From the NCBI RefSeq assembly GCF_900187855.1, contig NZ_FYEG01000005.1, forward strand, positions 1-64,000: a stretch of 64,000 bases of DNA, read 5' to 3'. How positions within the stretch are numbered: the stretch's first letter is position 1; every line of letters starts with the position of its first letter. This document shows positions 1 through 64,000 of this stretch, piece by piece. The notes beneath the pieces are model-generated. The model searched no databases, had not been told where the DNA came from, and saw nothing but the letters and a program-made list of their open reading frames with translations. Made by a program: the position numbers and the translations under genes. The stretch comes from Actinomyces minihominis (GTDB lineage Bacteria > Actinomycetota > Actinomycetes > Actinomycetales > Actinomycetaceae).

Positions 1-3
1 CCC

Positions 4-21
4 ACAAGGAGTCCTCCTTGT
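4..21. repeat. Perfect 8-bp inverted repeat at window edge
   Basis: ACAAGGAG and CTCCTTGT flank a 2-nt centre (TC), giving an almost continuous palindrome. The loop is too short for a good hairpin at full length, so a protein-binding dyad is as likely as a terminator. The gene it would serve lies left of the window or is the DUF5701 gene that ends at 127. Confidence 0.5.
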
Positions 22-35
22 CAACGACCCACCCC

Positions 36-60
36 TTATTAACTCTGTGGGAGTTAATAA
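36..60. repeat. AT-rich 10-bp inverted repeat
   Basis: TTATTAACTC at 36-45 is exactly mirrored by GAGTTAATAA at 51-60 around a 5-nt loop (TGTGG). The AT-rich arms stand out in this G+C-rich sequence. It could be an operator for a gene off the left edge or a weak terminator for the leftward gene ending at 127. Confidence 0.5.
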
Positions 61-126
61 CAGCCACTAACACGCGCCACCACGCCACCAACCCCGATCA
101 TAAACACCACGTTCTGGCCTTTATCC

Positions 127-813
127 CTAGGTTGCGAGCCGCTCCTGGGCGTGGGCGATCCCCAACCAGGTGTGGCGGTTGTTCCACCAGCACCAGCCTA
201 ATTTGGCTGCATTTCGCTTTTCCACGCCATCCCTGCCTGTACCGTTACTGATCCACAGGGCAGGTGTCCTTGAGTCGAAGGACCCCTTCGGCTTCTCTTT
301 GGGTTTACGGGTGGCGATTGTCATGAAGCAGTGATTGCGTTCAAGCACGCCGGGACCTGCGGCAGTGGGAGGACACTGCAGTGCCCACATAATCCCCTCA
401 GTAGCGGTGATTGCCACCCGGTTCCTCCCTTGAATCTCAAAGAGAGCCTCGGCAGGTGTGGCATTCTCGAACTCATCACCACGTTGAGGATCAACCAGGA
501 GGTACCAGGTTTGGTCCGGGAGGGTGAGGGCTTGCATGCCGTCATAGGAACGGAAGTCTGTGAGGTCGATGAGATCCTCGACGATGAACCCGGGTTTACT
601 GTTGAGGACGACAAGGCGCATGAGTTTGTCGTACGCCTTAATCGGCCCTCCGGGCACAAGAAGAGAGCCAGAGGGTGCGGAGGGTGTGAGTGCTTCAGCA
701 GCTGCCTGCACCGTTGAGTCATGCTGTCCGAGTATGTTGGGCACACCCAGTGAAACTAGGCGCTGCGCCTGGTCAATCAGAGAGGGTATCGCAAGATCTG
801 GCCGCGTAGTCAT
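127..813 (-). CDS. DUF5701 family protein
   Basis: A 228-residue soluble protein with no signal peptide or membrane segment. The C-terminal part carries what I recall as the hallmark of the actinobacterial DUF5701 family: an N-H-C-F segment (about residues 161-164), a P-A-L-W-I-S segment (about 185-190), then K-L-G-W-C-W and a closing H-T-W-L-G (about 205-220). The family has no established biochemical role and none is proposed here. The gene is read leftward, away from the surface protein gene beyond 921, and two inverted repeats lie past its stop. Assignment is from remembered motif similarity; length agrees with the family. Confidence 0.75.
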   Translation of the reverse strand: MTTRPDLAIPSLIDQAQRLVSLGVPNILGQHDSTVQAAAEALTPSAPSGSLLVPGGPIKAYDKLMRLVVLNSKPGFIVEDLIDLTDFRSYDGMQALTLPDQTWYLLVDPQRGDEFENATPAEALFEIQGRNRVAITATEGIMWALQCPPTAAGPGVLERNHCFMTIATRKPKEKPKGSFDSRTPALWISNGTGRDGVEKRNAAKLGWCWWNNRHTWLGIAHAQERLAT

Positions 814-862
814 GGGTCTATTTTTCCACGGGTGGCGTCTGGTGCCCAGGGTTCAAAGATAA

Positions 863-898
863 CTGCCCCTCCGGCTCTGCTGGGGAGCGGAGGGGCAG
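863..898 (-). terminator. Terminator of the surface protein gene
   Basis: An 11-bp perfect stem (CTGCCCCTCCG at 863-873 with CGGAGGGGCAG at 888-898) and a 14-nt loop. On the minus strand it lies just past the stop of the LPNTG protein gene and is followed by a T-rich stretch (TTATCTTT). Confidence 0.75.
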
Positions 899-920
899 CC
901 CTTGAATGAATCGGCCCTAT

Positions 921-3353
921 CTAGGAGCGGTGGCGACCAAGATGACGGCTAGCGTACCGGTACTGCAGAATCAGGGCGGTGAGCCCGGTGGCTATCAACC
1001 CACCTCCTCCTGCAAGAAGGAGCAAACTTCCGGAGGCGCCGGTGTTGGGGAGCGCGGGCAGCACGGGATCCGGAAGGACGGGGGTCTTCGTCTCACCCTT
1101 TTCATCAGGGAGGCCCGGAACAGAGCCGGTAGCGGTGTTGTAGACCTCTCCGTTGCTAACATCCTTGGCTAGCACCGTATAGGTGTACTTGGGGTTGCTG
1201 AGACATTTTGCCGTAGATCCGGGCTTCAGAACAGTTCCTTCGGCGAGGCAGCCGACCCCGGAGACTCCGAGTAGGGCATCGGAGATGTACACCTGTCTCA
1301 GGTCCACATTTCCGGTATTGGTTGCTGAAAATGCATAGGTGATTTTGTCACCCCTTGATGCCTTCCCACCGGTGACGAGTTTGCCGCTGGCATCTCTAAT
1401 GCTCTCCACTGACTTGGAGAATGTGAATGCAGGTCGCACAGTCGGAGTGGTGGTTGAGTCTGTTTCGCAGGTAAGGCCGAGTTTTGGATCAACACAAACT
1501 GTTGCAGTGTTCGTTACTTGGCCCGCGCCGATGTCCGCCTTATCTATGGTGTGGGTAAAAGTTCCCGGGCAGGTGGTGCTCTTCCCCGGGGATAGTGGTC
1601 CTTTCAGACACTCCAGGTCCTTGAGTCCCAACTTGAGGTCAGTGAGCTTGGCGCTGCTAAGAACGGTCTCTCCGGTGTTCTTCACCGAAAATGAGTAGAT
1701 GATCTTATCGCCCTCATCGCCAAGCCAACCGTTCTCATTGGTGTCCTGGACCTCAGAGGACTTTGTAAACGCGAACGAAGGTCGACCCAGTTCGGACGTA
1801 ACCTGGGCCTTGCACACTGACTGTGCGTCACTCTCACCGCAGACCCCATCGGCCCTGTTGGTGACGATGTTCGTGACGGAAGGAACCGCTGGAACCTCCA
1901 CTACCTCTGCTTTGACAGTGTCAGTGAAGTTACCGGTTGAAGTGAGGAGTCTAGGTCCCCAGGTAATAGTTTGGTCTGACGGGTTGAAAACACCACCATT
2001 GGTTGCAGATATGAACTTCAGACCTTTGGGCAAGCTATCCGTAGTCACCACATTCGATATCGAGCGGCCATTTTTGGGACCGGGTGAGGTCGTGATCGTG
2101 TAGGTGATGACGTCGCCGAGAGAAGGCTTTGTCTGCCCTGACGGGAGGGAGCTGGTTGCTGTCTTGGTCGTGGTTAGAGCTAGGTGATCGGCCTCGCTCA
2201 AGTCTCCCTGACCCGTTGTGGCTCGGAGGTTCCAGACAGTCTGCCCGCTAATCGCAACGTTTGAAGTTAGTCGAAGGGAGTATGAAGTGTTTGGTAGGGC
2301 GCCGTACATGGTCGTCCTGAGGTTGACCGGGGTCGACCCACTTGCGCCGAGGCTTTGCGCGAGCTCACGGGTAACAGTAAAGGTTTGAGAAGTAGCAGTG
2401 CAGGGGTTGCCATCCGTGTTCCCAGCCATGTTGTAGATCCATCCATTCTCATCGGCCAGCTGGACTTGGACACGGCCTAAGCAGGAGGCGGTGAGCCCAG
2501 GAGCCAGGTTGCTGATCGTTACCTTCCATCCCGTAGTGGGAATCCGATTGAAGGCAACACGAATGACAGGGGTGACGGTGGGTTTGCCATCCCCGAACCC
2601 ACCATTGGCCGTGGCTGACTCTATCTGCATCCCGATGGCGGGGACGACCCAGTTGCCGGTGGTCCTAGTTAATTCAGTCGCTCCACTGGTCGCGATGATC
2701 GGACCCGTGAAGGAGGTGCGTCGTTGTGCGCTAGTGAGTGAAAGTTCAAGGAAGCCCCTGATTTCAGCGTGGGTATCCACAGCGTCAGTGAGGATGATAT
2801 CGATGCCCCAGCGGGAGGTTTTGCCCTGCTGCACCGTCTCGGTCGGCTGCGCCACAGCAAAGACGATGCCATTGGCATCCTTGATCTCGGTTGCTCTAGT
2901 CGAAGTGAAGAACCAGGGTGCGTTCAAAGTGATGGGGTAGACGTCTCCAGACCGCGCAGTGGGTGGAAGAGCTAAGTCAACGCGGATCCTAGGGCTGGCT
3001 GTTGTTCCAACCGTTCCCGAGGCCGGACTGATCGAAGCCGATAGGACTTCTTGAACAGGGGAGACCGCAGCGAGCATCGGAATGGGAGCCTGGTCAACCT
3101 CACGCCAGTGGGTCACTCCGGACCGGGTGACTACTTCTTCGCCCGTCTCCGGGTCGATGTCTATCCGAACATCGGCATGACCAGGTTCGCTGTAGATGAC
3201 CCCCTCTTCACTGGTGCTACTTCGTGGTGGACCGGCGTCCGATTGAGATTGTGGGAGGGCCAGGGCGCTTCCGCTGCCGATCATGAGTGCCAGCAGTGCG
3301 ATTGTAGTAGTCAACCTACCGAGAGGTCGTAGGTGTTGTTTGGTTCGAACCAT
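921..3353 (-). CDS. LPXTG-anchored surface protein with DUF11-type repeats
   Basis: An 810-residue cell-wall protein. Residues about 1-33 form a Sec signal peptide (basic start, hydrophobic core, cleavage after A-L-A). The C-terminus has the sorting signal LPNTG at 768-772, a hydrophobic stretch and a basic tail (R-Y-A-S-R-H-L-G-R-H), so sortase should link it to the peptidoglycan. The second half holds three related beta-sandwich repeats with the pattern D-x-I-x-Y-(T/S/A)-x-x-x-x-N-T-G, typical of DUF11/DUF7507 repeats in actinobacterial surface proteins. The N-terminal 350 residues are not recognised. The start is an ATG after AAGGA. No dedicated sortase gene is adjacent; the class C sortase at 23.3 kb is pilus-specific by context, so a housekeeping sortase elsewhere is expected. 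Adhesion is plausible but not shown. Confidence 0.85.
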   Translation of the reverse strand: MVRTKQHLRPLGRLTTTIALLALMIGSGSALALPQSQSDAGPPRSSTSEEGVIYSEPGHADVRIDIDPETGEEVVTRSGVTHWREVDQAPIPMLAAVSPVQEVLSASISPASGTVGTTASPRIRVDLALPPTARSGDVYPITLNAPWFFTSTRATEIKDANGIVFAVAQPTETVQQGKTSRWGIDIILTDAVDTHAEIRGFLELSLTSAQRRTSFTGPIIATSGATELTRTTGNWVVPAIGMQIESATANGGFGDGKPTVTPVIRVAFNRIPTTGWKVTISNLAPGLTASCLGRVQVQLADENGWIYNMAGNTDGNPCTATSQTFTVTRELAQSLGASGSTPVNLRTTMYGALPNTSYSLRLTSNVAISGQTVWNLRATTGQGDLSEADHLALTTTKTATSSLPSGQTKPSLGDVITYTITTSPGPKNGRSISNVVTTDSLPKGLKFISATNGGVFNPSDQTITWGPRLLTSTGNFTDTVKAEVVEVPAVPSVTNIVTNRADGVCGESDAQSVCKAQVTSELGRPSFAFTKSSEVQDTNENGWLGDEGDKIIYSFSVKNTGETVLSSAKLTDLKLGLKDLECLKGPLSPGKSTTCPGTFTHTIDKADIGAGQVTNTATVCVDPKLGLTCETDSTTTPTVRPAFTFSKSVESIRDASGKLVTGGKASRGDKITYAFSATNTGNVDLRQVYISDALLGVSGVGCLAEGTVLKPGSTAKCLSNPKYTYTVLAKDVSNGEVYNTATGSVPGLPDEKGETKTPVLPDPVLPALPNTGASGSLLLLAGGGGLIATGLTALILQYRYASRHLGRHRS

Positions 3354-3505
3354 TCCTTGTCTTCCTGATCTTGGTCATATCCGCCAATGCGGCGGTTCAT
3401 GTCGCGGAACCAAAATAGGGGGGAGACAGGCAAGCCAAAATGCTTCGGCCGGGTCCCTGTGGACTGCACCGAACTCCCGGCTAAGGGGATACCGGGATTG
3501 AAAGC

Positions 3506-3548
3506 AAAAAGTACGCCCTGGGAAACCAAACGATTTCCCAGGGCGTAC
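3506..3548 (-). terminator. Strong intrinsic terminator of the DUF308 gene
   Basis: A perfect 15-bp stem (GTACGCCCTGGGAAA at 3511-3525 with its complement at 3534-3548) and an 8-nt loop. On the minus strand it is followed by TTTTT (3510 to 3506). It lies about 40 bases past the stop at 3586 and closes the rpmF/DUF308 leftward block. Confidence 0.9.
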
Positions 3549-3585
3549 CCGGAGTAGTTGCGCTATCCCTCTTTCAGGGAGTGCG

Positions 3586-4128
3586 TTAGCGTCTAGTAAA
3601 GGTGTTGATGATCTCTACGATGCCGTAGATGACACCCGCGATACCGAGAATCCACCAGAGCGCGAATGTGGAGTAGACGGGTGAAAAGATAACCATCAGT
3701 CCAGCGAGGATCGAGATGATGGCGTAGAAGACCGTCCATCCCTTGGATGCGGACGATCCCAAGGAGGCGAAAGCCACAAAGCCCTCATAGATCCAAGTCA
3801 CGCCAATCATGATCGCCATGAAGACGAAGAAGAACGCGGAGGTAGCCTGCAGGCTAGTCAGAGCAATGATGCCAGAAGCAACGAAAAGTGCTCCGACGAT
3901 CAGTCTCCAGAACCGGGAACCGAATGCCATGCCGCGGCTGAAGAAGCTGGCTCCGACATAAACGATTCCGGCAACGATCACGTACACGGCAAAAATGCCG
4001 GTAACGATCATGGCTGTCTTCATCGGCCAAAGCAGAATCGCAATACCTGCGGCAAGGGTGATGAGGCCGAAGACGCCCATCGCCACTCTTAGCTTATTGC
4101 GAGTTCTCTCAATAAGAGTTTCACTCAT
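3586..4128 (-). CDS. HdeD/DUF308 family membrane protein
   Basis: A 180-residue integral membrane protein with six hydrophobic helices arranged as three hairpins, the usual size and layout of the DUF308/HdeD family. In enterobacteria HdeD contributes to acid resistance at high cell density; in actinobacteria the role is not established. The protein starts M-S-E-T-L, has a short basic cytoplasmic start (E-R-T-R-N-K-L-R) and ends in T-F-T-R-R. It lies 73 bases downstream of rpmF in the same direction and is followed by a strong terminator. A TTGACA sequence on the minus strand about 40 bases upstream suggests its own promoter, but no clear -10 element fits it. Confidence 0.85.
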   Translation of the reverse strand: MSETLIERTRNKLRVAMGVFGLITLAAGIAILLWPMKTAMIVTGIFAVYVIVAGIVYVGASFFSRGMAFGSRFWRLIVGALFVASGIIALTSLQATSAFFFVFMAIMIGVTWIYEGFVAFASLGSSASKGWTVFYAIISILAGLMVIFSPVYSTFALWWILGIAGVIYGIVEIINTFTRR

Positions 4129-4201
4129 TAGTCAAAATCTTTCATTTGGTAACTGTCAAGAGATCGATGCGGAAACCACAGTAGATCAGGAAAGTGTTTA
4201 C

Positions 4202-4378
4202 TTAGCCCAGATCCTCAACATCCAGAAGGCCCTTCTGGTATGCCTTGGCCAGACGACGGGGGACGCGGACCTCGCGACCACCGACCTTAATCGTCTGCAG
4301 CTCAGTCAGCTTGGCCTTCCAAGCCGAACGACGGGTGCGGGTATTCGATCGCGACATCTTGCGCTTGGGTACTGCCAT
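4202..4378 (-). CDS. rpmF: Large ribosomal subunit protein bL32
   Basis: A 58-residue basic protein beginning [14 protein letters not shown], the signature start of bL32, and ending L-L-D-V-E-D-L-G. It has no cysteine, so it is the form without the zinc ribbon, as in mycobacteria (C-minus type). The ATG at 4378 is preceded by AAGGAGCGACAG, a very good ribosome-binding site. The gene stands apart from other ribosomal protein genes, which is common for rpmF in actinobacteria. Confidence 0.95.
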
Positions 4379-4574
4379 GGCTCTGTCGCTCCTTCCGGAT
4401 CCTAGTGGTCTTTGCCCCTACTTAGAAAGCAATTGTGCTGCCATTCTTGAGGAGCTGACGTCGTAAAACGTCCATATTGAACTGCTCAAGTCTGCCACGG
4501 ATTCGCGTCAAACCGCCAGTTCCTCGGGGAAGCTCCAGTGTGAAGTTAGTCCCGAGCCGTGTAATGATAGCCCA

Positions 4575-5207
4575 ATGCTGACCTTAGTTGCGGGAACCCG
4601 GTCCGAAGTGGAATCTGAGATCAAGAAATCCCGTTTTCTTGGTTACCTCCAGCCCGTGTACTCAGTCGCTGAAGCCCGAGATGTCATCGGAGAGGTGAAA
4701 TGCAGGTACCCTGACGCGCGCCACCATTGCTCCGCTTACGTCCTCGAGTCCGAAGGCGCCACCCCACAAACTCACTTTTCCGATGACGGAGAGCCAGCGG
4801 GGACAGCAGGGGCTCCCATGCTTGAGGTACTTCTCGGGCGCGACCTCGTCAACGTCGTGGCTGTTGTGACTCGCTACTTTGGGGGAACCCTCCTGGGAAC
4901 CGGTGGCCTCGTTCGCGCCTACTCAGGGGCAACCCAAGATGCAGTTGCAGCTGCTCGCCTCGCCCGGATTGAAGACCTCCCCTCTTACCTAGTGCTCCTA
5001 GAGCCCGATGTTGCCGGTCGGGTGGAATCCGAAATACGCAGGCGCAACTGGACCATCGAGGGGACGACCTGGACCAACTACGCCGAAGTTTGCTTCACGG
5101 TTCCCCCGGATGAAGTAGACGAGGTCGAACCGCTTATATCTTCTTTAACGAGGGGAGCAGCCCAGGCTAGGCGCGGCCCTGATCGCAGGGTCGAAGTTCC
5201 GCTCTAA
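4575..5207 (+). CDS. YigZ/IMPACT family protein
   Basis: A 210-residue protein of the UPF0029/IMPACT family. The N-terminal domain carries the family motifs K-K-S-R-F-L-G (about 18-24), D-A-R-H-H-C-S-A-Y (about 47-55), S-D-D-G-E-P-x-G-T-A-G (about 67-77) and the R-Y-F-G-G-T-x-L-G-T-G-G-L-V-R-A-Y run (about 99-115); a ferredoxin-like C-terminal domain follows. The eukaryotic relative IMPACT regulates the kinase GCN2; the bacterial function is unknown. No Shine-Dalgarno sequence is visible. A TAATGAT stretch ends 6 bases before the ATG, so the mRNA may be leaderless. Confidence 0.9.
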   Translation: MLTLVAGTRSEVESEIKKSRFLGYLQPVYSVAEARDVIGEVKCRYPDARHHCSAYVLESEGATPQTHFSDDGEPAGTAGAPMLEVLLGRDLVNVVAVVTRYFGGTLLGTGGLVRAYSGATQDAVAAARLARIEDLPSYLVLLEPDVAGRVESEIRRRNWTIEGTTWTNYAEVCFTVPPDEVDEVEPLISSLTRGAAQARRGPDRRVEVPL

Positions 5208-5239
5208 GACCAAATCGTCTTCAATCGACGAGCACTTTG

Positions 5240-5268
5240 TTGGTGGAAGTGGCTCAGGGACATATGAT
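5240..5268 (+). promoter_or_regulatory. Candidate promoter of cysK-cysE
   Basis: TTGGTG at 5240-5245, a 17-base spacer and TATGAT at 5263-5268 match a housekeeping-sigma promoter, leaving a short leader before the cysK start at 5310. Proposed from the sequence only. Confidence 0.45.
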
Positions 5269-5309
5269 TTACGTGATCCATCACTTTCGTAATGAGACAG
5301 GGGTTCCCC

Positions 5310-6242
5310 ATGGCCAAGATCTACCCGTCGATCGCCGCAACCGTAGGAAACACTCCGCTGGTCCAGCTTGGGCGGACAGTTCCCGAGGATGTCACCGTCC
5401 TCGCCAAAGTCGAGTACTTCAACCCGGGTGGGTCTGTGAAAGACCGCATTGGACGGCAGATTGTGGAGGCCGCCGAAGCGTCAGGGCAGCTTAGGCCCGG
5501 TGGAACTATCGTTGAAGGCACCTCGGGTAACACGGGCATCGCCCTCGCGATGGTCGGTGCAGCCAAGGGGTACAAAGTCGTTCTGGCGATGCCGTCTTCG
5601 ATGAGTAAAGAGCGCCGGGCGATTGTCCGCGCTTACGGTGCGGAGCTCATCCTCACTGAACCGAGCCTTGGAATGAAGGGTGCCGTCGCAGCGGCAGAAG
5701 AGTACGTGGCAAGTCACCCGGGATCCGTCCTCGCCCGCCAGTTCGAAAACATTGCCAACGTTGAAGCACACATGCAGACAACAGCGGAAGAGATTTGGAA
5801 TGACACTGACGGTGACGTCGACATCGTCATTGGCGGGATCGGAACGGGCGGTACCATTACCGGGGTCGGGAAGGTTCTTCGTGAACGGAAGCCGGAGGTC
5901 GAGATTATCGCCGTGGAACCGGTTGACTCACCACTGCTGACAAAAGGAACGGCCGGCCCCCACGTCATTCAGGGAATCGGCGCCAACTTCATCCCGTCAA
6001 TCCTTGATCAGTCGGTGATCTCCGAGGTGATTGACGTGGAGGGCGAAGACTCGCTTCAGGTCAGCCGCGAAGTTGCTGCTGAGGAGGGACTTCTTGTGGG
6101 AATCTCTTCCGGTGCGGCGCTGGTCGCTGCCAAGCAGGTAGCGGCCCGCCCGGAAAACAAGGGAAAGACCATCGTCGTGATCCTTCCTGATGGTGGAGAG
6201 CGCTACCTGAGCACCAAGCTCTACGAAGAGTACATGGTGTGA
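5310..6242 (+). CDS. cysK: Cysteine synthase A (O-acetylserine sulfhydrylase)
   Basis: A PLP enzyme that makes L-cysteine from O-acetyl-L-serine and sulfide in the cytoplasm; about 310 residues, the normal CysK length. Visible motifs: G-N-T-P-L-V near the start, P-G-G-S-V-K-D-R with the Schiff-base lysine (about residue 41), the substrate loop E-G-T-S-G-N-T-G, the phosphate-binding loop G-G-I-G-T-G-G-T, and G-I-S-S-G-A near the end. I chose the ATG at 5310 because homologues begin M-A-K-I-Y; an in-frame ATG at 5292 would add six residues. It is followed directly by cysE, whose product supplies its substrate and usually binds it as the cysteine synthase complex. Confidence 0.95.
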   Translation: MAKIYPSIAATVGNTPLVQLGRTVPEDVTVLAKVEYFNPGGSVKDRIGRQIVEAAEASGQLRPGGTIVEGTSGNTGIALAMVGAAKGYKVVLAMPSSMSKERRAIVRAYGAELILTEPSLGMKGAVAAAEEYVASHPGSVLARQFENIANVEAHMQTTAEEIWNDTDGDVDIVIGGIGTGGTITGVGKVLRERKPEVEIIAVEPVDSPLLTKGTAGPHVIQGIGANFIPSILDQSVISEVIDVEGEDSLQVSREVAAEEGLLVGISSGAALVAAKQVAARPENKGKTIVVILPDGGERYLSTKLYEEYMV

Positions 6243-6284
6243 TTGAAGGCTCCGGACATTCTCAGAAGGCATAGGCAGAATCAG

Positions 6285-6839
6285 ATGCGTGGTTTCTTTC
6301 AGAAGGCCCTCGGCCTTGTTCGCGAGGACGTTCAGGCAGCGATGGATCGAGATCCTGCGGCTGCCAGCCCCTTGGAGGTGGTGCTCACCTACCCCGGATT
6401 GCACGCGATCTGGGGCCACCGATTGGCCCACGCGGTATGGGGTAGAGGCCTGAAGTTTCCGGCGCGTCTGATCCAGAACTCGACCAGGTTCTTTACAGGG
6501 GTGGACATCCACCCGGCTGCAATACTGGGCCGCAGGCTGTTTCTGGACCATGCCGAGGGAGTCGTCATTGGTGAAACCGCGGTGGTGGGCGAGGACGTCC
6601 TCATCTTCCACCAGGTCACACTGGGAGGAACATCCAACGAACCGGGGAAACGTCATCCAACTGTAGGAGACAGGGTCGTTCTTGGGGCGGGTGCAAAGAT
6701 CATAGGGCCCGTGTCGATAGGTGATGACGCCAAGGTTGGGGCGAATGCGGTTGTCGTACGTGATGTGCCTAAGGGCAAGGTAGCCGTCGGAGTTCCCGCC
6801 CGCTTGCTTGAGGAAAAGCGCCGCCACAAGGTTCACTGA
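6285..6839 (+). CDS. cysE: Serine O-acetyltransferase
   Basis: Transfers acetyl from acetyl-CoA to L-serine, the first step of cysteine synthesis. The C-terminal half is the left-handed beta-helix of hexapeptide acetyltransferases, with the typical active-site stretches D-I-H-P-A-A, D-H-A-E-G-V-V-I-G-E and H-Q-V-T-L-G-G-T. The frame is open from a TTG directly after the cysK stop (6243), which would add 14 residues; I prefer the ATG at 6285 because family members start near this point (G-F-F-x-x-A-L-G-L-V-R-E-D). Either way the two genes are translationally close. The C-terminus ends in a basic tail rather than the usual Ile of CysK-binding SATs, so complex formation is uncertain. Confidence 0.92.
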   Translation: MRGFFQKALGLVREDVQAAMDRDPAAASPLEVVLTYPGLHAIWGHRLAHAVWGRGLKFPARLIQNSTRFFTGVDIHPAAILGRRLFLDHAEGVVIGETAVVGEDVLIFHQVTLGGTSNEPGKRHPTVGDRVVLGAGAKIIGPVSIGDDAKVGANAVVVRDVPKGKVAVGVPARLLEEKRRHKVH

Positions 6840-6912
6840 AATCCCTCGGCAGTTGCCGAACTGGGACCTTTGAAGCAGCCAGATATTCGAAGGGTTCCGT
6901 TAAGCTGGGATC

Positions 6913-7410
6913 ATGAGCGAACTCACACTTCAAGCGGTTCGGCAAGAGATTCAGGATGGCTTGCGCCGAGAAGGGTTGGAAACTGCAACTCTGACGTTTT
7001 ACGACATTCCTGCTTTGGCTGCACTCTCGGTTAGTGCTTACGGTAATCCGCAGACTGCGGAGAGTCTGTGGGAAGCAACTGATGAGATGCGGATGTACTT
7101 TGACGGGGCCTTTGGGACACCTCGAGATGACTCCTTCATTGGGGCTTGGCTCGATGGTGAACTTGTGGGGGCCGTCTTCGGGGTTCTCGACTCACCCATT
7201 GATGGTGTCCCCCGAGGCCCATTTGTCATTGATCTGATGGTTGATCCAAGGTGCCGTCGCCAAGGCATTGCCAGCACACTTATTAGTGAGCTCGCCTCGC
7301 GGGTCGGGGAGTGGGGGTACGACGACCTCGCCCTGCAGCTTGACTTACGTAGATCACCCGAGGCACTGCAGCTTTACCGCAGCCTGGGCTTCTCCGAGCT
7401 CGGAGGGTAG
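6913..7410 (+). CDS. GNAT family N-acetyltransferase
   Basis: A 165-residue single-domain acetyltransferase. Motif A is clear: V-I-D-L-M-V-D-P-x-C-R-R-Q-G-I-A-S (about residues 105-121), matching the R/Q-x-x-G-x-A acetyl-CoA pyrophosphate loop, followed by the late strand L-A-L-Q-L-D-L and Y-R-S-L-G-F-S. The N-terminal 30 residues precede the fold. The substrate cannot be deduced. It lies 73 bases after cysE in the same direction and converges with the DNA glycosylase gene, whose stop is only 3 bases away. Confidence 0.85.
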   Translation: MSELTLQAVRQEIQDGLRREGLETATLTFYDIPALAALSVSAYGNPQTAESLWEATDEMRMYFDGAFGTPRDDSFIGAWLDGELVGAVFGVLDSPIDGVPRGPFVIDLMVDPRCRRQGIASTLISELASRVGEWGYDDLALQLDLRRSPEALQLYRSLGFSELGG

Positions 7411-7413
7411 TTC

Positions 7414-8538
7414 CTACTTCTGGCAGGAAGAACACCAGAATAGATTGCGTCCCTGCATCACCTTTGTCTTGACGGGTGCACCGCAGACTTGGCACTGCTG
7501 ATCGGCGCGCTTGTAAACGAACCACTTTTTGGCTTCGAGGTCATCGACTTCGACCTCATCACTTACTAGTTCAGGAAGAACCGTGCGAATCCGCCCGTCT
7601 GTGACCCCGTCTTGTAAGAGGACGACGAAGTCATCCCAGAGGCGCTTCAAACGAGCTTCAGAGATGTTGTTCCCGCGACGGAACGGAGAGATTCCCTGCC
7701 GAAACAGAGCCTCTGCCCGGTAGATGTTCCCGACTCCGGCAGCTACTGACTGATCCATGACCAGCTCACCGATAGGACGGCGGCTGTTGCGGACACGGCG
7801 TAGGAACTCGTTGCGAAGCTTCACGGGATCTGTGGTGTGATCCAAGGGATCTGGCCCGAGACGATCCAACACAGCTTCGACACCGGCAGCATCAAGAACT
7901 TCACATCTGGTCGGCCCGGTTAGATCAGCTGCAACCCTATCTGTGACAATGCGTAGTCGCACTGCCCCGCGCGGAGGAGGAGGCGTCCATGTGTCATCCT
8001 CCGGGAAGTAGTCGTCTTTGTCGGCTTCGGTCTGCTCAACGCCCCGGGCCTCGGATGCTTCCGCTGTCACAACTTGGAAGGCATCCCCGCCGGTGTCGCC
8101 AAGATCAGGGAGGAGGGCCCCATCCCCGTAGAGTGCGGGTACCTCTCCGTTCAGTGAGGTGACCCTAAAGCCATTAGTTGAGTTCGAACCTGGATCTGGT
8201 AGACGAGGGGCCCCGATTGAAGGTGTCACCCTCATACCCGGGCTGCCGTAGAACCGCCACGAACCATAGAGGCCGAGATGTACGTGCAACCAGAGCTGAG
8301 TTCCTGTCAGCCATGCGCCTTCAGTTGCGAGACTTTCAGTGGCTGACGTAGTTCGCTGATCCTCAAACTCAAGGAAGAGATGCTTACCCACGGACTCGGA
8401 GCCGACCAGCGTCATTCCGTTGAGGCGAGCTGCCCCCTGTGAGAACCTCCCCTGCGGGGAGGAGGTCTCACAGGTACTTCCGACAAACCACTCGCTAAAT
8501 GCGAGTGCCAATCGCCTCAGCGAGTGACCTTCCGGCAT
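7414..8538 (-). CDS. Fpg/Nei family DNA glycosylase with large insertion
   Basis: Base-excision repair bifunctional glycosylase/AP lyase. The N-terminus M-P-E-G-H gives the catalytic Pro2 and Glu3; E3-G-H marks the Nei-like (endonuclease VIII) branch. The helix-two-turn-helix region has M-D-Q-S-V-A-A-G-V-G-N-I-Y-R-A-E (about 261-276), and the C-terminus is a zinc finger of the C-x2-C-x16-C-x2-C type (about 349-372). At 374 residues it is about 100 longer than most members; the excess is mostly an acidic, Pro-rich insertion at about 100-188 between L-G-L-Y-G-S-W-R-F and G-A-V-R-L-R-I-V. It starts 9 bases after the leuS stop, so the two are probably co-transcribed. Confidence 0.9.
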   Translation of the reverse strand: MPEGHSLRRLALAFSEWFVGSTCETSSPQGRFSQGAARLNGMTLVGSESVGKHLFLEFEDQRTTSATESLATEGAWLTGTQLWLHVHLGLYGSWRFYGSPGMRVTPSIGAPRLPDPGSNSTNGFRVTSLNGEVPALYGDGALLPDLGDTGGDAFQVVTAEASEARGVEQTEADKDDYFPEDDTWTPPPPRGAVRLRIVTDRVAADLTGPTRCEVLDAAGVEAVLDRLGPDPLDHTTDPVKLRNEFLRRVRNSRRPIGELVMDQSVAAGVGNIYRAEALFRQGISPFRRGNNISEARLKRLWDDFVVLLQDGVTDGRIRTVLPELVSDEVEVDDLEAKKWFVYKRADQQCQVCGAPVKTKVMQGRNLFWCSSCQK

Positions 8539-8547
8539 GAAAGACCG

Positions 8548-11460
8548 CTACTTCTTCTGGGGGGTGACGAAGTTGACGAGCTTGGGAGCCCGCACGATGA
8601 TCCGCATTGGTTCTTGGTCCCCCAGGGTTCGCTTGACGGGTGAGAGCTCACGTGCCAGGGCCTCAAGGTCTTCTGCTGAGATATCGGCAGGAACCTCAGC
8701 TTTGGCACGAAGCTTGCCGTTGACTTGAACGATGCACGTCACGGTATCTTCCACCAGCAGCGACTTGTCCTCGACGACTGGGAAATCCAGCAGTGCGAGC
8801 GAGGAGTCGTGGCCCAGCTTCTGCCAGAGTTCTTCGGCAACGTGTGGGGCAACTGGGGCAACCATCAGAACCAGGGGTTCAATGACCTCCCTGGGGACGG
8901 CAGGTAGCCCGGTGAGGTGGTTGTTGAGGACGATCATGCGGGCGATAGCCGTGTTGATGCGCATGTGCTCGAACTCTTCGGTGACCTCGGTGACGGTACG
9001 GGCCAAAAGCCTGCGCGTCTGCTCATCAGCCGGCTGCTCAGTCACAGTCAGCTCTCCGGTTTGCTCGTCAATCGCATTGCGCCACAGACGCTGCAGGAAT
9101 CTGAGGGAACCTGAAACAGCCCGGGTGTCCCACGGGCGCGACAGGTCTAGCGGAGCCATTGACATCTCGAAGAGACGGAAGGCGTCGGCGCCGTAGCGGT
9201 CACACATCTCATCCGGGGTGACGGAGTTCTTCAGCGACTTGCCCATCTTGCCGTACTCGCGTTCAACCGGTTCGCCCCTGTAGGTGAAGCCGGTTTTCTC
9301 ATCGCCCTCTACCTCTTCGGCTGGAACATAGACACCGCGGGAGTCCTTGAAGGCGTAGGCCAGAATGTATCCCTGGTTGAAGAGTCGGTGGAAAGGTTCA
9401 GATGCTTCGACGTACCCCAGGTCAAAGAGAACCTTCTGCCAGAAACGTGCGTACAGCAGGTGCAGCACCGCGTGCTCAACGCCGCCTACGTAAAGGTCGA
9501 CGCCCCCCTGCGGCTTCCCCTCGCGGGGGCCCATCCAGTAGGTATCATTGGTGCGCTCAATGAGGTGCTCAGAATCGTGGGGATCCACGTAACGCAGCTC
9601 GTAGTAGCAGGAACCGGCCCAGTTAGGCATCGTGTTGGTATCGCGGCGGTAGGTTTTCAGGCCGTCACCCAAGTCCAGCTCAACATTCAGCCAGTCTTCA
9701 GCACGTGTCAGTGGGGTTTCAGGTGAGGATTCTGCATCATCTGCGGCGTAGGTCTTGGGGGAGAAGTCATCCAGGTGAGGAAGAGTTACAGGCAGCATGG
9801 ATTCAGGAAGATCATGTGCTCGACCGTCCTCGTCGTAGACAACCGGGAACGGTTCGCCCCAGTAGCGCTGGCGAGAAAAGAGCCAGTCACGTAGACGGAA
9901 GGTCGTAGTGGGCTCACCGATCTCACGGGCGGCTAGCCAGTCGATCACTTTGGCAATGGCTGCGTCCTTACCCAGCCCGTTGATCGAGAAACCATCGTGC
10001 TCGGAGTTGATAATGACGCCGTCCCCAGTCCAGGCGGACTCATCGATGCTGAAGCCCTCAGGGACCTCAACGCCCTCAACTCCGGTGGGGTCAATCGTCT
10101 GGATGATGTCAATATCAAACGCCTTAGCGAAGGCGTAGTCGCGGTCATCGTGTGCTGGAACCGCCATGATGGCCCCCGTGCCGTAGCCCATCAGGACGTA
10201 GTCAGCAACGAAGACCGGAACGAGGGTCTCATTCACCGGGTTGACGGCATAGATGCCTGTGAACACGCCGCTCTTGCCACCGGCCTCAGCCTGGCGTTCA
10301 GCATCGGTCTTAGCGGCAGCCTGTGCGCGGTACTCCGCAACGGCCTCCGTAGGCGAAGCGAAACCACCAGTCCAAGCTTCGCGAGCACCCGCAGGCCACT
10401 CGGCTGGTACAGCGTCGGTTTCTAGCAGCGGGTGCTCCGGCGAAACAACCATGAAGGTGGCGCCAAACAGGGTGTCAGGACGGGTCGTGAACACCTCTAG
10501 CTTCCCGTGGTCAGGCACTGTGAAGTTCACCTTGGCACCCTGCGACTTACCGATCCAGTGACGCTGCATCAGGCGGACCTTCTCAGGCCAGTCAATATCT
10601 GACAGTGCTTCTGCAAGCCGATCAGAGTAAGCCGTGATCCGCATGTTCCACTGGCGCAGGTTTCGTGTGAACACAGGGAACCCACCGCGCTCTGAAAGCC
10701 CCTCGGAGGTCACCTCTTCATTCGCGAGAACAGTTCCCAGCCCGGGGCACCAGTTCACCGGAGACTCAGACAGGTAGGCCAGGCGGTACTCCGAGAGAAC
10801 GTCACTTCGTTCGCCCTCGTCAAGATCAGCCCAGGAGCGACCATCTGTGGTGAGGCGCTTTCCGGACTCAAACTGAGCCACCAAATCGGCGATTGGGCGT
10901 GCCTTACCCTTCGATCCCTCTTCGTTAGGCATATCAGGGTCAAACCAGGAGTTGTAGATCTTGAGGAAGATCCACTGTGTCCACTTCACATAGTCATCAT
11001 CAATGGTGGCGAGACCGCGGCGCTGGTCATGCGACAGGCCCAGGCGACCCAGCTGCCGCGCAAAGATCTCCATCGCGTGCTCAGTTGTGACGCGGGGGTG
11101 CTGCCCGGTCTCAATCGCATACTGCTCAGCCGGCAGACCGAATGCGTCAAAGCCCAGGGTATAAAGGACGTTCTTCTGGTTCATTCGCTGGTAGCGCGCC
11201 AGAATATCCGTGGCGATATAGCCTAGGGGATGGCCAACATGCAGGCCCGAGCCCGAGGGGTAGGGGAACATGTCCATAATGAACCAGGGCTGAAGCTCAG
11301 CGCGTGGACCCGCTAGATCACCCGTCGGGTTATCAGCGTTGAAGACACCGTCACGGGCCCAGATTTCCTGCCACTTCTGCTCAATTTGTTCCGCCATCTT
11401 CGCGTCGTAACGGAAGGGGGGAGTATCCAGTGCAGATGTGGTGCGCGCGCTATCAGACAT
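8548..11460 (-). CDS. leuS: Leucyl-tRNA synthetase
   Basis: Class I synthetase of 970 residues that charges tRNA-Leu. The HIGH motif is present as H-V-G-H-P-L-G (about residue 75) and the KMSKS loop as K-M-G-K-S (about residue 740); the glycine variant also occurs in mycobacterial LeuRS, so it is not a defect. The editing (CP1) domain is present, with T-x-x-D-T-L-F-G-A-T. The C-terminal anticodon domain ends with V-N-G-K-L-R-A-K. Translation starts at an ATG behind AGGAGGAAAG. It is followed 9 bases later by the DNA glycosylase gene and is divergent from the HIT gene across a 95-base gap. Confidence 0.97.
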
Positions 11461-11555
11461 CGTTTACTTTCCTCCTGAAATGTTGCCAGTTCCAAGGTTA
11501 GCGCAGGGCCCCGACATCTCCGTTTCTCATGGGGACAATGAGAGAGAATGTACCC

Positions 11556-12002
11556 ATGAGTACTGTTTTTGAACTGATAATGGGCGGCAAGATTCCAGGG
11601 CGATTTGTCTGGTCCGATGACATATGTGTTGCCATCATGACCATCGAGCCCGTTACCACGGGCCACGTCCTAGTCATTCCACGGAGTCCAGTTGATAAGT
11701 GGACGGACCTAGAACCGGCCGACCTCGACCATCTGATGCGAGTCGCTCAGATTCTTGGCAAGGCGCAGGAACAGGCCTTTGATGTTCCACGTTCCGCTGT
11801 GATTATTGCTGGATTTGAGGTACCCCATGCTCACATCCACGTCATCCCGGCCCGGTCGGAAGCCGCAGCTTCGCTAAGTAATGCTCGAGCCGAGGACGCA
11901 GTAGCGCTAGATGAGGCCGGTCATGCTCTACGTGAAGTTCTTCGCAACCAGGGACACACGGCTCACCTGCCACTTGTCATGGAGTCCCCGAGGACGTTCT
12001 GA
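11556..12002 (+). CDS. HIT family hydrolase
   Basis: A 148-residue histidine-triad protein, probably a nucleotide (adenosine-type phosphoramidate or dinucleotide) hydrolase. The triad is seen as H-A-H-I-H-V-I-P (about residue 96); upstream are T-x-G-H-V-L-V-I-P and F-E-V-P-H. I use the ATG at 11556, since homologues start with S-T-V-F-E-x-I-M-x-G; the frame is open to an ATG at 11529. It converges with the VKOR gene, with a bidirectional hairpin between them. Confidence 0.88.
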   Translation: MSTVFELIMGGKIPGRFVWSDDICVAIMTIEPVTTGHVLVIPRSPVDKWTDLEPADLDHLMRVAQILGKAQEQAFDVPRSAVIIAGFEVPHAHIHVIPARSEAAASLSNARAEDAVALDEAGHALREVLRNQGHTAHLPLVMESPRTF

Positions 12003-12029
12003 CTCCTAAGCTGAGACCAGTAAATGAAT

Positions 12030-12068
12030 GAGGGCGACGCCGGAGTGATCCGTGATCGTCGCCCTCTT
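12030..12068 (+). terminator. Bidirectional terminator between HIT and VKOR genes
   Basis: A 10-bp perfect stem (GAGGGCGACG at 12030-12039 with CGTCGCCCTC at 12057-12066) and a 17-nt loop, followed by TTC on the plus strand. It sits between two convergent genes and can serve both. Confidence 0.75.
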
Positions 12069-12080
12069 CAATCTGGAGAC

Positions 12081-12689
12081 TTAGAACAGCTGGGCGATCT
12101 TGTCGGACATCGTGAGAACGATGGTGAGGACGACGACCAGGTAGAGAACCAGAATGATCAGCCAGGAGTAGCGCAGAACCGTTCGCCCTCTCTCTTCCGA
12201 ACCTTCACCAAGGGCGCCAGACGCCAATGCTCCTCCGAGGACCAGTGGGAGCAGACCGAGGGTTGCCACCCACATAACCATGCAGTAGGGGCAGAGAGCC
12301 TGGAACGTAGACACCGAGGCGTAGACAAAGAAGACGACGAATGCTAGCCCGGCGACAGCGCCCGCAACCATTCCCCACCACACGACCGTCGGAAGAGAAC
12401 CTCGAAACAGTAGGACTACGGCGAGGGCAGCGAGGGCTCCGAATGCCATAAGTCCCACCGCGGCATTGGGTAAGCCGAGGATGTGCGCTTCGGGAGAAAG
12501 CAGTGACGACGAGCAACCGATCAACGGGTTCACATCACAGATCAGGCTGGCTTCAGGGTCCTGAAGGATCTGCAGCTCCGACTGAATAAGCATCCCTGAG
12601 GAGAGCAGTCCAAGTATCGCAAAGGCGAGTAGCGCGAGGCCCAGACCTGGACTTGTCCACCTTGAGGCGCGAGATGAGCTGGCGGCCAT
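12081..12689 (-). CDS. Vitamin K epoxide reductase (VKOR) family protein
   Basis: A 202-residue membrane protein with five predicted helices. It has both cysteine pairs of bacterial VKOR: the loop pair in C-D-V-N-P-L-I-G-C-S (about 50-58) and the active-site C-P-Y-C (about 137-140). In actinobacteria such proteins reoxidise a DsbA-like partner and pass electrons to menaquinone, so disulfide formation in exported proteins, including pilins and surface proteins, is the likely role. No DsbA-like gene is adjacent and there is no fused thioredoxin domain. The start ATG follows AGGGGGAAAC. Confidence 0.9.
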   Translation of the reverse strand: MAASSSRASRWTSPGLGLALLAFAILGLLSSGMLIQSELQILQDPEASLICDVNPLIGCSSSLLSPEAHILGLPNAAVGLMAFGALAALAVVLLFRGSLPTVVWWGMVAGAVAGLAFVVFFVYASVSTFQALCPYCMVMWVATLGLLPLVLGGALASGALGEGSEERGRTVLRYSWLIILVLYLVVVLTIVLTMSDKIAQLF

Positions 12690-12788
12690 GTTTCCCCCTG
12701 AGCTTTCTGTTGGCTAGCTGTAACGCAGAGTGTATATGCAGGCTCGGTTGATAGGAGCAGGCTCACAGTGGGAGAGACCCATTCAGAT

Positions 12789-12818
12789 TTGCCCCGGGCG
12801 GGATACTCCTACTAGAGT
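12789..12818 (+). promoter_or_regulatory. Candidate promoter of tRNA-Lys
   Basis: TTGCCC at 12789-12794, an 18-base spacer and TAGAGT at 12813-12818, ending 40 bases before the mature tRNA. The match is moderate and the call is an inference. Confidence 0.35.
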
Positions 12819-12858
12819 TTCTATTCGTTACGAGGGTTGTTCGCAGCCCTAGAAACAA

Positions 12859-12935
12859 GCGCCATTAGCTCAGTTGGCTAGAGCAACAGACTCTTAATCT
12901 GTGGGTCCAGGGTTCGAGTCCCTGATGGCGTACCA
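12859..12935 (+). tRNA. tRNA-Lys (CTT)
   Basis: A full cloverleaf: acceptor strand GCGCCAT (12859-12865) pairs with ATGGCGT (12925-12931), D-arm GCTC, anticodon CTT inside ACTCTTAAT, T-arm GGGTTCGAGTCCC, discriminator A and an encoded CCA (12933-12935). The first acceptor pair is G1-U72 instead of G-C. An intrinsic-type hairpin follows 7 bases later. Confidence 0.97.
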
Positions 12936-12941
12936 AACCGA

Positions 12942-12975
12942 GAAGCCGCACTATCCGTTGAGATGGTGCGGCTTC
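12942..12975 (+). terminator. Terminator of tRNA-Lys
   Basis: A perfect 10-bp stem (GAAGCCGCAC at 12942-12951 with GTGCGGCTTC at 12966-12975) with a 14-nt loop immediately after the tRNA. The following bases (CTCGTTATC) are only weakly T-rich. The rest of the gap to 13209 shows no gene and no convincing promoter. Confidence 0.7.
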
Positions 12976-13209
12976 CTCGTTATCCGAACCACAGGACCCG
13001 CAGGTTCAGCCGAAAGCTAGCGGCAGACCCGAATCCAACAGGCGAGGGCGTGGCTGCGGTGTTAGCATCCAAAGAGCGGCCCCCGTCCGGTGGCTGAAGC
13101 GCGTTGTGCAACTCGACCGACCTGCGCAGAAGCGTTGTAAAACGCGCTGTTCGCAGAGCGTGCCTAGGCGGGGGTGGCCCCGCACTCGACTTAAGAAAGG
13201 GGATCACGA

Positions 13210-14214
13210 ATGTGCACCGTAGTTGTATGGGCTGATAACGGCCAGGCAGTTGTTTCCTCCAGGAACATGGACTGGTTTGAAAAAATGGACACCAAACTGT
13301 GGGTGGTACCCGCGGGGCGTGAGGTCGACGGCGCAGGGGCCGGCGATCCGAAGCCGCTGACGTGGACGTCCAAGTACGGAAGTGTCATCGCCTCCGTTTA
13401 CGACCTTGGAAGTGCCGACGGGATGAATGAGAAGGGGCTCGGCGCTCACCTGCTTTGGCTGACGCCGACTGAGTACGGGGACCGCGATCCTGACATCTAC
13501 GGCCTTTCCGTCAGCCTGTGGGCCCAGTACTACCTGGATAACTACGCCACCGTCGCGGAAGCCGTGGAGGCGTATGAGAAGGAGCCTTACCAGATCATCG
13601 CGGCGGACCTGGCGGGCCGTGAAGCTGTCGTCCACTTGCAGATCAGTGATGCGACGGGCGACGTGGCGATCTTTGAGTCGATTGGTGGAAAGATGACGAT
13701 CCACCACGGCAAGGAATACACGGTCATGACCAATAAGCCGACCTTCGATGAGCAGCTCGCCTCCTTGAAGCTCTACAAGCCTTTCGGTGGCACCCAGGAG
13801 CTGCCTGGGACCACGCAGTCCGAGGCGCGGTTCGCCCGGGCCACCTACTACCGCAACCACCTCACCACCCCGGTTACAACCGACATGGCAGTCGCCGAAA
13901 TCCTGTCTGTGCTGCGCAACGCAGCCCAGCCGTTCGGGGCAGCTTCTGAGGATCAGCCGATGATCGCTCCGACCATTTGGCGCGCAACCTTGGATCACAC
14001 GAACCTGCGCTACTACTTCGAGTCCATGTACACCCCGTACTTGATTTGGCTAGACCTCTTGGATCTAGACTTCACTCCGGGGGCGCCCGTCAAGTGCCTC
14101 GACATGATCGAGATGTCAGACCGGATCGGGGACCAGGTGGACGCCCTGGTGGACGCGGAGCTCTTTAAGTTCTCGGAACCGGTGGAAACCCACCCGACCG
14201 TGAACCCCGCGTAG
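13210..14214 (+). CDS. Choloylglycine hydrolase / linear amide C-N hydrolase
   Basis: A 334-residue N-terminal nucleophile hydrolase (bile salt hydrolase / penicillin V acylase family). After removal of Met1 the catalytic Cys2 is exposed (M-C-T-V-V). Other expected active-site residues are visible: Arg18 and Asp21 in S-S-R-N-M-D-W, an Asn in G-M-N-E-K-G-L (about 75) and Asn in T-N-K-P-T-F-D (about 176). The R-x-M-D-W form resembles the group found in Gram-negative bacteria more than the classic lactobacillus enzymes. No signal peptide is present, so it acts in the cytoplasm. The start follows GAAAGGGGAT. It sits just upstream of an amino-acid permease in the same direction, which suggests hydrolysis of an N-acylated amino acid whose product is moved by the permease. 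Bile salts, penicillin V and acyl-homoserine lactones are all possible substrates. Confidence 0.85.
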   Translation: MCTVVVWADNGQAVVSSRNMDWFEKMDTKLWVVPAGREVDGAGAGDPKPLTWTSKYGSVIASVYDLGSADGMNEKGLGAHLLWLTPTEYGDRDPDIYGLSVSLWAQYYLDNYATVAEAVEAYEKEPYQIIAADLAGREAVVHLQISDATGDVAIFESIGGKMTIHHGKEYTVMTNKPTFDEQLASLKLYKPFGGTQELPGTTQSEARFARATYYRNHLTTPVTTDMAVAEILSVLRNAAQPFGAASEDQPMIAPTIWRATLDHTNLRYYFESMYTPYLIWLDLLDLDFTPGAPVKCLDMIEMSDRIGDQVDALVDAELFKFSEPVETHPTVNPA

Positions 14215-14265
14215 AGGCGCCCGCTTCATACGTGACCGCTCAACTTCTTCAGGGGAGAACTTAAT

Positions 14266-15696
14266 ATGGGAACTCAAAGCCCGGGAACGCCGCCAGGCGG
14301 CAACGCAACGTCGGCGGGTGCTCCGAAAGGCAAGAGCTCGGACCACTCTATCGGGATGATTTCTCTGATCGCCTTCGCGGTCGGAACCATGGTCGGTGGC
14401 GGCGTGTTCGCACTGTCTGGCATGGTCGTGAAGGACGCTGGAGCCGGGGCCATCATCGCGTACATAGCGGCGGGGATCGTCATGACCCTTTCTGCGCTGT
14501 CGTTCGCGGCGGTGGCGTCCCGGGCTAAGCCAGGGGAGACCGGCTACGCGCCAATCGGCACCGTTTTATCGCCGGTGTGGCGGTTCGTGACCATGTGGGC
14601 CTTCTACATCATGGGGGTCACTGGCGTTGCGTACGTGCTGATGTCCTTTGGCAGCTATTTCCTGGTGTTCGTCCCGAAGTCGCACGCAATAATCGTCGCG
14701 ATCATCGCCGCCCTCGCCCTTATCCTCTTGAACTACGGGCCCGCGGGCCTGGTAGGTAAGGCGGAGACGGTGATGGTGGGATTCAAGCTCACCGTACTTT
14801 TGATCCTCATCGTGTTTGGTCTGAAGGCGTTCAAGCCCACGTTCTTCGACCACTGGACGCCGGACGGTATGGGCTCTGTCTTAGCAGCTACGGCAATCCT
14901 GTTCACCGCCTACTCGGGCTTCAACGTGATCACCAACATGTCGGGCTCGGTGAAGAACGCACAGAAGAAGGTGCCGCTGGCCATCGTGTTGTCGTTGGTG
15001 ATCGTTGCGGTCATCTACATCGGCGTGGCTGTGGCGCTGGTCGTGTCTGGAACGTCCTCGGAATCGGGGTTCGAAGAACACGGTCTGACTTTGGCGGCGG
15101 AGAAGCTCATGGGGCACTGGGGAGCGGTCCTGGTTGGCATAGCGGCTTTGGTCTCGACCCTGTCGGGCGCCAACGCGAACCTTCTGGGTTCCTCTGACCT
15201 GATCGTCCGCATGGCGCAAAACGGCGACATTCCCTCCAAGTTGGGGCGTCTGTCGAAGAAGGGAAACCCAATCTCGGCCGTGACCTTGTCGGGAGCGATC
15301 ATTTTGGTGCTGATGGTGGCCGCTCACCTCTCTGGCTCGGGCGGCATGAAGATGATCGTCGTGTTCACCAACGTTTCCGGCATCATTGCGCTGGTGATCG
15401 TTGACATCACGGCTGCGAAGATGGGCTTCCAAGGTTGGAAGACACCGGGAATGAAGCTGTTTGGTGGCGGCGTCATCCCGGTCCTGGCCGTTGCTGCGGC
15501 CTCTTTGCAGATCCCTTCACTCGGCGAGTGGTGGCAGGTAGTCATCGGCGTGGCTATGGTGGCGGTCGGTTTCCTGATTTGGGCCAGGCGCGCCAACTCT
15601 GACCCCCGTGACGTTCAGGACATCACGAATCATGTGTCCAACATGAGCACACCCCTGCTTCGCGTGGCATCGGCGCGCAGCAACAACCCGAATTAG
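14266..15696 (+). CDS. APC-superfamily amino acid permease/antiporter
   Basis: A 476-residue membrane protein with about 12 hydrophobic helices. The first helix has the APC signature G-T-M-V-G-G-G-V-F-A-L-S-G (about residues 43-55), typical of the basic amino acid/polyamine antiporter branch (ArcD and related), and helix 3 has K-P-G-E-T-G-Y. An N-terminal cytoplasmic tail of about 30 residues is rich in Gly, Pro and Ser. The ATG follows AGGGGAG. It starts 51 bases after the amide hydrolase gene, so the two are probably one unit. Codons look richer in G and C than in the core genes around it, which could mean transfer. Confidence 0.85.
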   Translation: MGTQSPGTPPGGNATSAGAPKGKSSDHSIGMISLIAFAVGTMVGGGVFALSGMVVKDAGAGAIIAYIAAGIVMTLSALSFAAVASRAKPGETGYAPIGTVLSPVWRFVTMWAFYIMGVTGVAYVLMSFGSYFLVFVPKSHAIIVAIIAALALILLNYGPAGLVGKAETVMVGFKLTVLLILIVFGLKAFKPTFFDHWTPDGMGSVLAATAILFTAYSGFNVITNMSGSVKNAQKKVPLAIVLSLVIVAVIYIGVAVALVVSGTSSESGFEEHGLTLAAEKLMGHWGAVLVGIAALVSTLSGANANLLGSSDLIVRMAQNGDIPSKLGRLSKKGNPISAVTLSGAIILVLMVAAHLSGSGGMKMIVVFTNVSGIIALVIVDITAAKMGFQGWKTPGMKLFGGGVIPVLAVAAASLQIPSLGEWWQVVIGVAMVAVGFLIWARRANSDPRDVQDITNHVSNMSTPLLRVASARSNNPN

Positions 15697-15709
15697 GCAA
15701 GAGAATCGC

Positions 15710-15750
15710 CGGGTGCCCCGTGGAGCCTTCACTGGGCCGCGGGGCACCCG
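15710..15750 (+). terminator. Terminator-like hairpin after the permease
   Basis: CGGGTGCCCCG at 15710-15720 is perfectly complementary to CGGGGCACCCG at 15740-15750, with a 19-nt loop. There is no T-run after it, so termination efficiency is uncertain, but it lies 14 bases after the permease stop. Confidence 0.6.
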
Positions 15751-15831
15751 CGTACCTGAGGTGGGTTGGGCATGCGGCCAGCGGTAGTATCTGGCTTGGG
15801 AGCGTGACCACTGGTTCAAGGGGGATAGTCG

Positions 15832-16875
15832 GTGAAGGGGAGTCGAGAGTCAAACCTGGGGGACGTCGCGGCCCTTGCGGGGGTGTCTCCGACTACGGTC
15901 TCCCGCGTCCTGAATAACCGCGGCTACTTGAGTTAGGCAACCAAGGACGCGGTGGCAGAGGCCATCGAGCAGTTGAACTACCGGCCCAATGAGGTTGCGC
16001 GCTCGCTGCTGGGCAAGGCGACTCGCGTGGTCGGGATTATCGTTCCCACGACCGCCCACCCTTTCTTCGGTGAGATCAGTGCCGCTTTGGAGAACGCCCT
16101 GGCAGCCCGCGGCTACCGGGCGCTCATTTGCAACAGTCAGGGCCGGCGTGACAAGGAGATCGACTACCTCCACCAACTGGAGGGACGGCGCGTCGACGGT
16201 TTGATCGTGGGCGCCCACAACGACTCAATCGAAGAGTATGAGACGACCCGGCTGCCCATCGTCATGGTGGATCGGCAGGTAGCGGACCAGATCCCGAATG
16301 TTCGAGCAGACAACCTGGAGGGTGGTCGGCTGGCCACGCAGCTGCTCCTTGACGCGGGCAGCACGCGCCCGGCTTTGATCACGTCCAGCCTGGGGCCAGC
16401 GAATCTGAGGGAGGAAGGCTACCGTCGCGCGGTCGCGCAGGCCGGAGTTGAGCCCCTGGTGGCCTGCGTGGAGTTTGGGACGCCGGAACCCCGTCACACG
16501 GAGTTGCTGTCAGCCGCCCTCGACCGGCTCCGAGATAAGGCGGACGGTGTGTTCGCGACAGATGATCTTACGGCCTGTTCGGTAGCCGACTGGGCCAGTG
16601 GCGCTGGACTGCGCGTGCCCGAAGATCTGAAGATCGTCGGATTCGACGGGACCAGCGCAATCCGGATAGCCGCACCTTGGCTCTCCACGGTTCTTCAGCC
16701 TATTTCTCAGATCGCTGCGACGGCGGTAGAGGTTCTCCTGGCGCGTATTGGCGAGGGCGGAGGGGACATCCCCCCGCGCGAATCCCTGGTACTCCCGGTG
16801 TCGGTTCTGGAAAGCCGCTCCACTGGAGGAGCCAACGCAGCGCGGCAGACGCCGCCGTCCGTGTGGAGCCTGTAA
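15832..16875 (+). pseudogene. LacI-family regulator interrupted by an in-frame TAG
   Basis: From the GTG at 15832, behind AAGGGGGA, the frame reads a normal LacI start (V-K-G-S-R-E-S-N-L-G-D-V-A-A-L-A-G-V-S-P-T-T-V-S-R-V-L-N-N-R...), with the helix-turn-helix in place. At 15934-15936 a TAG stands where homologues have Glu or another residue (G-Y-L-S-stop-A-T-K-D). The frame then continues intact to 16875 through the hinge helix (Y-R-P-N-E-V-A-R-S-L) and a full periplasmic-binding-like sugar domain. A single G-to-T change would explain the stop. Re-initiation at GTG 15952 would give a 307-residue effector domain without the DNA-binding helices. Sequencing error cannot be excluded. It probably once controlled a sugar operon, possibly the PTS genes whose remnant lies next to it. 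Confidence 0.85.
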
Positions 16876-16892
16876 CGGCCCGAGAATTGAGA

Positions 16893-16932
16893 CCGGGGGT
16901 GGGCCTCCGTGTCCTTTGAGTCCCACCCCCGG
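16893..16932. terminator. Bidirectional terminator between convergent genes
   Basis: An 11-bp perfect stem (CCGGGGGTGGG at 16893-16903 with CCCACCCCCGG at 16922-16932) with an 18-nt loop, between the LacI-like gene and the chimeric PTS gene, which face each other. Confidence 0.7.
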
Positions 16933-16944
16933 CGTCATCACCTG

Positions 16945-18036
16945 TCAGTCGGCCGCCGGTTTTTTCGGCTCAACGACAAGTAGCTCATCTCCGAAATCAA
17001 TCGGTCCGCCCGCAACCAAGTCTACGGCGGAGAACCGCCGACGGTTGGTTACTAGGACCGGGGTTATGGGGGAATACCCGGCCGCTTCTATGGCGTCTCG
17101 GTTGAAGGAGACGAGGGGAGTGCCAAGGTCGACAGAATCTCCCTTGCGTACATGGACCTCGAAGCCTGTCCTATTCATCTGGACGGTGTCTATTCCTATG
17201 TGGATTAGCACCTCCAGCCCGCTGTCCAGTCTCAGGCCCACCGCGTGGCCGGTTGGGAAGTTCATTACTACTTTGCCGCTGCCGGGGGAGCGCACCAGGT
17301 TCTCGGTCGGGTAGATTGCTGCGCCGGCCCCCACGGCGCCGGAGGCAAAGCCGGCGTCTGGCGTGTTCTCCAGTGCAACGACGATTCCCCGTAGAGGTGA
17401 AGCCAGTGGGACATCATCGCGGGGGCCGAACAGCCCCTGCGCCGTCATCACGTTATTCAGCGACATCATCAAGCCGCCAGCAACCAGGGCGGGGAGCATC
17501 GGCACGAAGATGTCCGCGATCATCTTGATGAAGCGGGATAAGGCATTCTGGTTCTGGGCGGCCTCCGACTTGGCGTCGTCTTTGGAAACCTCCCGCACGT
17601 CCTCGCCCGTCATGTCCTGGCTGAGGTCACGGAAAGACGGAACATTCCCGTTGGCAACTGTCACGGGACGCAGGTCAACCGTGTACAGGACATCACCGGC
17701 ATTAACCAGGTCGCCGGTGCTCACATTCAGCGACGTGAGAGTACCTTCTGCGCCGTTGACACCCAGCGGTGTGGTGTCCCATGCGGCTGTTACCGGAAGC
17801 GGTACTGTCAGGCCGACCTCGATTATCTCCACGGTGACTGAAGCGGGAGCCTCCTCCACACTTTCGATTGCCGGAGGAGCAAAAGCCCACCAACCAAACA
17901 GGACCCCGAGGCCAACGCCTCCCAACAGGAAGGCCACCCAGGTCAGAGCAGACCACACACTGCGACGTCGCGAAGGGATGGTTTCGTCAACTCCCCTTGA
18001 ACCGTGGGCTCCGCTAGAGAGTGGTTCGTGCTGCAT
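16945..18036 (-). CDS. Chimera: export-adaptor N-terminus joined to PTS EIIC stub and EIIA-Glc domain
   Basis: A 363-residue open frame made of three recognisable parts. Residues 1-150: a cytoplasmic tail, one membrane helix (28-50), then a segment like the start of actinobacterial peptidoglycan-binding/HlyD-type export adaptors (lipoyl-like S-T-G-D-L-V-N-A-G-D-V-L-Y, then F-R-D-L-S-x-D-M-T-G-E-D-V-R). Residues 151-204: the junction and first membrane helix of a trehalose/sucrose-type EIIBC (S-R-F-I-K-M-I-A-D-I-F-V-P-M-L-P-A-L), with the rest of EIIC missing. Residues 205-340: a complete-looking EIIA-Glc domain, with the phosphorylated histidine in L-I-H-I-G-I-D-T-V (H279) and its partner in G-H-A-V-G-L (H264), 15 apart as in the family. 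A 20-residue tail follows. Topology would place the adaptor part outside and EIIA inside. The start ATG follows GAGGATA. Both flanking genes are damaged, so a double deletion is likely, though the frame is intact. Confidence 0.8.
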   Translation of the reverse strand: MQHEPLSSGAHGSRGVDETIPSRRRSVWSALTWVAFLLGGVGLGVLFGWWAFAPPAIESVEEAPASVTVEIIEVGLTVPLPVTAAWDTTPLGVNGAEGTLTSLNVSTGDLVNAGDVLYTVDLRPVTVANGNVPSFRDLSQDMTGEDVREVSKDDAKSEAAQNQNALSRFIKMIADIFVPMLPALVAGGLMMSLNNVMTAQGLFGPRDDVPLASPLRGIVVALENTPDAGFASGAVGAGAAIYPTENLVRSPGSGKVVMNFPTGHAVGLRLDSGLEVLIHIGIDTVQMNRTGFEVHVRKGDSVDLGTPLVSFNRDAIEAAGYSPITPVLVTNRRRFSAVDLVAGGPIDFGDELLVVEPKKPAAD

Positions 18037-18050
18037 CACTATCCTCTGGG

Positions 18051-18676
18051 CTACAGAGCGGGGGCAACCGCTTCGATGACCATTCCCCCGCCCTGAGGGC
18101 AGACACTATTGAGTCGAGAGAGCTCCTCCCACGAGACCTCGACGTAATACGCGGAAGACCGATCGGAAAACACCACATAAGGGCTGTAAGCCGACGCGCC
18201 CGTGACCGAATCAATCCACACTTGAGCCGAAGGAGCTTCCGGAATTTCATACCCCTGGTCGATCAGACAGGCCCGAGTATCCAAAACGCGCTGGTACATC
18301 TCTTCATTGACCGCTCCAGTCAAAAGACCCGGTTCAGTAACTTGCCCACTGCAGTACTCCGAGGCGGCCTCAGCCAAAGCCGCCTGCGCCGGATCAGTCT
18401 TACCTTCACTGTCAGTGGGTGTACTGACCCCAACCATTCCCGTACTTGTAATCGCAGCACGCACCTGGCTAGAGAGAGCATCCGGGGCCGCCACACCTTG
18501 AGTTTCCAAGCAGGAGAGCATCGCCAAACGGCTCTCCTCAACCTGCTGACGAGCAGTCGCCATCCACACAGGCTCCTCGTAGGAGTTACTCACCGACGTC
18601 GTGGTTGAGGCACACCCCCGGCCAGCAGCGCGAATACTGCCACTGCGGCGCCTACTGAAAGCTTCCAATAGCTCAC
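18051..18676 (-). pseudogene. Lipoprotein of unknown function, frameshifted in its lipobox
   Basis: From a GTG at 18676 the frame reads a lipoprotein-type signal (V-S-Y-W-K-L-S-V-G-A-A-V-A-V-F-A-L-L-A-G-G). In the run of five G (minus strand; 18615-18619) it slips out of the frame that carries the mature part beginning C-A-S-T-T-T-S-V. One more G would join the two as L-L-A-G-G-C, a usable lipobox. The mature part, about 190 residues, has four further Cys and ends G-G-M-V-I-E-A-V-A-P-A-L; I do not recognise a domain. It could also be read as an uninterrupted frame from a TTG at 18668, but that version lacks a signal peptide. It precedes the adaptor-like gene by 14 bases, as expected for one export unit. 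Either a true mutation, a slippage site or a base-call error. Confidence 0.65.
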
Positions 18677-18958
18677 TACTCGTCGTCCATTAGCTGCAGA
18701 AGTAGGATCCCGAATCGATATTCGCCCCAAATCTGGACCAGTTGCCTACTGGAGCGTTACCGTACACTTCCGGTGTGAACGCATATGCCCAGTTAAGCGT
18801 TGTGCTAGCAGCAGTGCGCTAACAGTCGATGCAAGTTTCTTCGGTGTTTCCCCCGCTTCTATGCGTGGTGTCCCAAGCATTTCTTGAGATTTACACCATA
18901 ATAACAGGCAAAGTTGCTCGTTACTTTGAGCAAAGGTGCAGGGTTAGACTCTAGTTCC

Positions 18959-21676
18959 CTATCGCAGCCATTTCATCAGGGCCGCCTTTGCAGCCTCAAC
19001 CACGAGGAACGTCGCCAGGGACAGCCCCAAGATGAGCCCCCACGCGCGCAGACCGATGGAAGCCGACCCGAACCATGTGTGCATAAACGGCGTATACACA
19101 AACACCAGTTGCAGGGCGATCATGATCCCAGCCGCCAACCAAATCAAGCGGTTACCGGTCAGGACACGAACCGTCAGCGCGGAAGTGTTGATGAACCGGG
19201 ACGAGAACAGGAAAGCGAGTTGCGCGAAAGCCAGCATGGTGACAGCCGTGGTCTGGGCCTGCGCGTGAGTTTGTCCGTGGGATGAGGCGTAGAGGAAGAC
19301 TCCGAACGTCAGTCCGCCAATAAGCACGGAAGCAAGAGCGATGATCAGCAGGTGGCGGGCACTAAGTAGCGGCTCATCCGGGTCGCGCGGACGACGATTC
19401 ATTATGCCGGGTTCGGCCGGTTCCGCGGCGAGCGGCAGCGAAAGAGTCACCGCGGTGATTAGGTTGATCCAGAGGATCTGGACGGGGGCCAGCGGCAGGG
19501 TCACCCCGAAGAGGACAGCAACCAGGATAACCAGGGACTGGGCGCCGTTAGTGGGGAGGAGGAACACCAGGGACTTACGTATGTTGTCGAAGATGCGCCG
19601 ACCTTCTTCAACAGCGCGCTCGATCGTGGCGAAGTTGTCATCGGCGAGGACGATGTCGGCGGCTTCCTTGGTGGCCTCGGTTCCCTTGATTCCCATTGCG
19701 ACACCGACGTCAGCGCGCGTCACCGAGGGTGCGTCGTTGACTCCATCTCCGGTCATCGCCACCACTTGACCGCGGGACTGCAGGGCCCTCACGATGCGGA
19801 TCTTGTGTTCGGGGCTGGTTCGGGCGAAGACATTCACGTCCTTGACGCGCTGACGTAGCTCATCTTGCGTCATGGCTTCGATCTCTGCGCCGGTGATCGC
19901 GAGTTCTGCCGGAGTGCCATCTCGCTCCGCGATTCCCAGCTCTTGGGCGATTGCCACCGCTGTTCCTGAGTGGTCGCCGGTGATCATCTTGACGTTGATT
20001 CCCGCACCGTGCGCCTTGGCGATAGCAGCAACGGCTTCGGGGCGGGGTGGGTCGACAATCCCAAAAAGGCCGAGGAAGGTGAGGTCCTGAACATCATCAA
20101 GACTCAAGGTTTTGGGGTCGAGGTCGGTGGCGTCCCGGCTTGCCGTGGCAAGAACACGGAGGCCGTGGCTCGCAAGCTCCGCGTTGTACTCGTCCCAACC
20201 CGGCTCATCAACTGGGTGCTTCGTGCCGTCGCTATCCACTTCCCAGTTGGAGCGGGCCATGATTCTGTCGGGGGCGCCCAGAACGTGCAGGACGCGTGAT
20301 CCGTCGGGCATCTGGTCGAGGGAGGCGGAGAACTTGTGCTCGGAATCAAATGGGATCTCTGCGAGTCGCACGCTTTGCGAAGCAAGTCCCGCTTTGCGGG
20401 CCAGGGTTGTCAGGGCACCTTCGGTCGGGGCGCCGACCAGCGTCCATTCCCCATCTTTCTGTTGGATCTCCGCGTTGCTCGTAGCAGCGCCGGCCCCGAT
20501 GAGTTCAGCTAGGCGTGGGTGAGTATTGATATCAACAACTTCGCAATCAACCAGCACATTGCCAACGGGGGAGTAGCCGCCACCGGTGACTTCAAAGATC
20601 TGGTCGCGGGTCGCCCCTTCCCGTACGGTCATTTCGTTCTGCGTCAGCGTTCCAGTCTTGTCGGAGCAGATAGTCGTGACCGATCCCAGTGTCTCCACCG
20701 CAGTCATCTTGCGTGTGATCGCATTGTTGGAAGCCATCTGCTTAACACCCAGAGCCAAGGTGATGGTGACGAGGGCGGGCAGACCCTCCGGCACTGCCGC
20801 CACCACGAAGCTAATCGCCGCGGAGGCGAGGTCGTCAATGCTCATGTTGTAGACAACGCGCCCAACTACCACGATGATCAGGGCGATTATCCCGATGGCT
20901 AACGATATCCGCCGCGCTAGAAGGCCTAGTTTTTGGGCGAGGGGAGTCTCCATATCCTCGACCTCGTCTACCATCGCGGTGATCCGCCCGATTTCTGTGG
21001 CCATCCCGGTTGCGGTAACGACCCCGATAGCCGTGCCACTGGAGACGATGGTGGAAGAGAACAGCATTGAGGACCGGTCGCCAACTCCGGCGTCGACGCC
21101 TACGGAGCGGTTGTCCTTCTCGCTCGGCTCGGACTCTCCTGTCAGCGCGGCTTCATCAACCCGCAGGTTCGTCGCTTCCAGGATCCGCACATCGGCCGGC
21201 GCCCGATCCCCCGCAGACACACGAATGATGTCTCCGGGAACCAAGTCTTCCGAAGGTACCTTCACCCAGGATCCATCCCGAAGGACCCGCGCTTCCAAGG
21301 AAAGCATCTTCTTAATGCCCTCCAACGCGTCCAAAGCTTTGCCTTCCTGGATGAATCCGACCAAGGCGATGATGACCGCAGCCGCGAGGATTACCGCGAA
21401 GTCCACCCAGTCGCCAATGATGGCTTTCAGGGCCGCAGAGCCAAGCAGGATGTAGATGAGGACGTCATCGAAGTGCATCATGAACCGCACGATTGCGGGT
21501 TTGCCCTTCTTGGCGTCAAGGGCGTTTGGCCCAACGGCCTCCAAACGGGTCTGTGCCTGTGCGGAGGTTAGCCCGTCCGAGGAGGTATCTAGAGCTGTCA
21601 AACTCTCCTCGGGTGAGATCGCGAAAAAGGCGGTGTCCCCGGGAGCAGAGACACTGGGCGGCGAAGACTGGGTCAT
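18959..21676 (-). CDS. Cation-translocating P-type ATPase (Ca2+/Na+-type)
   Basis: A 905-residue P2-type ATPase that exports cations (calcium, or Na+/K+-like) using ATP. The order is complete: N-terminal cation-ATPase domain, actuator loop with L-T-G-E-S-E-P, membrane helix 4 with V-P-E-G-L-P, phosphorylation site C-S-D-K-T-G-T-L-T-Q-N-E-M (Asp at about 346), nucleotide-binding domain, M-T-G-D-G-V-N-D-A-P hinge, and six C-terminal helices. No N-terminal metal-binding CxxC motif is present, which argues against a heavy-metal P1B pump. The ATG follows GAAAGGCC. It stands alone. The 282-base gap on its stop side, up to the lipoprotein, shows no gene. Confidence 0.93.
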   Translation of the reverse strand: MTQSSPPSVSAPGDTAFFAISPEESLTALDTSSDGLTSAQAQTRLEAVGPNALDAKKGKPAIVRFMMHFDDVLIYILLGSAALKAIIGDWVDFAVILAAAVIIALVGFIQEGKALDALEGIKKMLSLEARVLRDGSWVKVPSEDLVPGDIIRVSAGDRAPADVRILEATNLRVDEAALTGESEPSEKDNRSVGVDAGVGDRSSMLFSSTIVSSGTAIGVVTATGMATEIGRITAMVDEVEDMETPLAQKLGLLARRISLAIGIIALIIVVVGRVVYNMSIDDLASAAISFVVAAVPEGLPALVTITLALGVKQMASNNAITRKMTAVETLGSVTTICSDKTGTLTQNEMTVREGATRDQIFEVTGGGYSPVGNVLVDCEVVDINTHPRLAELIGAGAATSNAEIQQKDGEWTLVGAPTEGALTTLARKAGLASQSVRLAEIPFDSEHKFSASLDQMPDGSRVLHVLGAPDRIMARSNWEVDSDGTKHPVDEPGWDEYNAELASHGLRVLATASRDATDLDPKTLSLDDVQDLTFLGLFGIVDPPRPEAVAAIAKAHGAGINVKMITGDHSGTAVAIAQELGIAERDGTPAELAITGAEIEAMTQDELRQRVKDVNVFARTSPEHKIRIVRALQSRGQVVAMTGDGVNDAPSVTRADVGVAMGIKGTEATKEAADIVLADDNFATIERAVEEGRRIFDNIRKSLVFLLPTNGAQSLVILVAVLFGVTLPLAPVQILWINLITAVTLSLPLAAEPAEPGIMNRRPRDPDEPLLSARHLLIIALASVLIGGLTFGVFLYASSHGQTHAQAQTTAVTMLAFAQLAFLFSSRFINTSALTVRVLTGNRLIWLAAGIMIALQLVFVYTPFMHTWFGSASIGLRAWGLILGLSLATFLVVEAAKAALMKWLR

Positions 21677-21808
21677 GTTCGGCCTTTCGAAGAATGCGCC
21701 TATTTTACTTCACGCGCCGTTCTGCCCTCACGAACGCGACAACGAAGAGACAGGAAGGTGGACTTTTCCTTTAGGGGACTTGTGCGTCAGGGTGTCGCAG
21801 CTGGAGAC

Positions 21809-23053
21809 TTAACGGGCCTTGGAACCTCTGGAGGATGTGACGAAGGGGTAGAGGATCAGCCACAGGATGATGCCAATGGCTAGGACCAGACGTGGGTCTT
21901 CGGGTAGACCGGCGAAGTAGCCAAGATTGAGCCCGATAATAGTTCCGGCGGCACCGAAAGTGAACGACCAGCTCATGATGCGGGTGTACTGCTCACCCCT
22001 GAAGAAGGTTTGGCGGTGCGATTGAAGGAGAACGGCGCGCGAACGGCTCAGGGTCCCGTTCACGAAAATAAAGATGCTTCCCCAGATGAACCCGGGATCA
22101 CCAAGGAGGAGGGCGCCTAGTAGGACTGCCAGGTTGAGGGCTGACAGGACCGCGGTGAGTCTGAGTGATCTTGCTGTCCCGAAGTAGTGGCCCATGAACC
22201 GCCCAACCTGCGGGCCCAGGGTGGCAGAGATTCCAAACACCGCGACTACTAGCGCCATGGCATCAGTGGTCGGGATCGATGCCTGGCGTGCCACCCAGAC
22301 CAGCATCAATGTTCCGGTCAATGAGGAAACCATGCTCAGTCCGAACTCAATCAATGGTGAGGTCGGACCAGATGCGAACAAGTCATGGAAGAACTGCCTG
22401 GCCCGCATACCTGAACCGACCAGCTCGAAGTCGTCCATGTCGACATCTACGATGGCTCCCATGGGGTACTTCTTCCGAGCCCTCCCCCTGATGAAGGCTC
22501 CGATCAACGACAAGACAACGTTGATACCCAGAGCCAGAGGGATTGAGATGCCTGCCAAGAAAGCACCCAAAGGGGATGCAATCACGAACCCACTGAAGGC
22601 GAGCAGGGAGTGGAGGTGGGCATTAAACCGGAGGTTCGCCTCAGGCTCGACCTCAGCAACTTTCGCCCCGTACATTTCCTCAGAGATATCTGTGACCGGG
22701 AGCAGAAGCGTTGTGAAAATGAGATAGAAGATGACAGAGCCTATTGCCCAGTCGGGGATCAGAAGAATCACTATAACGAGGACGGTTGAAACAACTGCCT
22801 CCGTTAGGTCAGACACGATCATCGCTGTGTCTGGCGAGAACCGCTTCAGCACCCGCGCGTAGAGCGGGAATGCGAAGACTACGACCTCGTTCAGCGATTC
22901 AAGTAGCACCAACGCAACTGAGGCGATCAGGCCCGCGGCTACTAGACCGTTGAAGGTTCCGTCAATTAGACGGTTCCCTAAGACTGATACAACCAGGCCC
23001 GCGATCATGAGGAACCGGGCACGTACCAGCAGGCGGGCTGCTGGTTTACTCAT
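21809..23053 (-). CDS. MFS-like transporter
   Basis: A 414-residue protein with about 12 hydrophobic helices and a central cytoplasmic loop (about residues 190-225, rich in charged residues including D-V-D-M-D-D-F-E). This fits the major facilitator layout, but no substrate motif is recognised. The ATG at 23053 has AAGGAG 7 bases upstream and the product starts M-S-K-P-A-A-R; an in-frame ATG at 23068 would add five residues and lacks a ribosome-binding site. It lies downstream of the sortase gene in the same direction, 201 bases away, with a small hairpin (GACGCT/AGCGTC at 23142-23158) in the gap. Confidence 0.7.
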   Translation of the reverse strand: MSKPAARLLVRARFLMIAGLVVSVLGNRLIDGTFNGLVAAGLIASVALVLLESLNEVVVFAFPLYARVLKRFSPDTAMIVSDLTEAVVSTVLVIVILLIPDWAIGSVIFYLIFTTLLLPVTDISEEMYGAKVAEVEPEANLRFNAHLHSLLAFSGFVIASPLGAFLAGISIPLALGINVVLSLIGAFIRGRARKKYPMGAIVDVDMDDFELVGSGMRARQFFHDLFASGPTSPLIEFGLSMVSSLTGTLMLVWVARQASIPTTDAMALVVAVFGISATLGPQVGRFMGHYFGTARSLRLTAVLSALNLAVLLGALLLGDPGFIWGSIFIFVNGTLSRSRAVLLQSHRQTFFRGEQYTRIMSWSFTFGAAGTIIGLNLGYFAGLPEDPRLVLAIGIILWLILYPFVTSSRGSKAR

Positions 23054-23254
23054 CCGCACTCCTTGCATCTTTGCAATCTTGACCGGATCCGATCATAGGT
23101 GACCCAGCCGTTGCTGCGCGAGGTGAGAGCCCAAGTAACCTGACGCTGTTATAGCGTCCGCTCGCTAGCGGGTAGTGGAGTTCCTTTTGGAAATCCTTTC
23201 CGGCTCAGAAACTCAAGGTTTGGTGGGCCTCGAGATCCTGCTATCAGGCAGGTC

Positions 23255-24169
23255 CTAAGGCGCCGCGGCATGGGCAGGCGACAAACTCTGGTTCGCTTCG
23301 TAAGGCTTGCTGCGTCGCTTGCGGACGGAGTTGGCAACCAGTGCGAGTGTGAGCAGAGTGCCCACGATCAGTGCTGTGGTGACAGGGGTTTTACCCAGTA
23401 TGACTGGTCCTTCGAGGGGGATTGCAATGGGGTTTTCAGTGTGGGTAGCGATCGCTTCCACCCTCTCTGCGATCACTAGCAACCTGTGGGTGTTCACCCC
23501 GTAAGGGGTGCAGGTGACAAGGGACAGTAGGTCCCGACCCGGCTGGGCGCGCAGGTGGTGGAGGCCGTCTTCCGGTGTGTCAACCACATGGTCAACCACG
23601 CTGTAGGTCAGGGTCTGGCCGAGGACGTCGATGTAGATCAGGTCTCCCAGGCCTAACTGTGGAAGGGCGTCAAACATTGAGGCGGTTATCATTCCTGAGT
23701 GCGCGGTGATTGCGGCACTAGTGCCGCTACCGCCAACAGGGAGGCTGGTGCCCTCGAGGATTGCCGCACCTTTCAACAGGTTCTCTTCACTGGAGGTAGC
23801 GTAGACCGGAAGGTCGATTCCAACTGAAGGGACCTGGACTCGGGCTCGTACACGGCTTCCTTCCAGCTCCAGTGCACGCCCAGCCCCGCTGAGATCCCCT
23901 GCCTCATTAGCGCTAACCGCAAGCGCGAACTTCTCATCGCGGTCTGGTGGTTGTGCCAGAGAGTACTCCGCAAGGTCTTGTGAGTGGCCCGCGTTGGTCC
24001 ACCATTTTGCCACTGCGGGGAAGGTGAGCAGGAGGAGCCCAACCACGATCACGACCAAGCCGATGATGAGCTTGGCGTGACTGTGGCCGGGTTCCTTCTT
24101 TTGCCGAGGGCGGGCTTCCCTGAGTGACCTGCGGCTGGGGTGGGGGGAGGTCCTCAGGTCAGAGTTCAC
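23255..24169 (-). CDS. Class C (pilus-assembly) sortase
   Basis: A 304-residue transpeptidase that polymerises pilin subunits. After a basic tail comes one membrane helix (about 34-55), then the sortase barrel with catalytic His157 in T-A-H-S-G-M, Cys210 in L-V-T-C-T-P-Y-G and Arg219 in N-T-H-R-L-L-V; the C-terminus has a second membrane helix and a basic tail, typical of class C. The lid motif is less clear, possibly D-L-P-V-Y. The GTG at 24169 overlaps the pilin stop (GTGAACTCTGA), giving coupled translation. The open frame extends to 24283 but that region is inside the pilin gene. It is specific by position to the LPLTG pilin upstream. Confidence 0.93.
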   Translation of the reverse strand: MNSDLRTSPHPSRRSLREARPRQKKEPGHSHAKLIIGLVVIVVGLLLLTFPAVAKWWTNAGHSQDLAEYSLAQPPDRDEKFALAVSANEAGDLSGAGRALELEGSRVRARVQVPSVGIDLPVYATSSEENLLKGAAILEGTSLPVGGSGTSAAITAHSGMITASMFDALPQLGLGDLIYIDVLGQTLTYSVVDHVVDTPEDGLHHLRAQPGRDLLSLVTCTPYGVNTHRLLVIAERVEAIATHTENPIAIPLEGPVILGKTPVTTALIVGTLLTLALVANSVRKRRSKPYEANQSLSPAHAAAP

Positions 24170-25613
24170 GCCTCGACCTGGAGAATGCCACGGCCCCACC
24201 ACCAACTGCGATGAGGGCAAGTCCGGCAATGATGATTCCTGTGGTTCCTGCCGCACCAGTGAGGGGTAACGTGCCTCCGGCATTGTGGGGAGTGTTGACC
24301 ACCTCTATCGTGGCTGCGGATTCAATCTGACTGGTAACGGTGAAGGGGATGGGTTTTGCAAGCAGTTCAAAGCCTGCTGGAGCCTTGGTCTCAACTAGCC
24401 AGTAGTGGTTGTAGCCGGGTTCTCCCACTGCAGTCTGCTTGCCATCAGCCCAGTTTGAGTAGCGCAGACCACTGATGGTCACCTTGCCGTCGGCGCCGCT
24501 CTGCCACTGTCCGGTTCCATTAACCGTGACCTTGGCTGCGGTGGAGAAGTCATTGGTGTGAGAAGCGTGAACCTCAAAGATGGCTCCGGCAAGGGACTTT
24601 CCATCTCGGTCCTTCTTGAAGACGTTGATGCCCCCGAACTTGGTTTCGACAACCGTGGAGGGGACTTCGGTGACATGTTCGTCCTCACGCTGGAATGTCA
24701 GAGTGGCATCGTTGGCGATTTCGCCGGCTGCAATGACCTGAGCCGTGTGACTCACCGTCACCTTCGCAGAGGGGTTGGTCTGGAGGGCATCGAAGGCGGC
24801 TTTGCGGGCCGATGCCCCCAGGGTCACGGTGACGAGGCCGCCGGTGTGGGTGGCGGTGAAGTCGGCGGTCGGGGTTCCGGAGACGCGAACGTTGGTTGAG
24901 AGGTACTTCAACTTTGGATCAAGCTGGTCAGTGACGATGTATTTCGTAGTCTGCGCACCTCCGGGAATGGTCGAGTCGATGCTGTATGTAATCTCCTGTC
25001 CGAGCGCATAGATGGGGGCGTCGGTGACAGATTTTTCGACCTCGCTGATCACATTCTTGGGGTAGGCGTGGACGTCGTACACCCAGCTGCTGCGGTCCGA
25101 GGGGTCCGTGAGGGGCACGGTGATGAGGAACGGCAGCGACTTGGTTACAGCTGCGTTGGGGGCAACTTCCGGGGCGGCAGTCTCCTCGACCAGGTACAGG
25201 CCAACGGGCAGGCTGGAGAACTTTGCGATGCCCTGAACGTCAGTGATCAGCGTTTTCGCGCCGGTGAGGGTGTGTCCCGACTGGGTGATGGTACCTGGAT
25301 CGAGCGGATCAAAACTGTCAACCAGGGCCTGCGCTTCCTGCCAACCGGGGTTTGACTTCAGGTTGATACCGCTGACCTGCTGGATACGGAAGGTGGCTCC
25401 CGATAGGGGAGTGAGACCGCTGGTACTTCCTGAAGTAACCGCCATGCCCTGGTTGTCCGGAAGATAGGAGGGTGGCTGAACGAACTTGTAAATGGTGATA
25501 CTTCCCATGGCATCATCTGGGATCAAGTTTGGGGGTGCCGCGCTCGCAGTCGTGGCAGAGGCTGCAAGCAGAGCGCTTGCGGTCAGGAGGCCGGCAATAC
25601 TGTGTTTGCTCAA
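24159..25613 (-). CDS. Major pilin (SpaA/FimA-type), LPLTG
   Basis: A 484-residue pilus shaft protein. A signal peptide ends near residue 26 (A-S-A). The pilin motif is V-H-A-Y-P-K-N (lysine 186), the residue used for inter-subunit linkage. Two E-boxes are seen: G-L-Y-L-V-E-E-T-A-A-P (about 138-148) and Y-W-L-V-E-T-K-A-P near residue 410. An isopeptide-forming D2-type domain lies between. The sorting signal LPLTG is at 449-453, followed by a membrane helix and R-S-R-R-E-L. The LPLTG and the domain order resemble the FimA/FimP fimbrillins of Actinomyces. The start codon is TTG, preceded by AGAAAGG. The sortase gene overlaps its end. No tip-adhesin gene stands upstream, unlike the three-gene fim clusters. 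Confidence 0.93.
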   Translation of the reverse strand: MSKHSIAGLLTASALLAASATTASAAPPNLIPDDAMGSITIYKFVQPPSYLPDNQGMAVTSGSTSGLTPLSGATFRIQQVSGINLKSNPGWQEAQALVDSFDPLDPGTITQSGHTLTGAKTLITDVQGIAKFSSLPVGLYLVEETAAPEVAPNAAVTKSLPFLITVPLTDPSDRSSWVYDVHAYPKNVISEVEKSVTDAPIYALGQEITYSIDSTIPGGAQTTKYIVTDQLDPKLKYLSTNVRVSGTPTADFTATHTGGLVTVTLGASARKAAFDALQTNPSAKVTVSHTAQVIAAGEIANDATLTFQREDEHVTEVPSTVVETKFGGINVFKKDRDGKSLAGAIFEVHASHTNDFSTAAKVTVNGTGQWQSGADGKVTISGLRYSNWADGKQTAVGEPGYNHYWLVETKAPAGFELLAKPIPFTVTSQIESAATIEVVNTPHNAGGTLPLTGAAGTTGIIIAGLALIAVGGGAVAFSRSRREL

Positions 25614-25790
25614 AGTGAGAACCTTTCTGGGTTAGGTGGGCCAGTCGGCGGTCAGCTCATACCTAGTAAGTGAGCCACCGTCGGCCTCGACCACACTTCC
25701 AACTGGGAGACGGTCATGTCGTCTACTTTTGCCGAGCCTGTGGATAGTGCCGGACTTCGGGAACTTGGGGTTCCGTTTGACGCGGCTACG

Positions 25791-25796
25791 TAGGAT
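25791..25796 (+). promoter_or_regulatory. -10 element of a probably leaderless HAD gene
   Basis: TAGGAT ends exactly 6 bases before the ATG at 25803, placing transcription start at or next to the start codon. GGATGGGG could also act as a ribosome-binding site, so the leaderless reading is not certain. Confidence 0.4.
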
Positions 25797-25802
25797 GGGG
25801 CT

Positions 25803-26675
25803 ATGAGCAAAAGCGAAGTAGATGTAGCGGCCGAATCCTCTGATGTCATTCCAGACCTCGGTGTAGATGAAGGCGCCATAGATCCCGCGAGGATCGGTGC
25901 GTTTTTCGACGTGGACGAAACGCTGGTTCGCGGTGCGAGTATCTACTGGGCTGCCAAAGAGATGTTCCGGTTTTCACCTTTCGGCCTGCGCGAGGTCGCC
26001 TACGTGGCAGCCGAAACTTTCGCCTACATGCTGTTTGGTGAGAACCAGGACAAGATTGATGACTTCTCTACCCGGGCGGCGCAGATAGTCGCTGGTAACT
26101 CCGTCGAAGACATGGCGAAGATCGGCGAGGTCATCTATGAGAAGTACTTCGTTCCCAAGGTCTACCAGGTCACCTACGCGCTTTTGAAGCAGCATGTCGA
26201 TGCCGGTCACACCGTCTACCTCATCAGCGCGACCCCATGGATCATCGCTGAAGAGTTCGCTCACCGGTTGGGTGCCATAGGCGGGATTGGCACCAAGACG
26301 AAGGTCGAGGACGGAATCATTCTGGGTGAACTGGACGGCGGGATTGTTCACGGACAAGCCAAAGTCGATGCGGTGCTCGAGGTTGCTGAAGAAAAGAACC
26401 TTGACCTTGAAAAGTCCTGGGCCTACTCAGACTCTTCAAGTGACATACCCATGCTTTCCACAGTCGGTCACCCCGTGGCCGTCAACCCGGACCGTGCCCT
26501 GCGCCATCACGCGAAGGACAACGGGTGGCAGATTGTGCGCGCTTATGAACGCCGAGATCTCGCCCTGCGCTGGGCTGGTCGAGCCTCCGTGGCCGCACTC
26601 GCCACCGCTGGCGCCTATCTGCTCTTCCAGAGCGGCAAGAAGGGTTCGAAGAAGGTCCTCGGTCGCAAGTCCTAA
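25803..26675 (+). CDS. HAD-IB family phosphatase with C-terminal membrane segment
   Basis: A 290-residue haloacid-dehalogenase-type hydrolase, related to SerB and lipid-type phosphatases of subfamily IB. Motif I is F-F-D-V-D-E-T-L-V (about 36-44), motif II lies in V-Y-L-I-S-A-T-P (about 138-145), and motif III/IV in A-Y-S-D-S-S-S-D-I-P (about 207-216). The insert after motif I matches the HAD-IB group. The C-terminus has a hydrophobic stretch (A-A-L-A-T-A-G-A-Y-L-L-F) and a Lys-rich tail, so it may sit on the membrane. Substrate unknown. It is divergent from the pilin gene. Confidence 0.87.
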   Translation: MSKSEVDVAAESSDVIPDLGVDEGAIDPARIGAFFDVDETLVRGASIYWAAKEMFRFSPFGLREVAYVAAETFAYMLFGENQDKIDDFSTRAAQIVAGNSVEDMAKIGEVIYEKYFVPKVYQVTYALLKQHVDAGHTVYLISATPWIIAEEFAHRLGAIGGIGTKTKVEDGIILGELDGGIVHGQAKVDAVLEVAEEKNLDLEKSWAYSDSSSDIPMLSTVGHPVAVNPDRALRHHAKDNGWQIVRAYERRDLALRWAGRASVAALATAGAYLLFQSGKKGSKKVLGRKS

Positions 26676-26693
26676 CGGGCTCCGACGATACCC

Positions 26694-27674
26694 TTACCTG
26701 CGCCAGTAGCCCATGAAAGCCACCCGCTCGCGGGGGACTGCTAGATCCCGCACAAGGTGGCGACGAAGATTCGTCACCATGCGTGATTCCCCTGCTATCC
26801 AGAAGTAGTGGGAACGAAGGGCATGGTCCGTTAGGGACCGTGGTTCAGGCTCGATGTTGGAAAACCAGGCGGTTTCCCAAACAGGGTCGTCGTCCAGGGG
26901 GGCAACGTCCTCGACCTGCGGGGTAACGTCTTCCACACCGTCGAGACCGAGGTGGCGGAGAATGACAGGTGTGACAGAGGAACCTACCTCCCGTTCATCC
27001 CGAGCGAGCCACCGTATCCGTTGGTGATTACCCACAGCCAGGTCGAGGAAGTCTGCCTCAGTGGGGACTTCAAGAAGGGCGAGGACGTTGGCGGGCGAGG
27101 ACGCAGTTTCCTCAAGGATGCGAGAGATCGCCGGAACCGCAGTTTCGTCACCAACGATGAGGATGTTCTGCGCGTCCCCGGGGTGATATTCGATGCCGCC
27201 GCCGTCAAGGCGCCCCCGCCGTGGTCCATAGACGAGTAGCTGTTGCCCCGGGGCGGCACTAGCTACCCACCGGGCTGCGGGTCCGACCTCGGCCGTCGAG
27301 GTCCCGTGAGCGAAGTCAATCACGAGGGAGCTCGAGCCGTCCTCGCCGACAACGAGATCACGGATCGAGTAGGTGCGCATGTCACCCCTGGATGACGGGG
27401 ACAAGGCTGTCCATTCCGCGTATGTCGAGGTCGAATTGAGGTTGGGCAACCCCATTGCGCTGGGGAAAATCAGTTTGATGCGCTGATCCAGGATCCTGTG
27501 GGGATTACCGAAAGTGCGCAGTGCTACACCGCCGAAAGTGACGCGCTTGAAAGAGGGGGAGATCTGCTCTACCGCGGTGACAGTAACCCGGGTGAACTGG
27601 AACGCGGGCAGGGGAGCGGTATGGAGTGGGGGTTCCACCGAGACCTCTGAACTACTGGGCACGGGGCCTCCCAA
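26694..27674 (-). CDS. Siderophore-interacting protein (FAD ferric-siderophore reductase)
   Basis: A 326-residue flavin reductase of the ViuB/SIP family. It has the F-K-R-V-T-F-G-G start, the FAD-binding R-T-Y-S-I-R-D segment and a C-terminal half with the W-x-A-G-E-S pattern (seen as F-W-I-A-G-E-S-R) and a final G-Y-W-R-R. It takes iron from imported siderophores by reducing it to Fe(II) in the cytoplasm. It is the last gene of the iron operon and overlaps the ATPase gene by 23 bases. Confidence 0.92.
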   Translation of the reverse strand: MGGPVPSSSEVSVEPPLHTAPLPAFQFTRVTVTAVEQISPSFKRVTFGGVALRTFGNPHRILDQRIKLIFPSAMGLPNLNSTSTYAEWTALSPSSRGDMRTYSIRDLVVGEDGSSSLVIDFAHGTSTAEVGPAARWVASAAPGQQLLVYGPRRGRLDGGGIEYHPGDAQNILIVGDETAVPAISRILEETASSPANVLALLEVPTEADFLDLAVGNHQRIRWLARDEREVGSSVTPVILRHLGLDGVEDVTPQVEDVAPLDDDPVWETAWFSNIEPEPRSLTDHALRSHYFWIAGESRMVTNLRRHLVRDLAVPRERVAFMGYWRR

Positions 27675-28461
27675 TCGGAACCACCATGGGACTTACGAAC
27701 ACGGGGTCGGGAATAATCATGGCGTCGAGGCCGAAGACGTCACCCACCAGCTGCCTGGTGACCACATCCTGCGGTTTGCCCGCGGCGTAGACCTCTCCGC
27801 CACGCATCGCGATCAGGTGATCGGAGTAGCGCGCCGCCATGTTGAGGTCGTGCAGCACCATGACGATGGTTGTGTGCAGGTTCTTGTTGAGGTCGCTGAG
27901 AAGCTCGAGAACATCCAGCTGGTGGGCGACATCAAGGAACGTGGTGGGTTCATCCAGCAGGAGGATCCCCGTCTGCTGCGCCAGAACCATGGCAATCCAC
28001 ACCCGCTGACGCTGACCGCCGGACAACTCATCAACTGCCCGATCCGCCAGGTCAACCGTGTTCGTGGCCAGAAGCGCACTCTTGACGGCATCGCTATCGG
28101 CTGCGCTCCACTTCGCAAACGGGCCCTGATGGGGGTGGCGTCCTCGTGAGACGAGGTCGAAAACCGTGATGCCCTCCGGGGCCAGGGCCGACTGGGGGAG
28201 CAGGCCGAGGGTGCGGGCCACCTCCCTGGTGGGGATCGACGAAATCGACCGACCGTTGAGGACGACCTCCCCAGAAGTTGGCTTAAGGAGGCGGGCCAGC
28301 CCACGAAGGAGCGTCGACTTGCCACACCCGTTGGCCCCGACAATAGAGGTGATTCCGCCGGGCTCAATGACGAGGTCGAGGTCGTGGATGATGTCGCCAT
28401 CCCCGTAGCCGAGGGAAAGGTGACTGGTCGAGAGCCCCGGAAGTTGCTGGGATTCGTTCAT
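27652..28461 (-). CDS. Iron-siderophore ABC transporter, ATP-binding protein
   Basis: A 269-residue ATPase of the FepC/FecE type. Walker A: G-A-N-G-C-G-K-S-T (about 39-47). Signature: L-S-G-G-Q-R-Q-R (about 143). Walker B: I-L-L-L-D-E-P-T (about 162), and the switch His in M-V-L-H-D-L-N. Its start overlaps the stop of the upstream permease (ATGA), and its own end overlaps the SIP gene. It energises the two permeases upstream. Confidence 0.95.
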   Translation of the reverse strand: MNESQQLPGLSTSHLSLGYGDGDIIHDLDLVIEPGGITSIVGANGCGKSTLLRGLARLLKPTSGEVVLNGRSISSIPTREVARTLGLLPQSALAPEGITVFDLVSRGRHPHQGPFAKWSAADSDAVKSALLATNTVDLADRAVDELSGGQRQRVWIAMVLAQQTGILLLDEPTTFLDVAHQLDVLELLSDLNKNLHTTIVMVLHDLNMAARYSDHLIAMRGGEVYAAGKPQDVVTRQLVGDVFGLDAMIIPDPVFVSPMVVPIGRPRAQ

Positions 28462-29471
28462 GGCCTCACTTCTCCCTTGTTAACGCGCACTAGCAAGTAG
28501 ATCAGGAAGGGGGCGCCGACGAGCCCCAAAATGACACCGACCGGGTAGGTGGCCGCAAACAGGTTCTGCGCGATGAGGTCCGCCGCCAGAACAAGTGCAG
28601 CGCCGATCAGGGCCGACATGGCTAGGGGAGGGCGCCCCGGGCCGAGAATCCGACTGGCAATCGGGCCTGCCATGAATGAGACGAACGCGATTGGCCCGGT
28701 TGTTGCGGTGGCGGCAGAGAGCAGGGCGACGGCGCTGATGATGAGTCCGGCACGAACTGCAGTGACATGAACCCCGAGGCCGCGCGCAGTGTCATCACCT
28801 AGGCGCAAGAGGTCGAGGTCACGGCGCAGGTAGAACAGGCACCCGCCGAAGATCACCAGTGTGACCCCGAGGATGAGGACGCCGCGCCAGGAAGCGCCAC
28901 TCAGGCTTCCTGTCAGCCAGCGCATAGCGGTTTGCAGATCCCACGAAGCGGCCTTCGAAAGCACCCACTGGGTGACCGCGTTGAACATCGCACCAAAACC
29001 AATGCCGATGAGGATCATTCGGAAACCCGCGAAACCGGCCCCGTGTGAGAGACCGAAGACAGCCAGGGCAGTGAAAAGGCCGCCTGCCAGTGCGAAACCC
29101 GAAACCCAGAGATCAGTCAGGCCGAGAACGATGATGGCGAAGACCGCAAAGGTGCTGGCGCCGCTCGTAATGCCGATAATGTCGGGGGCCGCCAGGGGAT
29201 TGCGCAGCATGGTTTGGAAGGTGATGCCCGCCAGTCCGAAGGCCAACCCGGCCAGCAGTCCCAGCGTGGCTCGGGGTAGGCGCAGCTCACGGACAACGAA
29301 GGTTTGCCCGCCCTCGCCGTTCCCAAACAGCGCGGAGAACACGGTCTTCAGTGACGCCACCTGCTCACCCAGCATCAGGGTGAGGAAAAAGAGTACGAGG
29401 ACGAGAGCAACCGTCGTCCCGGTTGCAACCGCGGCGCGACGTTGGCGAATGAGGTGGGTTTGGGGGCTCAT
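28458..29471 (-). CDS. Iron-siderophore ABC transporter permease (FecCD family)
   Basis: A 337-residue membrane protein with about ten helices. FecCD/BtuC family features include G-L-A-F-G-L-A-G-I-T-F-Q-T, R-N-P-L-A-A-P-D-I-I-G-I-T-S-G-A and the coupling region G-P-I-A-F-V-S-F. The stop of the previous permease and this start share bases (GTGATGA); I take the ATG at 29471, with the GTG at 29474 as the alternative. Pairs with the next permease as a heterodimer. Confidence 0.93.
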   Translation of the reverse strand: MSPQTHLIRQRRAAVATGTTVALVLVLFFLTLMLGEQVASLKTVFSALFGNGEGGQTFVVRELRLPRATLGLLAGLAFGLAGITFQTMLRNPLAAPDIIGITSGASTFAVFAIIVLGLTDLWVSGFALAGGLFTALAVFGLSHGAGFAGFRMILIGIGFGAMFNAVTQWVLSKAASWDLQTAMRWLTGSLSGASWRGVLILGVTLVIFGGCLFYLRRDLDLLRLGDDTARGLGVHVTAVRAGLIISAVALLSAATATTGPIAFVSFMAGPIASRILGPGRPPLAMSALIGAALVLAADLIAQNLFAATYPVGVILGLVGAPFLIYLLVRVNKGEVRP

Positions 29472-30514
29472 CACAGCTCCCTAATCTTTTGGCGGCGCAC
29501 AATCCACACGAAGAAAGGCGCGCCAATAAGGGCCGTGAGGATTCCGACTTGGATCTCTTGGGGACGGGCGACAATGCGACCGACAATGTCCGCGCCGAGA
29601 AGTAGAGCCCCACCGGTCAGCATCGAGAAAGGAACGAGCATGCGGTAGTCCGGACCTGTGATCAGGCGGCAGAAGTGGGGAATGACCAGGCCGACGAAAC
29701 CGATGGGGCCTGCTACAGCAGTCGCCACCCCAGCCAGCGTCACAGCGGCGAGGGCGATGTAGACTCGCGAAGCCCAGACACTCTCTCCGAGGCCGCGGGC
29801 CATGTCATCTCCCAGAGCCAGAGCGTTCATGCGTCGTGACAGAGCCCAGGTGGCAAGTGCGGCAACGGCGAGGACCGGGGTAATTGTTGCGACCTTGTCC
29901 CAGGTGGCGCCTCCGACTCCACCGATCTGCCAGAACTGGTAGTTCTGCAGCATCTCAACTCGGGGAAGGAGGACGATGCTGATCAGAGAAGCCAGTGCGG
30001 CTGCGGTCGCGGCGCCGGAAAGGGCCAGTTTCAGCGGGGATGCGCCGCCGGGACCCGCGGAACCAATGATGAAAACGAGTACTGCCGCCACGGCTGCCCC
30101 CAGAACGGCCAGCCCCATCTGGAGATAGGGGTTACTGGTTCCTAGAAAAACCATGCCTAGGACAACGGCGAGTGATGCGCCGTTGGAGATTCCGAAGATT
30201 CCCGGATCAGCGAGGGGGTTACGGGTCACTGCCTGCATGCCGAGGCCCGCAAGGGCCAGGGAGCCCCCGACGAGGAGGGCAAGGAACGTCCTCGGGACCC
30301 GCTTCGCGACTGCGACCTCGGCAATGGTCTGAGCCGAACCGGTGACCCCGGCGTAGATCTCATCGAAGGTCACCTGGCGTGACCCAGTGGAGACGGACAG
30401 GACGACCAGCACCAAAACGAGTGCCAACGACCCTGCCAGAACGAGAAGATTGCGCGCAGCCGTGTTTCCGTGGGCTCGCTCGATCTTCGGTTGAGTAGGC
30501 AGGGTCGCGGTCAC
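29471..30514 (-). CDS. Iron-siderophore ABC transporter permease (FecCD family)
   Basis: A 347-residue membrane protein with about ten helices and the same family features: G-M-Q-A-V-T-R-N-P-L-A-D-P-G-I-F-G-I-S-N-G-A and G-P-I-G-F-V-G-L-V-I-P-H. It begins with GTG (M-T-A-T-L), 26 bases after the stop of the binding-protein gene. It is the partner permease of the one that follows. Confidence 0.94.
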   Translation of the reverse strand: MTATLPTQPKIERAHGNTAARNLLVLAGSLALVLVLVVLSVSTGSRQVTFDEIYAGVTGSAQTIAEVAVAKRVPRTFLALLVGGSLALAGLGMQAVTRNPLADPGIFGISNGASLAVVLGMVFLGTSNPYLQMGLAVLGAAVAAVLVFIIGSAGPGGASPLKLALSGAATAAALASLISIVLLPRVEMLQNYQFWQIGGVGGATWDKVATITPVLAVAALATWALSRRMNALALGDDMARGLGESVWASRVYIALAAVTLAGVATAVAGPIGFVGLVIPHFCRLITGPDYRMLVPFSMLTGGALLLGADIVGRIVARPQEIQVGILTALIGAPFFVWIVRRQKIREL

Positions 30515-30540
30515 GTCGGGACGGCTCGTTCTGGTAGCGG

Positions 30541-31638
30541 TTAGTTCGCGGACTGCGACGTTGTGCTGTTGAGCAGGGCGAAGTAGTCGGAGATTCCCCA
30601 GGACACTGAGAGGGGTGAGGGGTTAGCGGCTGTCGCTAGCGGCGTGTTGTTGATGAGGACGACTAGGTTACCGTTCTGAACCGCGGGAATCTTGGAGAGG
30701 ATCGGGTCGTTCTCGAACAGCGCGCGACCGGCCTCTTCGGAGTCTGCATAGGTGACGATGACGTCGACATCATCAAACACGTCGGCCTGCTCGGAAGAAA
30801 TGGTCGTAAAGAACTCATCTCCCGCTTCGGTGGCCTTGACAACCTGTTCGGGTTGGGGCATTCCGGCTGAGGCGAGGAGGCCCGGGCGGGTGTCGTTCAG
30901 CGTGTAGTAGAGGATAGAGCTGGTGTCCGCCGCATCGATCAGGGTGAAGAGGACCTTCTTATCCTTCAACTCGGGGTTCTCGTCGAGGGCGGCTGCGACC
31001 TGCGTTTCGAGGTCCTGGTACAGCTCTGCTCCCGAGGTTGACAAGCCGATGGCGTTGGCGTTCATGCAGATCATGTCCGCCATTGAGGTCCCCCAGGGGA
31101 TGTCCGGGTACGCGACGGTGGGGGCGATCTTGGAAAGAGTGTCGTACTGCTCCTGGGTGATTCCCGAGTAGGACGCGAGGATGACATCGGGCTCAGCTGC
31201 GGCCACGGCCTCAAAATTAATGCCATCGGTCTCGTCAAAGAGCAGCGGCTTATCGGCCCCTAGCCCATCGAGCTTTTCAGCGACCCAGGGGAGGATCCCA
31301 TCTCCGTCGTCGTCACCCCAGTAGGAGGGGGCCATGCCGATCGGGGCTACTCCCAGGGCCAGCGGAACCTCCTGGTTGTACCAGGAGACAGCTGCGATCC
31401 GCTCGGGCTTTTCCGTGATTGTCGTGGTGCCATAGACGTGCTCGATGCTGATGGGGAAGGTTCCGTCGGGGACGACCTCACAGTTTGCTGAGGTCGAGCC
31501 TGTTTCGAGGTCGGACCCACTCTGTCCGACCGCATCTGCTGACATTTCGGAACTGCTCGTACCACCACTTGTACATGCTGCAAGCGTCAACGCGGTGAGT
31601 GCGGCAACGGGAAGTAGACCTGCTTTGAGCTTGGACAT
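30541..31638 (-). CDS. Iron-siderophore ABC transporter substrate-binding lipoprotein
   Basis: A 365-residue lipoprotein of the FepB/FhuD class that captures ferric siderophore outside the cell. The signal peptide ends in a lipobox L-A-A-C with Cys22. The mature part has the usual two lobes, with R-I-A-A-V-S-W, E-P-D-V-I-L-A-S and the late V-I-V-T-Y-A. I place the start at the ATG at 31638, which gives a normal lipoprotein signal; the frame is open to 31695. It leads the operon, whose promoter carries a DtxR-like site. No siderophore synthesis genes are near. Confidence 0.95.
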   Translation of the reverse strand: MSKLKAGLLPVAALTALTLAACTSGGTSSSEMSADAVGQSGSDLETGSTSANCEVVPDGTFPISIEHVYGTTTITEKPERIAAVSWYNQEVPLALGVAPIGMAPSYWGDDDGDGILPWVAEKLDGLGADKPLLFDETDGINFEAVAAAEPDVILASYSGITQEQYDTLSKIAPTVAYPDIPWGTSMADMICMNANAIGLSTSGAELYQDLETQVAAALDENPELKDKKVLFTLIDAADTSSILYYTLNDTRPGLLASAGMPQPEQVVKATEAGDEFFTTISSEQADVFDDVDVIVTYADSEEAGRALFENDPILSKIPAVQNGNLVVLINNTPLATAANPSPLSVSWGISDYFALLNSTTSQSAN

Positions 31639-31767
31639 CGGGTCTCCCTTATAGGTGGTTTGTGGTCGAGAGGGGATCTCGAAAGGTCGTCGCATCGCTT
31701 CAAGGAGAAAGCAAGGCTAATAAAGCGCCAGAACCAACTCTATATTTTCACAACGATCTCGTTGGCA

Positions 31768-31796
31768 ATTTTGATAAGGGTAACCTAACTTGTCAA
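31768..31796 (-). promoter_or_regulatory. Promoter of the iron operon with DtxR/IdeR-like operator
   Basis: On the minus strand TTGACA (31796 to 31791) is followed 17 bases later by CAAAAT (31773 to 31768). In the spacer and over the -10, 31788 to 31770 reads TTAGGTTACCCTTATCAAA, matching the DtxR/IdeR consensus (TTAGGTTAGSCTAACCTAA) at 15 of 19 positions, with the left half-site perfect. Repression under iron-replete conditions is inferred. The rest of the gap between the operon and tRNA-Arg shows no gene. Confidence 0.65.
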
Positions 31797-31914
31797 ACTC
31801 GTTGGTCACGAAGTGGGAAACGAAACAGGAAAGTGATTAAGGATGCGCTGGCGACGCCAGGTTGGGTTGAGGGCGGACGACACAGTATTCTTTTCACCGG
31901 GTGGAAACGCCCGT

Positions 31915-31990
31915 GCCCCCGTAGCTCAATGGATAGAGCAACGGACTTCTAATCCGTCGGTTGCAGGTTCGAGTCCTGTCGGGGGTGCCA
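31915..31990 (+). tRNA. tRNA-Arg (TCT)
   Basis: Acceptor strand GCCCCCG (31915-31921) pairs with CGGGGGT (31980-31986); D-arm GCTC, anticodon TCT within ACTTCTAAT, T-arm CAGGTTCGAGTCCTG, discriminator G and encoded CCA. The first acceptor pair is G1-U72, as in the tRNA-Lys of this window. The SDR gene follows 68 bases later. Confidence 0.97.
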
Positions 31991-32058
31991 ACCTAAATGC
32001 CGAATCGTCTTCGGTCCCTACTGAATCACGATTCGAGTCTCAACCAGCAGAGGAAGCC

Positions 32059-32862
32059 ATGCCCACAGCATTTGTGACCGGAGCCAGTCGAGGCATCGGA
32101 CGAAGTATTGCCGAGGGTTTGGCGGAAAACGGCTGGGACCTCGGCCTCGTCGCCACCAACCCAGAAACCCTGGCTGTGGTGGCCGATGGTTTTCGTGCCC
32201 GCATGGGTGTCGTAGTCGCGACTGCCGTCGCCGATGTTGCCAGCTACCAGTCGGTTGCTTCCGCAGTTCAGGCGCTAATGGACGAGGTCGGAGTCCCCGA
32301 ACTGCTGGTCAACAACGCGGGTCGTATCGACAGCGAAGTGCCGGTTTGGGAGGCGGATCCAGCCGAACTTCGTTCAGTGGTGGAGGTGAACCTACTCGGG
32401 ACTCTTTACTTAGAGAGAGCCGTCCTGCCGAGGATGGTTGAAGCTGAGGCAGTGGGACGGATCATCAACTTGGTTTCCGGGGCCGGAGCCCGCAGCTGGG
32501 ATGTCGCCTCCGCCTACACCACCAGCAAGGCAGGTCAGCTTCGTAACGTCGGTGACCTGGCCGACCTGGGGGATCGCTATGGGATTCGCGCCTTTGGTGT
32601 TGCGCCAGGGGTGGTCCGAACCGATATGACGGCGGGAATGCAAGCACACCGAAACCGTGAAGAGTACACGCCGGTGGAAGAGACCGTCGCCCTCATCAAC
32701 GCGATTGCCCGCGGCGAGCTAGATGCTTGGTCCGGTGCCTACCTGCGGGCGGGAACCGACACCGTAGAGGGTCTTCGGGCTGCGGCTTCTATTCGCGAGA
32801 GCAACCCCGGCGCCCGCCTCTTTGGGGTTGCGCCGTGGGGAATGGACGACCCGCTCAACTAA
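32059..32862 (+). CDS. Short-chain dehydrogenase/reductase
   Basis: A 267-residue NAD(P)-dependent oxidoreductase. The cofactor motif is V-T-G-A-S-R-G-I-G (about 6-14), with N-N-A-G (about 90), the catalytic Ser in N-L-V-S-G-A-G and Y-x-x-x-K as Y-T-T-S-K (about 154-158). The ATG at 32059 has GAGGAAG upstream; the frame stays open through the tRNA to 31843, but that part is not protein coding. Substrate unknown. It converges with ilvA. Confidence 0.9.
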   Translation: MPTAFVTGASRGIGRSIAEGLAENGWDLGLVATNPETLAVVADGFRARMGVVVATAVADVASYQSVASAVQALMDEVGVPELLVNNAGRIDSEVPVWEADPAELRSVVEVNLLGTLYLERAVLPRMVEAEAVGRIINLVSGAGARSWDVASAYTTSKAGQLRNVGDLADLGDRYGIRAFGVAPGVVRTDMTAGMQAHRNREEYTPVEETVALINAIARGELDAWSGAYLRAGTDTVEGLRAAASIRESNPGARLFGVAPWGMDDPLN

Positions 32863-32883
32863 GGCGCCCCGGTCCCCGGACAG

Positions 32884-34227
32884 CTAGACCATGAAGCGAA
32901 GCAGTTCCGAATCAGCGTCGAGTTCCTGAATGTTGAGGTCGGACTGGGTCATCCTCGCGCGCAACTCCACCAGCGAGTTCTCTGATCCGGTGTCGATTCC
33001 GACGAGGGCCGGTCCGGTCTCACGGTTGTTGCGTTTGGTGTATTCGAAGTAGAGGATGTCATCCTCTGGACCGAGAACGTCATCAAGGAACTCCCGCAGA
33101 GCGCCGGGTCGCTGAGGGAATGACACCAGGAAGTAGTGGCGGAGATTGCGGTAGACCTGTGAGCGCTCCTGTACTTCGTTGTAACGGGTGAGGTCGTTGT
33201 TGCCCCCCGAAAGGATCCCCACGGTGACGCCGCCCTGCGTGAAATTACTGAGTAGGCCCGCAGCGGACATGGAAATCGCCGTAGTTGCGAGAGCGCCCGC
33301 TGGTTCCGCGATGATTCCGTCCAGATGGTAAAGGTCGAGCATTTCTGTACAGACCGCACCCTCTGGAACCACGACGACCTCGTCGACCAGGTCGCGCACG
33401 ATTTCATAGGTGTACCTACCCGCGCGGCCCACAGCGGTACCGTCGACGAACATGTCGACGCGGGGGAGGTCGATGGCGGTTCCAGCTTCGAGTGCGGCAC
33501 GCGTGGAAGCGGCGCCGGAGGACTCAACTCCGATGATGCGCACATCCGGTCGGTTCTCATGCAGCCAGGCGGCCATGCCAGCGATAAGCCCGCCACCTCC
33601 AACCGGGATGACAACGGTGGAGAGCGCATCCCCGAGCTGCTCACTGATTTCTTTGGCAACAGAGCCCTGACCGGCGATTACCGCCGGATCATCGTAGGGG
33701 TGGATGTAGGTCTTCCAGCTCCCCTTGGTCTCCTCCAGGGCCACTGCCTGGGTTTCATCAAAGGTTCCGTCTACGAACCGCATCGTGATCCACGATCCAC
33801 CGATGGTGGCTATTCGCTGACGCTTCTGACGCGGGGTTGAGGAGGGAAGGAAGATGGTCCCGTGGATACCGAGTCTGGCGCAAGCCATGGCAACACCCTG
33901 GGCGTGGTTTCCCGCAGAGGCACAAACGACGCCTGCCTGGCGCTCTGAGTCTGACAGCTGGGCCATGGCGTTGTAAGCGCCACGAAGCTTAAAGGAGCGA
34001 ACCGGCTGGAGATCTTCACGCTTGACGTAGATACGAGCACCGGTCGCTTCTGACAGTCGCTCGATCTCCTGAAGCGGAGTCACCCTCGCCACATGAGCCA
34101 GACGTTCTGCGGCCTCGTCAACGTCCACACCCGAGACGGAGTGGGGGATGGTTCCCGCATTCTTCCGGCCGAGTTTAGTGCCGGGTATCAGCTTGGGGAG
34201 TTCTGGGGATTCTTCAATGTTGTGCAC
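32884..34227 (-). CDS. ilvA: Threonine ammonia-lyase (threonine deaminase)
   Basis: A 447-residue PLP enzyme that deaminates L-threonine to 2-oxobutanoate. The PLP lysine is in R-S-F-K-L-R-G-A-Y-N; phosphate loop G-G-G-G-L-I-A-G (about 215-222). The C-terminal 90 residues form an ACT-like regulatory domain (H-Y-F-L-V-S-F-P-Q-R-P-G-A-L), shorter than the tandem ACT of E. coli IlvA, as in the actinobacterial form. I use the GTG at 34227 (V-H-N-I-E-E-S-P); the frame continues upstream into the divergent orn region, so longer starts are unlikely. There is no Shine-Dalgarno sequence, and a TACACT -10 lies 6 bases before the GTG, pointing to a leaderless mRNA. Confidence 0.92.
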   Translation of the reverse strand: MHNIEESPELPKLIPGTKLGRKNAGTIPHSVSGVDVDEAAERLAHVARVTPLQEIERLSEATGARIYVKREDLQPVRSFKLRGAYNAMAQLSDSERQAGVVCASAGNHAQGVAMACARLGIHGTIFLPSSTPRQKRQRIATIGGSWITMRFVDGTFDETQAVALEETKGSWKTYIHPYDDPAVIAGQGSVAKEISEQLGDALSTVVIPVGGGGLIAGMAAWLHENRPDVRIIGVESSGAASTRAALEAGTAIDLPRVDMFVDGTAVGRAGRYTYEIVRDLVDEVVVVPEGAVCTEMLDLYHLDGIIAEPAGALATTAISMSAAGLLSNFTQGGVTVGILSGGNNDLTRYNEVQERSQVYRNLRHYFLVSFPQRPGALREFLDDVLGPEDDILYFEYTKRNNRETGPALVGIDTGSENSLVELRARMTQSDLNIQELDADSELLRFMV

Positions 34228-34233
34228 AACGTC

Positions 34234-34239
34234 AGTGTA
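34234..34239 (-). promoter_or_regulatory. -10 element of a probably leaderless ilvA
   Basis: TACACT on the minus strand ends exactly 6 bases before the ilvA GTG at 34227, and no ribosome-binding site is visible. Confidence 0.45.
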
Positions 34240-34282
34240 TGAGGCAGGAGGGAAGGAACATGACCCTGGCCAAATGACGGCG

Positions 34283-34288
34283 TATGGT
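34283..34288 (+). promoter_or_regulatory. -10 element of a probably leaderless orn
   Basis: TATGGT ends exactly 6 bases before the GTG at 34295. No ribosome-binding site is visible before that codon. Confidence 0.45.
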
Positions 34289-34294
34289 TGCCTG

Positions 34295-34945
34295 GTGAGT
34301 ACCAATGACAATGGCCTAGTAAAGAACCCAATCGTCTGGATCGACTGTGAAATGACGGGGCTTGACCCCTCGGTAGATGAGTTGGTTGAGATTGCGGTAA
34401 TCGTGACAGACTCGGATCTGAACCCCCTTGCTGAGGGAATCGACCTCGTCATCAAGCCATCAGCTGCGGCTCTGGCGCAGATGGGTGAGTTCGTGACACA
34501 GATGCACACCGATTCGGGCTTGATTCATGAGTTTGGCTCGGGTGTCTCCCTGGAAGACGCGACCCGGATCGTCCTCGATTACATAGCGGGACTGGTGCCC
34601 CAGTCCGGGGTTGCCCCTGTGGCTGGTAACTCGATCGGTCAGGATGTGCGCTTCCTGAGGGCCTATATGCCGGAGGTCGTCGACTACCTGCACTACCGAA
34701 TTATCGATGTCTCCACCATCAAGGAGTTGGCGAAGCGCTGGTACCCCCGGGTCTACGTCTGCGCTCCCGAAAAAACCGGGGGACACCGGGCTTTGGGCGA
34801 TATTCAAGATTCAATCGTCGAGCTGCAGTACTACCGCACGGCACTGTTCCCAGAGGACCTAATCGCTGAAAAGGGTGCTTATCACCGCATTGCTAACGAG
34901 GTGGCTGAGAGTGCGCAGGCCGCGTTCCAGGCGGTAGCTGAGTAG
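34295..34945 (+). CDS. orn: Oligoribonuclease
   Basis: A 216-residue DEDDh 3'-5' exonuclease that degrades RNA oligonucleotides of two to five bases, including pGpG from c-di-GMP. Motifs: W-I-D-C-E-M-T-G (Asp and Glu of motif I), V-A-G-N-S-I-G-Q-D (motif II) and H-R-A-L-G-D-I-Q-D-S (motif III with the catalytic His). Start at GTG 34295 (V-S-T-N-D-N-G); an ATG at 34274 is possible. It is divergent from ilvA with 67 bases between the starts. The C-terminal extension (about 20 residues, A-E-S-A-Q-A-A-F) is seen in other actinobacterial Orn. Confidence 0.93.
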   Translation: MSTNDNGLVKNPIVWIDCEMTGLDPSVDELVEIAVIVTDSDLNPLAEGIDLVIKPSAAALAQMGEFVTQMHTDSGLIHEFGSGVSLEDATRIVLDYIAGLVPQSGVAPVAGNSIGQDVRFLRAYMPEVVDYLHYRIIDVSTIKELAKRWYPRVYVCAPEKTGGHRALGDIQDSIVELQYYRTALFPEDLIAEKGAYHRIANEVAESAQAAFQAVAE

Positions 34946-35078
34946 CTGGTCCACAGAGCCAGGAGACCGGGCTTTCCCACAGCTCGGCTTAACTCGTCAA
35001 CTGCTCGCCAAGGCCTCCTGCGAGGCTGACACTCGCCAGATCGACCCCAGGTGGTCAAAGAGTGATTGGAGAGTGGTC

Positions 35079-35636
35079 ATGAGTATTAGTGATCTGATGG
35101 TTCTGCGAGGACGGGTTGGCACCAACCTGACGCTACACAGAAGCGAAGAGGAAGGCGGACGGAGCTTCGTCCGTTTCCGCATGGTTGTTCCACGGGCGCG
35201 CCGTAAGGATAGTGGTCAGTGGGAAGATGGTGAGCCACAGTGGTACACCGTGCGGGCATGGGGACCGCTTGCGGACAACATGGCTGTGTCTCTGCACAAG
35301 GGGAACCCACTGGTCGTTGTGGGAAGGCCTGCGGCTCACGCATGGATCAACGGCGAGGGGGAGATCCGTTCGGAGATCGCGATCAATGCTTTCACTGTCG
35401 GGCATGACATGGGCTTTGGGATCTCCATGTACCGCCGCCTCATGCCGCTGCGGACAGATCAGGAGGGGCCGGAGGTGCGGATCACCCCCGCCAGGCCTGC
35501 AATCTCTGAGATTGAGGCCGAACAGGCCGAGGTCGAGGACTTTGAGACCGTCGAGGTCGATGGTGACGTGACCGTAGCTGAAGAGGCGAGGGAGAACGAT
35601 GAGGGCGGCGAATCGCGCGAGTTAAGTGCCGCCTGA
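35079..35636 (+). CDS. SSB-like OB-fold protein
   Basis: A 185-residue protein with the N-terminal OB fold of single-stranded DNA-binding proteins (L-R-G-R-V-G-T-N-L, F-R-M-V-V-P, Q-W-Y-T-V-R-A-W-G, V-V-V-G-R-P). The C-terminal 70 residues are acidic, but the very end (G-E-S-R-E-L-S-A-A) lacks the D-D-I-P-F-type tip that bona fide SSB uses to recruit partners. The ATG at 35079 has GGAGAG before it; a GTG at 35073 would add two residues. A second, canonical SSB gene with the tip lies at 45.8 kb. The role here may be specialised (competence or recombination), which is inference. Confidence 0.8.
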   Translation: MSISDLMVLRGRVGTNLTLHRSEEEGGRSFVRFRMVVPRARRKDSGQWEDGEPQWYTVRAWGPLADNMAVSLHKGNPLVVVGRPAAHAWINGEGEIRSEIAINAFTVGHDMGFGISMYRRLMPLRTDQEGPEVRITPARPAISEIEAEQAEVEDFETVEVDGDVTVAEEARENDEGGESRELSAA

Positions 35637-35657
35637 TGTGAACTTGTGCTGTCTGCG

Positions 35658-35686
35658 TTCCCAGGGTGACAAGTCACGCCTAAAAT
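35658..35686 (+). promoter_or_regulatory. Candidate promoter of ettA with dyad in spacer
   Basis: TTCCCA at 35658-35663, a 17-base spacer and TAAAAT at 35681-35686. The spacer holds a GTGAC-AA-GTCAC dyad (35666-35677), a possible operator. The dyad spacing differs from the CRP/GlxR consensus. Confidence 0.4.
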
Positions 35687-35722
35687 AGGCAACGTTGTCT
35701 TCTTCCCCCTGAATGGAGAGTT

Positions 35723-37405
35723 GTGGCTGAGTACATCTACTCGATGGTTCGAGCACGTAAGGCGCATGGGGACAAGGTCATCCTCGACGATGTCACCATG
35801 GCGTTTCTGCCTGGCGCCAAGATCGGCATGGTTGGTCCTAACGGCGCAGGTAAGTCTTCGATCCTGAAGATCATGGCGGGAATCGATGAGCCGTCTAATG
35901 GTGAGGCCCGGCTAACCCCGGGTTTCACGGTCGGTATTCTCGAGCAGGAGCCCAAGCTCGATGAGGACAAGACGGTCCTTGAGAATGTTGAGCTGGGTGT
36001 TGCAGACATCATGTCGAAGCTGCACCGCTACAACGAAATCTCCGAGGAGATGGCGAACCCGGATGCTGACTTTGACGCCCTAATGACAGAAATGGGGGAC
36101 CTGCAGACCGCGATTGATGCGGCCGATGCCTGGGACCTAGATTCTCAGCTCGCGCAGGCAATGGATGCTCTGCGCTGCCCCCCGGGGGACGCAGACGTTA
36201 AGGTTCTCTCCGGAGGTGAGCGTCGCCGAGTTGCCCTGTGCCGACTGCTTCTTGAGGCCCCCGACCTGCTCCTTCTTGATGAGCCCACCAACCACCTCGA
36301 CGCTGAGTCCGTCCTCTGGTTGGAGCAGCACTTGCAGAAGTACCCCGGTGCTGTCATCGCAATTACTCACGACAGGTACTTCCTGGACCACGTGGCAGAG
36401 TGGATTGCCGAGGTTGACCGTGGTCACCTTTACCCCTACGAGGGTAACTACACCACCTACCTTGAAGAGAAGCAGCGCCGACTGCAAATCCAGGGTAAGA
36501 AGGACCAGAAGGTCGCCAAGCGCCTGAAGGATGAACTGGAGTGGGTTCGCACCAGCCCCAAGGGACGCCAGGCAAAGCAAAAGGCTCGTCTGGAACGCTA
36601 CGAAGAGATGGCGATTGAAGCCGAGCGCACCCGTAAGCTCGACTTCGAAGAGATCCAGATCCCACCGGGTCCACGCCTGGGTTCGACGGTCATTGAGGCC
36701 TCGGACCTGAAAAAGGGCTTCGGGGATCGGGTTCTCATCGACGGGCTTTCCTTCTCCCTGCCGCCAAACGGCATCGTCGGCGTTATCGGTCCGAATGGTG
36801 TTGGTAAGACCACCCTGTTCAAGACCATCGTTGGTTTGGAGCCGCTTGACGACGGAGACCTGAAGATCGGTGAGACCGTCAAGATCTCCTACGTCGACCA
36901 GAACCGTGCCGGCATTGACCCCGACAAACCACTCTGGGAGGTCGTCTCCGATGGACTTGATTTCATCAAGGTCGGAAACGTCGAGATGCCCTCTCGTGCC
37001 TACATCTCTGCCTTTGGTTTCAAGGGCGCGGATCAGCAGAAGCCAGCCGGAGTCCTCTCCGGTGGTGAACGCAACCGCCTCAACCTGGCACTGACCCTGA
37101 AGCAGGGCGGAAACCTCCTCCTGCTCGATGAGCCCACTAACGATCTCGATGTTGAAACCCTTGGTTCACTAGAGAGCGCGCTCGAGCAGTTCCCGGGTTG
37201 CGCAGTGGTTGTCACTCACGATCGCTGGTTCCTTGACCGGGTTGCTACCCACATCCTCGCTTGGGAGGGGACGGAAGAACAGCCGGACAAGTGGTACTGG
37301 TTCGAAGGTAACTTCGAGTCCTACGAGAAGAACAAGGTTGAACGACTGGGTGCAGAAGCTGCTCGACCCAAGTCGGTTACCTACCGGAAGCTCAAGCGCG
37401 ACTAA
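35723..37405 (+). CDS. ettA: Energy-dependent translational throttle protein EttA (ABC-F)
   Basis: A 560-residue ABC-F protein with two ATPase cassettes and no membrane part; it binds the ribosome E site and gates the first peptide bond according to the ATP/ADP ratio. Walker A motifs: G-P-N-G-A-G-K-S-S (about 38) and G-P-N-G-V-G-K-T-T (about 356); signatures L-S-G-G-E-R-R-R and L-S-G-G-E-R-N-R. The linker between cassettes has the charged arm typical of EttA (R-T-S-P-K-G-R-Q-A-K-Q-K-A-R). The start is GTG (A-E-Y-I-Y-S-M), preceded by GGAGAG. Confidence 0.95.
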   Translation: MAEYIYSMVRARKAHGDKVILDDVTMAFLPGAKIGMVGPNGAGKSSILKIMAGIDEPSNGEARLTPGFTVGILEQEPKLDEDKTVLENVELGVADIMSKLHRYNEISEEMANPDADFDALMTEMGDLQTAIDAADAWDLDSQLAQAMDALRCPPGDADVKVLSGGERRRVALCRLLLEAPDLLLLDEPTNHLDAESVLWLEQHLQKYPGAVIAITHDRYFLDHVAEWIAEVDRGHLYPYEGNYTTYLEEKQRRLQIQGKKDQKVAKRLKDELEWVRTSPKGRQAKQKARLERYEEMAIEAERTRKLDFEEIQIPPGPRLGSTVIEASDLKKGFGDRVLIDGLSFSLPPNGIVGVIGPNGVGKTTLFKTIVGLEPLDDGDLKIGETVKISYVDQNRAGIDPDKPLWEVVSDGLDFIKVGNVEMPSRAYISAFGFKGADQQKPAGVLSGGERNRLNLALTLKQGGNLLLLDEPTNDLDVETLGSLESALEQFPGCAVVVTHDRWFLDRVATHILAWEGTEEQPDKWYWFEGNFESYEKNKVERLGAEAARPKSVTYRKLKRD

Positions 37406-37431
37406 ACGCGTAGCTTAGTAGCGGTTCAGAC

Positions 37432-37470
37432 AGGGGCCGGGAGTGTCAGTAGGTGACAGTCCCGGCCCCT
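37432..37470. terminator. Bidirectional terminator between ettA and tesB
   Basis: An 11-bp perfect stem (AGGGGCCGGGA at 37432-37442 with TCCCGGCCCCT at 37460-37470). The loop holds a further TGTCA/TGACA pairing. It serves two convergent genes. Confidence 0.8.
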
Positions 37471-37489
37471 CAGTCATGTTCAACGGCAG

Positions 37490-38416
37490 CTAGGAAGAAA
37501 ATCCCCAACGGGACCCTGCGATGGCTTCCGGATCGGCCACTCGCATCATTCCCTCTTGGGAAGCTGTGGCAACAACCTTCCCCTCGGAGGAGTAGACGGT
37601 GATGTGCGTCTTTCCGCGGCCCCCTCCGACCGCATCAGCGTGGCCCGAGAAAAGCAGCCAGTCATTAATATCAACATCTGCGTGGAACCACATTGCGTGG
37701 TCCAGGGAGGCAAGCGAAAGACCCGGGGTCATCCATGAGAGTCCCGTGGTTCGCAGGGCTGGTTCGAGCATGACCTGATCGATGACATATGCCAGTAGGG
37801 CACGGTGGGCAATCTGCGGGGTTCCGTCAGGAACCTGGGAGCGAATCTTCATCCACAGTTGCTGGTCGGCGCTGCGGGAGGGATCCGGACCCGTGTAGAG
37901 GGACTGCTGGACATGTCGAACATCGAAAGCCGCAGTCTTGCCCAGAAACTTTGCCACGGGGTGCTCCATGGTTCGGAACAGTTCAAGGGCACTGTTGAGC
38001 TTTTCGGGCCCGGGCACATCGGGGACTTCTGCCGTGAACTTCAGACCTGGCTCAGACACTTGGAACGAGGCGATCATTGAGAAGATCTCTCGCTCATCCT
38101 GGGTTGCCACCACACGCCGATTTGAGAAGGACCGTCCGTCCCGAAGCCGCGCCACTGAAAGTTCAAATGGGGCTGAAGGGTCACCTCCGCGCAGAAAGTA
38201 GCAGTGCAGGGAGTGGGGCAGCCGGGCGGGGTCTTCAATGGTCGCGGCGGCAGCGAGCAGGGACTGGGCAATCACCTGTCCGCCATAAACCCGCCGAACC
38301 TGGGGGAGGGAATGGGCCTCAAAAACGTCCTCCCGCAGGGGAACCAGGTTGAGGATGCGCAGCACAGAAGCCACGGGTTCGGAACTGATAAGTGGAACGT
38401 CGATCGGCAATGTCAT
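37490..38416 (-). CDS. tesB: Acyl-CoA thioesterase II
   Basis: A 308-residue double hot-dog thioesterase that hydrolyses acyl-CoA to free acid and CoA. Family features: V-Y-G-G-Q-V-I-A-Q-S (about 44-53), H-S-L-H-C-Y-F-L-R-G-G (about 69-79), and in the second domain S-L-D-H-A-M-W-F-H (about 245-253), with W-L-L-F after it. Length is normal for TesB. Divergent from malQ with 128 bases between starts. Confidence 0.92.
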   Translation of the reverse strand: MTLPIDVPLISSEPVASVLRILNLVPLREDVFEAHSLPQVRRVYGGQVIAQSLLAAAATIEDPARLPHSLHCYFLRGGDPSAPFELSVARLRDGRSFSNRRVVATQDEREIFSMIASFQVSEPGLKFTAEVPDVPGPEKLNSALELFRTMEHPVAKFLGKTAAFDVRHVQQSLYTGPDPSRSADQQLWMKIRSQVPDGTPQIAHRALLAYVIDQVMLEPALRTTGLSWMTPGLSLASLDHAMWFHADVDINDWLLFSGHADAVGGGRGKTHITVYSSEGKVVATASQEGMMRVADPEAIAGSRWGFSS

Positions 38417-38544
38417 AGTGCTATTGTCCCCTCCCGTGGTGACATTCCAAACCGTGGTGCACGTGACCTCTAGAATAGAGATACAGCATCACCTGACCCG
38501 GTATCCTCGTAGGTAGTAAAAACTTTTCGGACTAGAAGGTTTCG

Positions 38545-40680
38545 ATGTACGTCAATGGAGACTTAGACCATGAGCTGGTCAAACGGCTCGCTGATCTGAA
38601 TGGTGTAGCAACGTTCTTCTGGACCTGGGCCGGAGAGCAGCAACAGGTGGAAACCCTGAGCCTTCTCCGCGTCCTGAAGGCCCTTGGGGTCGCGGTTTCA
38701 CCAGAGTCCACTAACGAGGACGTTCGGGCAGCGATCCTCGCAACTGAGGATGCGCCGTGGCTGGACACACTCCCTGCCTGCACGGTGGTGCGCCAAGGTA
38801 ACTGGGGGGAAATCCCCATTCACGTTCGCCACGGAGATCCGGTGCACGTCTGGTATCGCCTTGAGGACGGGACTACGGGGGACCTTCGTCAACTCGATCG
38901 GCTGGTAGCACCTCGTGAGGTCAACGGGGAATGGCGAGGTCGAGCAACGTTTGAAGTGCCCGGGACCTTCCCACTCGGCTACCACACCGTGTTTGCTGAG
39001 GTTCATGGTCGGGAGGCCGTTTCTGCCCCCCTGATCGTGGTTCCCAAGCGGATTGATCCTAGCGTTTTACGCGGAAACCGCCGCTTCTGGGGTGTCAATG
39101 CCCAGGCCTACTCGGTTCAGTCCCGTTCCTCCTGGGGAGTCGGAGATGCGGCCGACCTAGCAGACCTGCTGGCCATCACGGCCAAAGAGGGAGCCGAGTT
39201 CCTGCTGGTGAACCCAATGCACGCGGCCGAGCCAGTGGCGCCGATTGAAAACTCGCCCTACCTTCCCGTGACACGCCAGTGGCTCAATGTCTCTTACATT
39301 CGCCCCGAACTGGTCCCCGAGTACGCGATCCTTCCGGATGGCGAGCGTGACGAAATCGAAGAACTTCGCGGTATCTCGATGGTCGAGGACGACGACATAC
39401 TGCTTGACCGTGATCGCACCTGGGCTGCAAAAGAGAAGGCACTCCGGATGATTTACCGAGCCCCGCGCTCGGTCCACCGCGAGGCTCAGTTCCAGAACTT
39501 TTGCCTCGAAGGCAAAGAGGGGCTGGAGAAGTATGCGCTGTGGTGCGCTCTGGTCGAAAGTACCGGCAGCATTGACCTTCCGGACGAGTACGCCAGCCCC
39601 GACAAACCTGCCGTAACCGAGTTTGCCGCACAGCACAGGGCTGAGATTTCCTTCTTCAAGTGGCTTCAGTGGGTGGCTCTCGAGCAGCTTTCGTCCAGCA
39701 ACCGTATTGCCAAGGACCTCGGAATGCCGATTGGTGTCATGGCTGACCTGGCGGTGGGAATCCACCCGGCTGGGTCAGATGTCTGGGCGGATCGGGGGGA
39801 CTTTGCCCCGGGAATGTACGTGGGGGCACCCCCGGACATGTACAGCCAGCAGGGACAGAGCTGGAGTCAGCCTCCGTACAACCCCCGACGCATGGCTGAG
39901 CTGGGATATGAACCCCTGCGAAAGGTCATCGCAACCACCCTCAAGCTGGCCGGTGCCCTGCGCATCGACCATATTCTTGGTCTGTTCCGACTCTGGTGGT
40001 TGCCTGAGGGTGGCTCGCCCGCCGACGGCACGTACGTCTACTACGACCATGAAGCAATGATTGGTGTCCTTCTTCTTGAGGCACATCGCGCCGACGCGGT
40101 GATCATAGGTGAGGACCTGGGAACTGTTGAACCTTGGGTTCGTGAGTACCTCGGAACCCGCGGTATCTTCGGGACCTCAGTGCTTTGGTTTGAAAAGGAG
40201 GGTTCCGGATGGCCCCTGCACGCCGAGCACTACCGCCGCGACATTCTCGGGACCGTCAACACCCACGACCTCCCACCAACCCAGGGTTACATCGAAGGCA
40301 TCCAAACCACGCTTCGAAACGAACTGGGGCTGCTGGTTGAGGACGTCGCCAAGGTGCGCGAGCAGGACACACAAGAGCAGGAGCAAATGGCTGTCCGCCT
40401 TCGTGAGTACGGTTTCATCGAAGAGGACGCCGATGACGCAGCGTTCATGGATGGGCTGCACCGCTACATTTGCCGTACTCCTGCACGACTGGTGGCAGCT
40501 GCTCTTGTCGATGCTGTGGGAGAGAAGCGACCGCAGAACCTACCGGGGACGAACGATGAGTACCCCAACTGGTGCGTTCCGCTGGCCGATGGAGACGGCA
40601 ACAGAGTTTGGCTTGATGACCTTGCTCAGAAGAAGGGCAACCGACTCTTCAAGGTAATGCGGGATTCGCTCGGTCAATAG
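38545..40680 (+). CDS. malQ: 4-alpha-glucanotransferase (amylomaltase)
   Basis: A 711-residue GH77 enzyme that transfers maltooligosaccharide units between glucans, part of maltose/glycogen turnover. Active-site stretches: A-L-R-I-D-H-I-L-G-L with the nucleophile Asp (about 473), I-I-G-E-D-L-G-T-V with the acid/base Glu (about 522), N-T-H-D-L-P-P-T (about 571). The N-terminal extension of about 160 residues (first part non-catalytic) is usual in the actinobacterial long form. The start follows AGAAGG. A strong terminator lies just past the stop. Confidence 0.94.
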   Translation: MYVNGDLDHELVKRLADLNGVATFFWTWAGEQQQVETLSLLRVLKALGVAVSPESTNEDVRAAILATEDAPWLDTLPACTVVRQGNWGEIPIHVRHGDPVHVWYRLEDGTTGDLRQLDRLVAPREVNGEWRGRATFEVPGTFPLGYHTVFAEVHGREAVSAPLIVVPKRIDPSVLRGNRRFWGVNAQAYSVQSRSSWGVGDAADLADLLAITAKEGAEFLLVNPMHAAEPVAPIENSPYLPVTRQWLNVSYIRPELVPEYAILPDGERDEIEELRGISMVEDDDILLDRDRTWAAKEKALRMIYRAPRSVHREAQFQNFCLEGKEGLEKYALWCALVESTGSIDLPDEYASPDKPAVTEFAAQHRAEISFFKWLQWVALEQLSSSNRIAKDLGMPIGVMADLAVGIHPAGSDVWADRGDFAPGMYVGAPPDMYSQQGQSWSQPPYNPRRMAELGYEPLRKVIATTLKLAGALRIDHILGLFRLWWLPEGGSPADGTYVYYDHEAMIGVLLLEAHRADAVIIGEDLGTVEPWVREYLGTRGIFGTSVLWFEKEGSGWPLHAEHYRRDILGTVNTHDLPPTQGYIEGIQTTLRNELGLLVEDVAKVREQDTQEQEQMAVRLREYGFIEEDADDAAFMDGLHRYICRTPARLVAAALVDAVGEKRPQNLPGTNDEYPNWCVPLADGDGNRVWLDDLAQKKGNRLFKVMRDSLGQ

Positions 40681-40693
40681 GCACTGCGGATAA

Positions 40694-40733
40694 GAAGCAC
40701 CCCTGTGACTCTACGGAATCACAGGGGTGCTTC
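40694..40733. terminator. Bidirectional terminator of malQ and the EIIB gene
   Basis: A 15-bp perfect stem (GAAGCACCCCTGTGA at 40694-40708 with TCACAGGGGTGCTTC at 40719-40733) with a 10-nt loop, between two convergent genes. Confidence 0.88.
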
Positions 40734-40745
40734 GCTGTCTTGTTG

Positions 40746-40976
40746 CTAGGCCCGATCGTTAATCTCATCAGCAAGGTTGTCGGCAATTGGTCCGACAACA
40801 ACCTGGACGGTGTCCCCAACCTGCACTACGCCAAAGGCTCCGGCATTCTTGAGGGCCGCCTCATCAACCAGTGCCGAGTCAACGACCTCGACCCGAAGTC
40901 GCGTGATGCAGGGCTCAATCGTCTCAATGTTTTCGATTCCACCAAGTCCAGTAACAATGTCCTGTGCCTGAGACAT
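40746..40976 (-). CDS. Stand-alone PTS EIIB domain, glucose/sucrose type
   Basis: A 76-residue protein covering one EIIB-Glc domain and nothing else. The phosphorylated cysteine is in I-E-P-C-I-T-R-L-R-V (about residue 23), and V-V-V-G-P-I-A-D-N-L lies near the end. It would pass phosphate from EIIA to a sugar bound to an EIIC. Neither EIIC nor EIIA is adjacent. Separate EIIB proteins are known in actinobacteria (for instance the N-acetylglucosamine system of Streptomyces), so this need not be a fragment. The ATG at 40976 has AGAGGATGAG directly upstream; a GTG at 40991 would add five residues. Confidence 0.88.
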   Translation of the reverse strand: MSQAQDIVTGLGGIENIETIEPCITRLRVEVVDSALVDEAALKNAGAFGVVQVGDTVQVVVGPIADNLADEINDRA

Positions 40977-41075
40977 CTCATCCTCTTTCACTGAAGTTGC
41001 AGCGCCAAACTAACCCGAGTTACGGCGGCCTGGTCGCCGTGATTTTCAAAGTACCACGGGGTCGAGCGGGTGGCT

Positions 41076-41117
41076 TTAAAAGGTGAGCAGGTCCTCGCAA
41101 AATCGAGGACCTGCTCA
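41076..41117 (-). terminator. Intrinsic terminator of pepN
   Basis: A 14-bp perfect stem (TGAGCAGGTCCTCG at 41084-41097 with CGAGGACCTGCTCA at 41104-41117) and a 6-nt loop, followed on the minus strand by CACCTTTTAAAG. It lies 25 bases after the pepN stop. Confidence 0.88.
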
Positions 41118-41141
41118 GCCTAGAAACAGAACAGCTAGTTC

Positions 41142-43706
41142 CTAAGCATCGGCCTTCTGGGCCTTGAGCATGCGCTGTGCATCATCGCGGCCCTCTGCAA
41201 TCAGGCGGCGCAGGGAGTCGGGTCGCTCCTGGTGGTAGTCCAGCCATTCTTGGGCTCGCGTCACCACGTCCACCTCGGGGAGGTATCCGACAACGGGAAG
41301 GGGTTCCAGGTGCTGAACGATTCCTGATGCGATGTGGAAGGTGTGGGCCTCCCAGGCAAGCGCAATCTGGTCGTAGAACTTCTCTACGTAGGAAACGTAG
41401 GCTTCGGGCTTCGTGTTCACGTGAGCCCAGAAGCCAGCAACCATCGCCCAGCGAGTGTCGTTGGGAATAGAGACGTCATGCATGACGGCTTCATAGGTCT
41501 CTGCCCGCACCGCGTCTGAGTCAATGGTTGCAAGCGCACGCACAGCGTTCTGCTCTCCGGTCAGAGTGTTGTCCTCAGCCCGCAGAGTTGCAACTGCTTC
41601 CTTTCCGGCCAAGCCCCCGCGGACCAGAGCGAACAGGATGGCCCAGCGAAGGTCCTCACTCATGACCAGGCCCTCTTGGGTTTCCTCACCCCGGTAGAGG
41701 CGGTCCAGGTACTCAAACTGAGCGCGAGTGACTGCCCGTCGGCATGCCGCCATCACAAACATCTCCTGTTTGTCTGTGCCTGCTTCAGCGATCTTGGACA
41801 GCTCAATGAGCCCGTCTGCGACGGCAGCCATCTGGGCCGCCCGGTGTGCCGGGGCGACGTAGGAGGTAACAGCGGTATCGATTTGGCGAAGCAGAGCTGT
41901 CAGAGAGGCTACTGAAGTCTCAATCCTGGCTGCTCCGAGAGCCAGGTTCAGGAACCGTGAGGCAGGGAACTCTCCGTCACGGGTCATGTCCCAGGCAGCG
42001 GCAAGGATGACGCGACGTGTCAGCGGGTCAGAGAACTTGGTGATGTTTGCGATTGCAAATGCCAGCGAGTCCTCATCCATGCGGATCTTCGCATAGGCGA
42101 GGTCACCGTCGTTGACGAGGATAAATGCAGGACGTTTGATACCGCTTGCCGATTTGACGACCGTGCGGGCGCCATCGATATCCAGTTCTTCAGTGAAGAC
42201 CTTCTCAACCGCTGAGCCGTCCTCATTCAGGTCGTAACCGGAAACGATGAGCCTGTGGGGGCGGAGCGTTGCCATGGGGGAGACGACCTCCTGGACCACG
42301 GTTAGTTCGCTGATAGAACCATCGGGGTCCACGATAATCTCGGGACGCAAGCTGGTAACCCCGGCCTCCTCAACCCAGACCTTGACCCAGTTGTCCATGT
42401 CGCGACCAGAAGCGGCCTCAAGTTCTTCAATGAGGTCGGAGAGGGTGGCGTTCTGGAAGGCATGCTTCGTCAGGTACTGGTGCAGTCCGTTGAAAAAGTT
42501 CTCGCGGCCAACATAGGCAACCATCTGTCGCAGCACCGCAGCGCCCTTGGCGTAGGTGATTCCATCAAAGTTAACCTCGACATCGGCCAGGTCGCGGATC
42601 TCAGCCTTAACCGGGTGGGTCGACGGCTTCTGGTCCTGGGCCAGGCCCCACTCCTTGCGAGTTAGGAAGCCAACCCAGGCATCCGACCAGCGGGTTGCCT
42701 CAGCCGTGGCGAGGTGGGCCATGTACTCGGCAAAGGATTCATTCAGCCACAGGTCATCCCACCACTGCATGGTGACAAGATCGCCGAACCACATGTGGGC
42801 GAGCTCGTGAAGGATCGTGTTGGTTCGTGACTCGAGCTGCCAGTCAGTTGGCTTCGAACGGAAAATGTACTGGTCCCGGAAGGTTACGCAACCGGCGTTC
42901 TCCATGGCTCCCGCGTTGTACTCGGGGACGAAGATCTGGTCGTACTTGGTGAAGGGGTAGGGAATACCGTAGGCGTTCTCGAAGAATCCAAAGCCCTGCT
43001 CGGTGATCTCCATGATGAGGTCTGAGTCGAGGTGCTTCACCAGGGAGGCGCGGCAGTAGACTCCAAGGTCGATCTCGCGACCATCCGTCGAGCGAATGAC
43101 GCTGGTAGCGCCCTCGTACGGCCCGGCCACAATTGCCGTGATGTATGTGGAGATCCTCTGTGTCGGCGCGAAATCAAAGCGCTTCTTTCCACCCTCGAGA
43201 ACGGTGGGTTCCGGTGTTGCTGTCACCGAGAAGACGGTGAAATCCTCCGGGGTGGTCACCGAGAACGTGAAGGAAGATTTCAGATCAGGCTGCTCGAAGG
43301 TGGGGTAGACGCGCCTCGCATCGGGTACCTCGAACTGCGTGTAAAGGTAGACCTTGCCGTCCGCCGGATCGACGGAACGGTGCAGACCCTCACCTGTGTG
43401 CATATAGATGAAGTCCGCATCGACCTCGACAACGTTCTTCTCCTTGAGGTTGCGAAGGGGAAGGCGATAGTCGCTGTAGTCGGCAGGATCAATCGAGTGT
43501 CCGTTGAGGGACGCCGAGTGGATCTTGTCGACTACGAGGTCGAGGAAGGTCTCCGAACCGGGGACGGCTTCGAAGACAATCTTTGAGGTTGACCGGAAGG
43601 TTTTATCACCGGTGGTCAGGTCAAGGGCGACATCGTAGCTCTCAACGCGCTTCACAGCCGCCGCGCGTTCCTGCGCTTCTGTTCGGGTCAGGTTTAGTCC
43701 AGGCAT
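41142..43706 (-). CDS. pepN: Aminopeptidase N (M1 family)
   Basis: An 854-residue zinc aminopeptidase that removes N-terminal residues from peptides in the cytoplasm. Signature stretches: G-A-M-E-N (about 260) and the zinc site H-E-L-A-H-M-W-F-G-D with the third ligand in N-E-S-F-A-E-Y 18 residues later. The C-terminal half is the alpha-helical ERAP1-like domain. Length is normal for the actinobacterial (lysyl-type) enzyme. The start follows AGAAAGG. It lies 50 bases downstream of the M13 peptidase gene in the same direction, so the two peptidases likely share a transcript. Confidence 0.95.
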   Translation of the reverse strand: MPGLNLTRTEAQERAAAVKRVESYDVALDLTTGDKTFRSTSKIVFEAVPGSETFLDLVVDKIHSASLNGHSIDPADYSDYRLPLRNLKEKNVVEVDADFIYMHTGEGLHRSVDPADGKVYLYTQFEVPDARRVYPTFEQPDLKSSFTFSVTTPEDFTVFSVTATPEPTVLEGGKKRFDFAPTQRISTYITAIVAGPYEGATSVIRSTDGREIDLGVYCRASLVKHLDSDLIMEITEQGFGFFENAYGIPYPFTKYDQIFVPEYNAGAMENAGCVTFRDQYIFRSKPTDWQLESRTNTILHELAHMWFGDLVTMQWWDDLWLNESFAEYMAHLATAEATRWSDAWVGFLTRKEWGLAQDQKPSTHPVKAEIRDLADVEVNFDGITYAKGAAVLRQMVAYVGRENFFNGLHQYLTKHAFQNATLSDLIEELEAASGRDMDNWVKVWVEEAGVTSLRPEIIVDPDGSISELTVVQEVVSPMATLRPHRLIVSGYDLNEDGSAVEKVFTEELDIDGARTVVKSASGIKRPAFILVNDGDLAYAKIRMDEDSLAFAIANITKFSDPLTRRVILAAAWDMTRDGEFPASRFLNLALGAARIETSVASLTALLRQIDTAVTSYVAPAHRAAQMAAVADGLIELSKIAEAGTDKQEMFVMAACRRAVTRAQFEYLDRLYRGEETQEGLVMSEDLRWAILFALVRGGLAGKEAVATLRAEDNTLTGEQNAVRALATIDSDAVRAETYEAVMHDVSIPNDTRWAMVAGFWAHVNTKPEAYVSYVEKFYDQIALAWEAHTFHIASGIVQHLEPLPVVGYLPEVDVVTRAQEWLDYHQERPDSLRRLIAEGRDDAQRMLKAQKADA

Positions 43707-43756
43707 GGTGGCCTTTCTTGTTTTTCTTCTCTATCTGTTCTTGGAAAGGCGCGGGC

Positions 43757-45763
43757 CTACCAGATCTTGACGCGATCCTCGGGGGCAATCCACAGCTCAT
43801 CACCGGGAGTCACTGCGTAGTAGTCAGCAAACTCATCGAAGTTGGCAAGGATACCGTTGCAGCGGAACTCGGAGGGCGAGTGGGGGTCGATGGCAAGCAG
43901 CTGAACCGCATAGTCATCGCGGTGCTTGCTGCGCCAGATCCTGGCCCAGGAGGTGAAGAAGCGTTCTGGGCCGGTGAGCCCATCAATCACTTCGTCGTCG
44001 TTGGGGGAGGAGATGCCCTTCTCTTCGAGGGCCTTCTGCCAGGCCTTCCAGGCAATGGTCAGTCCACCGAGGTCGCCGATGTTCTCACCGATGGTGAGGG
44101 CGCCGTTGACCTTGTTGTCGTCACTCAACTCACGTGGTGAGTAGGCGTCGTACTGTGCGATGAGTGCCTTGGTCCGCTTCTCGAATTCTTCACGGTCAAG
44201 GTCGGTCCACCAGTCGTTGACCTCTCCCTGAGCGTCAAACTGGCTGCCCTGGTCATCAAAACCATGGCCGATCTCGTGACCAATAACGGCTCCGATTCCG
44301 GCGTAGTTGACCGCGTCATCTGCCTCTGGGTCAAAGAACGGGGCCTGCAGAATGGCGGCTGGGAAGACGATCTCATTCATCGAGGGGTAGTAGTAGGCAT
44401 TCACGGTGTGGGGGGTCATCAGCCATTCGCTACGGTCCACCGGCTGGCCCAGCTTGCCGAACTCCCAGGCCAGATCGAACTGGGAAGAGGCCATGATGTT
44501 GTCAACCAGCGACTTCTTGGGATCGATCTCAAGCCCCTCGTATGAGCGGGGGTTGTCCGGGTAGCCGATCTTGGGCATGAAGGTATCGAGCTTCTCAAGG
44601 GCGCGGCGACGGGTTTCCTCTCCCATCCACTCCAGCCCATTGATCGACTCACGATAGGCGTCAAGCAGGTTCTGCACCAGGTGGTTCATCTGCTCTTTGT
44701 ACTCAGCCGGGAAGTGACGTGCAACGTAGAGGCGTCCCATGTCGAAGCCAACCACCCCCTCAATCAGAGAGAGGGCACGCTTCCAACGGGGACGCATCTG
44801 CTCGATACCGGAGAGGGTGCGGCCATAGAAATCAAAGGCCTCTTCGGCAAACTCATCAGAGAGGTAGGGGGCGAAGCCATCAATGATCCTGCGCGCGAGC
44901 CAGAGTTTCAGCGTGTGAAGGTGGGTGTTCTTCCAAAGATTGGAAGCTGCCGACAGGAAATCAGGTTGAGAGACATTGAGGCTCTTTCCCTCAAAGTCCT
45001 GTCCCAGGGCATCGGCCCATTCCTGCCAAGCAAATCCGGGGTTCTGTTCGATCACTTCGGCCCAGGTGCGGGGGTTGTTCTGCGGGTCAATCTCGCGGCT
45101 CTTGACGACATCCCAGTGGTGGGCAGCCAACTCTGTCTCATAGAGCATGACTTCGGATGCTGCGTGCGCAGCCTCTTCCTCAGAGACCACCCCCGCGAGT
45201 ACGAGCTGCTTGGCAATGTGCTCCGTGTACTTGCTGCGGTAGACCTCGTACTCATCTTCACGGTAGTAGGACTCATCCGGCAGTCCCAGGCCATCCTGCT
45301 CAAAGTTGGCGGAGTACTTGGTGGTGTCGTTCATGTCAGTCCAAACCCCAACACCGAAGTAGGACCCGACACCGCTGCGACCGAGGTCGCCCAGAAGCTG
45401 GGCCAGATCCGCATGCGTCTTGGCCGCTGCCACAGAGTCAAGCAGCGGCTGGATCGGTGAGACACCCAGTCGGTTCAGTTCCGCCTGGTCCATGAACTGT
45501 TCGTAGAGCACCCCGATCCTCTGTGCCTCATGGCCCGCGAGGGCACCTGAGGAGGCATCCTTGGCAATCTCGTGGCAGCGCTCTTCCGAGAGGTCACGGA
45601 GGGCGAGGAACGATCCATCAGACGCACGATCAGCGGGGATGACATGGTCCCGCAGCCAGGCGCCATTGATGTAACCGTAGAAGTCATCCTGGGGGCGGAC
45701 ATCAGCGTCCATTAGCGCAGGATCTAGGACATGGGCAAGCAACTGCTTCTTCTCTTCAGACAT
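43757..45763 (-). CDS. M13 family metallopeptidase (neprilysin-like, PepO)
   Basis: A 668-residue zinc endopeptidase. The zinc site is V-I-G-H-E-I-G-H-G-F-D-D (about residue 492), with the third ligand in G-E-N-I-G-D-L-G-G (about 555) and substrate-binding N-A-Y-Y-Y-P before them; C-terminal W ends the protein (V-K-I-W), as is common in the family. No signal peptide or membrane anchor is visible, so it is the soluble intracellular form that cuts oligopeptides, feeding the aminopeptidase encoded next. No Shine-Dalgarno sequence; TAACAT ends 6 bases before the ATG, suggesting a leaderless mRNA. Confidence 0.94.
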   Translation of the reverse strand: MSEEKKQLLAHVLDPALMDADVRPQDDFYGYINGAWLRDHVIPADRASDGSFLALRDLSEERCHEIAKDASSGALAGHEAQRIGVLYEQFMDQAELNRLGVSPIQPLLDSVAAAKTHADLAQLLGDLGRSGVGSYFGVGVWTDMNDTTKYSANFEQDGLGLPDESYYREDEYEVYRSKYTEHIAKQLVLAGVVSEEEAAHAASEVMLYETELAAHHWDVVKSREIDPQNNPRTWAEVIEQNPGFAWQEWADALGQDFEGKSLNVSQPDFLSAASNLWKNTHLHTLKLWLARRIIDGFAPYLSDEFAEEAFDFYGRTLSGIEQMRPRWKRALSLIEGVVGFDMGRLYVARHFPAEYKEQMNHLVQNLLDAYRESINGLEWMGEETRRRALEKLDTFMPKIGYPDNPRSYEGLEIDPKKSLVDNIMASSQFDLAWEFGKLGQPVDRSEWLMTPHTVNAYYYPSMNEIVFPAAILQAPFFDPEADDAVNYAGIGAVIGHEIGHGFDDQGSQFDAQGEVNDWWTDLDREEFEKRTKALIAQYDAYSPRELSDDNKVNGALTIGENIGDLGGLTIAWKAWQKALEEKGISSPNDDEVIDGLTGPERFFTSWARIWRSKHRDDYAVQLLAIDPHSPSEFRCNGILANFDEFADYYAVTPGDELWIAPEDRVKIW

Positions 45764-45769
45764 ACACGT

Positions 45770-45775
45770 ATGTTA
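45770..45775 (-). promoter_or_regulatory. -10 element of a probably leaderless M13 peptidase gene
   Basis: TAACAT on the minus strand ends exactly 6 bases before the ATG at 45763. No ribosome-binding site is visible. Confidence 0.5.
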
Positions 45776-45828
45776 GCGCCGCGGAGGAGGCCCCACTGTC
45801 CGCTATGCGCTGAGGTGAAAACCCTTCC

Positions 45829-46296
45829 TTAGAAAGGTGCGTCTTCAGGGGAGGCAAAGTCCTGACGTGAGGTCTGAATGGGGATTGACCCGGTATCGGG
45901 GTAAGCGTCTCTCTCCGGGTGCTGGCCCCCTCCGTAAGCCCCGGCGTCTTCCGCCAGGTTGCGCCTGGCGGGAACCACCCCGAGGAAGCGGGGAAAGCGT
46001 AGAACATACTTGTGGCCCTCAGTTCCGTCGCGGCGCTGAAACGTCTCAACCACCAGGGTGCCCTCTACCGTGACACGGTCCCCCTTATGGAGGACATCGG
46101 CCAGATGCTTGGCCTCTTCATCCCAGAAGGTGGCACCGACCCACAGGGGTGAGCCAAGATCAGACCACTGATTGGTAACCTTGTCGCGTGCGGACGCTGT
46201 CGCATTCAGCCGAAGGTCCAGTACTGCCTTTTGCTGTGGTGTCCATCGCAGCACCGGATCTGCGATGACCCCGGTTGTAAGTGCGCGGAGTGCCAT
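45829..46296 (-). CDS. ssb: Single-stranded DNA-binding protein
   Basis: A 155-residue SSB: OB fold with V-I-A-D-P-V-L-R-W, D-L-R-L-N-A-T, W-V-G-A-T-F-W and V-E-G-T-L-V-V-E, a Gly/Pro-rich linker, and the acidic tip S-P-E-D-A-P-F at the C-terminus, which recruits repair and replication proteins. The ATG follows AAGGGGGAAAG. The main chromosomal SSB gene is usually in the rpsF-ssb-rplI operon, so this could be a second copy; the OB fold here is divergent from that form. Confidence 0.87.
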   Translation of the reverse strand: MALRALTTGVIADPVLRWTPQQKAVLDLRLNATASARDKVTNQWSDLGSPLWVGATFWDEEAKHLADVLHKGDRVTVEGTLVVETFQRRDGTEGHKYVLRFPRFLGVVPARRNLAEDAGAYGGGQHPERDAYPDTGSIPIQTSRQDFASPEDAPF

Positions 46297-46421
46297 CTTT
46301 CCCCCTTGAGTAATCGGTGACGAGCATCTCTCCTACCTCTCCAGGATAGGGGGAACATCCGACAAATTGAGGGGCTTCACCAGCTTCTGGGGACAGTCCC
46401 AGACCTGGAGAACTGTGGAAA

Positions 46422-47276
46422 CTAAACATCCTCCAGTGACGGGTGGGTACGACGGTGCCTCTCCGAATCATTGGCGTAGGCATAGTAGAGGCCAATGAGG
46501 AGGCCGCCCCCGACGAAGTTGCCCACCAGGGCTACTCCGATGTTCCCGAGTGCCAGGCCGATATCGATACCGTTTCGCAGCCCCTCGACCGTAAAGAGGA
46601 CGGTGTTGGCAACAGAGTGCTCGAAGCCGAGGAAGGCGAAGAGAAGAACAGAAACCACCATGGCGGCCACCCTCACGCCATCGGACTGAACAAAGCCGTT
46701 GTAGATCAACAGCATCGCAATGTTGATCATGAAGTTACAGAGAATGGCGCGGAAGAAAAGATCGGCTATCCCAGAGGCTCCCCCCGAGATGAAGGCCAGT
46801 TTGTGGTCCACAGAAGCCGTAACGAGTTCACCCGTGGGGCCGTCCAGCAGCGTGGTGAACCAGACCATACCTGCGACTGCCAGACCACCGAGGAAGTTAC
46901 CCAGGTAGCACAGGGCAAGAACTGCACCGGCTCGACCAAACGACATCCGCCGGAAGTAAACAGCGATGGTCGTTACCATCATGTTCGATGTCAGTAGCTC
47001 AGACTTTGAGTAGTAGATGAACACAAGGCAGAAGCCAAAAGTAACTGCGCCGGCAATCGAGCCGACCTTTGCATAGTTCGTCCCGATCTCTGTGAACGCG
47101 GAGATCACCGAGTAGTTTGCCAGGTAGAAGATCCCAATCAGGACACCGGCCATTGCCGCGCGCATGAGAAACACCCTGGAGAGGTGCTTGGTCATAGAAG
47201 ACTTGGCGTCAGCTGCCTGCAGGACCGTCGAAATGAACTCGGTACCCGGGAAGATCTTGCGATTGTTGCTCACCAT
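46422..47276 (-). CDS. Formate/nitrite transporter (FocA/NirC) family protein
   Basis: A 284-residue pentameric channel protein with six helices, moving formate, nitrite or a related small anion. The N-terminus has N-N-R-K-I-F-P-G-x-E-F, helix 5 region has the family stretch G-F-E-H-S-V-A-N-T (with the central His), and L-G-G-L-A-V-A-G-M lies mid-protein. I start at the ATG at 47276; an ATG at 47285 behind GGAAAC is almost as good, and the frame is open to 47318. No formate-lyase or nitrite-reductase genes are in the window, so the substrate is unresolved. Confidence 0.88.
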   Translation of the reverse strand: MVSNNRKIFPGTEFISTVLQAADAKSSMTKHLSRVFLMRAAMAGVLIGIFYLANYSVISAFTEIGTNYAKVGSIAGAVTFGFCLVFIYYSKSELLTSNMMVTTIAVYFRRMSFGRAGAVLALCYLGNFLGGLAVAGMVWFTTLLDGPTGELVTASVDHKLAFISGGASGIADLFFRAILCNFMINIAMLLIYNGFVQSDGVRVAAMVVSVLLFAFLGFEHSVANTVLFTVEGLRNGIDIGLALGNIGVALVGNFVGGGLLIGLYYAYANDSERHRRTHPSLEDV

Positions 47277-47454
47277 GACCCACATGTTTCCAGATTCGCC
47301 GTGGACCCGTGCACACACGGGAGAAAACTGGTGCTGTTTTTAGGTAAACGTGAGGGCAATTACGTCGGAGGCACCTGGGATGGGGTGTTAGTTCGAAGAG
47401 CGCTGCTCTAAGATGAAGGGCGTATTGATCCGGCCTCGACCGCACCAGTCACGA

Positions 47455-47680
47455 AAGTGGAGGGTAAGTCGGGGGTATCACCGGGGAGCATTCGGAAGAA
47501 AGATGCCGGCTCAGGCACCAAGTAGAACCGGACGGGTGGCCCGTTACAGCCCAATGAGCGGTGGTTGCCGGTCTGATCCTGGGAAACCAGGAAGCCGCGG
47601 GTGACCACAAGCGAGGTGGTACCGCGGGATGAGAGATCATCTCGTCCTCGAACCAGCAGTGGATTATAAAGAGGATGAAG
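47455..47680 (+). promoter_or_regulatory. T-box riboswitch (tRNA-Ile), translational type
   Basis: The leader of ileS carries a T-box. Specifier ATC is at 47477-47479. The antisequestrator is nearly ideal: CGAGG (47612-47616) pairs with CCTCG (47646-47650), the 7-nt bulge TGGTACC (47617-47623) offers TGGT to the ACCA end of uncharged tRNA, and a second helix joins 47624-47632 to 47637-47645. In the other state TCGTCCTC (47642-47649) can pair with GAGGATGA (47671-47678), which holds the ribosome-binding site. The two pairings share bases, so they exclude each other. No T-run follows, so control is of translation, as known for actinobacterial ileS. Confidence 0.93.
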
Positions 47681-50600
47681 ATGGCGGATTCAAATAGCAA
47701 ACGGCGTTTCCCGTTACACCGTGACGACCAAGAGGTAAACCCGAAACCTTCCTTCCCCGCAATCGAAGAGGACACTCTTTCCTACTGGAAGAGCGACAGC
47801 ACCTTCAAGAAATCGATCGAGCGGCGCCCGGCAGGGGAAAGGGGATCGAATGAGTTTGTCTTCTACGACGGCCCCCCATTCGCCAACGGCACACCCCACT
47901 ACGGTCATCTCCTGACCGGCTATGTCAAGGACGTCGTCGGCCGTTACCAGACCATGCTGGGACACCGGGTCGAACGACGTTTCGGCTGGGATACCCACGG
48001 CCTACCAGCCGAGATCGAAGCAGAACGCATACTCAACATCGTTGACAAGTCCCAGATTGAAGGTCCCGATGGAATCGGTATCCAGGCCTTCAACGAGACC
48101 TGCGAGACCTCGGTGCTTCGCTACACCAAAGAGTGGGAGGACTACGTCTTCCGCCAGGCACGTTGGGTGGACTTTGAGAACGACTACAAGACACTCGACC
48201 CCGACTACATGGAGTCAACCCTGTGGGCGTTTAAAACCCTCTTTGACAAGGGCCTGATTTACGAGGGGCACCGCGTACTGCCCTACTGCTGGAACGACGA
48301 AACCCCCCTGTCGAACCATGAACTAAAGATGGATGACGACGTCTACCAGGACCGAACCGACCAGACCGCCACGGTTGGCGTTACCCTCTTGGACGAGGAC
48401 GGTGCCCCCACGGACGAGGTTGCGCTGATCTGGACGACCACCCCCTGGACGCTTCCCTCAAACCTGGCCATCGCAGTTGGCCCCGATGTCGACTACGTCT
48501 CCGTTGTCCCCGTTTCGGGTCCTCTCGAAGGCAAGCTGGTCATTGTGGCGGAAGCGCTTGCGGGCACCCTCGCGAAGGAGTTTGGTATCCCGGCCGCGGT
48601 TGCTGAGGGCGACCTCGCGTCTCTCCCGACCTCCGTCGATGAACTCATAGTCGGGCGTTTCAAAGGTTCCACGCTGGTGGGCAGGCGCTACGCCCCCATG
48701 TTCAGCTACTTTGCAGACGCCAAGGAAGACGAAGCTCCCGGCCCGAACGCCTTCCAGATCGTTGCGGCTGACTTCGTGACCACCGAGGACGGCACAGGTC
48801 TGGTTCACCTCGCCCCTGCCTTCGGTGAGGACGATATGAACGTGTGCCTGGAAAACGGCATTAGGACCGTTGTTCCAGTTGGCGAGTCGGGGAAGTTCAC
48901 CTCGGAGGTTCCCGACTACGAGGGCGTCCAGGTTTTTGATGCCAATCGCCGCATCTTGGCCGATTTGCGGGACCAGACCGGTCCGCTCGCCAGGGTGGAG
49001 GAGAAGCTGCGCCCCGTCCTCGTCAAGCAGGCTTCGTACCAGCACAGCTATCCCCACTGCTGGCGCTGCCGCCAGCCTCTGATATACCGCGCTGTTTCGT
49101 CGTGGTTCGTTGAAGTCACCAAGTTCCGCGACCGCATGGTTGAGCTGAACCAGGAGATCTCCTGGGTGCCGGACCACCTCAAGAATGGTCAGTTTGGTAA
49201 GTGGCTTGAGGGAGCTCGTGACTGGTCGATCTCGCGCACCCGCTTCTGGGGTGCGCCGATTCCCGTGTGGAAGTCGGACAATCCGTCCTACCCGCGTGTG
49301 GACGTCTACGGTTCTTACCAGCAGTTAGCCGATGACTTTGGCGTGAAGGTAGAGGACATCAACCTGCATCGTCCGGCGGTGGATGAACTGGTGCGCCCGA
49401 ATCCGGATGATCCGACCGGGCAGTCGATGATGCGTCGTGTTCCTGAGGTGTTGGATTGCTGGTTTGAGTCCGGGGCGATGCCCTTTGCGCAGGTCCACTA
49501 CCCCTTCGAGAACCGTGAGTGGTTCGACAACCACTACCCGGGTGACTTCATCGTCGAGTACATCGGGCAGACTCGTGGCTGGTTCTACACGCTGCACGTC
49601 CTCGCGACCGCGCTCTTCGACCGCCCCGCATTCAAGCGTTCGCTTGTCCACGGGATCATTCTTGGCAATGACGGTCGGAAGATGAGCAAGTCGCTTCGTA
49701 ACTACCCCGATGTCCAGGGTGTGTTCGACAGCTACGGGTCGGACGCGATGCGCTGGTTCCTGCTGGCCTCCCCGGTGGTTCGTGGTGGAAACCTGATCGT
49801 CACAGAGGAGGGGATTCGCGATGCTGTTCGACAGGTCCTGCTACCCCTGTGGAATGCCTACTACTTCCTGACGCTCTACGGCAACGCCTCTAATGGCGGA
49901 GCCGGCATCAGCCCCACGCGACTCGATCGGGTCGAAAACCCCAGCGAGGTTTTCGCGGCCCTTCCCGAGATGGATCGCTACCTGCTAGCCCGCACCCGCG
50001 AGGTGACGGAAGCGGTTCGCAAGGCAATGGATGAGTACGACCTCCCGAAGGCAACCGCACGTGTCCGTGACCATCTCGACGTCATCACCAACTGGTACGT
50101 CCGCACCCAGCGTCAGCGGTTCTGGGATGAGGACGGGGCGGCATTTGACAGCCTCTACACAGCGCTCATCGTCCTGGCGGAGGCAGCCGCACCGCTGCTA
50201 CCGATGGTGACGGAAGAGATCTGGCGGGGCCTGACCGGCGGTGAGTCGGTTCACCTGGTCGACTACCCGGCACTTCCCGATTCGTGGAGGGACGATGCCC
50301 TGGTGACCGGGATGGATGAGGTCCAGGAGATTGTGTCTGCCGCGCATGCGCTGCGCAAGACCGAGAAGCTGCGCGTTCGTCAGCCACTGGCGACCCTTCG
50401 GGTCGTCTCGGCCGAAGCGGAGTCGCTCGCAACCTTTGCGCCCATCATCGCCTCGGAGGTCAACGTGAAGGCTGTTGACTTCGAGACTCCAGATGATTCA
50501 GGCCTGGTCCTTCGTGAGGATCTCAGCCTGAACCCGCGGGCATTCCCAGCGCAGGTCCGCTCCAAGACCTCCGCCCTCTTCCAGGCAGCGAAGTCGGGAG

Positions 50601-51010
50601 AGTGGGAGGCGTTGGAGGGGGGAGCAGTCGTGCGCTTCCCAGGTGTGGAAGTTGACGGAGCCCCCGTTCAACTCTCAGGGGATCAGTTCGCGTTGACGGT
50701 GCGGGTTGAGGCCGAGGGAGACGAGGCCGCTGCCATCCTGGATTCGGGTTGCTTCGTCGTCCTCGATAAGGTCGTCAGTCCGGAGCTAGAGGCTGAGGGC
50801 TGGGCGCGGGACGTAATTCGCCTGATCCAGGACACGCGCAAGTCGGAAGACCTACACGTGGCCGACCGTATCGACGTGGTGCTCACGATCCCAAAGACTC
50901 GCGTTGAAGCACTGCGAACCCACGCGGAACTGATCAAACACGAGACGCTGACGATCGACCTCGACTCGGTTCTCGGGGATCAGCTGGCTGCGACCGTTAC
51001 CAAGAGGTAG
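47681..51010 (+). CDS. ileS: Isoleucyl-tRNA synthetase (IleRS, HYGH type)
   Basis: A 1109-residue class I synthetase. The HIGH motif appears as H-Y-G-H (about residue 72) and KMSKS is intact (about residue 668). HYGH and the length mark the eukaryote-like IleRS2 group, which is naturally less sensitive to mupirocin; this is known for the group and not tested here. The editing domain is present, and a C-W-R-C pair lies around residue 460. The start is ATG 47681, with GAGG 6 bases upstream; an ATG at 47675 would fall inside that site. Controlled by the T-box described just upstream. Confidence 0.96.
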
Positions 51011-51161
51011 CTGATTAGCTGTTGGCCCGCGGCGAACTGTGCCGTGGGCCAACACCTTTTTAACCGGTGGCACAGTATCCTTGACCGGCACGGGTAGTGG
51101 CGGGTTCAGTGTGAACAGTAAGCCGGAAAGCATCCCGGGCATTCTACTGAGGGGGAACCAG

Positions 51162-52775
51162 ATGGCCACCGACGATCAAGAGTTTGAGCTTCCAGAGGGC
51201 ATTGATCCCGAGATGGTGCAGTTCTTCCTCGCCGCCGAGGAGGAAGAAGAAGAGGCCCTCCCGGAGTCGGAGGAGACCCCGGATGAGGATCCTGACCTTG
51301 AGGTTCTCCGAGAGGTCGTTCGTTCGACGCTCCTGCAGGGGGCCGACCCGGAGCTGATCGATTCCGTTCTCTCCGGTGATTTGGAAGAGGACGAGGACGG
51401 AACCTCCCCGGGTGATGTTGACGTGGAAGCCGAGGAGGCCGCGGCAGTTACGGCAGCCCACGATATCTACCGTTCTCTGCTTGAACGGAACCCCGAACAT
51501 GACTTTGAGCCGACTCTCACCCGGGTTGAGGCGGTCATGGATATCCTCGGCGATCCGCAGGATTCCTATCCGAGCATCCACGTGGGCGGCACGAACGGAA
51601 AGACTTCAACCACCAGGATGGCCGCTGCCCTCCTCCACGCCTTTGGGATTCGTGTCGGCGCCTTCACATCACCCCACCTCAAAAATGTTCGCGAGCGGAT
51701 CGCGATCAACGGCGAGCCCCTGTCTGCAGCCGAGTTCGTGGCGGCCTGGGAAGATGTGGCTCCCTATGTCGGAATGGTTGACGCCCAGTCCGCTGAGGAG
51801 GGCGGTCCCCGCATCTCCTACTTTGAGTCTCTGGCGATCATGGCACTGGCAGCTTTCGCTGACGCTCCGGTCGATGCCGCTGTCATCGAGGTCGGCATGG
51901 GTGGGCGCTGGGATGCGACGAATGTGATCGACGCCGGAGTCGTGGTGATCAACCCGATTTCCCTAGACCACACCCGGTGGTTGGGGTCCACGCTGACCGA
52001 GATTGCCTTCGAGAAGGCGCAGATCATCAAGGATCGCTCCATCGCGGTGGTGGCCCAGCAGGAGGAAGAGGTCCTGGAGGTGATTGAACGCCGTGCTCTA
52101 GAGGCGGACGCTGTTCTTTGGCTTGAGGGTCGCGACTGGGAGCTCCTATCGCGAACCAGCGGCGTCGGCGGTCAGATCATTGACGTACGCACACCCACCG
52201 GCGTCTACGAGCAGCTCTTTGTTCCGCTCCATGGGGAACACCAGGCACACAATGCCGCAGCTGCCCTTGTCGCGGCTGAAGCCATGATGGGTGGTAAGTC
52301 CCTTCCCGCCGAGGTCATCGAGGAAGGCTTCCTCTCAGTCCGCTCGCCGGGGCGCCTCGAGGTGGTGCGCACCTCGCCGACCGTGGTCATCGATGCGGCG
52401 CACAATCCAGCGGGGGTAGCTTCGCTGCGCAGGGGAATCGAGGAGTCCTTCGCCTTCAACGTCACCATCGGACTCTTCTCAGCGATGGCAGATAAGGCAA
52501 TCGAAGAGATGCTGGTAGAGATCGAACCAGATCTAAACGAGATCGTCCTCGCCCCCATGGGAGGGGACCGTGCTGCAGAGATTGAAGAGTTGAAGGAGAT
52601 TGCCGAAGACGTGTTCGGGGAGGATCGTGTTCACGTGGCAGAAAATGTCACGGAAGCGATTGATCTGGCCACCCAGCTGGCCGATGCCCCGGTGGACCCG
52701 ACCCTGACTCGCGGCATCGTGGCCTTTGGTTCGATTCAGTTTGTGGGTGAGATCGCCTCATTGCTTCAGAGGTAG
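51162..52775 (+). CDS. folC: Folylpolyglutamate synthase/dihydrofolate synthase
   Basis: A 537-residue Mur-ligase-type enzyme that adds glutamate to folates. The ATP loop is H-V-G-G-T-N-G-K-T-S (about 137-146), followed by F-T-S-P-H-L and the D-A-A-H-N-P motif (about 408). The first 90 residues are an acidic, glutamate-rich extension absent from most FolC proteins. The ATG at 51162 is preceded by AGGGGGA; starting lower would cut into the extension. The gene lies 151 bases after ileS in the same direction. Confidence 0.92.
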   Translation: MATDDQEFELPEGIDPEMVQFFLAAEEEEEEALPESEETPDEDPDLEVLREVVRSTLLQGADPELIDSVLSGDLEEDEDGTSPGDVDVEAEEAAAVTAAHDIYRSLLERNPEHDFEPTLTRVEAVMDILGDPQDSYPSIHVGGTNGKTSTTRMAAALLHAFGIRVGAFTSPHLKNVRERIAINGEPLSAAEFVAAWEDVAPYVGMVDAQSAEEGGPRISYFESLAIMALAAFADAPVDAAVIEVGMGGRWDATNVIDAGVVVINPISLDHTRWLGSTLTEIAFEKAQIIKDRSIAVVAQQEEEVLEVIERRALEADAVLWLEGRDWELLSRTSGVGGQIIDVRTPTGVYEQLFVPLHGEHQAHNAAAALVAAEAMMGGKSLPAEVIEEGFLSVRSPGRLEVVRTSPTVVIDAAHNPAGVASLRRGIEESFAFNVTIGLFSAMADKAIEEMLVEIEPDLNEIVLAPMGGDRAAEIEELKEIAEDVFGEDRVHVAENVTEAIDLATQLADAPVDPTLTRGIVAFGSIQFVGEIASLLQR

Positions 52776-52915
52776 GGACTGCACGGTTAGCCGCTCTGCA
52801 GCCGCGGACTGAAACTCCGTTCGCCAAGATATGAGTCCCTTTCAGAGTTTGACCAAGGCTGGCAAGATTGGGTGTGATCGGGCATACGCTCGCCGTCTCT
52901 AGATTGGAGTGCTCA

Positions 52916-53911
52916 ATGAAGAAGCTCATCAACGATCCGCAGGCAGTGGTCAAGGAAACCCTCGAGGGATTTGAGGCCGCCCACGGCGACCTCGTCAAAG
53001 TCCACTACGAACCCGACTGGGTTGAACGTGCAGTTGCGAAAGCTGACGGCAAGGTCGGTTTGGTATCCGGTGGTGGCTCGGGACACGAACCCCTCCATGC
53101 CGGCTACGTCGGCCTCGGAATGCTCGATGCGGCTGTCCCGGGTCCCGTCTTTACGTCACCGACTCCCGATCCCATTGTCGAAGCTACCAAGGCTGTCGAT
53201 CGTGGTGCCGGAGTTGTCCACATCGTCAAGAACTACACGGGAGACGTCCTCAACTTTGAGACCGCCGCCGAACTTGCAGGAATGGATGACGTGGCGGTAG
53301 AGACCGTTCTCGTCGATGATGACTGCGCCGTCGAAGATTCGCTGTACACCGCCGGGCGCCGCGGTGTCGCCGGAACCGTCCTCGTCGAAAAGATTGCCGG
53401 AGCAGCAGCGGAAGCTGGGCTGACACTGACCGAGGTGGCGGAGGTCGGCCGTGAGGTCAACGCCAACACCCGCTCGATGGGTCTTGCCCTCGGTCCCTGC
53501 ACGGTTCCTCATGCAGGTAAGCCTTCCTTTGATCTTGAAGATAACGAGATTGAGCTGGGAATCGGTATCCACGGTGAGCCCGGGTACCGCCGCGGCCCCA
53601 TGGAGGCCGCCGATGACCTCACCGAAGAACTCTACGAAAAGGTCCGGGACGACCTTGGTCTGACCAAGGGCGATCGCGTGATCGCGCTGGTAAATGGTAT
53701 GGGTGGAACGCCGGAGTCCGAGCTTTATATCGTGTTCCGTAAGCTCGCACAGCTGCTTGAGGCAGATGGGATTGATCTGGTTCGCCCGATGGTCGGCAAC
53801 TACGTCACCAGCCTTGAGATGCCGGGAGTCTCAATCACCCTTACCAGGGTCGATGACAAGATGCTCGAGTACTTCGATGCGCCTGTTGATACACCGGCGT
53901 GGAAGAACTAG
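52916..53911 (+). CDS. dhaK: Dihydroxyacetone kinase subunit DhaK
   Basis: A 331-residue subunit that binds dihydroxyacetone covalently through a histidine (H219 in G-I-H-G-E-P-G). The N-terminal G-G-G-S-G-H-E-P (about 52-59) is the substrate/phosphate contact. It starts M-K-K-L-I-N, the family start, at the ATG at 52916; the frame extends to 52868. First gene of dhaKLM; uses phosphate carried by DhaL and DhaM. Confidence 0.95.
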
Positions 53912-53933
53912 TTAGATACTAGGCGTGTGAAGC

Positions 53934-53965
53934 GCCCGGCCGACACCTGTGGGCCGGGCTGTTTC
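53934..53965 (+). terminator. Hairpin between dhaK and dhaL
   Basis: GCCCGGCC (53934-53941) pairs with GGCCGGGC (53952-53959), followed by TGTTTC. It is strong enough to act as a partial terminator or to shield the dhaK 3' end, making dhaK more abundant than dhaL and dhaM. That effect is inference. Confidence 0.5.
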
Positions 53966-54024
53966 ATGGGCCCGAAGGGTCGCAGTGCGACCCCGATGTA
54001 AATCCACAACAGAAAGAGCGAATC

Positions 54025-54672
54025 ATGGGAAACAACGTTGAATGGGCGCGCCGCTGGGTGGAGCTTTCCGCCGGGGTTGTTGCTGAGAACCGAGAGCTAC
54101 TCATCGACCTGGACCGCCAGATCGGAGACGGCGACCACGGGGAGAACCTGGATCGTGGCTTTTCGGCGGTCGTGCGTGGGGACGGCCTCGCTGAGAGCGT
54201 CAGCGGTCAGGATGTCCTCAAGTACGTTGCCAAAACCCTGCTCTCCACCGTGGGTGGAGCAGCCGGGCCACTGTACGGAACCGCCTACCTCCGCGCGGCG
54301 GGAGCCATGCCCGAGGAGGAGATGACCAGCGAGGACGTGGTCGCCGTTCTCGATGCAGCCGTCAAAGGTGTTCAGGCGCGTGGGAAGGCTATCGCGGGAG
54401 AAAAGACCATGGTTGACGCGTGGCTGCCAGCAGTTGAGGGAGCTCGAGCTGCCGCCGCAGCGGGTGAGGACGTCGCTGGGACATTCGCTGTTGCTGCTCG
54501 CGCCGCAAAGGAGGGTTCCGATGCCACCGAGCCGATGAAGGCGACGAAGGGACGCGCTTCCTACCTTGGTGAGCGCAGCATCGGCCACCTTGATCCAGGT
54601 TCGGTATCTTCGGCCCTGCTACTTCAAGCCGCGGCGGATGCTGCGGCTGAAACCTTCGGGAAGGATGCTTAG
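54025..54672 (+). CDS. dhaL: Dihydroxyacetone kinase subunit DhaL (ADP-binding)
   Basis: A 215-residue all-helical subunit that holds ADP as a permanent cofactor. The Mg-binding D-R-Q-I-G-D-G-D-H-G-E-N stretch (about 32-43) is intact, and the C-terminal G-R-A-S-Y-L-G-E-R-S (about 174-183) is typical. The next gene begins 6 bases after its stop. Confidence 0.95.
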   Translation: MGNNVEWARRWVELSAGVVAENRELLIDLDRQIGDGDHGENLDRGFSAVVRGDGLAESVSGQDVLKYVAKTLLSTVGGAAGPLYGTAYLRAAGAMPEEEMTSEDVVAVLDAAVKGVQARGKAIAGEKTMVDAWLPAVEGARAAAAAGEDVAGTFAVAARAAKEGSDATEPMKATKGRASYLGERSIGHLDPGSVSSALLLQAAADAAAETFGKDA

Positions 54673-54677
54673 TCTCC

Positions 54678-55376
54678 ATGGCTAGAGTTTCGCTCGTTCT
54701 GGTTTCTCATTCAGACGCACTGGCTGCCGGCCTCGTTGAGTTGGCGGCAGCCATGGCCCCCGACGTCCATATCGCGGGTGCCGGAGGCATGGATGGTGGG
54801 GGACTGGGAACCTCATTCGATCTTGTCGACTCCGCAGTCGAGAAGGCTCTGGGTGCCTCCGAGGGGGCCGGGGTGGTGCTGCTGTCCGACCTCGGTTCAG
54901 CAACCTTGACCGTGGACACAGTCCTCGAGTTTGCGGACAACCCACTGCAGTTACGTTTCGCGCCGGGTCCGCTTGTCGAGGGCGCCGTGGCCGCAGCGGT
55001 GGTCGCGCAGCAGGGTGGCGACATCGATCAGGTGGTCGCTGCGGTTTCTGAGGCTGCAACGCAGTGGTGCGACTCCGCTACGATCAGCGAGGGTGATGGT
55101 GAGGCGAACATAACTGCCGGGGAAAGTGAAGTCTCCACAGAAGCCGTCATTGCAGATGCCGCCGGATTGCACGCACGTCCCGCGGCTATGCTCGCCAACC
55201 TTGTCTCATCCTTCGACGCTGATGTATATGTGAACGGGGTGGGGGCCGACTCCATGATAGAAATTATGGGTCTTGGGTCCCGCCAGGGCGATAGGGTTAC
55301 AGTCACCGCTACTGGCGCTCAGGCGTCGCAGGCTGTTCGCGCTGTCGCGGATGCCATAAACATCGGCTTTGATTAG
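54678..55376 (+). CDS. dhaM: PTS-dependent phosphocarrier DhaM (EIIA-Man + HPr)
   Basis: A 232-residue phosphate donor for DhaL. The N-terminal half is an EIIA-Man-like domain with the active His in L-V-S-H-S-D-A-L (about residue 10). The C-terminal half (about 150-232) is an HPr-like domain with its His in D-A-A-G-L-H-A-R-P-A (about 163). No EI domain follows, unlike the three-domain DhaM of E. coli, so it needs cellular EI/HPr. It completes dhaKLM, for which no regulator or glycerol dehydrogenase gene is nearby. Confidence 0.93.
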   Translation: MARVSLVLVSHSDALAAGLVELAAAMAPDVHIAGAGGMDGGGLGTSFDLVDSAVEKALGASEGAGVVLLSDLGSATLTVDTVLEFADNPLQLRFAPGPLVEGAVAAAVVAQQGGDIDQVVAAVSEAATQWCDSATISEGDGEANITAGESEVSTEAVIADAAGLHARPAAMLANLVSSFDADVYVNGVGADSMIEIMGLGSRQGDRVTVTATGAQASQAVRAVADAINIGFD

Positions 55377-55405
55377 CCCGCCGTATTACGAAGTAAGGAA
55401 GTTAC

Positions 55406-55882
55406 ATGCCTACACCTGATCTGTTGGACCCCCGGAAAGAGCACACCCTCGTCCTCATCAAGCCCGATGGTTTTCGTCGTGGCCTGACCGGGGAGATTCT
55501 GCGCCGCATCGAGCAGAAGGGATACGTGCTGAAGGGCCTAAAGATCAAGAAGGCTCCCCTTGCTCTTCTTGAGGAGCACTACGAAGAGCACATTGAGCGA
55601 CACTATTTCCCAGCGTTGGCCGAGTACATGATGGAAGGTCCCCTGGTGGCGATTGTGGCCGAGGGTGACCGTGTCATCGAGGGCCTTCGCATTATGGCCG
55701 GTGCTACCAACCCCACCCTCGCTAATCCGGGAACCATCCGGGGGGACCTCGGGCGTGACTGGGGCCCGGATGCCGTGCAGAACGTTGTTCACACCTCCGA
55801 TTCCCCGACCTCGGCGATCCGCGAAATCTCCCTGTGGTTCCCTGAGCTCGCGTATGACGAGTCAGGAGAGTCTGCACTCTAA
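55406..55882 (+). CDS. ndk: Nucleoside-diphosphate kinase
   Basis: A 158-residue enzyme that balances nucleoside triphosphates. The phosphorylated histidine is in N-V-V-H-T-S-D-S (about residue 129). The start T-L-V-L-I-K-P-D is the family strand, preceded by a 12-residue tail. Slightly longer than the usual 136-150 residues. It sits 29 bases after dhaM and 22 before smc. Confidence 0.95.
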   Translation: MPTPDLLDPRKEHTLVLIKPDGFRRGLTGEILRRIEQKGYVLKGLKIKKAPLALLEEHYEEHIERHYFPALAEYMMEGPLVAIVAEGDRVIEGLRIMAGATNPTLANPGTIRGDLGRDWGPDAVQNVVHTSDSPTSAIREISLWFPELAYDESGESAL

Positions 55883-55904
55883 GTGCACTTTCGGGTAGGC
55901 AGGC

Positions 55905-58900
55905 ATGTACCTCAAGGAACTGACGGCTGCGGGTTTTAAGTCGTTTGCCTCTACAACCAGGTTCCAGTTTGAACCGGGGATCACAGCCATTGTGGGTCCC
56001 AACGGTTCAGGGAAATCGAATGTTGTTGACGCCCTAGCGTGGGTGATGGGGGAGCAGGGGGCGAAGTCCCTGCGTGGCGGCAATATGGCGGATGTCATTT
56101 TTGCCGGCGGTACCACCAGGGGTCCTCTCGGGCGCGCCCACGTGGAGCTGACCATCGATAACTCTGATGGTCGCCTTCCGATCTCCTACTCCGAGGTCAC
56201 GATCTCACGAACAATGTTTCGATCCGGGGGGTCCGAGTACGCCATCAACCGCCAGCCGGTTCGCCTCCTGGATGTTCAGGAACTGCTGTCAGACTCGGGC
56301 TTGGGCCGGCAGATGCACGTCATCGTCGGCCAGGGGCAGCTCGACACGGTCCTTTCAGCTTCGCCAACTGATCGACGTTCCTTCATTGACGAGGCCGCTG
56401 GCGTCGCCAAGCACCGTCGCCGTAAGGAGCGAGCTCTCCGTAAGCTCGAGTCAATGGACGCCAATCTTGTCAGGGTCCTCGACCTCACCGAAGAGATGCG
56501 TTCACGACTTCGACCTCTGGCAAGGCAGGCCAAGGCCGCTCGGGAGGCAGCCGGGGTTCGCTATGCCCTCGGCTATGCGACGGCGAGGATCCTCGGCGAG
56601 GATCTCGTGAAGGGACGCGCTGATCTGGCGCGCGATAGCGAAGTCCTTGAAAGGTTGCGGGGTGCCGCGCGCGTTAGTGCGGAAGAGCTCGATGAGCTCA
56701 AGAGGCGCCAGGTGTTGGTCTCGCAGCTGCAGGCTCGCGCCCGGGAGCGTGCCGACATGGTCGGGGAGCGGTACCGGGATTTTACGGAACAGCGAGAGCG
56801 TCTTATCGGGATCGAAGAGATTGCCCAGGAAAGGGCTTCTTCGGCGGCTAGAACACCCACTGCAATATCAGAGAGCTCCGTGCAACTGGCTGTGAAGCGT
56901 GCGGAGGAGGCCGAGGCTGAGGCTGCTGAGCAGCGGTCGCTTTCCGCGCAGGCCGAGGCGGCTCACCGTGAGGCAACCGTCATTCGTGAGCAGCGCGAAC
57001 CCCTCGTTCGTGATGCTGAGCAGGCACTACGCCGGGCCCAGGGAGATGTCCGCTCCCGCCAGGAGAGGTACGCGCGGTTGGTGAGAGAGGCAGAGAATGC
57101 CGCACTCTCCTCACAGGCTGCTCGCGGCCAGTTTGACAGCGCCCAGCAGCGACTTGTGGCCGCGGAGCAACGCCACGCCGCGGCAACCAAAGACGCGAGG
57201 ACATTTGCCTCTCAGGGTCTCACCGCGCACGATGGGCAAACTACGATCGAGGGCAACTCGGAAGCCTCGGCCTTCGAAAACGCCTCAATCGCGGAACAGG
57301 GATCACGCGATATGCTCGCTGCCGCTGAGCGGGAGGAACGTGATCTCGGTGTTGAGGTTTCGCGGCTGCGCTCCAGGCGCGAAACGCTTGAAGCATCCCT
57401 TTCAGGAGGGGCTGGAGTCCAGCGCTCGGCCTCTGAACAGATCCGCGCCTTCGGTGACCGTTTGCTTTCTTCACCACGTCTTGAGGACACCCTCCAGATC
57501 GAGCGCGGTTGGGAAGAGGCACTGACCGCGGTGCTCGGACCACTGCTTTCCGCCCATGTTGTTGAGGGTCAGGAGCTTTATGGCGAGCTGCTTGATGAGA
57601 TCCCCGCGGGCATCAGTGCGCCAGATCTTGACTCCGCCGGGCTGGTCACCCAAGTGGGGACTTCGCCCATCAACCTGTCATCGACTCCTGAGGGATGGAT
57701 CGAAATCGGCGCAGAGTTGGGAGTCGTTCCCGCCTACTCGGTGGTGGCTGCCGAGGGGCCCGGGAACACTCTCGGTCCACTTCTGGTGGATACCTGGGTT
57801 GCTCCAAGCATTGGTGCGGCCCAGGAGTTCCACCGGCTGCTAGGGCCTTGGTCGGCAACTGAACAGGCTGACCGGGTGGAGCGCATTATCGTCGCCACCA
57901 GCTCCGGAACCGTGGTCGGGTCAAACTTCCTCAGGCTGCGAGGACAGCAGGTTACCTCCCGTCTTTCACTTCGAGCGGACCTTGAAGAAACCAGGGTCGC
58001 CGAGGACTCTGCACGGGAGCGACTCCAGGCTAGCGCCGCCAAGGTTCGGGTGGCTCGTGAGGCGATGCAGGCGGCGATAAAGTCCAAGAATGCGGCTCTG
58101 ACTGAGCTACGGGCCGCAGATGCGGAACGTGCCAAGGTAGCCCAGGAGCAGGCGCGTCTCAATGCCCTCGCCCATGCCGCAGAGGTTGATGTAGAGCGGG
58201 TGCGCCGACAGGTCGGAGAGGCTGAGGCCCGAATGGAGGCTGCGAAGGCTGCTGAAGCCAAGGCCGCCGCCCTCGTTCCAGAGCAGGCTCCCTCGGAGGA
58301 CGAGGTTGATCTTGAGGCGGTTGCACGGGCCATTGATGAGGCTCGCGAGGCACTGCAGCAGGCCTGGGAGGTAGAGAACCAGGCGCGACTGGATGCCCAC
58401 ATCGCACGGGAACGTTCCGCAGCGTCGGACCGTCAGTCCAGGGCATTTGCAACCCAGGCGCAAACCCTTCGGGAAGATCGTGAGCGTCAGGTGGCTCGGG
58501 AGATGGCAGCCAAGGGGGCTGTTGCAGGGTTCCAAGTCATCATGTCTCGGGCCCGGGCAGGAGCAGCACGCGCAGAAGAGGCGGCCGGAACTGCACTCAG
58601 CCTGCGTACCGCCGCCCGTGATCGCCACCATGAGCTAACCGAGGAACTCGGAGGGATTGCCGAGCAGATTCGGCAGTTAGAACGCGATCAGGTAGCGGCG
58701 AATGAAACCCTGCTGCAGACGGAAGTGGCCGTTGCGGGACAACGATCCCTGGTCAATCAACTTGAAGAAAAGGCCAGGGTTCTGACTGAAGACTACGGGC
58801 AGATCCTCAAGCTTCGCGTGCCGATGTTGCTCGAAAAGTACGGGAGTGCGCATGCTGGAACTGAAGCGACCGCTGACGCCGAGGACGGTGAAGGGAACCT

Positions 58901-59684
58901 TCTGTCGAGCGAGCCGACCTCTTCCAGTTCGCTCGCTGCCGATGAGGTTATCTCCCACTACGGTCCCCACCTACCGTGGAATCCTCAGCCTCCCTCGGAG
59001 GCATCCGATGTGGATGAGGGAGAAACGGCACCGTTTACCCGGGAGCATGCAGAAGCTGAGAGGTCGCGAGCAGAACGCAGTCTTGCCCGTCTGGGGATCG
59101 TCAACCCGCTCGCTATCGAAGAGTATGAGGCCGCCTCGGCGCGCTACACATTCCTGGAGAACCAGGTTGAAGACCTGAACCGCTCAAAGTCTGACCTCCT
59201 CGCCCTCGTTCGTGAGATCGACACCCAGGTACGAGAGTCATTTGCTTCGGCGTTTGCTGACACCGCGAAAATGTTTGAGCGGACCTTCTCGAAGCTTTTT
59301 CCGGGTGGCACCGGACGTTTGGAGCTGACTGAACCTGATGATCCGCTAACCACGGGAGTTGAAATCTACGCCCGTCCCTCCGGAAAAAGAGTCACCCGAC
59401 TCTCCCTCCTGAGCGGCGGGGAACGTTCACTGGCTGCGCTGGCCTACCTGATAGCCATCTTTGAAGCCCGTCCCTCCCCGTTTTACGTCCTCGACGAGAT
59501 TGAGGCCGCCCTCGATGACATCAACCTGTCGCGGGTGCTCTCCCTGCTCGAGGATCTCCGAAAGGAAAGCCAACTACTGATCATCACCCACCAGAAGCGA
59601 ACCATGGAGTTCGCCGACGCCCTCTACGGGGTGACCATGAAAGACGGAGTTACTGCGGTAATGTCACACCGGATGGCCAGCTGA
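55905..59684 (+). CDS. smc: Chromosome partition protein SMC
   Basis: A 1259-residue SMC protein. Head N-half: Walker A G-P-N-G-S-G-K-S-N (about 32-40); two long coiled-coil arms separated by a hinge (about 520-650); head C-half: signature L-L-S-G-G-E-R-S-L (about 1169-1177), Walker B V-L-D-E-I-E-A-A. It works with ScpA and ScpB, which are not in the window. The gene is the start of the smc-ftsY-ffh block. Confidence 0.96.
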   Translation: MYLKELTAAGFKSFASTTRFQFEPGITAIVGPNGSGKSNVVDALAWVMGEQGAKSLRGGNMADVIFAGGTTRGPLGRAHVELTIDNSDGRLPISYSEVTISRTMFRSGGSEYAINRQPVRLLDVQELLSDSGLGRQMHVIVGQGQLDTVLSASPTDRRSFIDEAAGVAKHRRRKERALRKLESMDANLVRVLDLTEEMRSRLRPLARQAKAAREAAGVRYALGYATARILGEDLVKGRADLARDSEVLERLRGAARVSAEELDELKRRQVLVSQLQARARERADMVGERYRDFTEQRERLIGIEEIAQERASSAARTPTAISESSVQLAVKRAEEAEAEAAEQRSLSAQAEAAHREATVIREQREPLVRDAEQALRRAQGDVRSRQERYARLVREAENAALSSQAARGQFDSAQQRLVAAEQRHAAATKDARTFASQGLTAHDGQTTIEGNSEASAFENASIAEQGSRDMLAAAEREERDLGVEVSRLRSRRETLEASLSGGAGVQRSASEQIRAFGDRLLSSPRLEDTLQIERGWEEALTAVLGPLLSAHVVEGQELYGELLDEIPAGISAPDLDSAGLVTQVGTSPINLSSTPEGWIEIGAELGVVPAYSVVAAEGPGNTLGPLLVDTWVAPSIGAAQEFHRLLGPWSATEQADRVERIIVATSSGTVVGSNFLRLRGQQVTSRLSLRADLEETRVAEDSARERLQASAAKVRVAREAMQAAIKSKNAALTELRAADAERAKVAQEQARLNALAHAAEVDVERVRRQVGEAEARMEAAKAAEAKAAALVPEQAPSEDEVDLEAVARAIDEAREALQQAWEVENQARLDAHIARERSAASDRQSRAFATQAQTLREDRERQVAREMAAKGAVAGFQVIMSRARAGAARAEEAAGTALSLRTAARDRHHELTEELGGIAEQIRQLERDQVAANETLLQTEVAVAGQRSLVNQLEEKARVLTEDYGQILKLRVPMLLEKYGSAHAGTEATADAEDGEGNLLSSEPTSSSSLAADEVISHYGPHLPWNPQPPSEASDVDEGETAPFTREHAEAERSRAERSLARLGIVNPLAIEEYEAASARYTFLENQVEDLNRSKSDLLALVREIDTQVRESFASAFADTAKMFERTFSKLFPGGTGRLELTEPDDPLTTGVEIYARPSGKRVTRLSLLSGGERSLAALAYLIAIFEARPSPFYVLDEIEAALDDINLSRVLSLLEDLRKESQLLIITHQKRTMEFADALYGVTMKDGVTAVMSHRMAS

Positions 59685-59763
59685 AAACCACCGGCAACAA
59701 GATAGGCTGGCCCCTAGCCGAAACTGTCGGACAGGAGGGCGCAGCCTTGAAGGAACTGACATC

Positions 59764-60651
59764 GTGAGCGCAAAACTAGCTCTCTACCTGGCCATTGGTG
59801 TGCTGATTCTTCTGGCCGTGACGGTCATTGCTGTAGCGGCATTGGTTCGCCGCCCCCGTCGAGAGTGGCAGGTAGCAGTTCGGGGCCAAGCCCAGGACGT
59901 TCGCGCAGTCGGTATCTCCTCTTGGCACGGCAAACCTGTCAAGCCCCGCAGGGTCTCCCTGGATGAGATGTGGGCGACCACCTCGGTGCCCCAAAGTGCC
60001 TATGTTGGCGCGCCAAAGATCCCTGACCGGCAAGCCGTCCTGGATGCACTTTCACCGGCTCCGTCCCACGTGATTGCCCAGTACACCGACTCATTTGCCC
60101 GCAGCTCTGTTTTGACGCCCCGCCCGGCTCCTGCACCGCAACCGATGGTGGGAGAGGGCGATCCCTTCTATGAACCCGCCGTGATCACCGGGGAAATTTC
60201 GCTGTTTAACGCTGCGCTACCCCAGGAAACATACGACGATCAGGGCGACTGGGAAGCTAGGGCGGAGGCCAGCAGGATTCCGTTCAAAGAGGTGGCTCAA
60301 GGCTGGCTAGCAAATGCGAGAACCGCATCCGCAGGTGCCGGAGCCTGGCTTGCAGCAGCAGCCGCGCAACTCAGGGAAAAGTTCGCCACGACTGAGGACG
60401 AGGCCTCCGAGAACCAGGGAGAGGACGTAATCGTCGAGGTGTCCGAGGACGAGGTGCTCCCTGAAGCCGATGTTCCCGTCGGGGACGAGGCGCCGCTGGA
60501 CGATCACCCTGTGCCCCCTCCGCCACCCCCGAGCGTTGATGACCTGGAACGGTGGGTCAACCACCTGGGTGAGTCAAACGAAACTTCAGAACACGAAGAA
60601 GGCCAGCCCCACTGGCGCAGCCCTTCAGATCCCGCCGAAACCGGCCTTTAG
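59764..60651 (+). CDS. Single-pass membrane protein of unknown function
   Basis: A 295-residue protein with one membrane helix at the N-terminus (about 5-27) followed by basic residues, so the rest lies in the cytoplasm. No domain is recognised. The middle is Pro- and Ala-rich; residues about 205-265 are very acidic (E-N-Q-G-E-D-V-I-V-E-V-S-E-D-E) and contain a proline run (V-P-P-P-P-P-P). The start is GTG. It lies between smc and ftsY in the same direction, with only 9 bases to the ftsY start, so it is probably translated with it. This layout (short N-terminal anchor plus acidic tail) resembles the N-terminal part of FtsY itself. Confidence 0.7.
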   Translation: MSAKLALYLAIGVLILLAVTVIAVAALVRRPRREWQVAVRGQAQDVRAVGISSWHGKPVKPRRVSLDEMWATTSVPQSAYVGAPKIPDRQAVLDALSPAPSHVIAQYTDSFARSSVLTPRPAPAPQPMVGEGDPFYEPAVITGEISLFNAALPQETYDDQGDWEARAEASRIPFKEVAQGWLANARTASAGAGAWLAAAAAQLREKFATTEDEASENQGEDVIVEVSEDEVLPEADVPVGDEAPLDDHPVPPPPPPSVDDLERWVNHLGESNETSEHEEGQPHWRSPSDPAETGL

Positions 60652-60660
60652 GAAAAATTG

Positions 60661-61839
60661 ATGGAAGCCCTAGCTCAGTTCTTCTCCACCCCCGTTGGGC
60701 TGCTCGTTGCAGCTGTCATTCTCATCGCCATCGTGGCGGTCATCGCCCTCGCTGTTAGGTCCAAGCCAAAGCGGCCGAAGGAAACAGTCGAACAGGTTGA
60801 GCAGGCCCCCACCTCTCCTCCACCTGAACCTGTCGAGACGGAAACCGTTGTCGAAGAGGTCGAAGAGGTCGAAGAGGTCGTCCCCGAGCTCGAAAAGCCC
60901 GAGGCGGTGCGAAGCCGGATGCAGCGCCTTCGCGCCCGCATGGCTTCATCCGGAGGGATCGGAGCCGCGCTGCTCGCTGTCTTTGCACGGGGTGAACTCA
61001 GCGCATCTGACTGGGAAGAGATTGAGGACACCCTTCTCATGGCCGATGTGGGCCTGGGTCCGACGGATGAGATCATGGAGCGCCTGCGCCAGGAAGCTCG
61101 TATCCGAGGGGGTTTGGATAGCGGATCAGCCCGTGAGGTTCTGCACGATGAACTTCTCAACCTTGTCGGCCCCGATATGGATCGATCGCTCAACCTCAAC
61201 CCGATGACAACCACCCGGGGCGAAATCGGTCCCGCTGCCGTCCTCGTCGTGGGTGTGAATGGTACCGGGAAGACAACAACCGTGGGCAAGATGGCCCGCC
61301 TGCTTCGGGCCGAGGATAAAAAGGTTGTCCTGGGTGCAGCAGATACCTTCCGTGCAGCAGCCAGTGAACAGCTTGAGACCTGGGGTGCACGTGTCGGGGT
61401 CCCGGTTGTCTCCACCGATCGTGACGGGGGAGATCCGGCTTCGGTTGCCTTCGACGCGGTGAAGGTTGCCATTGAGACCGAATCGGACGTGGTGATTGTC
61501 GATACTGCTGGCCGCCTGCAGACCAAGTCCGCCCTCATGGATGAACTGGGCAAGATTCGTCGGGTGATGGAGAAGCAGGTTCCGGTAGCCGAGGTCCTTC
61601 TGGTTCTCGATGCAACAACGGGACAGAACGGAATGAAGCAGGCCCAGGTCTTTGCTGAAGCCGTGGGAATCACCGGCATCGTCCTCACCAAGCTCGATGG
61701 TTCAGCCAAGGGCGGGATCGTCATCGCGGTTCAGAAGGAACTCGGGGTTCCCGTCAAGCTGGTGGGTCTCGGGGAAGGACCGGATGACCTGGCTCCGTTT
61801 GACCCCACGGGGTTTGTGGATGCCATTGTTGGACAGTGA
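60661..61839 (+). CDS. ftsY: Signal recognition particle receptor FtsY
   Basis: A 392-residue GTPase. An N-terminal membrane helix (about 11-30) and acidic linker precede the NG domain: G1 G-V-N-G-T-G-K-T-T-T (about 198-207), D-T-A-G-R-L (about 280), T-K-L-D-G-S-A-K-G-G (about 340) and the closing G-L-G-E-G-P-D-D-L. It docks Ffh-bound ribosomes at the membrane. The ATG at 60661 is 9 bases past the upstream stop, with AGGAAAAA between. A 27-base triplication sits in the linker. Confidence 0.96.
   Translation: MEALAQFFSTPVGLLVAAVILIAIVAVIALAVRSKPKRPKETVEQVEQAPTSPPPEPVETETVVEEVEEVEEVVPELEKPEAVRSRMQRLRARMASSGGIGAALLAVFARGELSASDWEEIEDTLLMADVGLGPTDEIMERLRQEARIRGGLDSGSAREVLHDELLNLVGPDMDRSLNLNPMTTTRGEIGPAAVLVVGVNGTGKTTTVGKMARLLRAEDKKVVLGAADTFRAAASEQLETWGARVGVPVVSTDRDGGDPASVAFDAVKVAIETESDVVIVDTAGRLQTKSALMDELGKIRRVMEKQVPVAEVLLVLDATTGQNGMKQAQVFAEAVGITGIVLTKLDGSAKGGIVIAVQKELGVPVKLVGLGEGPDDLAPFDPTGFVDAIVGQ
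60850..60876 (+). repeat. Three tandem 9-bp repeats in ftsY
   Basis: GTCGAAGAG is repeated three times without a mismatch, coding for V-E-E in the acidic linker. Slippage could change copy number without breaking the frame. Confidence 0.85.
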
Positions 61840-61930
61840 CTTCTACTCCCGGCCAAGCTGGCTGGGATAATGTCACTTATTGTGCGTAAAGTCGCGTGGT
61901 ACCGCCACCCGACCGACGAAGGGTTTACCT

Positions 61931-63541
61931 GTGTTTGACAGTCTTTCAGATCGCCTTAGCGACTCTTTCAAGAAGCTGCGTGGCAAGGGGGTTCTGTCCG
62001 AGGCCGATGTGGATGCAACCCTCGGCGACATTCGCCGTGCACTCCTCGATGCCGACGTCGCCCTCCCCGTGGTTCGAGAGTTCATCGGAAATGTGCGAGA
62101 AAAGGCCTACGGGGCCACCCGTTCCAAGGGCCTTAACCCCGGTCAACAGGTCGTCCGGGTCGTTCATGACGAACTCATTGAGATCCTGGGTGGTGAAACC
62201 CGGGAGCTGACATTCGCACAGCGCGGACCGACGGTGTTCATGCTGGCGGGCCTTCAGGGTGCGGGTAAGACCACGCTGGCCGGAAAGCTTGGCAAGTGGC
62301 TACGTGAAGAAGGTAAGCGCGTTCTGCTGGTGGCGTCCGACCTCCAGCGTCCCAATGCTGTTCAACAGTTGCAGATAGTCGGAGAGCGGGCCGGTGTTGA
62401 CGTTTGGGCCCCCGAACCGGGGAACGGCGTGGGCAACCCGATCATCGTTGCTCGAAGTGGACTGTCTGAAGCCGTAATGAACGGCTACGACGTTGTCATA
62501 GTTGATACCGCCGGTCGTCTCGGCGTTGACGAAGAGATGATGCAGCAGGCCCGTGACATTCGCGATGCCGTGAAGCCCCATGAGACGATGTTCGTCCTCG
62601 ACGCCATGGTCGGTCAGGATGCGGTTCACACGGCCACCGCCTTCCGTGAGGGAGTGGGATTCACGGGCGTCGTGATGTCGAAGATGGACGGCGACGCACG
62701 TGGTGGTGCAGCCCTGTCAGTTCGCGGCGTGACCGGGGCGCCGATTCTTTTCGCCTCAACGGGTGAGAACCTTGATGACTTTGAGCGCTTCCACGCCGAG
62801 CGTATGGCGGGCCGAATCCTCGATATGGGTGACATTCTCACCCTGATCGAGCAGGCTGAAAAGAAGATTGACCAGGAAGCCGCCGAGGAGATGGCTTCGA
62901 AGGCTCTCTCCGGAGAACTGACGCTCGCAGACTTTTTGAAGCAACTCCAGCAGGTGCGCAAGCTCGGCTCGATGAAGAAGGTTCTCGGCATGATGCCGGG
63001 TATGGGGCAGGTTCGTGATCAGCTGGCAAACTTTGATGAGCGAGAGGTCGATCGGGTTGAGGCCATCGTCCACTCAATGACTCCGGCTGAACGCAACGAC
63101 ATCAAGATACTCAACGGATCACGCCGCAACCGAATTGCCAAGGGCGCCGGAGTCACCGTCGCAGAGGTTAACGGGCTCGTGAAACGATTCGAAGCTGCTA
63201 AGCAGATGATGCAGTCGATGGGACCGGGCGGTATGCCCAACCTCGGTGCGATGCAGGGACGCCCGGGGCGTGCCGCGGGCCGAGCAAAACAGAAAGAGCA
63301 AGCTCGAGTCGCTCAGGCCCAGCGGGCTCGGGTCCAAAAGAAGGCCCGGTCGGGTAACCCGGCCAAGCGACGCCAGCAGGAACTTGAGGCCCTGTTGCCG
63401 AAGGAGCAGCGTGGAGGAAAGGCGGCACCCCGGGGTTCTGCGTTCGGAGTGGGCGCGCCGGAGCAGGATCCGGCCAAGTTGCGTGAGTCGATGGACTCGC
63501 TACCAGATGATTTGAAAAGGATGCTCGGAAAGGGCTTCTAG
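61931..63541 (+). CDS. ffh: Signal recognition particle protein Ffh
   Basis: A 536-residue SRP54-type GTPase. Motifs: G-L-Q-G-A-G-K-T-T (about 107-115), D-T-A-G-R-L-G-V (about 192), and T-K/S-K-M-D-G-D-A-R-G-G (about 250). The C-terminal M domain is Met-rich (V-L-G-M-M-P-G-M-G) with the RNA-binding G-S-R-R-N-R-I-A-K-G-A-G. The start is GTG at 61931 (F-D-S-L-S-D-R-L), the family start, behind GAAGGG; the frame runs open to 61880. A C-terminal Lys/Gln-rich extension of about 90 residues follows the M domain. Confidence 0.96.
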   Translation: MFDSLSDRLSDSFKKLRGKGVLSEADVDATLGDIRRALLDADVALPVVREFIGNVREKAYGATRSKGLNPGQQVVRVVHDELIEILGGETRELTFAQRGPTVFMLAGLQGAGKTTLAGKLGKWLREEGKRVLLVASDLQRPNAVQQLQIVGERAGVDVWAPEPGNGVGNPIIVARSGLSEAVMNGYDVVIVDTAGRLGVDEEMMQQARDIRDAVKPHETMFVLDAMVGQDAVHTATAFREGVGFTGVVMSKMDGDARGGAALSVRGVTGAPILFASTGENLDDFERFHAERMAGRILDMGDILTLIEQAEKKIDQEAAEEMASKALSGELTLADFLKQLQQVRKLGSMKKVLGMMPGMGQVRDQLANFDEREVDRVEAIVHSMTPAERNDIKILNGSRRNRIAKGAGVTVAEVNGLVKRFEAAKQMMQSMGPGGMPNLGAMQGRPGRAAGRAKQKEQARVAQAQRARVQKKARSGNPAKRRQQELEALLPKEQRGGKAAPRGSAFGVGAPEQDPAKLRESMDSLPDDLKRMLGKGF

Positions 63542-63576
63542 GAGCGTGGTTTCGTTCCCTACGGACAGGGGGAGCA

Positions 63577-64000
63577 GTGCAAGGGACAGGCGAGCTGGAC
63601 TCTAGCGGTGAGCTGCGAGGGTGGATCCTCTGGCGTGAAGCCGAGGGGGAGGAGCCGCGGTTTCGTCCGGGAGTACTGCGCTTTCGCGACGGGGTCATAG
63701 TTGGTTTCGAAACACTCAAGCAGACTGGGGGCCTCGAGAACTACGTTGTTCCAGGCTTCGTAGACCTACACTCCCACCTGGCCATCGGCGCTAGACCACT
63801 GACCTCCAGCGAGATCAAAGAACAGGCTTGGGCTGAGATTAGGGCCGGAGTCCTGGCGGTTCGTGAACCAGGCTCACCCGTGCGAGTGGACCCAGCCGAC
63901 CTGCCTTTCGGTCGTCCCATTGTTGTTTCCGCGGGACGGCACATTGCTGTTGAGAAGAGGTACGGGCGCGGTCTCGCCGTTGAGCTTCCTCAGGGATCGG
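63577..64000 (+). CDS. Amidohydrolase family protein (5' part, cut by window end)
   Basis: At least 141 residues, open to the window end. GTG at 63577 follows GGGGGAGCA. The metal-binding start of the amidohydrolase barrel is visible as P-G-F-V-D-L-H-S-H-L (H-x-H), then A-G-V-L-A-V-R-E-P-G and S-A-G-R-H-I-A. A cytoplasmic metal-dependent hydrolase of this kind follows ffh in other actinomycetes. Substrate unknown; the C-terminal metal ligands are outside the window. Confidence 0.85.
   Translation, partial: MQGTGELDSSGELRGWILWREAEGEEPRFRPGVLRFRDGVIVGFETLKQTGGLENYVVPGFVDLHSHLAIGARPLTSSEIKEQAWAEIRAGVLAVREPGSPVRVDPADLPFGRPIVVSAGRHIAVEKRYGRGLAVELPQGS

Follow-up and report, generated by a model that had tools for sequence, protein, structure and literature searches.

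In Mycobacterium tuberculosis, deletions that span multiple genes have produced gene fusions, and the expression of at least one of these has been demonstrated by mass spectrometry (PMC7671302). This general paper on deletion fusions was the only relevant item found in the literature on an EIIA fusion of the kind described here. Full-length relatives of its parts are encoded separately in other genomes. In Xylanimicrobium pachnodae, an intact adaptor of 372 amino acids (L024:7204-8322) belongs to an operon with the gene order lipoprotein, adaptor, ABC ATPase, and permease, and related adaptors in members of the family likewise adjoin genes for an ATPase and a permease. Runs of at least four related short lipoprotein genes accompany an adaptor-ABC operon in two members of the family, the genomes G149 (L163:8088-12685) and G180 (L164:2696-7505). 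In the congener G003, the gene order is scrB-scrA-(one gene)-lacI: the scrA gene (L102:8572-10647), which encodes an EIIBCA protein that scores 568.6 against the sucrose-specific profile TIGR01996 (cut-off, 559.3), follows a gene for a sucrose-6-phosphate hydrolase (GH32, TIGR01322), and the LacI-type regulator gene, one gene further on, is convergent with scrA.

The window analyzed here, a stretch of 64,000 nucleotides, carries on its reverse strand a chimeric open frame of 364 amino acids (positions 16945 to 18039; start codon GTG at 18039, alternative ATG at 18036; stop codon at 16945-16947). No stop interrupts its 364 codons and AGAGGA precedes the ATG at 18036, so that a plausible ribosome site and start are retained. 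Searches against Pfam and NCBIfam matched each part, in agreement with a prior sequence-only reading that had recognized three family signatures in one uninterrupted frame. The adaptor remnant (positions 17599 to 18039, reverse strand; residues 1-147) comprises an N-terminal membrane anchor at about residues 29-53 followed by an extracytoplasmic lipoyl-like part, with a match to Biotin_lipoyl_2 (residues 98-122) slightly below the cut-off, and extends to the first residues of a peptidoglycan-binding domain. It is followed by a sucrose EIIBC remnant (positions 17419 to 17598, reverse strand; residues 148-207), which consists of the end of the EIIB-EIIC linker and the first EIIC helix. Here, TIGR01996 matches residues 144-211 with its positions 80-144 of 461, and PTS_EIIC matches residues 176-199, below the cut-off and only with its positions 2-25 of 319. 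The last part is a complete EIIA-Glc domain (positions 16948 to 17406, reverse strand; residues 212-364) that matches PTS_EIIA_1 (PF00358) at residues 212-334 with an E value of 3.4e-45 and a score of 153 bits against a cut-off of 27.2, covering profile positions 3-125 of 127. Both active-site histidines, previously placed at residues 264 and 279, are present (265 and 280 when numbered from the GTG), and the alignment with the solved IIA-Glc domains 1ax3 and 1f3g is gapless across both of them. Chance is not an issue for the individual parts, because all three are homologous coding sequences read in their native frames. In the absence of selection, about 1 pair of joins in 9 would preserve the frame at both sites.

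Despite these matches, the chimera belongs to neither of the parental families. It falls outside the ABC-exporter adaptors, being cut at residue about 148 and having as its neighbor a convergent LacI gene instead of an ATPase or permease gene, and it falls outside ScrA, lacking EIIB and covering so little of the EIIC profile. In the proposed start of an export-adaptor/peptidoglycan-binding protein, the peptidoglycan-binding domain is represented only by its first few residues (GEDV), and a profile search for PG_binding_1 found no match in the chimera. The X. pachnodae adaptor, 57% identical across chimera residues 25-153, has such a domain at the same spot, starting where the adaptor part of the chimera stops. 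Immediately upstream of the chimera, the window contains a relative of the X. pachnodae lipoprotein gene. Given this operon and the lipoprotein match, the start of the chimera represents the second position in an exporter operon of this kind, the rest of which was lost after the first peptidoglycan-binding residues.

The other two parts point to the sucrose locus. The EIIC head and the EIIA domain share a single gene as their best match, scrA of G003 (50 of 60 residues and 78% nucleotide identity in the EIIC head; 65% identity in EIIA), and the LacI regulator of G003, convergent with scrA, is 68% identical to the one facing the chimera. Residues 148-364 are therefore most simply derived from scrA of a sucrose locus. 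The candidate explanation that the middle and last thirds came from different genes is less likely, as they match this single gene in its own order and orientation; the third-position GC content (0.88 in the middle part versus 0.68 in the last part, a small sample) counts toward separate origins. The exporter operon and the sucrose PTS gene would once have been adjacent.

Junction 1 (positions 17587 to 17610, reverse strand; residues 144-151) lies in the GEDVREV region, where the frame crosses over from one parent to the other and both parents encode V-R-x-V. The G003 scrA product reads ..DKGVREVSKDE.., the X. pachnodae adaptor reads ..TGHDVRQVQQLL.. (TGHDVRQVQQ), and the chimera reads TGEDVREVSK. 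The motif common to both parents suits a microhomology deletion, which may have created this junction; the ancestral DNA is gone and with it the extent of the shared sequence. At junction 2 (positions 17404 to 17421, reverse strand; residues 207-212), EIIC just past helix 1 continues in frame with the last part of the EIIC-EIIA linker. Relative to G003 scrA, about 1.16 kb is absent here, the gap being flanked by scrA residues 155 and 543.

The neighboring genes are damaged as well. The LacI-type regulator of the sucrose locus (positions 15832 to 16875, forward strand) is disrupted by an in-frame TAG at 15934-15936, directly behind the helix-turn-helix, at a position where the intact LacI of G003 reads through; the LacI frame as listed, from 15952, does not include the DNA-binding part. 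In the exporter operon, the lipoprotein gene (positions 18051 to 18682, reverse strand, the upper end being approximate) was recovered by tblastn with the X. pachnodae lipoprotein, in a match that begins exactly at GCAS. Its signal peptide and mature part are in different frames that meet at the lipobox, in a G run near 18617, where a sequencing error is possible. A search of this genome, which is 95.5% complete, revealed no GH32 sucrose hydrolase. Because of the TAG in LacI, the gutted scrA, and the missing GH32 enzyme, the sucrose pathway is damaged or missing throughout, and this bacterium seems to have lost sucrose use; the sucrose PTS has likely fallen out of use in one species of an Actinomycetaceae-like genus.

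Among the genomes searched, the chimera occurs in this one only. It was not found elsewhere in the genus, its full-length form was absent from all 212 other genomes of the family, and none of the 79 related loci in a one-genome-per-species prokaryote collection carried it as a unit; no plasmid record covered 80% of it, and viral contigs contained none. Within the limits of the public genomes, the full-length parents are thus found as separate genes in relatives, and the junctions exist in one assembly only. The closest sister, G005 (about 88 to 90% DNA identity, 85% complete), shows no trace of the chimera; its contigs end at tRNA-Lys and diverge at 23265, which places the locus outside their view. 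The tRNA-Lys(CTT) gene (positions 12859 to 12935, forward strand) forms the left edge of a stretch of about 10.3 kb (positions 12936 to 23264) not found in G005 and bounded on its other side by the break in synteny with that genome. The stretch, which may represent a variable region or an island, encodes a choloylglycine hydrolase-like protein, an amino acid permease, LacI, the chimera, the lipoprotein, a P-type ATPase, and an MFS-like protein. The first of these (positions 13210 to 14214, forward strand; PF02275) is possibly a bile salt hydrolase. A gene for a pilin-like surface protein with an LPxTG-type end and a sortase-like gene, at positions 24159-25613 and 23255-24283 of the reverse strand, overlap slightly.

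Occurrence in a single assembly, one of 24 contigs, is also what an assembly or binning artefact would produce, with unrelated contigs joined or sequence skipped. Such an artefact is very improbable, since the flanks are continuous, with LacI convergent as in G003 on one side and a lipoprotein matching the adaptor operon on the other; both joins lie inside unique coding sequence, where two in-frame joins would be rare for an assembler, and the adjacent nonsense codon and frameshift fit true decay.

Based on a comparison of sequences, the chimera is very probably a fusion pseudogene, an in-frame leftover of a decaying sucrose locus hit by two deletions, and is best read as ordinary gene decay rather than as a new sensor protein. 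The damage to the neighbors, the missing hydrolase, the intact separate parents, and the restriction to a single genome support the alternative offered by the sequence-only reading, namely a scar left by two deletions that brought an export operon and a sugar PTS operon together. With separate full-length parents, junctions in one assembly, and neighbors damaged or lost, the membrane protein reporting PTS flux that this reading had favored finds no support. However, the in-frame joins, the absence of a stop, the retained start and ribosome site, and an EIIA with few altered near-invariant columns and no faster change than its G003 relative count against a mere scar, and the neighbor damage would also fit a fusion that predated it and was retained.

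These features raise the possibility of a functional membrane-anchored EIIA, in which the adaptor part would serve as the anchor and a cytoplasmic EIIA, phosphorylated by HPr, would act as a flux sensor or as a phosphate donor to an EIIB. Its active site is intact, it differs at only 2 of 27 near-invariant columns (G to R and D to N), and relative-rate counts (16-18 versus 12-19) show the chimera EIIA to be no faster than its G003 relative. The near-intact state of the domain implies either that the second deletion was recent or that the domain keeps some use or constraint. EI is encoded in the genome, and the same window contains a stand-alone EIIB gene (81 amino acids; positions 40746 to 40991, reverse strand) between malQ and pepN. 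This functional reading is nevertheless very unlikely. The chimera is restricted to one genome, whereas the stand-alone EIIB, 98% identical in G005, is kept in all 6 genomes of the genus, G003 and G005 among them even though neither has the chimera; the orphan EIIB was accordingly rejected as a partner of the chimera. It has an EIIA gene beside it in G001 and G002, no stand-alone EIIA was seen in G000 and G003, and no EIIC-only partner for it was found in G000. The other EIIC-bearing genes have their own EIIA (two of them EIIA-Glc, the third being of the fructose type), and no EIIBC without one was found in this genome, which leaves the EIIA with no obvious client. The EIIA part is enriched in rare codons (6.5% versus 0 to 5.7% in other genes of the window), and no sigma-70-type promoter-like site was found near the chimera, although this carries little weight in an organism of this kind.

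Membrane topology also argues against a functional product. In native EIIC proteins, the start of helix 1 is cytoplasmic. As the second helix of the chimera, it would have to insert against this native direction, leaving the preceding basic residues R169 and K172 outside. The in-out-in topology, earlier regarded as consistent, is thus possible but unfavorable. More doubtful still is the idea that the fusion has been kept as a useful tethered EIIA, for example, as a donor to, or a sensor with, the orphan EIIB, which would make it a deletion-born PTS signaling protein.

Under the preferred interpretation as a fusion pseudogene, an scrA gene for an EIIBCA protein, facing its LacI regulator, would have been preceded by a codirectional exporter operon (lipoprotein, adaptor, ABC ATPase, and permease). 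A first deletion, probably between short similar stretches coding for V-R-x-V, would have fused the adaptor at about codon 148 with scrA at about codon 96, removing the remaining exporter genes and EIIB. A second, in-frame deletion within scrA would have removed EIIC helices 2 to 10 and most of the EIIC-EIIA linker. The LacI regulator and the lipoprotein gene broke too, and no sucrose-6-phosphate hydrolase remains. The parts, their intact parents elsewhere, the neighbor damage, and the missing hydrolase are observed, and from there we infer the former adjacency of the two operons, the order and mechanism of the deletions, and the lack of function. With a truncated adaptor and no ABC partner, the chimera cannot export, and without EIIB and an EIIC pore, it cannot carry sugar; if translated, it could at most be a membrane-attached EIIA idling as a phosphate acceptor. 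As a protein, the chimera is of little importance. It serves as a clear illustration that what looks like a new three-domain protein can be a scar, revealed by the state of the neighboring genes; should its EIIA be shown to be active, it would instead exemplify a new signaling protein born from deletions.

Among known systems, ScrA (TIGR01996 with PF00358), exemplified by the G003 protein, is the source of residues 148-364 (the linker end, EIIC head, and EIIA), but the chimera lacks its EIIB and EIIC helices 2 to 10. The X. pachnodae adaptor, with its N-terminal anchor, lipoyl-like part, and PG_binding_1 domain, represents the source of residues 1-147, and the same lipoprotein gene lies upstream, whereas the chimera locus is devoid of the peptidoglycan-binding domain, the remainder of the adaptor, the ATPase, and the permease. 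The stand-alone, Crr-like EIIA-Glc of G001 (C1:1572355) shares the EIIA fold and the histidine pair with the chimera but is soluble, separately encoded, and merely 30% identical to the chimera EIIA. A parallel in origin is with the M. tuberculosis fusions (PMC7671302), in which deletions similarly bring the first part of one gene into frame with the last part of another and leave an open chimeric frame. Unlike those fusions, the chimera needs two deletions and lies in a locus that is itself decayed. By analogy with the M. tuberculosis fusion that is expressed, a product of the chimera may exist, too.
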